Assembly (NCBI GenBank): GCA_017505415.1
Contig: JAFVPG010000170.1
Coordinates: 1 to 37,004, forward strand
DNA: 37,004 nucleotides
Source of the DNA: Lentisphaeria bacterium
GTDB lineage: Bacteria > Verrucomicrobiota > Lentisphaeria > Victivallales > Victivallaceae
Reading direction: 5' to 3'
Positions 1 through 37,004 of this stretch are shown here, in pieces (positions within the stretch are counted from its first letter, which is position 1; each line of letters opens with the position of its first letter). A program made the position numbers and the translations under genes. The notes beneath the pieces were generated by a model. The model was given only the letters and a program-made list of their open reading frames with translations. It searched no databases and was not told the origin of the DNA.

Positions 1-93
1 ACGCAAATAATCGGGTTTTATTTCCTTCCCATATTTATCATTTTTTACAACATCAGTTATTCTGTCTGCAATTTTTTTTATATCTTCAAGCAT
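1..93 (-). CDS. N-terminal fragment of an unknown protein (runs off the window)
   Basis: An ATG at position 93 on the minus strand is preceded by a good ribosome binding site (AAGGAG, about positions 103-108) and opens a frame that stays open to the window edge. It gives about 31 residues beginning MLEDIKKIADRITDVVKN. The visible part is a charged helix with no recognisable motif, so no function is proposed. It is divergent from the efflux operon at 251, and the AT-rich 157 bp between them should hold both promoters. A TTGCAT at 165-170 is a possible plus-strand -35 box, but no convincing -10 pairs with it. Confidence 0.6.
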   Translation of the reverse strand, partial: MLEDIKKIADRITDVVKNDKYGKEIKPDYLR

Positions 94-250
94 AATAAAT
101 CTCCTTGTTAGTATCTAAACAATAATACTTTTTTGCAAAAGGTCAAATTTTTTTTAAAAAAATCTTGCATTCTTACCGTTATACAGTACAATATAGTAAT
201 AATAATTTCGTTATTTGTATAAAATAAACACTTTTCGGAAAGGATATTAT

Positions 251-1555
251 ATGAAAAAATTTTTCTCAATAATTATAATCTGTCTCATTACCGCTCTCAT
301 AATCTGGGGGCTTGCCGTCCTCATCAAAAACAAATCATTCAAATCCGAAGGGAAAATAATTTTCCGTACTGAAAAACTTGCAAAAACTGATGTGGTACGT
401 ACCATTTCTGCAACCGGAACTGTTGAACCTGAAGAACTTATCAATGTAGGTGCGCAAGTCAACGGCCGCATTATGAAATTCGGTACTGATGCCGACGGCA
501 AAACCGTCGACTACGGCTCCCGTGTAAAAAAAGGCGCTGTCCTCGCTCTCATTGATGATGTGATTTACAAATCAGAATTACAACAGGCACAGGCAAGCCG
601 TGAACAAGCAAAAGCTGCCATTCTCACCGCCGAAGCATCAATCAAAGAGTGTACCGCCAATGAAATCCGGGCAAAAAATGAATGGGACAGAGCAAAATCT
701 CTTTCAGAAAAAAAGATCATGTCCGGCAGTGAAACAGATTCTGCCAAAGCTGCTTACCTCTCCGCCCTCGCCCAAAGCGCCAAAGCACAGGCCTCTCTCG
801 CTCAGGCAAAAGCTCAACTTGCAAGCGCTGAAGCAGTTCTTACCAAAGCAGAACGCAATCTTGAATACTGCTCTATCGTTTCTCCAGTTGACGGTATCAT
901 CATCGACCGCCGCGTAAGTATCGGTCAGACTGTCGTCTCCAATCAGACCGCCTCAAGCATGTTTCTTGTTGCCAAAGATTTCAAAAAAATGCAGGTATGG
1001 GTTTCCGTCAATGAAGCAGATATAGGAGCAATCTCTCCCGGCATGCCGGTACGTTTCTCATGCGATGCATTCCCCAACCGCACATTCAACGGCACTGTCC
1101 ACAGAATCCGTATGAATGCAACTCTCTCTTCCAATGTCGTCACCTACATAGTCGAAGTAAATGCTCCCAATGACGATTTGAAACTTATTCCATATCTGAC
1201 TGCCAATGTGAAATTCATTCGCGGTGAACGCAAAAATGTCCTTGCCGTTCCTTTCGCTCTGCTGCGCTTCACTCCGCCTGCCCATCTGATTGACAAATCA
1301 ATTCAAATTCCGGAAGTAAAACCATACCGGGAAGCAATACTTTATGTTGAACGCAGCAAAGGTAAACTTACTCCCGTCAAAGTGAAAATCGGATTGAATA
1401 ACGGAGCATTGGCTGAAATCATCACAGATGAACTCAAAGAAGGCGATATTATTATCAGCGGCATTGAAACTGTTTCTGCCGACAGCAAAAATTCTGATAA
1501 CCTTAAAAATCCCTTCCTCCCCAGCCGTCCAGCCCGCAACCGTCAGAAAAAATGA
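251..1555 (+). CDS. MacA-like periplasmic adaptor of a tripartite efflux pump (HlyD/RND-MFP family)
   Basis: This is the membrane-fusion subunit that would link an inner-membrane MacB-type transporter to an outer-membrane channel. The start at 251 is chosen over an in-frame ATG at 215 because GGAAAGGA lies 7 bases upstream and the product then begins MKKFF plus a hydrophobic anchor at residues 5-25. A biotinyl/lipoyl-like half (TGTVEPEELINVGAQVNGRI) follows at about residues 55-75. A long Ala/Gln/Lys-rich coiled-coil hairpin spans about 108-205, then the second lipoyl half (SPVDGIIIDRRVSIGQTV), a beta-barrel and a C-terminal membrane-proximal domain. The length of 434 aa is normal for MacA. 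It is the first gene of a three-gene operon, 9 bp before the ATPase gene. The substrate cannot be read from sequence, and no TolC homologue is in the window. Confidence 0.88.
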   Translation: MKKFFSIIIICLITALIIWGLAVLIKNKSFKSEGKIIFRTEKLAKTDVVRTISATGTVEPEELINVGAQVNGRIMKFGTDADGKTVDYGSRVKKGAVLALIDDVIYKSELQQAQASREQAKAAILTAEASIKECTANEIRAKNEWDRAKSLSEKKIMSGSETDSAKAAYLSALAQSAKAQASLAQAKAQLASAEAVLTKAERNLEYCSIVSPVDGIIIDRRVSIGQTVVSNQTASSMFLVAKDFKKMQVWVSVNEADIGAISPGMPVRFSCDAFPNRTFNGTVHRIRMNATLSSNVVTYIVEVNAPNDDLKLIPYLTANVKFIRGERKNVLAVPFALLRFTPPAHLIDKSIQIPEVKPYREAILYVERSKGKLTPVKVKIGLNNGALAEIITDELKEGDIIISGIETVSADSKNSDNLKNPFLPSRPARNRQKK

Positions 1556-1564
1556 GGTGTGAAT

Positions 1565-2278
1565 ATGGAAAATAATCCTCACATCCCCTTAATCAAACTC
1601 GAAAATATTACCAAAACATATTTTCTTGACGGTGATATTTCCGTCCCCGTTCTGAAAGGTATAACCATGACAATAGAACAGGGTGAATATGTCGCACTTA
1701 TGGGTGCTTCAGGCTCCGGTAAAAGTACTCTGATGAATATTCTCGGGTGTCTCGACCGCCCCACCTCCGGAGATTATTTTCTTGACGGCGAAGAACTCGG
1801 CAGAGCTTCCGGCGACAAAAGAGCCATGATACGCAACCGCAAAATAGGTTTCGTTTTTCAAAACTTCAATCTCCTCCCCCGCACCAGCGCACTTGACAAT
1901 GTAATTATGCCGCTTGCCTATACCGCAGGAGAACTTACCAATGCACAATGCAGAGCCAGAGGACTTGAAGCCTTGAAAGAAGTAGGTATCCTCGAACGTG
2001 CCGGACATCATCCGGGACAACTATCAGGAGGTCAGCAGCAGCGGGTTGCCATTGCCCGGGCGCTCATCAACCGCCCCCCCGTGATTTTCGCCGATGAACC
2101 TACCGGCAATCTTGATTCAAAAAACAGCGTTGAAGTTATGGAAATGTTCAGCAAACTCAATGCCGCCGGCATCACCGTCATACTCGTCACTCATTCCGAT
2201 GAAATCGCCGCCCATGCCAAAAGAGTGATATGCATGAACGACGGCGAAATAGTTCCCGGATTGTTCAGCCGTCACTGA
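1565..2278 (+). CDS. MacB/LolD-type ABC transporter ATP-binding protein
   Basis: This cytoplasmic ATPase powers the permease encoded next. All ABC motifs are visible: Walker [10 protein letters not shown] (residues 47-55), Q-loop Q99, signature LSGGQQQR (153-160), Walker B VIFADEP (173-179) and switch His210. The insert after the A-loop and the length (237 aa) match the MacB/LolD/FtsE group. ATG at 1565 is preferred to the GTG at 1559, because GAGGTG overlapping the stop of the adaptor gene then serves as ribosome binding site. In E. coli MacB the ATPase and permease are fused. Here they are separate proteins, the common arrangement outside proteobacteria. Confidence 0.92.
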
Positions 2279-2294
2279 CCGTCAAGGAGATATT

Positions 2295-3656
2295 ATGAAA
2301 TTAACTGCAACTCTCAGAATTTCTTTCGTTTCTCTCAGCAGAAATCCAACCCGTACACTGCTGACAACTCTCGGTATCGTCATCGGTATCGGAGCGGTCA
2401 TCACCATGATGGAAATAGGAAACGGATCAAAAACTTCACTGCGCTCAACCATTGAAAAAATGGGGGCAAATTCAGTTATGGTAATGCCCGGAGCTATGCG
2501 TATGCCCGGTTCACCTCGCAAAGAAATGGGTTCCGCCGTCACCCTCACCCCTGCCGATGCCGATGCGATACGTCAGGAATGTCCAAGTGTCGGCAAATGT
2601 TCCCCCGTTGTACGCGGCAGCGGAACTCAAATCGTTTTCGGCAATGCCACCTGGCTGCCTGCTGCCATGTATGGAGTTTCGCCTGACTATCTTGATATAC
2701 GCAACTGGCAGCTTGCTGAAGGCCGCTGTTTTACAGATAATGAAGTCGATACCAATGCGCGTGTATGTGTAATAGGTTCAACTATCGTCAAGGAACTTTT
2801 TAACGGCATGTCTCCGGTTGGCAGTGAACTGCGTATCGGAGATGTCGCTTTTGAAGTCGTTGGTGTTCTGAAATCCAAAGGAGCAAATATGATCGGGATG
2901 GATGAAGATGATGTCATCATGGCGCCGTGGTCAACACTGCAAATGCGTGTTACAGGCTTAAAAATGGGCAGTGCCACCAATACCACAAGTACCGTTTCAA
3001 ATTATCCCGGCGACCGTTTTGTTGTATCAGGAGTGGCACTTTATCCTGAACAGGATATTTCTGTTACCAGAGATAAACTTTTTTATTCACGCTTCAGTCA
3101 GCTCAATCAAATCGTTTTTGAAGCTGTTTCAACTGACAAAGTCGAAGATGCTCTCAAAGAGGTTTCTGATGTACTGCGCCGCCGTCACCGTATTTATGCC
3201 GGAAAGGAAGATGATTTTCATATACGCAATTCAGCAGATTTTATGAATATGCTCAATTCCACCTCAACCCTCATGACCAACCTGCTGCTCGGAGTCGCCC
3301 TGATTTCCCTCATTGTCGGCGGTGTAGGCATCATGAACATCATGCTGGTTTCTGTAACGGAACGCACCCGTGAAATCGGACTGCGAATGGCAGTAGGCGC
3401 ACGGTCAAAAGATATTCTGCTGCAATTTCTGATTGAATCAACAGTTCTCTGTCTTGCCGGCGGTATTCTCGGCATCCTTCTCGGACACGGAGCATCACTT
3501 CTTATCAAAAATATCGCAAAATGGCCCGTGGAATCCAGCCCCGGCGCAGTTATCGCTGCTGTCGCAGTTTCAGCCGGAGTAGGAATACTCTTCGGGTTCT
3601 ACCCTGCATGGAAAGCTTCAAAACTCGATCCCATCGAAGCATTGAGATATGAATAA
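2295..3656 (+). CDS. MacB-like ABC transporter permease (MacB_PCD + FtsX)
   Basis: This is the inner-membrane permease of the same efflux system. AAGGAGATATT precedes the ATG. The protein (453 aa) has one transmembrane segment near residues 18-40 (TLLTTLGIVIGIGAVITMME), then a large periplasmic MacB_PCD domain. The C-terminal FtsX domain carries three transmembrane segments from about residue 325, including LLLGVALISLIVGGVGIMNIML and the family hallmark VTERTREIGLRMAVGAR. It ends with the typical FtsX tail KASKLDPIEALRYE. MacAB-type pumps export macrolides, peptides or lipoprotein-like cargo in other bacteria, and which applies here is unknown. The gene ends the operon and converges on the next cluster across 88 bp. 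Confidence 0.9.
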   Translation: MKLTATLRISFVSLSRNPTRTLLTTLGIVIGIGAVITMMEIGNGSKTSLRSTIEKMGANSVMVMPGAMRMPGSPRKEMGSAVTLTPADADAIRQECPSVGKCSPVVRGSGTQIVFGNATWLPAAMYGVSPDYLDIRNWQLAEGRCFTDNEVDTNARVCVIGSTIVKELFNGMSPVGSELRIGDVAFEVVGVLKSKGANMIGMDEDDVIMAPWSTLQMRVTGLKMGSATNTTSTVSNYPGDRFVVSGVALYPEQDISVTRDKLFYSRFSQLNQIVFEAVSTDKVEDALKEVSDVLRRRHRIYAGKEDDFHIRNSADFMNMLNSTSTLMTNLLLGVALISLIVGGVGIMNIMLVSVTERTREIGLRMAVGARSKDILLQFLIESTVLCLAGGILGILLGHGASLLIKNIAKWPVESSPGAVIAAVAVSAGVGILFGFYPAWKASKLDPIEALRYE

Positions 3657-3744
3657 AAAGATTTAAGTATCAATTATTTTCAGAAAATTGTGGTACTGAA
3701 TTTTGTAAAAATATCAGATAAATGCTAACAAAGAGTGTTTATAT

Positions 3745-4992
3745 TTACCAGAGATTGAATTTTTTACCGAGATAATAATCCCTGAGCCAGAAACTCATGT
3801 AATTGCATGAGAGTACACTGGAAGCATATTCACTGCCCGGAGGAATGTCTTCCTGCACTGGATAAGTAAAGCCTCTGAATTTATCAATGGTAAGTTTTTC
3901 AAGTACATTTTTTGCTTTTTCAGCAATATCTTTTCTGCCAAGACGAGCAGCAATAATTATTGCCGCAAAAATACTTTGCGTACTTCCTGCACGACGCCGT
4001 TCCCCTCCCCATGAGAGAAACGGCAGATTCACAGGATTCTGTATTTCGTCAATTTTCCCTGCTGAAGTCATACTGAAACTGTCCGTTTCACGTTTGTATT
4101 TCATTATATAATAATTCAAACCGTCATCGGCAAGTTCAACAAATAAATCATCATAAAACGATTTCTGTAAAACTTCACGGCAAAAATCATGGTATTCTTC
4201 GGATATTTCCCACAAATGATGCATTGCCAGCGATTTCATCATCAGAGGATTTTCATTCTGACGGTAATATTGTGCGCCATCATAAAGCTCCCCCTGCCGG
4301 AATCTTTCACGCAGAGTGCCGAGCGCATTTTCCCGTAAATGTTCCTCATCAAGCAGACGGGCAACTTCTTTTCTGCATGTTTCATTATCACTCAAACGGC
4401 ACGGCATACCTGCGATACCGAGGAATACAGGTGCAATATAATCGTATAACTGCGGTGTTTTTTTCATAGAGAAAAAACCGGGAGAATAATTTATATCACG
4501 CCAGAATTGCGCCATTTTTTCGAGCATATTTTTTATTTGCAGACGCTCATTTTCATCGGCGATTTGATAATATTCAACAAGTCCAGACATAACAAAAAGA
4601 TACTGGTCCCGTGAACAATGTTCACTGAATTGCGCGCCGTAAGGCTTCGGGAAAAAACCTTCACATCTGCCGTTTTGACCCAATTCATAAATATAACATA
4701 CTGCAGAAAATGCTTTTTTGGCGCGGCGCAGAGCATCAGCAGAGCAAGTTGTCTGATAATTCAAACTCTGGGCGGCAAGATATGCACCGGTAGTCATTCC
4801 GGCATCTTCATACGGCATGAAAATATGACCGGGAATATCACTGCCGAGTATTTTCGGAATATTGTTTTTTTCAGTGACGATTTCTCTCGTTTCATAATCA
4901 AGCATCATGCGGACGATATAAACATCATCCATCGCCCTATCTTCAATTAATGCTGAAAACTCTTCAGCTCTTTTCTGCAGCAAATTATTCAT
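3745..4992 (-). CDS. uncharacterised 415-aa protein, probably an alpha/alpha-barrel glycosidase-like fold
   Basis: I do not recognise a named family. The protein has no signal peptide and reads as a succession of amphipathic helices rich in aromatic residues (for example YEDAGMTTGAYLAAQSLNYQ and CSRDQYLFVMSGLVEYYQIAD). That pattern resembles six-hairpin glycosidases and lyases. Near the C-terminus it has LPFLSWGGERRRAGSTQSIF and a long helix before SCNYMSFWLRDYYLG. It is the last gene of the eleven-gene minus-strand operon, 5 bp after the upstream pseudopilin stop, so a role in carbohydrate breakdown is inferred from context only. It could equally be a structural or binding protein. Confidence 0.55.
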   Translation of the reverse strand: MNNLLQKRAEEFSALIEDRAMDDVYIVRMMLDYETREIVTEKNNIPKILGSDIPGHIFMPYEDAGMTTGAYLAAQSLNYQTTCSADALRRAKKAFSAVCYIYELGQNGRCEGFFPKPYGAQFSEHCSRDQYLFVMSGLVEYYQIADENERLQIKNMLEKMAQFWRDINYSPGFFSMKKTPQLYDYIAPVFLGIAGMPCRLSDNETCRKEVARLLDEEHLRENALGTLRERFRQGELYDGAQYYRQNENPLMMKSLAMHHLWEISEEYHDFCREVLQKSFYDDLFVELADDGLNYYIMKYKRETDSFSMTSAGKIDEIQNPVNLPFLSWGGERRRAGSTQSIFAAIIIAARLGRKDIAEKAKNVLEKLTIDKFRGFTYPVQEDIPPGSEYASSVLSCNYMSFWLRDYYLGKKFNLW

Positions 4993-4997
4993 ATTTT

Positions 4998-5639
4998 TTA
5001 TTTCGCAGGGTTATACATATCTTCATTTGCGTAAACGTCATCTGCTTTAAATGTTCTTGCAGAACCGTCACTCATTGCCATATTCACTCTACCGCTGTGA
5101 CGGACACCGAGAACGCCATATTTCAAACTGGTATTAAGCGGATCAGAGGCAAGACCTGACAATTTCAAACCATTACATCCGTAACTGTAATTATCATATT
5201 CATCACTGCTGTCAACGACGAGAAATTTATTGGAATGATTTTTGATTGCTGATAATCTTATCCAGCTCATTGACATATTATAACCGTATTTCAAATTATT
5301 ACTGAAAACAAAAGCAGTTGTCTGTGACGGGCAGCGGAAAACATAATATTTCTTATCTGAAGTTCCCCAACTGTTAAAATATCCGAACATTTGTTGTGCG
5401 AGAAAACCGTGCCAGGCATAAAGAGTGGTAACAGGAGCTTCCTGAAATCTTGGCAGGAATGAATCATTTTCATCTGCATACATCATTGCATTGAGTCCTA
5501 TATTTTTAAGATTTGACAGACATTGTACAGCTCTGGCACGCTCACGGGCCTTGTTCAATGCAGGCAAAAGCATGCCTGCCAGAATTGCAATGATTGCGAT
5601 CACAACAAGCAGTTCGATCAATGTAAACGTTTTTTTCAT
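4998..5639 (-). CDS. pseudopilin-like protein (prepilin N-terminal domain, H-X9-DG type)
   Basis: The N-terminus [20 protein letters not shown] is a class III prepilin leader. Cleavage is expected before F5, with the conserved E at mature position 5 followed by a hydrophobic helix and [17 protein letters not shown]. The C-terminus has a clean H-X9-DG motif ([15 protein letters not shown]), seen in the small pseudopilin-like proteins of Planctomycetes and Lentisphaerae (DUF1559-like). The body is Tyr/Ser-rich and probably beta-structured. The length of 213 aa is usual. The gene lies 27 bp after the 1252-aa glycosidase stop and 5 bp before the 415-aa gene, so it is embedded in a glycan-degradation operon. 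A role in exporting or displaying the enzymes is inference. There is no type II secretion machinery in the window. Confidence 0.88.
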
Positions 5640-5666
5640 AATTTTATCCTTTCGTTAAATGTAAAG

Positions 5667-8600
5667 TTATTCCTTAAACAATAATAAACGGAGTGATTTT
5701 GCAGAAACATTTATGTTGTCAAGAGAGATTTTTTCACCGCTGACGGCATCTTTGACGGAAGAATATTTGCCGGGAATGACAACTTTGGTATTTTCGCTGT
5801 TTGCACTTAAATTCACCACAGCCGCAAGAAGTTCACCCTTTTTGCGATATACGCTGATTTTGATATTGGGATTTGAGGCGGAAATACCGTGATTTTTCTC
5901 CCAGTACGGCAAAAATTCAACATCACTGTTTTTAACAAACTTTGTATGCGGCGCACGGAATTTGGCATAAGTACCCGAATGACAGAAAAGCGGCCAGATC
6001 AGCATATCATAAAGATAACAAATCGAAACCATTTCTATCGTCGGCTCAGGAGTTTTGTTGGAATAATTTGCATTACCACTCTTGGCAAGTTCCGGCAGAA
6101 AAAGAATCGGAGAACCAAATTGCCGTCCGGTAAATTCCGTCAAAGCACGTTCCTCCGGAATCTGTTCAATATAGCTATACAATATTCCTGCATACTGTTC
6201 ACCCTCAAGCAGAAGATCGCAGAAAGCTGTGATCGGCATAACGATAGCATTACTGCTGACATGTCCCGTAAAAACCGTTTCTTTATTATGTTTGCGAAAT
6301 TCCGTATAAGCACGTTTGGCAATAGTTCGTGCCGCAAATATCGGCCATTTTGCTTCCGGCTTACCAAATTCATTTATAAAGCCGCCGTGCCGCAGATTTT
6401 TACTCGGTGTCGGCCACGCCAAATCGTAATAAATACCGTTCAAGCCGTATTTCTGCATGCCGAGGACATAGGAATAAACCGCAAAATCCTGCCATGATTT
6501 TATATTCGGAGCGACAACGTCCAAATAAAACTCACCTTTTTTCTGGCTCTCCTCTCGTTTCCAATCATCGAAAAAGAGATTATATTCCGCCAATGAGGTG
6601 GAAACATTGTTCAGAAATGAATACGCACTTGTAAGTTTATTTGTATTTTTCGCTCTTTCAAGCACTTTCAAAGCGGCATCACTTGCATTCGGCACATAAG
6701 CAAAATATTTCATATTGGTCGGAACGAAAGTATAGCGAGTTTCCAATTCACGCCATTTCTGCGGTCTCGGACGCACAGGACTTGCCTGAATCCCGAAAGA
6801 AATCTCTTTTTTGCCGTCCAGAGCAGTTTTTCGTCCGATTATATGATAAGCAAGCCGGACATTATCGGCAGTTTTTTCAACGGAAACAGCTTTTTCCGGA
6901 GCAGAACGGAACCAGTTTTCGGCACTCTCACTGAAAATAAGCATACCTCTGTCTTTGTCACCAATCCAGAAAAACGGCAAAAATGGATATGATGTTTTCT
7001 TTTCCGGAGTTCTGCCGTAGTAATGTTTTGAGCCTTGTCCGGCACCCGTACTTTCGGTGAAGGCAAAAAGTTCGGAACACTCTTTTTTGAACGGAAAAAC
7101 AACATTCATTTCATCGACTGTAATTTTACGTTTACTCTTCAAAACTACGTTGAAAAATAACATACCGTCATATTCCAAATGCCCTTTTACTTCAATTTCA
7201 ATATCGTTTGCTTTCGCAGTCGCACGATAATCGGCTTCGGTTACGGATTTTCTGACGATTTCCCATTTATCGACCTTGAAATCAAGCATTTTCCCGCCAC
7301 TGACGAGTTGAATTGCAATCGGAGCTGCAAGCAACTCTCTGCCGCGGCTTGTCACCTGTTTCGGAAAAAGTGCGCCGTTTGAAAAATCATAACAGCGATT
7401 CCAACAGTAAAACTGTTTCTTTTCAATTTTTATATCCTCAAAAGGTGCGGGGACTTTGTCGGAATAACCGAATTTATTATTCAGCCATACGGAAACATCG
7501 GGGAAAATATTTTCAGAAAAATCAGAATGGATTTTTTTGCCGTTTTTTTCAAAAAGCTCAATCATAATACTGTATTTTTTAGCCGGCACAAGTTTGGCAA
7601 GCGAAAATTTCGCCTCAACTTCGGGCATGATTTTTTCTACATTATATTCTTCAATTTTTTTGCCGTCAACAATAAGAGAGAAAACAAGTTTTCCGCTTCT
7701 TATCAATTCAAACGGCATACCTGAACAATCCGTGACGGCACTGACTGCATTAGAATTTTTCTGCAAAGAAATTTTGGGAGCAGTAAACGGCGGCGGCGTC
7801 TTGTAAGGGAAAAATTCCGAACGGTAATACATCACATTAAATTTGCGATTCACCATTTGCAAGCCGACCTTATCAAAATTTTTCAAATTGCCCGCACCGA
7901 CCTTGTCTGAATGCAAAGTCCATGAATTAAGACGATCCTCATAACATAAATCACTGTGTGCGGAACGGCTCATTACTCCGTTTTTAAAAGTATCTGCAAA
8001 AACAAATAATTTACCGCTCTCATCTCCTGCTCTGAAAGTTATGTCAAAAGAAAATTTACCGTTGCCGTCAATATTTCTGATATTATTCATACGGACGATC
8101 GGAGCAGTTTCTGTAGTAAAGCGCAAAGTTCCGAGTTCAAGTTCATTCCACGGAGCAGTCGGGTCCCAGAGCGGAATCAATGATACATTTTCCTTACCGT
8201 TGCTGCGCAGGATATTCCACTTCCACGAAGTTTTTACTTTCGGACAATTTGTTTTCAATGCGTTAAACGACACGAAACACTGCACAAAATCCCTGCCCTT
8301 GCAAGATATTTTTTTTACCTGAAAACCGTCGGAGAGCGCATACGTGACAAAACGACGTGCAGGCGCATCATTACTGCGGAGAATCAAGGTAAAAACATCT
8401 TCTCTGCCGTCTGACGGAGTATCGAACAAAAAGTACATGCCCTTACTGTCATAAAACATCGCCACATCTGTCTGCCGTGCGGCAAAGGAACGGCGGGAGT
8501 TATCAAAAAATCCGCAATATAAATTGGCAGTTTTCCAATTTTCATCGTCAGGATTTATCTCTTTTGCAAAATCAAAATTCCTGCGCAGAGGAATTTCCAT

Positions 8601-9425
8601 AAGCGAAACACTCTTTAACTGTCCTCTGCTTTCCGAAGCATTTGTATTTTTGGCAAGAGCTGCTATTTCATCAGCATTCAATGCCTTATCATAAACAGCA
8701 AATTCCTCAAGCGCAGTCCTGTTTCCCTTATTTCTGCCGCACCACGGCGGTACGAAACCGCCGACAGTCAGTGTATCCAACGCTTCGGGAGTGCGGTAAA
8801 TATCCGCATTTACGGAAGTCACTTTTTTGCCGTCAATATAAAGAGTCATTTTCTGATTATCGAAAGCATAAGCGACGTGATAAAATTTATCCTTCCATTC
8901 TGTTACGGGATATATTGCACCGATTTTGCTGACTTTGGGTACAATTTCAGCAAATCCGTTTTTACGGGAAACGGCAACAAAAAGATTTTTCGGCTTCCTC
9001 GAATCAACGTGAATATTCAAAGCCCCCTCAGTACCTTTTTTGCCTGTACCGGATAATGTCGCAAAAACTGCCGCCCCCTGTGAATATCCGTTCCAGTTCA
9101 AAGGACGACATCTGAAAACTATTGTTCCCTTTCTGCGGATAAAAGGCACTTGTGATGTAAACTGCATAAAGTGTTCATTATCAATAATTGCAGATTTACG
9201 TTTTTCAGACGGAAATGCAACAAAATCTTTCAGCGTATTTTTTGTGCATTTGAGATTGTATTTGTTGATACTTATATCAGCTTTGCCGTCAAAAAATATC
9301 TGCAATGACGGAATCAGCACATTCTCCGCCGCACTATGTCCGAAACTGTGATCGACCATAGAATCAGAGGCGGATAAAAGCGAAGCAGTCATAGCAGTAA
9401 ACAGTACAAAGATGTTTTTTTTCAT
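5667..9425 (-). CDS. very large secreted LamG-containing glycosidase-like protein
   Basis: The start at 9425 gives MKKNIFVLFTAMTASLLSAS, a clear signal peptide, with GGGAA upstream inside the end of the previous gene. An in-frame ATG at 9440 would spoil the signal. Domains read in order: a LamG/concanavalin-like domain (about residues 85-270, with FYHVAYAFDNQKMTLYIDGK); a CBM9-like beta-domain (about 280-440); more beta-rich modules; a long region containing SKHYGRTPEKKTSYPFLPFFWIGD; and a C-terminal TIM-barrel-like part with GLNGIYYDLAWP and a final beta domain. The PFFWIGD/RGMLIF and YYDLAWP segments resemble DUF6067-type (GH123-related) proteins, from memory. The Asp in YYDLAW is a candidate catalytic residue. 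At 1252 aa it is the largest protein here, and the substrate is unknown. Confidence 0.75.
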   Translation of the reverse strand: MKKNIFVLFTAMTASLLSASDSMVDHSFGHSAAENVLIPSLQIFFDGKADISINKYNLKCTKNTLKDFVAFPSEKRKSAIIDNEHFMQFTSQVPFIRRKGTIVFRCRPLNWNGYSQGAAVFATLSGTGKKGTEGALNIHVDSRKPKNLFVAVSRKNGFAEIVPKVSKIGAIYPVTEWKDKFYHVAYAFDNQKMTLYIDGKKVTSVNADIYRTPEALDTLTVGGFVPPWCGRNKGNRTALEEFAVYDKALNADEIAALAKNTNASESRGQLKSVSLMEIPLRRNFDFAKEINPDDENWKTANLYCGFFDNSRRSFAARQTDVAMFYDSKGMYFLFDTPSDGREDVFTLILRSNDAPARRFVTYALSDGFQVKKISCKGRDFVQCFVSFNALKTNCPKVKTSWKWNILRSNGKENVSLIPLWDPTAPWNELELGTLRFTTETAPIVRMNNIRNIDGNGKFSFDITFRAGDESGKLFVFADTFKNGVMSRSAHSDLCYEDRLNSWTLHSDKVGAGNLKNFDKVGLQMVNRKFNVMYYRSEFFPYKTPPPFTAPKISLQKNSNAVSAVTDCSGMPFELIRSGKLVFSLIVDGKKIEEYNVEKIMPEVEAKFSLAKLVPAKKYSIMIELFEKNGKKIHSDFSENIFPDVSVWLNNKFGYSDKVPAPFEDIKIEKKQFYCWNRCYDFSNGALFPKQVTSRGRELLAAPIAIQLVSGGKMLDFKVDKWEIVRKSVTEADYRATAKANDIEIEVKGHLEYDGMLFFNVVLKSKRKITVDEMNVVFPFKKECSELFAFTESTGAGQGSKHYYGRTPEKKTSYPFLPFFWIGDKDRGMLIFSESAENWFRSAPEKAVSVEKTADNVRLAYHIIGRKTALDGKKEISFGIQASPVRPRPQKWRELETRYTFVPTNMKYFAYVPNASDAALKVLERAKNTNKLTSAYSFLNNVSTSLAEYNLFFDDWKREESQKKGEFYLDVVAPNIKSWQDFAVYSYVLGMQKYGLNGIYYDLAWPTPSKNLRHGGFINEFGKPEAKWPIFAARTIAKRAYTEFRKHNKETVFTGHVSSNAIVMPITAFCDLLLEGEQYAGILYSYIEQIPEERALTEFTGRQFGSPILFLPELAKSGNANYSNKTPEPTIEMVSICYLYDMLIWPLFCHSGTYAKFRAPHTKFVKNSDVEFLPYWEKNHGISASNPNIKISVYRKKGELLAAVVNLSANSENTKVVIPGKYSSVKDAVSGEKISLDNINVSAKSLRLLLFKE

Positions 9426-9430
9426 AATTT

Positions 9431-10207
9431 TTATTCCCACATGTCAGCGTCCCAGACATTGCCGCTTATATCCTGATAGGCAAAGGGGGCGTAATATTTG
9501 TTTTTAACATTTTTCCAGTTGAATCCTGCCGCATGTCCGTCCGCATACATGGTATTGCATTGTCCTCTGAAGTTGATATTATCCCCCTGTCCATGAGGCG
9601 CGCCAATCGAGAGATAATTTGAATTATAATCCGGATTGCCGTTGCCCGCTATAAACTGAATATCCTGCTTGCGGTAAAAATAAGCAGTCCAGCGTTTACC
9701 ATTGCCCTCATCACTTAATACACGGGTATCGGCAATAACGGCAGTTTCGGTAGGCTTACGGATTTTGTGTTCGGCAAATGCCTGGGTCGGGTCAACAGAG
9801 GTACGGATGATGTCACTGTTGAATGCATAAGTGGTACGGTAACTGTTTACTGCGCTTGAAGCATGAGCATTTTTTGCCATACCGTAACCGTCAGCCCACA
9901 ACTGCTGACAGAAAAAAAGTTTGGATACTCTGCCAGTTTCAGAGCCGTCTTCAGTAACTTTGTCAACACCCATATATTCACTCATGCGGTGCGACCATGT
10001 TCTTGCGCCGTCACTGGCAATAACGTAATAGTTGTATTCCCCGACATAACTTGACATGGCAACACCGATTTGCCGCAAATTGCCGAGACAGTTTGAGCTT
10101 CTGGCACGGCTTCTTGCTGAATTCAATGCAGGAAGAAGCATTCCGGCAAGAATGGCGATGATAGCAATAACAACAAGAAGTTCAATCAAAGTAAAATGTT
10201 TTTTCAT
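9431..10207 (-). CDS. pseudopilin-like protein (prepilin N-terminal domain)
   Basis: ATG at 10207 follows AAGGAGATTTGAT and yields [20 protein letters not shown] plus [20 protein letters not shown], a textbook prepilin leader and N-terminal helix. An upstream in-frame start at 10237 lies inside the preceding gene and would bury the leader. The mature domain (about 250 aa) is rich in Tyr, Asn and Gly and ends with [17 protein letters not shown]. The usual H-X9-DG spacing is relaxed here: the nearest His (APHGQGDN) is farther upstream. The gene is sandwiched between a DUF4091 glycosidase (13 bp) and the 1252-aa glycosidase (5 bp), and is surely co-transcribed with them. Confidence 0.88.
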
Positions 10208-10220
10208 ATCAAATCTCCTT

Positions 10221-12746
10221 TCAGTTGAGTTTTTCAATCATTTCAGCAATTTGTGTACGAAGCTCCTGCCAGTTGCGGCTGTTCAAAGTCCAATTCTGCG
10301 GAGTGACGAAAGGACGGACAAATTCAGCAAGAAGTTTTTCGGCTTCAACAGTATTTTTGCCGTTTTTCTTTGCTTTTTCCACCGCATTTCTGAGCAGCAC
10401 TGCATAATCAAAGTCATCCATACCTTCACGGTAAAGAACCAGGCGCAGACTCGGAGTGACGGTTGCATCGAATTTATCAAGTTTATCCTTGTCCTTTGCA
10501 GGAGGATAGAAAAATGCGGTTGCTCCGTTGCCCCATGTTGAATGAGGATTCTGCCACGGATTGAAGAATTTATGCGGAGATTTGGGTGCGCTCCACCAGA
10601 TATTGGTTGCCCAGATAGCGAAACCTGCAGAATTTTCCGCATAGTTCCGCGGAGCCCAGAAACGGTTTGTCATGCCCGGTGCATCGATCCAGAGAATCGA
10701 ACTGCGGGTAAGATATGTCCAGCATTTGCCCAAGCCGAAAAGTTCAAAACCTTCCTTTGAAACACCGCTGGCTGTTTCATTATCAAGAACTGTAAGCTCA
10801 TCAACAATACCTTTTAATGCATCAAAACCGTATCCGTTGTTGAGCAGTGCCATAGTACGGATATTTTTGGCATAAGGAAGTTTTTTGTATTCTGAAGTGA
10901 CATTTTTGACATATTGAAATTCGCCGTACATAGGCTCATCGAACCAGACCGTTGCTGCGCCTCCGATTTTTTTATCAGCAAGAAATTTCATAATTTTATC
11001 ACGTGCGGCGGCTTCTTTGGCTCCGGTTGCGGGAGTATTTCTGGCTCTGCCGCTGATATGATTTACGATGTACCGCTGAAGTTTGAGGTCATTCACCGCC
11101 CAGTTCAATTCTTTATCATAAATCTGTTCAAGTGTCGGACGTGCGGGAAGTTCAGGATTATAAACACCGCCTGCTGAAGGAAGTTTGACATTCATACGAT
11201 AATTTGCCATTTCTTTTACATAAGCACGGCTGATGTCGTGTTTTTCCTTGCGGGTCTGCGCTCCGTGGAATGGAAAAAGTCGCAGATTTGCGTACTGACT
11301 GAAGGCAAGCATGGTACGGCATGACGGGACTTCAGGCAGAGTAAAATCATACACTTTGAAATTGACGGGAATTGAAACTTCTTTACCTGAAACAGTAACT
11401 TTCAAAGTCCCTTTGTGAACTCCGGCTTTGGCATCCGCAGGAACTTTAACGTCAACCCATATAAGTGCATTTTCACCCTTTTTGACTGCTTTGGGGATAA
11501 AAATCGGGAGCGGGTCGGGCAGTAATCCTTTATAATCAGAGCGGTAAGAAAGAATTCTGCGTCCGCTCGCATAAGTAGAAGGAGTCTCAATTTTTACATA
11601 TTCTGCATTACGGACAACGATATTATCAGGATTGATTCCATCGATTAAGCAGACAGCCTTATCCAATGTCCCGTCAGCATCGGGCGTGAAAACGATTTGA
11701 AATGCTTCACTTTCATTTTTGGCAGCATTGGCAAAAATGGTATTTGAAGTTTTGAAAAATGAAATATTCTTAGCTGGAGCTGGAGTATTGATAAGAATTT
11801 TTTCGGTAGTATCAGCCTGCCAGAAAGTACCTTTATTATTGGTAAGATATGATCCGGCAGCAAAATATTTTTCAGCATCACCATTCAAAGTTACAACAGC
11901 GCTTTTTGCCGGAAAAGTTTTATCCGTTTCCTCAGGAGCGCACTGGGTAATACCTTCAACAGGTGAATAATAAAGCATTGCTTTGTATTCACCCGCCTTT
12001 TTAAATTCAGCGGCAAAAGCAATTTTCGCTTCACAAAGAGAGGTATTGATGACATCACAATCAAAATTGAGAATTTCAACCGTCATGCGGTTGGATTTCC
12101 AGTTGCTCATATCGCCGCTGAAAAAATAGAAACTGTCTTCAGCGAATTTATCCGAACGCACCATCGGGTCACGGTATGAACTTGTCACATGTACAGCCGC
12201 ATTGAAATCTTTGGGTGCATAGATGACATTGGGACGGGAAATACCTTTATAAACAGAACTGAAACGGTACCATGTCCCGGGGCTGGCAGTCAAAGTCTGA
12301 TTCAATGAATATCTTGACCCGCCTCTGGTAGAAAGGATATTACCGTCTCCATCCGGATTTTTGGCAAAAGTAAAACGTTTTGCAGCAGCACCTGTATTAA
12401 AAAGCCAGCCGTCAGGATAACCATTAGCTTTCAATTTGCCGAAATTGCCGTTTTTAAGCAATTCTTTACCGGGATACATGGCATATTTGCCATCAATAAA
12501 CTTGCCGTCAACGGCGATTCTCACCAACGGATAAGCGAAATGTTCTTTATTGAATTTGATAAATTCATTTTTGTTAACAGCAGCAGTCACTGCATTTGTA
12601 TCTATTTTCAAGTCATAGATACCGGGCGCAGGAATCTTAAAAGTTACGGGGATACGGTACTGATAAAAAGTATCCGCCCATTTTTCTGCACCGCAAAGCA
12701 TACACACCGCACAAAGGCATACAACTGACAAAGGAATTTTTTTCAT
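10221..12746 (-). CDS. secreted DUF4091 / GH123-like glycoside hydrolase (paralogue 1)
   Basis: The signal peptide is [21 protein letters not shown]-terminal beta-sandwich modules (about residues 20-460) precede a TIM-barrel that starts near [18 protein letters not shown]. The motif [10 protein letters not shown] at about residues 601-610 supplies an Asp-Glu pair (D603/E604) where GH123 N-acetyl-beta-galactosaminidases keep their catalytic Asp/Glu. The C-terminal DUF4091 signature is obvious: [21 protein letters not shown] and [23 protein letters not shown]. The start codon overlaps the stop of the upstream paralogue (ATGA at 12743-12746), which implies translational coupling. Family-level function is secure; GalNAc specificity is not, because DUF4091 proteins vary. 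Confidence 0.82.
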
Positions 12747-15463
12747 TTTTTTATCCTTTCATTGAGATTTTCTATTTCATTACCGATGCGTTCACGAAGG
12801 GAAATAAGAGTATTGCTGTTTAAATTCCAGCTTACAGCATTATCAAAAAGTGCTGAAATTTCAGCAATGAGTTTTTCGGCATTCTGACAGTCGATTTTTC
12901 TGCTTTTTGCTGTTTTTATCAAGTTTTCAAGCATAACTGCATAGTCAAAATCTTCAGCTCCGTCACGCAAAAGCCCAAGTCTCAAACTCGGAGTGATCGT
13001 ATAATCAGCTTTTTCCGGATAACCGCTTATCAGTGGCGGATAGAAATAGGCAGTTCCTCCATTGCAGTAACCAAGTGGTTCACTCCATGGATTCAATGAT
13101 TTTCCAGTTCTGTACGGCAGATGCCATGAGAGAATTTCCCAGTCAAGAATTCCGCATCCACCCCGGCGGAATACATCAAACCCGATTATTCTGTTGCTCA
13201 ATGCAGGAGCATCTATTGTCAAACGCGAAGTGTAGGCAATGTAAGGCATAAAAGCTGAACGATTCTTAGAAATTCCGTAATCACTTTTGTAATACGGTTC
13301 CAGACGGTCATAATTATCATCTATCTGCGGCACATAGATATCCATAAAGTCACGGAAAACATATTTGCCTTCTGCATCTTTTTGGGTATAATATCTCATG
13401 CCCTGAATACAGCCTGCAATTTTTATTTTTTTCAAAAGCGGGTCTTTTTTGAGAAGCGAGAGGAAGTGAAGCAGAAATTCATCATTTTCGCTCTCGTCAA
13501 TCAGAATAGTTGCATATTTGAGATAGCCTTTTTTTTCCAGATTTCCTGCGATTGCCCGCAGATAATCCAGTACCAGACGGTCATATTGATTGCGGGTTAT
13601 CTTTTTTGCCAATTTGTAATATGAATGTTTGGGAGTCAGTCCGTAACCGACAATAGTCATTTCACGGAATCCCTGATTATGCATAGAGACAAAAGGTGAA
13701 GATGTATTGAATGAATTTTCCAATTTCTTCCCCGGCAGCTGCGGGAAAACATTACTTGCTATCGCATTGGTATGATAAATGCAGATCTGATTCATTTTCA
13801 ATTCACCGATAAAACGGTCAAGCTGTTTGTTGTACTCTGTAAAATCCCAGTCATACAAACGGAAAAAATTATCCGGCGCATCAACATTCATGCCTTTTGG
13901 CGGAGCATCCCATTTGAAACTCAAAGGCGTATAAAGTGCAAAATTTTTCGGTGCAAGACGGTTCTCAGCCATCTTTTCATAATAAAGATCAGTAAGTTTT
14001 TTTACTTCAGCTTCAGTTTTGGCGCCATGATAAACTGCGGCGGGATTTCTGCCTTTGGTAAAATACTGCATGCCGAGATTAGTGCGGAAATTTGAATATT
14101 CGGGAAGTGCAAAAGAACGCACTTTCAATTTAAGCGGAATGGAAATCTTTCCTGCACGGTCAGTTTTCAAAATAATATTGCCGCTGTAACTCCCTTCCTG
14201 AGTATTTTTGTCAGCAAAAATTGTAAAATGCAGTGCCAGATTACCATTGTCAACTTTAGCGTCTTCACGTTTGAATTTCACCAACGCATCACCGATAAGA
14301 CCGTTGAATTGCCACGGACTTGATTTATAAGCATAACGTATCGGAACATATTTGACAGTATTTACTTCAACTGCATCAACAGGAAACTTATTTTTGCCTG
14401 ATTTTAAATCGACTTCAACACCGAGAAGCTGAAAATTTTCTTTCGGAGACAGGACCAGCTGAAATGATTCACGTTCATTTTTTGCTGTACTTATATTTAC
14501 GGCAGCCACTTCATTCTGCGGCATTTTAAGCGTCGGAGTAACCTTTTCAAGAGAAGAAAGAGCATAAACATCAGTAAAAGCGGAACTGTACAATTTACCT
14601 GAAAAATCCGATGGCACAGAGTCACAGGCTGCAATATTGACTTTTGCGTTACCGATTACAACAGTTTCCGGAAGTTTTTTATCAGGTTTTATCAGACAAA
14701 CACCATTATTGACCAACTGATAATAGATATTAAGTTTATATTTGCCTTTAGCGGGAAAGTTTGCCACAAGTGCAACTTTGGTCTCAGTCATGGAAAGTGA
14801 ATGCACCTTCCCCATAAATTTTCCCTCATAAAAAAGCAGCATTTTGCCATTGACATCGGGACGGACAAGGACCTCAAAATCCGTTTCAGCTTGCGGCAGC
14901 AACCGGGGAATATATGATATATCATAATTGTACTTGCGCAAACGGCTGCCTTTGTCATGGATAGGCTCATAGAGATAAGTCGGAGAACTTCCGCCACCGG
15001 AGTTGCGGAATCGGCACAAATAAAGCTGTCCACCTTTAACCGGAACTGCAATCTGTTTGCCGAAACGGTCTTTGACAAGATGCTGAAGCATACCGTCTTT
15101 TTCATAAGCACCTCCGCCATCACCTTTATTTGCCGGAAGTTTCAAACCAACAGGAACAGCTTCACGGTCTGAAGTAAGCAAATAATATCCGGCATTATCA
15201 AATTTCTTTTCGCCAGTTGCACCAACTTGAGTCAAAATGACACGATTGGGAGAAAAACTTTCCATACGGAACTTGAACCCGCTCAACTCTGATGCTTTCT
15301 CAACAAGCATACCACTGGGAATTGCAATTTCATGCCAGCCGGCTTTATCAACTTCAGTTTCCAGAGTCAAACGATATTGAAAATCATCATCAAACCATTC
15401 CGCCCCGAAAATATTAGTGCATAAAAATAATGCACATAAAATTTTACCTGCGTGATTTTTCAT
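12743..15463 (-). CDS. secreted DUF4091 / GH123-like glycoside hydrolase (paralogue 2)
   Basis: This is a paralogue of the following gene with the same layout: signal peptide (MKNHAGKILCALFLCTNIFGA), N-terminal beta-sandwiches, TIM barrel and DUF4091 tail. The catalytic-dyad equivalent is LIDESENDEF (D656/E657). The C-terminal signature reads NPWSEPLGYCNGGTAYFYPP and ITPSLRLGLLRDGAEDFDYAVML. At 906 aa it is longer than its neighbour, mainly in the N-terminal half. Two adjacent diverged copies suggest cleavage of related linkages in one glycan. The gene lies 34 bp after the aldolase gene, and ATG 15463 is preceded by AAGGAG. It is probably periplasmic or surface-exposed. Confidence 0.82.
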   Translation of the reverse strand: MKNHAGKILCALFLCTNIFGAEWFDDDFQYRLTLETEVDKAGWHEIAIPSGMLVEKASELSGFKFRMESFSPNRVILTQVGATGEKKFDNAGYYLLTSDREAVPVGLKLPANKGDGGGAYEKDGMLQHLVKDRFGKQIAVPVKGGQLYLCRFRNSGGGSSPTYLYEPIHDKGSRLRKYNYDISYIPRLLPQAETDFEVLVRPDVNGKMLLFYEGKFMGKVHSLSMTETKVALVANFPAKGKYKLNIYYQLVNNGVCLIKPDKKLPETVVIGNAKVNIAACDSVPSDFSGKLYSSAFTDVYALSSLEKVTPTLKMPQNEVAAVNISTAKNERESFQLVLSPKENFQLLGVEVDLKSGKNKFPVDAVEVNTVKYVPIRYAYKSSPWQFNGLIGDALVKFKREDAKVDNGNLALHFTIFADKNTQEGSYSGNIILKTDRAGKISIPLKLKVRSFALPEYSNFRTNLGMQYFTKGRNPAAVYHGAKTEAEVKKLTDLYYEKMAENRLAPKNFALYTPLSFKWDAPPKGMNVDAPDNFFRLYDWDFTEYNKQLDRFIGELKMNQICIYHTNAIASNVFPQLPGKKLENSFNTSSPFVSMHNQGFREMTIVGYGLTPKHSYYKLAKKITRNQYDRLVLDYLRAIAGNLEKKGYLKYATILIDESENDEFLLHFLSLLKKDPLLKKIKIAGCIQGMRYYTQKDAEGKYVFRDFMDIYVPQIDDNYDRLEPYYKSDYGISKNRSAFMPYIAYTSRLTIDAPALSNRIIGFDVFRRGGCGILDWEILSWHLPYRTGKSLNPWSEPLGYCNGGTAYFYPPLISGYPEKADYTITPSLRLGLLRDGAEDFDYAVMLENLIKTAKSRKIDCQNAEKLIAEISALFDNAVSWNLNSNTLISLRERIGNEIENLNERIKK

Positions 15464-15497
15464 AAATAAAACTCCTTATGTTTTATTATGTTTTATT

Positions 15498-16274
15498 TCA
15501 AGAAGTAAGTTCTGTATAATTTTTGATAATTGCATCACAATTTGCACCGATAGCGGCGACATCTGCTCCGCAATTTACAAAATCATATCCTTCGAGGTAA
15601 CACTGTTCCAATGACGGGACTGAAACTGTACCTGCAAATTTTCCGTATTTATGAGCTGTTTCAACTATATATTTACGAACTCGATGGATTTCAGGATGAT
15701 CAAATTCAGCAGGATGTCCGATGGCATGACTGAAGTCGCCCGGCCCGAAAAATATCATATCTATTCCGTCAAGCTGACAGATTTTATCAAGTTCGCTCAA
15801 AGGTTCGGGATCTTCGATCTGAACGATGACCAGACGGTTTTCATTCATAAATTTAATATATTCTTTGAAATCAAGTTTGCAGTAAAGTCCGTCGGCATTA
15901 CCGCCGTCAACAGGGCGCAGACCTATGGGTTGAAAACGCACTGTGTGTACTATTTCCTGCGCTTCTTCATAACTCATCAAATGCGGGATCATAATGCCGC
16001 TTGCATCCGCTTCCAGAGGACGGATATAATCACTGTATGAACCTTTGGCAACACGGACAATACAGTCACAGCCGTATGCTTTGGCGGCAAGGATCTGATT
16101 GCACATGGTGCTGTGGTCGGTAGGAACATGTTCCTGACATATCCAGATTGCGTCAAAACCAGACATGGCAGCAATTTCGGCGGCACGGGGACAGCCGAGA
16201 TTGAGTTTGTAAGAGATTGCTTTCTGACCTGCACGCATTTTTTCAAGAACACGTGATTTGCGTGGTGTTATCAT
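15498..16274 (-). CDS. HpcH/HpaI-family class II aldolase
   Basis: This cytoplasmic metal-dependent aldolase family cleaves 2-keto-3-deoxy sugar acids to pyruvate plus an aldehyde. The E. coli HpcH active-site residues H45, R70, E149 and D175 have equivalents at nearly the same spacing: H49 (CQEHVPTD), R74 (CIVRVAKG), E154 (VQIEDPEPL) and D180 (FFGPGDFSH). ATG 16274 is chosen because AAAGGAAAAT precedes it; the longer version from 16307 would overlap the upstream gene. The length of 258 aa matches the family. Its neighbours (AKR, SDR, Gfo/Idh) and a rhamnosidase gene nearby make a 2-keto-3-deoxy-rhamnonate or related aldolase plausible, but the substrate is not proven. Confidence 0.88.
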   Translation of the reverse strand: MITPRKSRVLEKMRAGQKAISYKLNLGCPRAAEIAAMSGFDAIWICQEHVPTDHSTMCNQILAAKAYGCDCIVRVAKGSYSDYIRPLEADASGIMIPHLMSYEEAQEIVHTVRFQPIGLRPVDGGNADGLYCKLDFKEYIKFMNENRLVIVQIEDPEPLSELDKICQLDGIDMIFFGPGDFSHAIGHPAEFDHPEIHRVRKYIVETAHKYGKFAGTVSVPSLEQCYLEGYDFVNCGADVAAIGANCDAIIKNYTELTS

Positions 16275-16297
16275 AATATTTTCCTTTCTGATAAAAA

Positions 16298-17185
16298 TCA
16301 AACCCATTTATTTACTGCCCAGACATGCGGGCGTATCAAATATTCAGGAAGCTCAGGAATCATTGTGAATATTTTTTCCATTATATCATGAGCCAGAATT
16401 CCTGCATTTGCCACTTTAATATTATACTCAAGCTGTTCGACGGTATCAACTCCGGTCAAAACTCCGTCGATTTCAGAAATACTGAAAAGATAACGAACAT
16501 AAAGTTCCGCCGGAGTAATACCGGTCTCTTCTGCCAATGCTTCAAGTTTATTTCTGTATTTGATAACTTCTTTCAAAGGTTCAGGAATACGGGATTCATC
16601 CATAAGCAGCAGCCCCTGGAGATAAACACTGCGGTTGTAGATTTTTGTTCCGTTCTGATGAGCCTTACGCAGGAAATCGAGGAAACGGCGGTCAAGTACA
16701 TTTCCCGGCACCTGCACTGCTTCACATTCAAAAGCATTTTCAGGTACTGTACTGTCAAGTGATGCACCAACGGCACGGGTAAGTCCGGCATCTTTGGCTT
16801 TTTTCAGAAATTTAAGATATTTCAAATTATTTTCATTGTGAAACAAAACTGCATCAAGCTGATTGATTTTCAGATTTTTCAATGATTTTTCGACTGATTC
16901 CATAATAAATTTTTCTACTTCACAATCACTGAAATTGGCAGGAACAGGCGGAACTTTGCTGACGATTTTCATTTTGTCAAGCAATCCGAGATTTTTGAGT
17001 TCAGTTCCAAGTACAGTTTCACTTTCGCCGTAAGCCGCAGCAGTATCAAGAGTACGAATACCATTGTCATAAGCAGTCTGCAAAATCTGCCTTACTCTTT
17101 CAGGCGCAGGCTTGCCGTCCGTATTTGCAATACCGTAATTCAATCCGAATTGAACAGTTCCTAAAACAAGTTTTGATTCTTTCAT
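16298..17185 (-). CDS. aldo/keto reductase family oxidoreductase
   Basis: This is an NAD(P)H-dependent reductase or dehydrogenase of the AKR TIM-barrel superfamily. The catalytic tetrad is visible: D47 and Y52 (TLDTAAAYGESE), K77 (KIVSKVPP) and H116 (VLFHNEN). The N-terminus KLVLGTVQFGLNYGIAN is typical of AKRs found with sugar metabolism genes. The length of 295 aa is normal. The gene begins 8 bp after the SDR stop and ends 23 bp before the aldolase start. In this operon it could reduce the aldehyde released by the aldolase, or oxidise a sugar. That is inference from position. Confidence 0.88.
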   Translation of the reverse strand: MKESKLVLGTVQFGLNYGIANTDGKPAPERVRQILQTAYDNGIRTLDTAAAYGESETVLGTELKNLGLLDKMKIVSKVPPVPANFSDCEVEKFIMESVEKSLKNLKINQLDAVLFHNENNLKYLKFLKKAKDAGLTRAVGASLDSTVPENAFECEAVQVPGNVLDRRFLDFLRKAHQNGTKIYNRSVYLQGLLLMDESRIPEPLKEVIKYRNKLEALAEETGITPAELYVRYLFSISEIDGVLTGVDTVEQLEYNIKVANAGILAHDIMEKIFTMIPELPEYLIRPHVWAVNKWV

Positions 17186-17193
17186 AATACACC

Positions 17194-17985
17194 TTATTTT
17201 GCTGTATAACCGCCATCAACCGGAATATTTGTGCCGGTGATGTAACTTGATGCGTCAGAAGCAAGAAATACGATAATTCCTTTCAAATCCTCCTGACTTG
17301 CCAATCGTCCGAGAGTGGTACGGGCGCTGTAATTTTTTACAAATGCCTCCGGCAGATGATCTTCCTGCAAACCGCCGGGATGAATCGCATTGACCCGGAT
17401 ATTGTCCGCCCCGAGAATGCTTGCTGCCCAACGGGTGAAATTCACCATGCCGCCCTTTTCATAAAAATAAATCGGAGAAGGATTGCCGTTATACATATTT
17501 GTCCCTGCATAATTGGCAGTTTCCAGACCGACCAATCCCATAAATGAGCCGATATTTATAACTGAACCCGAATGTTGTTTTTTCATAATTTCAGCCACAA
17601 CACCGGTAATATAAAACATACTTGACGCATTGACATGCAGACTTGCATCATAATTTTCCAGCTCCTGTACCCAGCCGGACAACGCACTGCGGCTGACTGC
17701 ATTATTAACAAGTATATCAATTCTGCCAGTCTGCCTGACAACTTCTGCAACCATGACGTCAATACTGCTGCGGTCAGCAAGGTCAAGATGCAATGCACGT
17801 ACATCAAGATTTGCTTCACGGAATTTTGCCGCCACCTCTTCACACTTTTCAATATTGCGGGAAGCGATAAAAACTGTTGCTCCGGCTTCGCCGAGCCCCT
17901 CAACGATCTGTTTGCCGTAACGCCCTGCTCCGCCGGTAACGATTGCAGTTTTTCCGTCAAGTTTCAACATATCAAGGACGTTCAT
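17194..17985 (-). CDS. short-chain dehydrogenase/reductase (SDR), classical type
   Basis: This is an NAD(P)-dependent oxidoreductase of 263 aa. It has the Rossmann glycine motif TGGAGRYG (residues 17-24), NNA (94-96), catalytic S147 and a Y173-x3-K177 pair (YFYEK). The C-terminus reads FLASDASSYITGTNIPVDGGYTAK, the common tail of gluconate 5-dehydrogenase-like SDRs. A short insertion (NMYNGNPSPIYFYEKGG) surrounds the active-site Tyr and may shape specificity. The start overlaps the stop of the Gfo/Idh gene by 4 bp (ATGA, 17982-17985), so the two are translationally coupled. A role as sugar or sugar-acid dehydrogenase in the operon's pathway is likely. Confidence 0.9.
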   Translation of the reverse strand: MNVLDMLKLDGKTAIVTGGAGRYGKQIVEGLGEAGATVFIASRNIEKCEEVAAKFREANLDVRALHLDLADRSSIDVMVAEVVRQTGRIDILVNNAVSRSALSGWVQELENYDASLHVNASSMFYITGVVAEIMKKQHSGSVINIGSFMGLVGLETANYAGTNMYNGNPSPIYFYEKGGMVNFTRWAASILGADNIRVNAIHPGGLQEDHLPEAFVKNYSARTTLGRLASQEDLKGIIVFLASDASSYITGTNIPVDGGYTAK

Positions 17986-18923
17986 AGCATGATTTCCTTT
18001 CCATTTTGAGCTCGGCTTTCAATACCGCCGATAACGAGTTTCATAAGTTCCTCAGTGTGGCTGAAAGGAACAGGTTCAACTTCCGTACGCAAATACTCAA
18101 TGAATTTCACCAGTTGAGTGCGGAATGCAAAATAGGAATCCTGAATATTGATCGCTACAGTTCCGGCTGTCCCCTGAATCGTCAGCGGCGCGCCGCAGAA
18201 ATCATAAATATTGGAAATAACAACGTCAAAATCATTTTTATGTTTCAAATGCACAATATTACGTCTCAAACTTCCGACATTGCGGATACTGACAAAACCC
18301 GGACCGGTCAGAGCGAAAACAGCTTCAAGTGCATGAATACCATAAGTTTCCCATTTTTTCGGCATGGAATAAGTTATCAAACGGGGCTTGCCGACTTCAT
18401 TGAAATGCCCGTTCAGATAGGGCAGCAATTCCTTACAGTAACGCATACTGCTGGAAGAGATGATTTTTGCGCCGTTGGCTCTGGCATTTTTGAAAAATTC
18501 AAGGTCTTCACGGTTGTCGCAGAGAGGTTTATCTATGAAAAGCGGAATTCCTGCTTCAATAAAAGGTTTGGCACGTTCTACATGTTCACTGCCGATGTCA
18601 GTTGCGATAATTACCGCATCGACTTTGCCGATCATATCTTCAGGTTTATCAACGATATTGGGGATGAGGGAACATTTGGCGACATGTTCTGCATCTTTAC
18701 GGTCATCACAGCAGATAAATTCGATTTTTGCGCCGGGAATACCGATTGAATCGTAATCTTCCTTGTTCAAATAAACAGGAATGACAGGGAAAGGACATTC
18801 CGCAGTCATAGCTTCTTTGTTATACTTGTTGAACATGGCGCTCCATGAATAAGGATGGCCATTCCCCTCGGTCATTCCAAGAATGCCAAGCCTGATATTA
18901 TCAATGTTTTTTACGAGAGCCAT
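17982..18923 (-). CDS. Gfo/Idh/MocA-family sugar oxidoreductase
   Basis: The protein (313 aa) has an N-terminal Rossmann fold (IRLGILGMTEGNGHPYSW), the conserved VDAVIIATDIGSEHVERAKPFIEAGIPLFIDKPL stretch with the family Lys-Pro (DKP in place of the common EKP), and a C-terminal alpha/beta domain. The nucleotide-binding loop is unusual (GMTEGNGHPYS instead of GxGxxG), so its cofactor preference may differ. Gfo/Idh/MocA enzymes oxidise or isomerise sugars with tightly bound NAD(P). GGAGAAATA precedes the ATG at 18923, 3 bp after the regulator stop. It is the first enzyme gene of the operon. Confidence 0.87.
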   Translation of the reverse strand: MALVKNIDNIRLGILGMTEGNGHPYSWSAMFNKYNKEAMTAECPFPVIPVYLNKEDYDSIGIPGAKIEFICCDDRKDAEHVAKCSLIPNIVDKPEDMIGKVDAVIIATDIGSEHVERAKPFIEAGIPLFIDKPLCDNREDLEFFKNARANGAKIISSSSMRYCKELLPYLNGHFNEVGKPRLITYSMPKKWETYGIHALEAVFALTGPGFVSIRNVGSLRRNIVHLKHKNDFDVVISNIYDFCGAPLTIQGTAGTVAINIQDSYFAFRTQLVKFIEYLRTEVEPVPFSHTEELMKLVIGGIESRAQNGKEIML

Positions 18924-18926
18924 AAG

Positions 18927-19643
18927 TTATTTCTCCATGATTTTTTTATCATAATTCTTCAAATATCCATTAAGATGCGAACGGATGACTGCTGAAAGTT
19001 TATCAAGATCACCGTTTTGCAGAGCATCGATCATTTCAAAATGTTCCTGATAACCTTTTTTAAATTCAATCTCATTTGACAATGAACTCAAAAACTGTTC
19101 ATCAAAAAACTCAACTACCAGCGGAAGCAATGAATTTATGAGAACATTGCCACTCAATTTCATTATTCCCATATGAAACTCCATATCTTTTTCATGGAGA
19201 AAAGTTTTGCTGAAATCATCATTATCTTTTTTCTCAGAAAGAGCATAAATCTTTTCACTCAAATTCTGCAGATACTCAATATCTTCCGGAGTGACATTTT
19301 CGATAGCTTTTTCAGCACAGCCAAGCTCCAGAGTCAACCGCAGATGCGCCAAGTCCTGAAAAGTATGCGGAGAAATAGCAAGAAACGGTTTATAATTTGC
19401 ATAAACATCGTTAGGCAAAAGAGATGCAACAGTCGCACCTTTTTTGGGTTTGGATTCAATGATACCGAGAGTACGGAAATGCTGAAGGGCTTCACGGGTA
19501 ATATTTCTGCTTATTTGCAATTTTTCTGCGAGTTCCCGTTCACTTGGCAGTACATCCCCTTCCCTCATATTATTTGCGATATAATTACCGATATGTTCGA
19601 TTGCCATATCGACAGTATTCTTACATTTTACAGGCTGCAGCAT
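18927..19643 (-). CDS. FadR-type GntR transcriptional regulator (wHTH + FCD)
   Basis: This local regulator probably senses a sugar acid or similar operon metabolite. The N-terminal winged helix (about residues 8-75) shows the GntR hallmark GDVLPSERELAEKLQISRNITREALQHFRTLGIIESKPKKGATV. The C-terminal half is all-helical with FCD features (LEKDMEFHMGIMKLSGN; His and Asp residues likely bind metal). The length of 238 aa is typical. AAGGAAGG precedes the ATG. It is the first gene of the eleven-gene operon, and the palindrome TGGTACTACCA lies 23 bp upstream of its start, so autorepression and control of the whole operon are expected. Confidence 0.9.
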   Translation of the reverse strand: MLQPVKCKNTVDMAIEHIGNYIANNMREGDVLPSERELAEKLQISRNITREALQHFRTLGIIESKPKKGATVASLLPNDVYANYKPFLAISPHTFQDLAHLRLTLELGCAEKAIENVTPEDIEYLQNLSEKIYALSEKKDNDDFSKTFLHEKDMEFHMGIMKLSGNVLINSLLPLVVEFFDEQFLSSLSNEIEFKKGYQEHFEMIDALQNGDLDKLSAVIRSHLNGYLKNYDKKIMEK

Positions 19644-19665
19644 AATACCTTCCTTTTTTTTAATC

Positions 19666-19676
19666 TGGTACTACCA
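19666..19676. promoter_or_regulatory. FadR-type operator palindrome TGGTACTACCA
   Basis: An 11-bp perfect palindrome centred on C19671. It matches the TGGTnnnACCA core known for FadR-subfamily GntR operators. It sits 23 bp upstream of the regulator's start codon, between the promoter region and the ribosome binding site. I found no second copy in the window. Confidence 0.65.
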
Positions 19677-19825
19677 TACAACCAAAAAGCAAAAAACGCA
19701 AATCCATTTTTCAAAAAAATCAGATTTTTTTCAAAATCAGAACGGTTGCGTTATCAACTGACTTTTTTGTATAACGCATAAAATACACATCAAATGTCTG
19801 TCAAGTCAATACAAATGAATAACTT
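19677..19825 (-). promoter_or_regulatory. promoter region of the eleven-gene operon
   Basis: This gap between the rhamnosidase stop and the GntR gene is AT-rich. On the minus strand it holds TATACA (plus 19768-19773) as a candidate -10, with no well-spaced strong -35; a TTGACA at 19799-19804 is 25 bp away. An inverted repeat GCGTTAT/ATAACGC (19748-19754 and 19771-19777) brackets the -10, and a second perfect palindrome of 9-bp arms lies at 19713-19731. Promoter assignment is tentative. No terminator is visible after the rhamnosidase gene, so read-through is possible. Confidence 0.4.
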
Positions 19826-22045
19826 TTATATTTTTTGCAACTCGATATTGTTGAATGAGTTACGTGTGCGTTCTGAAATTATTGCTTCAAGTTTTTCCGG
19901 ACAGGAAACAATTAATTTTTCACCGTTTCTGTCATATTTCACATTTATATATCCATACGGAGTGGTAATTTCCCCGGCCACATTGCCATATTTTTCAAAC
20001 CGGACAATATCAATAATAAATTTTTTGAAACCCGCTTCAACCGGTGCAATTCCACAGATATAACGGTAATAATAATACACCGGAAGTGCGCTCCAGCCAT
20101 GACACAAACTTCCTGCCCCGTCAAAATCTTCCGCCCCGATGTCTGTCTCCCACATAGTTGTAGAGCCGTTATCAAGCATTTTTCCAAAAATACGGACAAT
20201 CAAATCATCCGCCGCCTGAATAAATTTACCACCTTCAGACATCATAAGTTCAAGCAGGTAACGCATAGAACTGATTGAAACCGAATAAAATTCTTCATTG
20301 ACAGTTCTTTCAAGAAGTTGTTTTTTGTCCTCTTCCGGTACAACATCATGAATTATAGCCAAAACCTGTGTGATTCCGTGAAGACGTTTATCTCCGGGAC
20401 AGCTCAACATACATTTATTTTCTGTATCATAAAAATTCTTCCGCAGTGCAACACGTTGAGATTCCGCAATTTCAAGATACTTTTCATCTCCACACAATTG
20501 AAAAAGTGCTTTCAGCATTTCAATCATATAAAGATTGAATAACGCTTCTTTGCGTGGAATCGAAGAAAGATGGGAAAAATCTGTACAACTGTCATTTACT
20601 CCGTTGATACCGTCACGCCATTCATAAAAATGCCAAATACCTTCCGCCGATGACGTAAGATACAAACCGCTTTCTTCATCATAATTTTCAGTACAGAGAC
20701 TTACAATTTTTTCTGCAGAACTGCTCAATTTTTCATAAAGCGATTTTGAACCGGAATACATATAATGTTCAAGCATGGCAGTAACATAAACAACAGAAAA
20801 ATTTGCAATCGGCGGACCGGCTTTGCTGGGAGCATTCAACCGGAGATAACCGTCTTCCCTTGCTCCTTTTGCAAAAAGTTCCCAGTTATACGCCGCATAA
20901 TCATAATTACCCCAGAGATAATAACCGAACATGATTTGATTACGGGAATCATAAGTATAAAGCGCCTGTTCCCGCCATGGACAATCTTCATAATGTTCAT
21001 GCATACAGCAGCGCAATGTGCGGATCGAATTTTCAAATAACTGCATTGCCTGCTTGTCATCACAAGTAAACTCTGCCGTTTTGCCAAGTTCCAGCATCTC
21101 TTCTTCAATACCGCACCTGACAAATTTAAAATCAGACTCTTTACCTGTAATATTGAGCTGAATGAATCTCCCCCCTATACGGCGGGGCATAATATAACGC
21201 TGCCGTCCGGAACGTGTGATATATCGATCAGTAAAATGACGTGTACCGATGACATTACGTACTTTGCCGTCAAGCAAATGCTCTCCGTGACTGATGTCAA
21301 TTATAATCCCTTCAGCAATACATTCACATTCAAGCACAATAAGTCCTGTTCTTTCGCAACCGAGATCATAAATTTTATAAAAACCGTTCCCCATTGCCAC
21401 ATCAAGCTGATCCGCCGCAACAGCTTCCGCAAAAAAACAATCGGAATATTTTTTCAAATCACGATAAAGCTGCCCATTTTGTATCTCTTTGCCTTCAAGA
21501 TATTTACCTCTTGCCATCGGAGGTATTTTACGAAGTGACAGATGCGGATTTTTGTCAACTTTCAAAGCATTCTGCCATTTTGAATCATCGAAATCCGGAT
21601 TACAGAAATCCTCCTCATACCGTGCGTCATAACCGACAGTAAATCCAAGCTGCGGATTGACTTTATCAATTATCTGCAAATGTGCAGGAGACAGACGGCA
21701 TTTCCAACTGCTGTCGCTGACAAAATGTTTCTCCAGTTCACACCAAAGCCCCGGCTGTTCACTGTACCATGAAGTCTGAAAATCTTCACCGCAATAATAA
21801 ACTTCAACTGCTATAAGATGTTCTCCAGCAACAAGTTCAAGATTTATTTCAGTATAAGTCTTATCTTCCGGATAGTCAGGATACTGCCCGCGCAAAAATT
21901 CTTTTCCATCCAGAAAAGCGACAAAATTCGCCTCCGCACTTATACGGAAACAAAAAGTTCCCTTTTCTGAAACACTGAATTTTTTCCTGAACCATGCAAA
22001 CTGATGTTTGCTGACCGCTTCATTGAGCCATATCCAATCTGCCAT
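19826..22045 (-). CDS. GH78-like alpha-L-rhamnosidase (cytoplasmic)
   Basis: This 739-aa protein has no signal peptide. An N-terminal jelly-roll (MADWIWLNEAVSKHQFAWFRKKF) is followed by beta domains and an (alpha/alpha)6 barrel. Typical GH78 motifs are DCPWREQ (D354 to Q360), then YDSRNQIMFGYYLWG, and TTMWETD with E633, followed by GAGSLCHGWSALPVYYYY. The catalytic Glu residues of GH78 lie in equivalent motifs. Lack of a signal peptide suggests it acts on imported oligosaccharides. It is transcribed from beyond the serC terminator and lies 183 bp upstream of the GntR operon in the same direction. Other six-hairpin activities are possible, but the DCPWRE motif strongly favours the rhamnosidase family. 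Confidence 0.82.
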   Translation of the reverse strand: MADWIWLNEAVSKHQFAWFRKKFSVSEKGTFCFRISAEANFVAFLDGKEFLRGQYPDYPEDKTYTEINLELVAGEHLIAVEVYYCGEDFQTSWYSEQPGLWCELEKHFVSDSSWKCRLSPAHLQIIDKVNPQLGFTVGYDARYEEDFCNPDFDDSKWQNALKVDKNPHLSLRKIPPMARGKYLEGKEIQNGQLYRDLKKYSDCFFAEAVAADQLDVAMGNGFYKIYDLGCERTGLIVLECECIAEGIIIDISHGEHLLDGKVRNVIGTRHFTDRYITRSGRQRYIMPRRIGGRFIQLNITGKESDFKFVRCGIEEEMLELGKTAEFTCDDKQAMQLFENSIRTLRCCMHEHYEDCPWREQALYTYDSRNQIMFGYYLWGNYDYAAYNWELFAKGAREDGYLRLNAPSKAGPPIANFSVVYVTAMLEHYMYSGSKSLYEKLSSSAEKIVSLCTENYDEESGLYLTSSAEGIWHFYEWRDGINGVNDSCTDFSHLSSIPRKEALFNLYMIEMLKALFQLCGDEKYLEIAESQRVALRKNFYDTENKCMLSCPGDKRLHGITQVLAIIHDVVPEEDKKQLLERTVNEEFYSVSISSMRYLLELMMSEGGKFIQAADDLIVRIFGKMLDNGSTTMWETDIGAEDFDGAGSLCHGWSALPVYYYYRYICGIAPVEAGFKKFIIDIVRFEKYGNVAGEITTPYGYINVKYDRNGEKLIVSCPEKLEAIISERTRNSFNNIELQKI

Positions 22046-22063
22046 AATAAAATATCCTGAAAT

Positions 22064-22097
22064 AAAAAAAGGAGTTGGATCTTACTCTCAACTCCTT
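22064..22097 (-). terminator. intrinsic terminator of serC
   Basis: Read on the minus strand, a perfect 9-bp stem AAGGAGTTG/CAACTCCTT (arms 22089-22097 and 22069-22077) with an 11-nt loop is followed directly by a run of T (plus-strand A-run 22064-22070). It lies 17 bp after the serC stop and just before the rhamnosidase start. Confidence 0.85.
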
Positions 22098-22113
22098 AAT
22101 GATTTTATAAAAA

Positions 22114-23184
22114 TTATGCTTCTTTTTCAAATTTCTTCATAAATTCGATAAGAGCCTGAACGCCTTCGATAGGCATTGCATTGTAGATACTTGCACGGCA
22201 TCCGCCAACGAGACGGTGACCTTTGAGATCAGTCAAGCCGCAAGCTTTGGCATCTGCAACAAATTTAGCATCAAGTTCTTCGCTGGGAGTGCGGAAAACG
22301 ACATTCATACGGCTGCGGCTGTCTTTCTGAACCGGAGTGGTATAGAAAGAAGTGCTGTCGAGATAATCATACAGAAGTTTTGCTTTTGCATCATTAACTT
22401 TTTCCATAGCAGCAATACCGCCGACTTCTTTGAAATAGTCAGTGACCAGAGCGAGCATATAAACTGCATAGGTCGGAGGAGTATTGAACATGGATTCATT
22501 TTCTGCATAAGTGGTATATTTGAGCATAGTGGGAACAGTTGCAGCAACACGTTCCATGAGATCTTTGCGGATGATAACGAGAGCGAAACCGCTGGGACCG
22601 AGGTTTTTCTGAGCGCCTGCATAAATCATGCCGAAGTCATTAACATTGATAACACGAGACATGATGTCACTGGACATATCAGCGATAAGAGGAGCATTTG
22701 ATTTCGGGAAAGTACGATACTGAGTACCGGCAACAGTGTTGTTGCTTGTGATGTGCAAGTAAGCAGCATTGTCGGAGAGATTCCAGGTATCGAAAGCCGG
22801 AATATGATCATATTTGGTTTCTTTGCTGGAGCAGCAAATGTTGACATTGCCGAAAAGTTTTGCTTCTTTGGCAGCTTTATTTGACCAGACACCGGTTTCT
22901 GCATAATCAGCAGTATTACCATTCAGGAGGTTCATAGCGAGCATGCAGAACTGCATACTTGCACCGCCCTGAACGAAAAGAACGGCATAATCATCACTGA
23001 TGTTCATAAGTTCACGGACATTAGCTTCAGCTCTGGCAATGATGGGGGCATAAAGTTTGCCGCGATGGGACAATTCCATGACACCGCATTCGGAATTCTG
23101 ATAATTGCAGAATTCAGCTTGAGCTTTTTCCATAACTTTTTTCGGCAGCATAGCCGGACCGGCACTGAAATTGTAAACAGCCAT
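22114..23184 (-). CDS. serC: phosphoserine aminotransferase
   Basis: This PLP enzyme converts 3-phosphohydroxypyruvate and glutamate to phosphoserine (serine synthesis; in some bacteria also pyridoxal synthesis). The 356-aa sequence starts MAVYNFSAGPAMLPKKVMEKAQAE, the SerC hallmark, and contains GGASMQFCMLAMNL for phosphate binding. The PLP Lys is K193 in YAGAQKNLGPSG. The C-terminus has GHRLVGGCRASIYNAMP, also diagnostic. It appears monocistronic: its own terminator follows and about 180 bp separate it from the tRNA gene. AAAGGGAG precedes the ATG. It is the last core-metabolism gene before the accessory region. Confidence 0.96.
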   Translation of the reverse strand: MAVYNFSAGPAMLPKKVMEKAQAEFCNYQNSECGVMELSHRGKLYAPIIARAEANVRELMNISDDYAVLFVQGGASMQFCMLAMNLLNGNTADYAETGVWSNKAAKEAKLFGNVNICCSSKETKYDHIPAFDTWNLSDNAAYLHITSNNTVAGTQYRTFPKSNAPLIADMSSDIMSRVINVNDFGMIYAGAQKNLGPSGFALVIIRKDLMERVAATVPTMLKYTTYAENESMFNTPPTYAVYMLALVTDYFKEVGGIAAMEKVNDAKAKLLYDYLDSTSFYTTPVQKDSRSRMNVVFRTPSEELDAKFVADAKACGLTDLKGHRLVGGCRASIYNAMPIEGVQALIEFMKKFEKEA

Positions 23185-23327
23185 AATAAACTCCCTTTGG
23201 GTTGGTTGAAAAAATTAAATGTCTTATAATTTACCACAAAAAATGATTTTTTCAAATAAAAAAAGCCTGTGATTGCTATAAATTATATCACAAAAGCAAA
23301 AAAAGTTTAAAAAAGCAAATAAAACTC

Positions 23328-23355
23328 TTTACAAAATCTGAAAACGGGTTATATT
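23328..23355 (+). promoter_or_regulatory. promoter of the tRNA-Arg gene
   Basis: TTTACA (23328-23333), a 16-bp spacer and TATATT (23350-23355) put the likely start of transcription about 23362, a few bases before the mature tRNA end at 23366. Spacing and position fit a tRNA promoter. Confidence 0.6.
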
Positions 23356-23365
23356 ATATAGTGAT

Positions 23366-23442
23366 GCACCCGTAGCTCAGTTGGATAGAGCGTCTGCCTC
23401 CGGAGTAGAAGGCCGTGGGTTCGAATCCCGCCGGGTGTACCA
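23366..23442 (+). tRNA. tRNA-Arg (anticodon CCG)
   Basis: The 77-nt cloverleaf has acceptor GCACCCG/CGGGTGT (with a terminal G-U pair), a D-arm (GCTC/GAGC), an anticodon stem TCTGC/GTAGA around the loop CTCCGGA with anticodon CCG, a T-arm GTGGG-TTCGAAT-CCCGC, discriminator A and an encoded CCA. It reads CGG arginine codons. The anticodon stem includes one G-U pair. Accessory genes begin immediately downstream, so this tRNA is a likely historic integration site. Confidence 0.95.
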
Positions 23443-23554
23443 ATCAAACAAAATTTACGGAAAGAGAAAAAATCGGCTGTGCAAATAAATTTGCAGCCGA
23501 TTTTTTCTCTTTCCGTATCTTGCGTGTTGTTACACGCAAAATTTTGTTTGATTG
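23441..23554. repeat. nested palindrome folding as a three-way junction, overlapping the tRNA CCA end
   Basis: Outer arms of 16 bp (23441-23456 and 23539-23554) pair perfectly and begin with the last two bases of the tRNA CCA. Inside are two hairpins. A perfect 23-bp stem (23457-23479 with 23494-23516) is extended by CAAAT/ATTTG. A second 8-bp stem TTGCGTGT/ACACGCAA (23520-23527 and 23532-23539) has a TGTT loop. The first stem contains ATCGGCTG/CAGCCGAT followed by a T-run, so part of it can terminate the tRNA transcript. The length and nesting go well beyond a normal terminator. No coding sequence is supported here. Confidence 0.85.
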
Positions 23555-23827
23555 TTGCCCTGCGTTACTCGACCTTGCGGTCTGCGTTACTCACGCACAC
23601 TTCGTTGTGCCCAGCGTTTGGCGGTTAGCACCGCCGATGCTGACGCATCTGCTCGACCTACGGTCTGCGTTACTCACGCACACTTCGTTGTGCCCAGCGT
23701 TTGGCGGTTAGTACCGCCGATGCTGACGCATCTGCTCGACCTACGGTCTGCGTTACTCACGCTCCCCGCCTGCGGCATGGTCGAACCCCACAAGTAAATC
23801 TAATATGCGGCTGTGCAAATAAATTTG
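23474..23827. repeat. 20-bp direct repeat flanking the hairpin array
   Basis: CGGCTGTGCAAATAAATTTG occurs exactly at 23474-23493 (apex of the long hairpin) and at 23808-23827 (3' end of the truncated DUF932 gene). The copies lie 334 bp apart and bracket the hairpin repeats, which suggests an insertion footprint or recombination scar. Confidence 0.75.
23581..23762. repeat. 83-bp tandem repeat composed of consecutive small hairpins
   Basis: Copy 1 (23581-23663) and copy 2 (23664-23746) differ at one base (C/T in GGCGGTTAGYACC), and a 16-bp third partial copy follows. Each unit contains successive stem-loops: TGCGT/ACGCA, GCACA/TGTGC, GGCGGT/ACCGCC, GATGC/GCATC and GACC/GGTC, with loops of 3-6 nt. 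A degenerate partial unit lies just before copy 1 (about 23560-23580). Open frames run through it, but they are driven by repeat composition and lack ribosome binding sites. It resembles REP/BIME-like extragenic repeats, and the family is not recognised. Confidence 0.85.
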
Positions 23828-24123
23828 GCCTCTTCGACGGTTTGTGACAAAAGTTCATATAGATTTCTCGCTTGAAATTTCCGGCAGTCGGACGAATTGC
23901 TTTTGTTGATTCGCATTACGCCGAACATATTCTGTCCCTCACGAGCAAGACCAAAGTTTTCATCCTGTATCTGCCAGTTATGCGCTTTAACAACATCGGT
24001 TACGGCTTCAATAACCTCCATGTAAGAAACTGGCTTCCAACTTTCAGTACCTCCGGGAGTCGAAACGAGCGCTACTTCACCACGGCTGACATACTTACCT
24101 TCACACATCATCAAATTATTCAT
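23800..24123 (-). pseudogene. truncated DUF932 phage/plasmid-like protein
   Basis: The 107 codons encode PVSYMEVIEAVTDVVKAHNW and FGLAREGQNMFGVMRIN, which match the N-terminal part of DUF932 (phage/plasmid-related, TIGR03299-like) proteins. Full-length members are several times longer. The match stops near SSDCRKFQARN, and the remaining residues end in KFICTAAY. The DNA for that tail (plus 23808-23827) is the exact 20-bp sequence that also forms the hairpin apex at 23474-23493. The gene has therefore lost its 3' part at the repeat boundary. It is divergent from the toxin-antitoxin pair. Function of DUF932 is not established; it is common on plasmids and prophages. Confidence 0.65.
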
Positions 24124-24139
24124 ATTTTTTTTATTCCTG

Positions 24140-24167
24140 TTGATTTTTAATTTTTTTGCGTTATATT
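24140..24167 (+). promoter_or_regulatory. promoter of the toxin-antitoxin pair
   Basis: TTGATT (24140-24145), a 16-bp spacer and TATATT (24162-24167) precede the antitoxin start by 27 bp. This gives a short leader that contains the GGAG ribosome binding site at 24181-24184. Confidence 0.5.
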
Positions 24168-24193
24168 ACATCAGAAAGATGGAGTTACACAAC

Positions 24194-24436
24194 ATGAGCC
24201 CAACCAAAGTTACAAAAGTTACCCTGCCTGATGGCAGCATAGTTCCGGTCATCCACGCCAAAGCTGCAAAGATGACTCCGGAATCTGAACGCTTGCGTAA
24301 ATCTGCCGAAAAAGCCGGTGCAAACGCCGCTGCAAAAGCTCTTGCCAAAGGTCTTTCTATTACGATTATGAAAGACGGCAAACTCATCCGCATAAATCCT
24401 GATAAATCCGAAGAAGTCATCGGAGTTCAAGCATGA
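24194..24436 (+). CDS. small basic protein, putative antitoxin of the zeta-like toxin
   Basis: This 80-aa protein begins MSPTKVTKVTLPDGSIVPVIHAKAAK, has an Ala/Lys-rich helix (SAEKAGANAAAKALAKG) and ends in a short beta-rich segment (SITIMKDGKLIRINPDKSEEV). The ATG at 24194 has GGAG 9 bp upstream; in-frame ATGs at 24140 and 24179 are less well placed. It overlaps the toxin gene by 4 bp (ATGA, 24433-24436). It shows no resemblance I can see to epsilon or PezA antitoxins, and no helix-turn-helix is evident. The antitoxin role is inferred from coupling, size and order. Confidence 0.65.
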   Translation: MSPTKVTKVTLPDGSIVPVIHAKAAKMTPESERLRKSAEKAGANAAAKALAKGLSITIMKDGKLIRINPDKSEEVIGVQA

Positions 24437-25152
24437 TTCCGCGACTGAGAATGCTTGCAGGTCCGAATGGTTCGGGCAAATCCACACTTGCACAGCAGCT
24501 TGTTGATGATTATGCAGTTAATCTCTACAAATTTCTGAATGCAGATATGCTTTTTGCGGAAATTGCTCAAAGCGGAGTTACAGCCTGTCCGTTTTCCATT
24601 GACAATAATGAACTTATTGAGTTTGTTGCTGATTCAACCTATCCTGAAAAATGCAAAGAACCATTTTTGAAACATGAAATTTACATTGACGAAAACGATT
24701 ATTTTATTTTCAGCAAGCAGAGTATAAATTCATATACTGTTGCGATAGCAGCTGATTTTTTCAAGGACCAATACCTGAAACGCAAATTGAGCTTTTCATT
24801 TGAGACGGTTTTTTCGCATCCTGCAAAAGTTGATATTCTCAAAAATGCACAAGCGGCAGGCTTCCGGACATACATGTATTTTGTTGCGACAGAAGATCCG
24901 CAGGTCAATTTGGAGCGAATTCAGGTACGGGTAAAATCAGGTGGACATAATGTTCCTGAAGATAAAACTGTCGCCAGATATTATCGCTGTCTGGAACAGA
25001 TAAAATTTGCTCTACAGTATCTGAATCGTGCTTACTTTTTTGACAATTCAAGTACAAAAACTATTTATTTTGCGGAATATGAATCATCCAAAGGTTTTCA
25101 GCTTCATTCTGAAATGATTCCTGATTGGTTCAATAAATTTGTTTTGAGTTGA
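24433..25152 (+). CDS. zeta-toxin-family P-loop kinase
   Basis: The 239-aa protein starts with a Walker A motif, MLAGPNGSGKST (GPNGSGKS at residues 10-17). It continues with FLNADMLFAEIA, then FSFETVFSHPAKVDILKNAQAAGFRTYMYFVATEDP and NLERIQVRVKSGGHNVPEDK, the core pattern of zeta-toxin-like ATPases. The Arg residues of VRVKSGGHNVP would contact phosphates. Zeta toxins phosphorylate UDP-N-acetyl sugars and block wall synthesis; whether this branch does so is unproven. Translation is coupled to the small upstream gene. Its 3' end overlaps the converging sliding-clamp fragment by 49 bp. Confidence 0.82.
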   Translation: MIPRLRMLAGPNGSGKSTLAQQLVDDYAVNLYKFLNADMLFAEIAQSGVTACPFSIDNNELIEFVADSTYPEKCKEPFLKHEIYIDENDYFIFSKQSINSYTVAIAADFFKDQYLKRKLSFSFETVFSHPAKVDILKNAQAAGFRTYMYFVATEDPQVNLERIQVRVKSGGHNVPEDKTVARYYRCLEQIKFALQYLNRAYFFDNSSTKTIYFAEYESSKGFQLHSEMIPDWFNKFVLS

Positions 25153-25541
25153 TCACCTCCACTTTTTACAACGGTCACGGTAGGGACATTCGCCACAAAT
25201 GAAACCTGTTCCATTCGGATAAAAGTTCCCATTTCAGCAGGTTTGAACGCCAGCAACGCAGACGGAAACGGCAGTGTAATATCTTTGCTCAAAGCGATAT
25301 GACACGGCTGGAGAAGCAGTTGTTTGCCGTCAGTGACCGTCACACCTGAACTGGACAAATTGACACCTTGCAGGATACGGCGATAATTATTTCGGTCAAT
25401 AATCGAAACCGCCAGAGCCAGCAAGTCACCGAAGTTCACAGGCAAAATTGCTGAAACAGCATCTTCCACCGGACTGGTCTGACTTACGACCTTGCCCAGC
25501 ACCTTCAACGCCTCATTCAAATTCTTCTTTTCAATTTTCAT
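25104..25541 (-). pseudogene. truncated DNA polymerase III beta clamp-like protein (phage/plasmid type)
   Basis: The reading frame (145 codons) begins MKIEKKNLNEALKVLGKVVSQTSP, like the N-terminus of DnaN. It later contains IIDRNNYRRILQGVNLSSSGVTVTDGKQLLLQP, which resembles the start of a DnaN domain (gene-specific segment before the TDG-x-x-L motif). A normal beta clamp has about 370 residues in three domains; here there is barely more than one, and the intervening sequence looks shortened. The 3' end runs into the zeta-toxin gene on the opposite strand. It starts at ATG 25541 after GAAAGG. It could be a small specialised clamp relative, but decay by insertion of the toxin pair is simpler. 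Confidence 0.5.
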
Positions 25542-25571
25542 GTTTTTACCTTTCAATTAAATTTTAAACAT

Positions 25572-25606
25572 AAAAAGCCCCGCCGATTCTTTTGACTCAG
25601 CGAGGC
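25572..25606 (-). promoter_or_regulatory. leader hairpin A upstream of the clamp-like gene
   Basis: On the minus strand a 10-bp stem (arms 25597-25606 and 25577-25586, two G-U pairs) with a 10-nt loop is followed by TTTTT, the form of an intrinsic terminator. It lies 31 bp before the start codon of the clamp-like gene, where it could act as an attenuator or end upstream transcription. It shares AGCCCC[AG]CCGAT and GAGGC with hairpin B at 29651. Confidence 0.6.
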
Positions 25607-25713
25607 ACATCACAATGGTAATATATAAACAAATCTTTTTGAATAACATATTTTCAACTCACAGGTTAACAAATATTGTTTTTTATAAAACAATTTCAAC
25701 CAAAGGAGGAAAT

Positions 25714-26208
25714 ATGTCAAATGATAAAATTATGACAATGCTGCAAGAAAAATCGCAACCCGAATATTATCGCTTTGTAGCAGAAGATGATGATAAAAGT
25801 TGTGATAAATGCAAAAAATATAACAATAAGATATTTAAGGATACTGATGGAGATATTCCCAAGTTACCAATACACCAAAATTGCCGTTGTAAATTAATAA
25901 AAATAAAAGTGGAACAAGCGAATAAAAATAGTACTGTAAAAAATATAAAAAATGTCAAAGAAGCAGTTCAAACAGGTATTGAAACTGTAATATTGCCAAC
26001 CGGAGCAGGAGAAATTATCGGAGCAACAAAAGCAGCAACCGTATTAGCAACAAATTATGAAATATGGAAAAAAAGAACTGAAACGGCAATTAGAAAAAGT
26101 AAAAAATTTACCAATAAACAAAAACTTGATTTATATTTTGAATTAGATACTGCTCTTGCAAAAAAAGATATTCGTGCTATTATAAAAATATACAATAAAT
26201 GTCAATAA
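25714..26208 (+). CDS. MuF-like (phage head morphogenesis-type) protein, putative polymorphic toxin
   Basis: The ATG at 25714 follows an ideal AAAGGAGGAAAT. The N-terminal 65 residues carry the motif pair DDDKSCDKCKKYNNKIF and LPIHQNCRCKL. C30, C33, H54, C57 and C59 could bind zinc, as in the C-terminal core of phage Mu gpF / SPP1 gp7-type proteins (D-x-C-x2-C ... P-x-H-x-N-C-R-C). The full phage protein is much longer, so only its terminal motif is kept. After it comes a variable region with a short hydrophobic stretch (TVILPTGAGEIIGATKAATVLA) and a Lys-rich helical C-terminus. MuF domains are known carriers of toxin tips in prophages. Toxicity here is inference from the array that follows. 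Confidence 0.6.
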   Translation: MSNDKIMTMLQEKSQPEYYRFVAEDDDKSCDKCKKYNNKIFKDTDGDIPKLPIHQNCRCKLIKIKVEQANKNSTVKNIKNVKEAVQTGIETVILPTGAGEIIGATKAATVLATNYEIWKKRTETAIRKSKKFTNKQKLDLYFELDTALAKKDIRAIIKIYNKCQ

Positions 26209-26219
26209 AAGGTATTTTT

Positions 26220-26741
26220 ATGCTGAAAAAAACAATTTATTTTCTAATTCTTTTTTTACTTTTGCCGGGTAATATTTATCTTGTATATTATTTTTTTGCA
26301 ACGGACAAATTGGCAAAAAAATTGACTGCTTTCAATGACGGAGAATACAAAGCTGTACGGCTCGAGCCTGAATTTCTTATCATGACACACAAAAATAAAG
26401 GTTCAAATGATTTTTTCTGTGTTACTCCGCACAAGGGGATGGCGATGCAATTTGAAAATGATAAATTTGTTCAAATCTCGGCATGGCATCACAATAATCA
26501 TTTTTCATGGTTCGACGGCGGCTCTTATCGGATTTTGTCGTATGAGAAAAAATCAATAGCTGATTACAATAAAGATTTTATTCCTGATGTCATCGTTTGT
26601 CATGCAAAAGATCAGAAATTTATCATTGTTAACGGCAAATATCTGTCTGTAAAAACTCTCTTTCAAATGGAATCCGCCGAGACAGATGACGGACATAAAT
26701 TTATTTGGAAAAATAATCAATGGCTGAAACTGACAAAGTAA
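26220..26741 (+). CDS. membrane-anchored hypothetical protein, candidate immunity protein
   Basis: The start MLKKTIYFLILFLLLPGNIYLVYYFFA is an N-terminal membrane anchor; AAAGG lies about 8 bp upstream, overlapping the previous stop. The ATG at 26199 is in frame but lies inside the preceding gene. The rest (about 145 residues) is mixed alpha/beta with DFFCVTPHKGMAMQF and HHNNHFSWFDGGSYRI, a periplasmic or outer-face domain with no family I recognise. It follows the MuF-like gene by 11 bp and ends immediately before a displaced MuF fragment, the place where an immunity gene would stand in a cassette array. A plain accessory protein of unknown role is the alternative. Confidence 0.5.
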   Translation: MLKKTIYFLILFLLLPGNIYLVYYFFATDKLAKKLTAFNDGEYKAVRLEPEFLIMTHKNKGSNDFFCVTPHKGMAMQFENDKFVQISAWHHNNHFSWFDGGSYRILSYEKKSIADYNKDFIPDVIVCHAKDQKFIIVNGKYLSVKTLFQMESAETDDGHKFIWKNNQWLKLTK

Positions 26742-27528
26742 TGAAATATTTCAGGAAAATGATCCTGACATGCCGCAGTTGCCTATTCATCCAAACTGCC
26801 GCTGCAAACTTGTGAAACTCGAAGTTGAAGAAACAGAAAATGTAAAATCTAATATTCTTCAAATGATTGATGAATTAAATTATTATGAAAATCAGCTTTT
26901 AGCAGATTTTCAACAATGGAAAAATGATGCGGATACATTACTCAATTCCGTTCAAAATTCATATAATGATTTTGTAACAGAAGCTAAAATAAAAGCATTG
27001 GCTGCAACTGCCTCTGCAATGTTGACTATGATTGAAAAATTTAATCAAACCGGAGAATTATTGAAAAATATATCTTCAAATTTTCTGCTTAATTATAAAG
27101 ATCCTGTTGCATTTGAAATAAATCAAACTTCAAAAAGTATTGAACAAACATTAAATTATTTGAAATCTAAACATTATGGGCGTCTTGATTTGCCGCAACA
27201 ACAACTTTCAAATCTGCCAAAATCTCCGGCAGATGCGATAATGCAAGATTATGAAAAAGTTCCTGACAGCCAAAATTGGTATCATCGTCATAATGGAGAA
27301 TTCGATAATGAAAAATATATTAACAGAAAAACGGGGCAGGAAGTTATTTTTGACCGTTATGGAAATATTGTCACTTCTCCGGAAAATATCGGAACCTTTA
27401 ATTATGGGCCAAATCCAATGTCTCCATCGCATATTCTATTTGATGTTATTCCATATTATATATGGGGAAATTCTGTATATGATACAACACCTTTTTGGCA
27501 AAGAGTCTGGGGGAGTGGAAAAAAATAA
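26734..27528 (+). pseudogene. orphan MuF-toxin module lacking its 5' end
   Basis: The frame opens right after a TGA at 26731 and reads QSNEIFQENDPDMPQLPIHPNCRCKLVKLEVE. This aligns with NNKIFKDTDGDIPKLPIHQNCRCKLIKIKVE of the upstream protein. The preceding CxxC half is missing, and no ribosome binding site suits the first ATG (26770), so it is probably silent. From 26770: H7, C10 and C12 belong to the motif; residues 20-150 form a long helical or coiled region; the C-terminal 80 residues (NWYHRHNGEFDNEKYINRKTG, with W170, H172 and H174, and GTFNYGPNPMSPSHILFDVIPYY) form a compact domain with the look of a toxin tip. The 127-aa membrane gene after it may be its immunity gene. Confidence 0.55.
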
Positions 27529-27605
27529 TTGAAAATAAATTCAAATTATTTGTTTTTGTACTTTTTTGTAATATATTATTGATACAGTACTGACAAGGAT
27601 AATAT

Positions 27606-27989
27606 ATGTTGTTATATCATTTTTTTCTGCTCATTGGATTTTGTCTGTTTTTTGTCATTGCACCGATATGTGCGATTGTAAGTTCGGTGTTTTTGGTAAA
27701 ACAGGATAATATAATTTGTGCAAATTTGGGCGGATACAGTTTTGTTTTATATCCGTTGTATTTTATATTGGTAAATGTAATAGTAAGTTTTTTGAGAATG
27801 GCAGAATTATTTATTGCTTTTATACTGTTATCATTGTTTACAGTTCCGCATTGTGTAAATTTGTATATTGCCAATAAAAATCAATCAAAAAATTTGAAAT
27901 ACGGTGCGATATTCGGAATTATTTCTTCTTTATCCGCAAATATCGGTTTTTTTGTGTTCTTATATGGAATTGGTATCAGCGGAGTATAA
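27606..27989 (+). CDS. four-helix membrane protein, candidate immunity protein
   Basis: This 127-aa protein is almost entirely hydrophobic, with about four transmembrane segments (residues 5-28, 40-65, 66-85 and 100-122) and a short polar loop, NKNQSKNLKYG. AAGGATA precedes the ATG at 27606. It lies 77 bp after the orphan toxin tip. Small polytopic membrane proteins are common immunity proteins for membrane-acting toxins, so that role is suggested. Nothing in the sequence itself proves it. Codon use is AT-rich like the rest of this array. Confidence 0.5.
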   Translation: MLLYHFFLLIGFCLFFVIAPICAIVSSVFLVKQDNIICANLGGYSFVLYPLYFILVNVIVSFLRMAELFIAFILLSLFTVPHCVNLYIANKNQSKNLKYGAIFGIISSLSANIGFFVFLYGIGISGV

Positions 27990-28006
27990 TAAAATATTTT
28001 TGAGTT

Positions 28007-28132
28007 ATGAAAAATAGACTGATAAATTTATATGCAACAGTAATAATATGAAGTGTTGTGCTTGTAATTTCTTTATGCATTCCATCATTGTATATTGAAA
28101 ATTATGATATAATTATTTGGCAAAATTGGTGA
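28007..28132 (+). pseudogene. small single-span membrane peptide interrupted by one in-frame TGA
   Basis: An ATG at 28007 opens MKNRLINLYATVII, then a TGA at 28049-28051, then SVVLVISLCIPSLYIENYDIIIWQNW and a second TGA at 28130. Read through, this would be a 41-residue peptide with one hydrophobic helix. The lone TGA could be a point mutation (for example from TGG) or chance. No ribosome binding site is strong. It lies directly before the 28137 gene. Confidence 0.3.
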
Positions 28133-28136
28133 ATGA

Positions 28137-29120
28137 ATGAAAAAAATCTTGAAAAGTATGTTGCGTATTCTGTTGGCAGTGGCAATTTTTTGCGGAATTG
28201 TACTGCTTGTTTATGCGTTATGGCAGCCGGGAAGTAACAAGGTATTGCCGAAGTTTGAAAATAATGCGATTTGGCTCGGTCACGGCTGGTTCGGAGATGA
28301 TTTGTGGTTCAAACGCAATAAACGGAATTTTGAAGATTTCCGAAATGCGGAAAAGATCGAAATCCTTTTGAAAAAACTTGCTGATAATGACATTAATACT
28401 GTTTATCCGCACCTTTGCCCTGCTCAATTCAATGGCAGAATAGCCGCTTATAATGATGAACAAATTGAACGTTTTCTTGATATTGCCGTCAAATATAAAA
28501 TAAAAGTAATTCCGTGGGTCGGCGGTATTTTTAAAGAATCTGCCCGCCCCGGCGATGAAAAATGGCGGCAGAATTTTGTTTTCTCCATTGCTGAATTATT
28601 GCAAAAACATCCACGATTGGATGGTGTGCAAGTCAATATTGAACCTATGCCGAGTGGAAACCGTGATTTTTTGATCCTGCTGGACGAGTTGAATGTTGTT
28701 ATGCAGGGAAAAATTTTGAGTATTGCCGCATATCCGCCGCCGACAGTCTGGCATCGTTTCCCATCGGTGCATTGGGATTTGAAGTATCTTGCTGAAGTAG
28801 GCAAACGTGCAGACCAGATGGCTGTGATGATGTATGATACGGCGATTCCGTATCGCAAATTTTATATAAACCTTTACAAACAATGGATCAATGATTTATC
28901 AAAAGTATTGAATGGGATAAATACGGAAATTTTGCTCGGAGTACCTGCCCATGAAGATGCGGGAGTCGGTTATCATCATCCCGATGTTGAAAATATTTCA
29001 GCCGCATTATCTGCGATTTCAGCATCTCCGTTTCAAAAAAATATCAGCGGCGTTGCTATTTATTGTGAATGGGAAATGACACCCGACAAATGGCAAATCT
29101 GGCAGAAATACACAAAATAA
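28137..29120 (+). CDS. membrane-anchored GH18-like TIM-barrel protein
   Basis: The 327-aa product has an N-terminal anchor at residues 8-28 (MLRILLAVAIFCGIVLLVYAL), then a TIM-barrel-like domain with KVIPWVGGIF, LDGVQVNIEPM, ILSIAAYPPP, QMAVMMYDTA and EILLGVPA. That order and the MMYD motif fit glycoside hydrolase family 18 (chitinase-like). The catalytic motif DGxDxDxE is altered to D162-G-V-Q165-V-N167-I-E169: the general-acid Glu is kept, but both inner Asp residues are amides. It might therefore be slow, altered or a binding protein. The ATG overlaps the end of the small broken peptide, and a terminator follows at once. Family call is from motifs only. Confidence 0.6.
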   Translation: MKKILKSMLRILLAVAIFCGIVLLVYALWQPGSNKVLPKFENNAIWLGHGWFGDDLWFKRNKRNFEDFRNAEKIEILLKKLADNDINTVYPHLCPAQFNGRIAAYNDEQIERFLDIAVKYKIKVIPWVGGIFKESARPGDEKWRQNFVFSIAELLQKHPRLDGVQVNIEPMPSGNRDFLILLDELNVVMQGKILSIAAYPPPTVWHRFPSVHWDLKYLAEVGKRADQMAVMMYDTAIPYRKFYINLYKQWINDLSKVLNGINTEILLGVPAHEDAGVGYHHPDVENISAALSAISASPFQKNISGVAIYCEWEMTPDKWQIWQKYTK

Positions 29121-29160
29121 AACTTCCGCTGCAGTAGTTTGCAGAGGGAGTTTGTTTTTT
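29121..29160. terminator. bidirectional intrinsic terminator
   Basis: Arms 29121-29133 and 29140-29152 pair in 12 of 13 positions around the loop GTAGTT. T6 follows on the plus strand (29155-29160) and an A-run precedes, giving T-runs in both directions. It separates the converging GH18-like gene and the DUF1281-like gene. Confidence 0.75.
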
Positions 29161-29614
29161 ATATTTGACAGATGATTTTTGTTTGTGAGTTTGTGGAAAG
29201 CAACTGTTCGAGCTGCTCATAATAAGTTTCTTCATCGTAATCAGGGAAACAGCTTTCGGGCAGATAGGTATCATACAAAATTCTATCTTCGTACGAAAAA
29301 TAACCATAAATGAAACAGCCCGTTTCCTCGTATTTGATTTCAGCGGATTTTATGGGTACAACCGATTTCAAATGCCGGATAAACTCAAGGATTTCATCAT
29401 CTGTAAATCCCCATTTAACCGAACCGTTGAGCGTAACAGTATCGCCGTTGACCTCAATAATCGAATTAAAGAAATACCGATCACTGCCAATGTAAACCCC
29501 GCGGTCAAACTTATTCGCTTCCGTCTTGTCCGTGAGCAACTTCTGATAAAGCGTTTCCGCTTCCTGACCGTCAAAGCAGACAATCTCCGCCTCAACCGAA
29601 CACCAATTAGCCAT
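29159..29614 (-). CDS. DUF1281-like (Api92/YubB ferredoxin-fold) phage/plasmid protein
   Basis: The start MANWCSVEAEIVCFDGQEAETLY is characteristic of DUF1281-type proteins (M-x-N-W-C-x-N/V), found on plasmids and phages. YGYFSYEDRILYDTYLPES and GDTVTLNGSVKWGFTDDE are consistent with the ferredoxin-like fold and its Trp-rich region. The length of 151 aa is normal. AAGGAGGTC precedes the ATG. Molecular function is not established. It belongs to the mobile-element-derived set together with the DUF932 and clamp-like fragments, and carries the same kind of leader hairpin. Confidence 0.65.
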   Translation of the reverse strand: MANWCSVEAEIVCFDGQEAETLYQKLLTDKTEANKFDRGVYIGSDRYFFNSIIEVNGDTVTLNGSVKWGFTDDEILEFIRHLKSVVPIKSAEIKYEETGCFIYGYFSYEDRILYDTYLPESCFPDYDEETYYEQLEQLLSTNSQTKIICQI

Positions 29615-29650
29615 ATAGACCTCCTTATGGTTTTGTTGTTAAAAACAAAT

Positions 29651-29682
29651 CAGCCCCACCGATCCAAAGACCGATGAGGCTG
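29651..29682 (-). promoter_or_regulatory. leader hairpin B upstream of the DUF1281-like gene
   Basis: Arms 29651-29663 and 29670-29682 make a 13-bp stem (with G-U pairs) around a 6-nt loop; on the minus strand ATTTGTTTTT follows. It begins 37 bp upstream of the gene's start codon. Sequence and placement match hairpin A near 25577, suggesting a shared leader type for genes of the ancestral element. Confidence 0.6.
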
Positions 29683-29736
29683 TATATTCGTGGAGGTAAT
29701 ATATATAAAATCAGATGAAAAACATAAAATATTTTA

Positions 29737-29805
29737 TCAAAGATTTTTCTTGCGGAATTCTTCAGGAGACATATTATAATTTTTTTTGAATGAACGGAAA
29801 AATTT
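29737..29805 (-). pseudogene. C-terminal remnant of an AraC-family regulator
   Basis: On the minus strand, codons from 29805 to a TGA at 29737 read KFFRSFKKNYNMSPEEFRKK plus NL. This is the last helix of an AraC/XylS DNA-binding domain (F-x-R-x-F-K-K ... S-P-x-E-x-R). Upstream codons lose the match within a few residues, so only about 22 codons survive. The rest of 29683-29910 is AT-rich, and I see no other feature in it apart from the region just before the 29911 gene. Confidence 0.6.
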
Positions 29806-29910
29806 GATTTTTTTGAAAAAATATTTGTAAAGATAAAAAGTGATGTTATATTTTTCAGTATCTGATAAAAATTTATTTGAATAATAAAAAACTCCAGAGT
29901 ATCAAACATT

Positions 29911-30516
29911 ATGAAATCTGTTAAAGACAAAGAATTATTGATGGCGGCAGACTTTGCCGGTTATCCTCTGAAAGAAGCTATCAAAGAATATCTGGAGAAA
30001 AAAGGCTGGAAAATCACCGATATCGGCGTAAAAGCAGACAGCGATCCCAACGATACTGAATTGATGTTCCACCGTATCGGTCTCCGTGTCGGCGCAATGA
30101 TAACTGAAAAAGAATTTGACCGTGCCATGATTTTTTGCGGAACAGGCATGGGGATCCATATTGCCGCCAGCAAATGTCCGGGCGTTCATGCCGGTGTGGT
30201 TGAATCTGTTCCTGCGGCGTTCCGTGCTATTACCGGCAATGGAGTAAATGTTCTGGCAATGGGAGCATTTTATGTAACTCCTGAACTTGGCAAACAGTGT
30301 GCGGACGCATATTTGTATAATGATTTCGGCAGCGGCTGGGAATGGTGGCCTGATTTTGATAAATTCCACCAGATCGCCATTGACGAATTGAATGCATTTG
30401 ACTATGAAGAATACAAAGCAAACGGATTCAAAGTAAAACATCTCGATGACTGCCATTGTGAACTTTATGACCGTCCGGAAGGCTCATCTCCTGTACCACT
30501 GATGTGTAAACGCTGA
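29911..30516 (+). CDS. RpiB/LacAB-family sugar-phosphate isomerase
   Basis: The 201-aa protein has AADFAGYPLKEAIKEYLEKKGW (replacing the usual C/S-DHAG), then MIFCGTGMGIHIAASKCPGVHAG, the family's active-site loop with C76 and the phosphate-binding GTGMG. VLAMGAF and a C-terminal extension of about 50 residues (FDYEEYKANGFKVKHLDDCHC...) follow. Canonical RpiB is about 150 aa, so the tail is extra and Cys/His-rich. RpiB interconverts ribose and ribulose 5-phosphates, or allose-type sugars; RpiB relatives in sugar operons act on other pentoses and hexoses. No strong ribosome binding site precedes either ATG (29911 or 29941), so the start is uncertain. It is monocistronic, with a terminator after it. 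Confidence 0.85.
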   Translation: MKSVKDKELLMAADFAGYPLKEAIKEYLEKKGWKITDIGVKADSDPNDTELMFHRIGLRVGAMITEKEFDRAMIFCGTGMGIHIAASKCPGVHAGVVESVPAAFRAITGNGVNVLAMGAFYVTPELGKQCADAYLYNDFGSGWEWWPDFDKFHQIAIDELNAFDYEEYKANGFKVKHLDDCHCELYDRPEGSSPVPLMCKR

Positions 30517-30557
30517 GTTTAATATTCGACAGTTTTGCTTTAAATATTAGAAGTATA

Positions 30558-30591
30558 CTGCTCTGATTGATGAAATCGGGGCAGTTTTTTT
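30558..30591 (+). terminator. intrinsic terminator of the RpiB-like gene
   Basis: An 11-bp stem CTGCTCTGATT/AATCGGGGCAG (arms from 30558 and ending 30584, two G-U pairs) with loop GATGA is followed by T7 at 30585-30591. It lies 42 bp after the stop codon. Confidence 0.85.
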
Positions 30592-30647
30592 ATATTTTTT
30601 TAATACAAAAACAGTTTGATTTCTCATTTTTTTTAAATTCAATCCGA

Positions 30648-30902
30648 TTATTTGGAATGATATTTGGTGTGAAGCAGATGATGTGCTTTTTCACTGCCGG
30701 TGGGGTAACTTAAAATACCGGCGGCCTTGGCTTTCCGGTAAGCATCCTGAATTTCTTTGCGCCATGGCCCGGTCCAGAAATCCTCATCCGGAATATTCAC
30801 CGGCGCGACTTCGAAGCACCAGGTCATCGGCTGGCATTGTCCATCGGCATTGCCGACTGCCACCGGACACCCGGCTGCCCGCGTTAAAAAATGAACGCGT
30901 GT
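30648..30902 (-). pseudogene. remnant of an FAD-dependent oxidoreductase gene
   Basis: The minus-strand frame, open from 30902 to a TAA at 30648, encodes FLTRAAGCPVAVGNADGQC followed by QPMTWCFEVAPVNIPDEDFW. This matches the internal segment A-x-A-G-C-P-x-x-x-G-x-x-D-G-x-C-Q-P-M-T of large FAD-dependent oxidoreductases (PF12831-like) common in Lentisphaerae and Planctomycetes. Those proteins exceed 400 aa. Here both the FAD-binding N-terminus and the C-terminus are missing and no start codon fits. The DNA is noticeably more GC-rich than its flanks. It fills the gap between the RpiB-like gene and the second GntR operon. Confidence 0.6.
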
Positions 30903-30941
30903 TTACTTTAACAACTGTCAGAAGTAAAAAAAAATAAAAAA

Positions 30942-31014
30942 TATTACTCTTACCCCTTGAAATTCAAAAAAAACGGTATTATATTAAGGCAAAACGTATA
31001 TAGAGTAATACTCT
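30942..31014 (+). promoter_or_regulatory. promoter and operator of the second GntR operon
   Basis: TTGAAA (30957-30962), a 17-bp spacer and TATATT (30980-30985) form a near-ideal promoter. A perfect palindrome AGAGTAATACTCT lies at 31002-31014, about 10-20 bp after the expected transcript start. A related half-site, ATTACTCTTA (30942-30951), abuts the -35 box. Two copies flanking the promoter, right before a GntR gene, point to autorepression. Confidence 0.7.
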
Positions 31015-31043
31015 TAAGTCAAATTGAAAAGAGAATGTAGCTT

Positions 31044-31793
31044 ATGAATGTTTCCTTTAACTCCTCTTTCGATGGTATGCCGGCAGATGTCAGTATTGCC
31101 CAGCAGGCACTTACTGTGATCATCAGTTATATCCGGAATGAAAAATTGTGCGAAGGTGACTTCCTGCCATCGGCGGATTTCTTTGTTGAAAAATACGGTT
31201 TTTCCCGGGTGATGGTCAGAGAAGCAATGTGTTATCTGAAAGGCATGGGCATTGTGATTTCCGGCAAAGGCAGCGGTTTCCGTCTGGCAAAGATCAATCC
31301 GCTGGCCGGATTCGGGCGTTTGCTGCCGTTTTTCTTTGCACTTTCCAAAGATTCCGGAGATATTATTCTGATGCGCAACAATATGGAACTCGGATCATTC
31401 CCATCGGTGGTAAGAAATATTACCGATGCTGATCTGCTCGAATTGGAAAAGATCGTTGAGGCGGGCAGACAGGTACTGCAAAAAGATGTGCTGCACAATG
31501 TGGAATTTATTGCCGTTGATACTGATTTCCATACTGTACTCAATCGTGTTTCCGGTAATGAATTGCTGATCGCAGTGGCCGAATATTACCAGATGAAGTT
31601 GGGAAACGCGACTGCCAAAGAACAAATCGCTGATGAAACACACCGGAGTATATTTGCCACCGCCCAGATGGAACACGAGCAGATTTTCAACTCTCTGAAA
31701 TTGAAATCTCCGGAATCCGGATTGATCGCTCTTTATAATCATGTGAAGCGGCGTTACCATCCGTCTGCAATATTCTGGGAAGCGGAAAAATAA
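31044..31793 (+). CDS. GntR-family transcriptional regulator (FCD-like C-terminus)
   Basis: The N-terminal winged helix (about residues 18-85) reads QALTVIISYIRNEKLCEGDFLPSADFFVEKYGFSRVMVREAMCYLKGMGIVISGKGSGF, with the usual R-E-A and K-G-x-G-x wing. The C-terminal half is helical with FIAVDTDFHTVLNRVSGNELL and AQMEHEQIFNSLKLKSPE, the FCD Asp/His metal-site pattern. The length of 249 aa is slightly longer than usual. It is the first gene of a five-gene plus-strand operon: symporter, sialidase-like, DUF6259-like and pseudopilin genes follow. A palindromic operator lies 30 bp upstream. Confidence 0.88.
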   Translation: MNVSFNSSFDGMPADVSIAQQALTVIISYIRNEKLCEGDFLPSADFFVEKYGFSRVMVREAMCYLKGMGIVISGKGSGFRLAKINPLAGFGRLLPFFFALSKDSGDIILMRNNMELGSFPSVVRNITDADLLELEKIVEAGRQVLQKDVLHNVEFIAVDTDFHTVLNRVSGNELLIAVAEYYQMKLGNATAKEQIADETHRSIFATAQMEHEQIFNSLKLKSPESGLIALYNHVKRRYHPSAIFWEAEK

Positions 31794-31839
31794 ATATCAG
31801 TAATTAAAGATAAATCCACATATATGTACAAGGAGAATT

Positions 31840-33297
31840 ATGAGTGTTACAGACATTGTTATCGTCATCGGATATTTGCTGGCTTCAGCTTTGATTCCGG
31901 TATTTGTCGGTTTGCGGCAAAAGAACAAGGAGGATTTCATGCTGGCGGGCAAAAAGATGCATTGGTTCCCGCTGGCACTTTCCGGCGTGGCGGCAAGTTT
32001 CAGTGCGATAAGTCTGTTGGGGGCTCCGGGATTTGTCATGGGCAATGATATGCGTTATCTGCCGACACTGTTTGTGGGATTGTTGAGTATTCCGATCGTG
32101 TTTTTTCTGGTGGTTCCTTTCCTTTATAAGCTTTCGCTGGTATCGGCTTATGAATATTTGGAGGATCGTTTTTGTCCGGCATTGCGCTATGCGGCAAGTG
32201 CGGTATTCATGATCTCCAAACTCGGATATCTGTCGTTGTCGATTTTTACTCCTTCATTGGCATTGAGTTCAGTAACCGGTTTGCCGATAGAGCTGTTCAT
32301 CGTGATTTTCGGTTTGCTGACGACTTTTTACACCATGATCGGCGGTCTGGAAGGGGTGATCTGGTGCGATGTTATGCAATATGTGGTCATGGTGGTGGGA
32401 ATTGCCGGGGTGGTGATCTATTTTATCTGCGGAGATGTCGGCAGTTACTGGCAGACAGCAGAGTTGGCCGGCAAGACCAAAACATGGGATTTCGATTTGC
32501 GATTGGATAATCTTTCGGTCTGGGTGCTGTTTTTGAATTGCACACTTATGGGAATTGCCGGCACTTGCAGCGATCAATCATCGGTACAGAGATTGCTGTC
32601 GGCCAAATCGCTTAAAGATTCCATGCGCGGTTACCTTTTCTCCACGATTTTCGGGATTCCGATCGTATTGGTGCTTTATTTTATCGGAGCATGTTTGTAC
32701 GGATTTTTTCATACTGAAGCATCTTTGCCCGCCGAAATCGCCGGGGTTCCTGATAAAGTATTCCCGTATTTTATCGGTCATTATCTGCCTTCGGGGGTGG
32801 CCGGGATATTGCTGGCGGCGATTCTAGCTGCCGGTATGAGTACTATAAGTGTGGTACTGCACAGTCTCACTTCGCTTTTTATGGTCGATGTGTATGAAAA
32901 AATTACCAGAAACAAAGCTGAAGGAAAACGTTATGTGTCGATCAGCCGCATTGTTACGCTGGCGTGGGGAATTCTGGCTGTGATTCTGGCATTTTTTGTC
33001 ATGCATGTCGGAAATTCGATCGTGGAAGTATCCCAGGTGCTGGCCTCGCTTTTAAGTGCGCCTCTGGGAGGAATATTTATGCTGGGTATATTTACCAGAC
33101 GGACCAATGCTGCCGGAGCGATTGCCGGCGGAATCGCCGGATTCATTGCCACTGCCGGTTCATGGGCTTTGAATTTTTATGATGTGATCAAAATCAATTT
33201 TATGTGGTATGCGGTATTCGGTTTGATCGCCACCTGGGGTGTCGGATATGTTATAAGTCTTTTAACTTTTTCAAAAGAAAGGGAATTACAGAAATGA
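31840..33297 (+). CDS. SSS-family sodium:solute symporter
   Basis: The 485-aa polytopic membrane protein starts VTDIVIVIGYLLASALIPVFVGLRQKNKEDFMLAGKKMHW, typical of SSS transporters. It has about 13 hydrophobic segments and conserved stretches such as SGVAASFSAISLLGAPGF, the probable Na+ site region ILAAGMSTISVVLHSLTSLFMVDVYE and SAPLGGIFMLGIFTRR. AAGGAG precedes the ATG. This family includes sialic acid, sugar and amino acid importers. The neighbouring sialidase-like and glycosidase genes suggest a sugar or sialic acid, unproven. Its stop overlaps the next start (ATGA at 33294-33297). Confidence 0.88.
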   Translation: MSVTDIVIVIGYLLASALIPVFVGLRQKNKEDFMLAGKKMHWFPLALSGVAASFSAISLLGAPGFVMGNDMRYLPTLFVGLLSIPIVFFLVVPFLYKLSLVSAYEYLEDRFCPALRYAASAVFMISKLGYLSLSIFTPSLALSSVTGLPIELFIVIFGLLTTFYTMIGGLEGVIWCDVMQYVVMVVGIAGVVIYFICGDVGSYWQTAELAGKTKTWDFDLRLDNLSVWVLFLNCTLMGIAGTCSDQSSVQRLLSAKSLKDSMRGYLFSTIFGIPIVLVLYFIGACLYGFFHTEASLPAEIAGVPDKVFPYFIGHYLPSGVAGILLAAILAAGMSTISVVLHSLTSLFMVDVYEKITRNKAEGKRYVSISRIVTLAWGILAVILAFFVMHVGNSIVEVSQVLASLLSAPLGGIFMLGIFTRRTNAAGAIAGGIAGFIATAGSWALNFYDVIKINFMWYAVFGLIATWGVGYVISLLTFSKERELQK

Positions 33298-34430
33298 AAG
33301 TTGTTTTCAGTATGACTGCGGCACTGGCGCTGAGTGTATCGGCGTGGGCCGCTCCGGAAAAAGTGACGGTGAGAGTCGTCAGCAGTCAGGTGGTCAATGA
33401 TACCATTACGGATGCGATGAGTCCGACCGGATTGGCAGTTGCTCCCAATGGAGATATTCTTGCGGCTTTTCAGGATCGCGGGGATATCGGTCCTTTATGT
33501 AAAGCTTATATTGTCCGCTCCACAGATGGCGGTAAAACCTGGGGAGCTCCGGAAAAAGTGTTTGCCGGTAAAAATGACCGGGAAGGTATCTCGCTCACCT
33601 TGCACAATGCTCCGGATAACTCAATTTATCTGACGGTCACCAAGATGCTCCATGCAAGCAGTGACCGCAAAGCGGTCTTCGGTTGGCGTAGTTCATCCAT
33701 TGAGATATTCAGATCGGTTGACGGCAAAGAATATACGCCGGTACAGAAGCTTCCGACTCCTTCCGGAGCAATCTTTTCTCTGACCGGCAAGATTATTGAA
33801 TTGCCCAATGGAGATTGGGTCATTCCCGGTTACGGTTATCCCAAGCGTGCCAGGAGAGCCGGAGAAGTATATGGTGCGGGAATTTTCCGCAGTACCGACA
33901 AGGGTAAAACCTGGGGCAGTTTTGAAAGGATTTTCAAAGATGATCCGGCTCCGGGAGAAAGGCCTTACAGTTTCAACGAGACAGATCTGCTGCTCAAAGC
34001 TGACGGCACATTGGTTGCATTCGCTCGCATAGACAGCCGTCCGCGCTGCCATTTGTGGAAAGTTGTCTCTGCTGATTGCGGCAAAACCTGGAGTGATCCG
34101 GTCGAAACGAATATTCCCGGTCTTTACCCGGCGATCATCAGGCTGGATAACGGCGGTTTTCTGATGGTTGCCGGCAATCGTTATGCCAAACCGGTTATCC
34201 GGACGGTGAATTTTTTCTATTCTGCTGACGGTGAAAATTTCACCTTTGCCGGTATGCCGTATTATACCCGGACCGACGGAACTCCTGCCAACAGTGCCAC
34301 CGGCGGTTTGCAGGCTGTCGTTAAAGATCCGGCCAGTGGAAATTATGTTGTGATATTCTATGCACATGATCCGGAATTGCCCGGCCATCATCAGTGCTAT
34401 GTAGACAGTAACATCGTGGAGGTAAAGTAA
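33294..34430 (+). CDS. secreted sialidase-like (BNR/Asp-box) protein
   Basis: The start at 33294 gives a clear signal peptide, MKVVFSMTAALALSVSAWAA. The mature protein is a six-bladed beta-propeller with Asp boxes STDGGKTW, STDKGKTW and SADCGKTW and weaker copies (SVDGKEYT, SADGENFT). Family members (exo-alpha-sialidase/BNR_2) cleave sialic acids or act on other sugars. The FRIP motif and a full Arg triad are not obvious here (only MSPTGLAVAPNGDILAAFQ in its place), so true sialidase activity is uncertain. It is translationally coupled to the symporter gene (ATGA overlap), and its stop overlaps the next start (TAATG). Confidence 0.8.
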   Translation: MKVVFSMTAALALSVSAWAAPEKVTVRVVSSQVVNDTITDAMSPTGLAVAPNGDILAAFQDRGDIGPLCKAYIVRSTDGGKTWGAPEKVFAGKNDREGISLTLHNAPDNSIYLTVTKMLHASSDRKAVFGWRSSSIEIFRSVDGKEYTPVQKLPTPSGAIFSLTGKIIELPNGDWVIPGYGYPKRARRAGEVYGAGIFRSTDKGKTWGSFERIFKDDPAPGERPYSFNETDLLLKADGTLVAFARIDSRPRCHLWKVVSADCGKTWSDPVETNIPGLYPAIIRLDNGGFLMVAGNRYAKPVIRTVNFFYSADGENFTFAGMPYYTRTDGTPANSATGGLQAVVKDPASGNYVVIFYAHDPELPGHHQCYVDSNIVEVK

Positions 34431-36583
34431 TGATGGTGTCTTTGAAAAACAATCTTGCAGAAATCGGCTTTGCATTGAATGACGGGATTTTTGCGCTCAA
34501 AACTCTGCGGCACGGTTCGGATGAACAATTTGCCTGCGGCAATGTGCCTTTGTGGAAAATCGAATTGCTTGACCGTGACGGCGGAATTACTGAATTGATT
34601 TCCGACAGCATGCCGGAAACTGAATTTTTGGACCGCACACTTTTTATGCGGTGGCTTTGCGGAGAGTACTGCCGGGTGACGGTGAGCGTGGAAAAATCCG
34701 GAGAAGATGCTTTTAAATTGCGTATTGCCGTTGATCAGCTTGCCGGCAGCTGTTCGGTGCGGGAAGTGCATTTCCCGCATTTTGTATGGCAGTTGACCGA
34801 TGGTGAGGCGTGTAAACTTATTCTGCCGGAGGATGCCGGTACGGTTTATCCGGATCCGCTGAAAACTCTTGAGATCGGAAAAAGTCATTTATTTGTTCCG
34901 CGTCTGCAATCCCGGCATTATCCCCATGGAAACTTTTGTATGCAGTTTTTTGCGCTGGAAAAAAATGGCATTCTTGCCTATTGCGGCGCGCACGATCCGG
35001 CGGCTTTGGTAAAGGCATTCTGTCTGGGATGCGATCGGGAAAATAAAGTTCTGACGGTTTCACCTCATTGGCATTGTCCCGATACACCGGGCGTGGAAGT
35101 GAAAAGTTTCCCGTGGGTATTGGCATTGAATGACGGTGACTGGTTCGATGCGGCACAGCGTTACCGTAAATTTGCTCTGACAGCTCCCTGGACGGCGAAT
35201 GGTGCATTGGAACACGGTAAAAAAAGTCCGCAGTGGCTGCTGGAGACGCCCATGATTCCGTTGCGTATGCACCGGGGCGTGGGACATCAGGCCGAAGATT
35301 TGATCGCTGATGCCGAATATTTCGGTGTGCCGCAAATGATCCATTACTATATGTCACAAAAGGCCTCTTTTGACAGTAATCTGCCGTTCTTCTTTCCAGT
35401 GGTTCCGGATTTTCATTCTGAATTGAAAAAATTGAAAGATGCCGGCATCAAAGTGATTCCCTATCTCAACTTTTTCTCTGCCGATATGAATCAGCCGGAT
35501 TGGGATTATCTGAAAGATTCTGCCGTGCAGATCAATGAAAAAGGCGACATCCATGCGCAGGAATGGTCGTGTAACGGGCATGTGCTGGTTGAGATGTGTC
35601 CGTCATCTCCGTGCTGGCGCAGAATCACTTCACTGGTCGGCATGCGGATGCTGGAAACCGATGTCGCCGGAGTTTATTTCGATGAAATAGGCATGAGTCC
35701 GGCATACACATGCTGTGCCGGAAACCATGGCCATATACCGGGAGATCCGGAACAATTCTGTGCCTCGTGGAATACCCTGATCGGCGGTATGAAAGCAGAA
35801 ACCGCTGAATTCAAGGATGTTCCGGTTTTCGCCAGCGAGGGCGGCGGAGAACCGTTGATGGGCAATGTGGATACGTTGTTGGTGGGTAATAACAATTCAC
35901 CGTACACCAAGCCGCTTTTCTCAGCAGTATACCATGATTATGTGATGTGTTACGGCCGCTATACTTTTGCGCAGGAATTGGATGATCCCGCCTTTGCCGG
36001 GGCTATAGAGAGCAAGCATGCCGAACAATTTGTAATGGGCATGCAATTCGGCTGGTCGCGCATTCCGTGGAGCGTGATCCGTACGGCGGCACCGCATATA
36101 GCTGAATTTGTCCGGGATATGACTCTGGCCTGGAGCGACCACAGCATCTATCTTGCTGCCGGTAAGATGCTCCGTCCCCTGACCCTTGACGTGCCGGAGA
36201 AAAAAGTACGCTGGGCACGGGCATGGAATGATATGACAGGCACGGAATTTACGATGCCCGCAGTACTCAATTCCGTTTGGCAGTGTGACAATGCATCCAT
36301 CGCCGTGGTACTGGTCAACATCAGTGATTGCGAACAGAAGTTTGAAGTGGTCATGCCCAGTATCCAAATGGGTGACAAGGTATCTTCCGGCAGCGGTGCG
36401 GCAAATTACCGTTATCCTCTGCCGCAGGCATCACAGGCGTTTCAGTACAACTATCACAACGGCCGGCAGCCGCGTATCGTGCCGGGCGGCGATTCAACCA
36501 ATGGTTTCCATATAAACATGCCGCCCCGCACCACGGCTGTTTTATTGATTTCCAGTGAAAAATGTTATGGTGTGCATCAATAA
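34430..36583 (+). CDS. DUF6259-like TIM-barrel glycosidase-like protein
   Basis: This 717-aa protein has no signal peptide. An N-terminal beta-sandwich (about 1-260) precedes a TIM barrel, with [65 protein letters not shown] and [20 protein letters not shown]. The YFDEIGMS Asp-Glu and ASEGGGE are good catalytic candidates. A C-terminal beta domain follows. From memory this is the DUF6259 type, found beside carbohydrate genes in Lentisphaerae and Planctomycetes. Activity is unknown. GGAGG lies 7 bp before the ATG, which overlaps the upstream stop (TAATG); an ATG at 34433 is an alternative. Confidence 0.72.
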
Positions 36584-36614
36584 CCCCAACACACAAAAAG
36601 GAAGGGAAAGAAAA

Positions 36615-36983
36615 ATGAAAAAAATGCAATCCATTTTACTCCGTCATGCCGGAGTAAAACAGTTCTGTTTTACTCTTATTGAACTGCTCGTAGTCATTGC
36701 GATTATCGCCATATTGGCGGGAATGCTGCTTCCGGCATTGAATTCTGCCCGTGAGCGCGCCCGTACTGCCAGCTGTGTGAACAACCTCAAACAAATCGGT
36801 ACAGGTTTGTTGATGTACACCGATGACAACAATGGAGGCCAGCCGACAAACTGGGTGAGCTTTGATGCTTCCGGAATGAATAGAAGTGCGTACGCTAACA
36901 TAACTCCCTACATCGGAATCACACCGCAATACAATGCCGAGATACACTCTTTGAAAAATGCTTTTGTCTGTTTAATTTACTAA
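36615..36983 (+). CDS. short pseudopilin-like protein, possibly frameshifted
   Basis: ATG 36615 after GGAAGGGAAAG gives [16 protein letters not shown] and then [18 protein letters not shown] with [20 protein letters not shown], a prepilin leader with a longer N-terminal extension than its two relatives. The protein stops at 122 aa, about half their length, at FVCLIY. It lacks the C-terminal H-X9-DG region. Shifting frame near 36970 keeps the DNA open to the window end ([12 protein letters not shown]), so a frameshift or a real short form are both possible. It is the last gene of the second GntR operon in view, 31 bp after the DUF6259-like gene. Confidence 0.75.
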
Positions 36984-37004
36984 AACCCAAACTTATGTCT
37001 CGAT

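Follow-up and report, generated by a model that had tools for sequence, protein, structure and literature searches.

Putative paired operators 64 bp apart around the promoter of an FCD-type GntR regulator gene in Lentisphaeria

Introduction

Operators of the FadR subfamily of GntR regulators are described as sharing a GT-N3-AC core consensus (PMC4494728). Atu1419 of Agrobacterium fabrum, an FCD protein of the VanR group, is reported to be a tetramer that binds a palindrome and a degenerate palindrome and loops DNA; the report describes loops seen by electron microscopy and the looping of 190 bp by the FCD tetramer (PMC7797058). For the Escherichia coli FCD regulator LldR, the operators at lldPRD are thought to permit looping, but the distal operator is described as giving no extra repression in a lacUV5 reporter (PMC7804116). 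Several dimers of E. coli NanR, which binds sialic acid, are reported to bind cooperatively (PMC8012715), and at gntK of Corynebacterium glutamicum the FadR-type proteins GntR1 and GntR2 are described with two protected regions, for which a loop was proposed (PMC2230225). Lac repressor loops of 6–8 turns, between operators flanking a promoter, are reported to repress in E. coli in vivo (PMC5081198).

Dual operators of FCD regulators are already known, and the new part of the present analysis is a fixed spacing of six turns. A literature search, mostly of non-subscription papers, returned no report of such spacing, nor of GntR operators in Lentisphaerae.

Results

The operon and its regulator

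The window (the whole stretch analysed, 37,004 nucleotides) is contig C132 of a 3.1-Mb Lentisphaeria draft genome (G000) that is 84.5% complete. The operon under study begins with the second of its GntR genes, as the initial annotation had counted them, and is composed as follows:

31044–31793, plus strand: GntR-family regulator with an FCD domain (FadR/VanR subfamily), 249 aa, presumed to be a repressor
31840–33297, plus strand: sodium:solute symporter
33204–34430, plus strand: BNR (sialidase-like repeat) protein, listed with a start inside the symporter gene that probably lies too far upstream
34430–36583, plus strand: DUF6259 protein, by family match
36555–36983, plus strand: DUF1559/pilin-like protein, end of the shared cassette; the listed start is uncertain

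The first GntR gene lies at 18927–19643 on the minus strand; 22 bp before its start codon stands a perfect palindrome, TGGTAGTACCA (19666–19676, minus strand), which fits the FadR-type operator consensus and occurs once in the window.

The 249-aa regulator matches the Pfam GntR winged helix-turn-helix family PF00392 at 28.1 bits (cut-off 27) and the FCD family PF07729 at 47.2 bits (cut-off 24.3). Its best NCBIfam match, NanR, stays below the family cut-off (66.1 bits against 260), as does LldR (30.3 against 311). The best PDB match of its AlphaFold model (pLDDT 84.7) is E. coli NanR (6on4), and the further fold matches are other FCD regulators, including Atu1419 and FadR. The residues D159, H163, H211 and H233, which we take to be those of the FCD metal site (D, H, H, H), are invariant in the three orthologs, and H163 and H211 are invariant in 21 alignment rows.

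The solved structure nearest to the symporter is 5nv9, a putative sodium:solute symporter that is presumably the Proteus sialic-acid transporter, and the BNR protein bears a weak likeness to sialidases. Together with the binding of sialic acid by NanR, these similarities suggest that the effector is perhaps an acidic sugar imported by the symporter. The subset of window proteins that was scanned included no recognisable product of a gene for sialic-acid catabolism.

A promoter bracketed by two sites

In the initial annotation, a near-consensus promoter, TTGAAA-N17-TATATT, had been proposed in front of this gene, with a perfect palindrome just past the predicted start of transcription and a half-site upstream of the -35 hexamer. 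The promoter and the palindrome are both present as described, the former at 30957–30985 and ranking top of the region in a promoter scan (10 of 12 matches):

30938–30950, plus strand: O1, degenerate upstream putative operator, AAAATATTACTCT, centre 30944
30957–30962, plus strand: -35 hexamer TTGAAA, read directly and found by the promoter scan
30980–30985, plus strand: -10 hexamer TATATT, read directly and found by the promoter scan
31002–31014, plus strand: O2, perfect palindrome and putative operator, AGAGTAATACTCT, centre 31008, core GT-N3-AC

The proposed half-site, ATTACTCTTA, can be read at 30943–30952, but a degenerate whole site of 13 bp is the better description, because the centre of O1 then falls exactly 64 bp, or about six helical turns, from that of the palindrome. 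O1 matches 10 of the 12 specified bases of the motif AGAGTANTACTCT; of its two halves, the left has AT in place of GT and the AC side is retained. O2 has the palindromic GT-N3-AC form of FadR-subfamily operators. In relatives, elements of the type TTGnnn...GGTRYTATATTA also precede other genes, among them one for a tRNA, which supports the promoter as genuine. Transcription would start near 30991–30993, which would place the centre of O1 at about -48 and that of O2 at about +16, on a common face of the helix. An RNA element was considered and rejected (no Rfam match; leader fold z -0.92), and the palindrome, with 13 nt and a one-base centre, would make a poor hairpin.

The site pair in orthologous operons

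An orthologous operon, in which symporter, BNR, DUF6259 and pilin-like genes follow gntR in the order seen in the window, is present in two other Lentisphaeria genomes. The regulator of SIG92 (genome G034, locus L014) is 93% identical to that of the window, whereas in G290, from another family of the class, the identities are 35% for GntR, 55% for the symporter and 41% each for the BNR and DUF6259 proteins. In G290, AAATAATACTTG occurs twice before gntR, with centres at -79 and -15 from the ATG and thus exactly 64 bp apart; both sites have AT on the left in place of GT and retain AC, and their half-site sequence differs from that of the window pair. In SIG92, O1 agrees with the window at 12 of 13 positions and O2 at 13 of 13, against 35 of 51 for the DNA between the sites; the leader agrees at 27 of 29. 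This footprint says less on its upstream side, because beyond O1 the DNA has changed just as little (54 of 58). O1 of SIG92 also lacks the C of its AC, and a missing A reduces the spacing there to 63.

Near-consensus promoter strength is not conserved across the three loci: SIG92 has TTTAAA-N16-TATCTT, far from consensus and with a -35 hexamer that matches the window at 5 of 6 positions, and G290 has no good promoter hexamer pair between the two sites. Conservation upstream of orthologous operons was one of the two things on which the initial annotation had made its interpretation depend; the pair is kept in both G290 (64 bp) and SIG92, which supports a dual-operator interpretation. For the orthologous operon we regard the claim of a site pair as firm at the level of sequence.

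The shared cassette (window 30870–36971) is 93% identical to a copy in a different genus, and of 197 genomes of the class only 3 were found to encode a closely related symporter (E <= 1e-110); together these observations suggest horizontal transfer of the cassette; no relative was found in viral contigs. Relative to SIG92, about 1.6 kb is absent from the window just upstream of the operon: window segments 30702–30879 and 30870–36971 match L014 at 4055–4232 and 5828–11911, respectively, and overlap by 10 bp (30870–30879) at the junction, where the window holds the remnant of a minus-strand gene (a 447-aa ORF in L014) and the last bases of an AraC-like gene. The difference has the appearance of a deletion that took place in the lineage of the window. 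An inverted repeat, CGCGTT-AAAAAATG-AACGCG at 30880–30899, probably served the lost AraC-like gene as its terminator. A second symporter-BNR cluster of G290 (contig C76, locus L047) has a symporter 60% identical and two tandem BNR-like genes adjoining an oxidoreductase-like gene; this cluster has no ARTANTAYT sites and no site pair, and no GntR gene was recognised in it by eye.

Chance expectation and genome-wide scans

The motif and the spacing were picked after looking at the window. As a chance model, the 160 bp upstream of gntR were shuffled 5000 times with dinucleotides preserved. Palindromes with arms of at least 6 were present in 33% of these AT-rich shuffles, so the palindrome alone is weak, non-significant evidence. 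The exact AGTANTACT core appeared in 0.7% and 2-mismatch pairs at 63–65 bp in 2.3%; two AGTANTACT sites with at most one mismatch each, exactly 64 bp apart, appeared in none of the 5000.

A genome scan for the motif had been proposed together with the promoter. It finds the full motif AGAGTANTACTCT at one place in the 3.1-Mb genome, the O2 of this gene, and with one mismatch allowed at three places, against seven for the reversed control. On these counts a genome-wide multi-gene regulon was rejected, and the regulator looks local. G000 (3.1 Mb) and G290 (3.3 Mb) each contain a single match to the paired pattern ARTANTAYT-N55-ARTANTAYT, located in both genomes at this gntR, and the reversed control has 0 matches; the pattern is not found in G034, since the spacing in SIG92 is 63. 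Within 105,545 bases from nine loci, only four ARTANTAYT pairs lie 10–200 bp apart, all of them at 63 or 64.

Spacing in the wider FCD family

Among the 17 closest FCD relatives taken, 16 are truly informative, because the contig of G017 begins at the gene, so that the stretch taken from it holds no real upstream DNA. A pair at 63–64 bp was found in 7 of the 17 and was absent from 10. When up to one mismatch is allowed, GTANTAC pairs at these two distances account for five (G000, G290, G407, G022 and G021), against a shuffle mean of 0.085 and with 0 of 400 shuffles reaching five; exact ARTANTAYT pairs at these spacings occur in four (G034, G003, G000 and G290). No pair at 63 or 64 was found in the next 13 FCD relatives, and the only such pair in a set of 80 FCD genes further away stands at 64, close to the background of 0.26 per spacing. 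A general FCD spacing rule was therefore rejected, and we restrict the spacing claim to the near clade.

Even there the claim, made from sequence, is suggestive, because G000 and G034 are almost duplicates, G021 and G022 come from the same genus and amount to about one case, and the weak pair of G003 consists of A and T only. The O1 of G407 has one mismatch. On the tree, the seven carriers fall inside a group of 16 rows (support 99/97) and four changes are needed, so the clade label does not stand for one clean gain. The best promoter of G022 follows both sites instead of lying between them, so that the distance between the sites seems to be better preserved than their placement relative to the promoter. 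Upstream of the FCD gene at locus L042 (G389), tandem overlapping half-sites, TTGTAGTACAATACTACAATACTACAA, cover the likely promoter.

Discussion

We consider it probable that O1 and O2 are dual operators of the adjacent FadR/FCD repressor, serving the cooperative autorepression of its operon. One regulator dimer would sit on each site, and the two dimers would bracket RNA polymerase and silence the promoter of the gntR-symporter-BNR-DUF6259 operon; in this way the regulator would repress its own gene together with the operon until an effector, perhaps an acidic sugar, releases it. The dimers might either touch through a looped 64-bp segment or jointly hinder RNA polymerase. By analogy with lac loops of 6–8 turns and with the loop of an FCD tetramer, a 64-bp loop would be feasible in principle; against it we count that the distal operators of LldR added nothing in the lacUV5 assay, and looping is a possibility that we view with some doubt.

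One competing account would have O2 as the sole operator, blocking RNA polymerase alone past the start, and O1 as a functionless AT-rich near match. O2 is perfect and fully conserved, O1 has two mismatches and has lost a C in SIG92, where the DNA further upstream is just as conserved, and 2.3% of AT-rich shuffles supply 2-mismatch pairs at 63–65 bp; yet the two sites of G290 are equal, keep the 64 bp and are built on another half-site sequence, and several of the closest relatives have pairs at 63 or 64, which makes this account improbable. The position of O1 directly upstream of the -35 hexamer is a common one for activators, and a dual repressor/activator role was reportedly proposed for E. 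coli LldR by Aguilera in 2008 (cited in PMC7804116). A dimer on O1 (about -48) could accordingly activate when effector is present while O2 represses, as would suit the SIG92 promoter with its distance from consensus; the near-consensus promoter of the window would need no activator, and we think this very unlikely.

The sites might also belong to another regulator, such as the protein, AraC-like at its C-terminus when read by eye, that is encoded directly upstream in SIG92. No such gene occupies that position in the window, nor was one seen by eye among the ORFs of at least 200 aa adjoining G290 gntR, yet window and G290 both carry the pair, which goes with gntR, and GT-N3-AC is the core of the FadR subfamily; there is hardly any room for this assignment. 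Chance in AT-rich intergenic DNA can draw on the third of shuffles that hold palindromes this long and on the post hoc choice of motif, but the pair recurs independently before this gene, with the spacing kept, in G290 and SIG92, and it is unique in the whole G000 and G290 genomes, so that chance is close to refuted.

It is conceivable, and in our view rather unlikely, that a clade of Lentisphaeria FCD regulators is built for two operators six turns apart, with a tetramer clamping a mini-loop of 63–64 bp. Were this clade reading true, the spacing would stay while half-site sequence and promoter position drift. The present case is one in which the spacing of the putative operators is better preserved than their sequence, as a rigid clamp of two dimers or a short loop would predict. 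The locus offers a natural short-spacing pair suited to testing FCD looping, on which the published evidence conflicts (Atu1419 yes, LldR no in one assay), as well as an operator rule that can be put to use for regulators in a phylum that has received little study.

Comparison with known systems

E. coli NanR is both the best fold match (6on4) and the best NCBIfam match of the window regulator. As described for it, however, the NanR operator consists of close (GGTATA)3 repeats and not of two palindromes 64 bp apart; no GGTATA repeat occurs in 30880–31043, where a single GGTATT lies in the promoter spacer. The LldR operators flank their promoter, with a spacing wider than 63–64 bp, and differ in sequence from the window sites. 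For GntR1 and GntR2, the second site is described as without obvious motif similarity and the sites as close together. The lac loops were measured, in the account cited, at 70–85 bp in an engineered LacI system, against 63–64 bp for the present pair. The likeness to Atu1419 extends to an FCD-type GntR protein and a palindrome with a degenerate palindrome near the promoter and, judged from the DNA alone, to two operators near one promoter; the sites of Atu1419 are reported at 109 or 190 bp apart with the motif ATGTATACAT, whereas those of the window and its closest relatives stand 63–64 bp apart, with AGAGTAATACTCT in the window.
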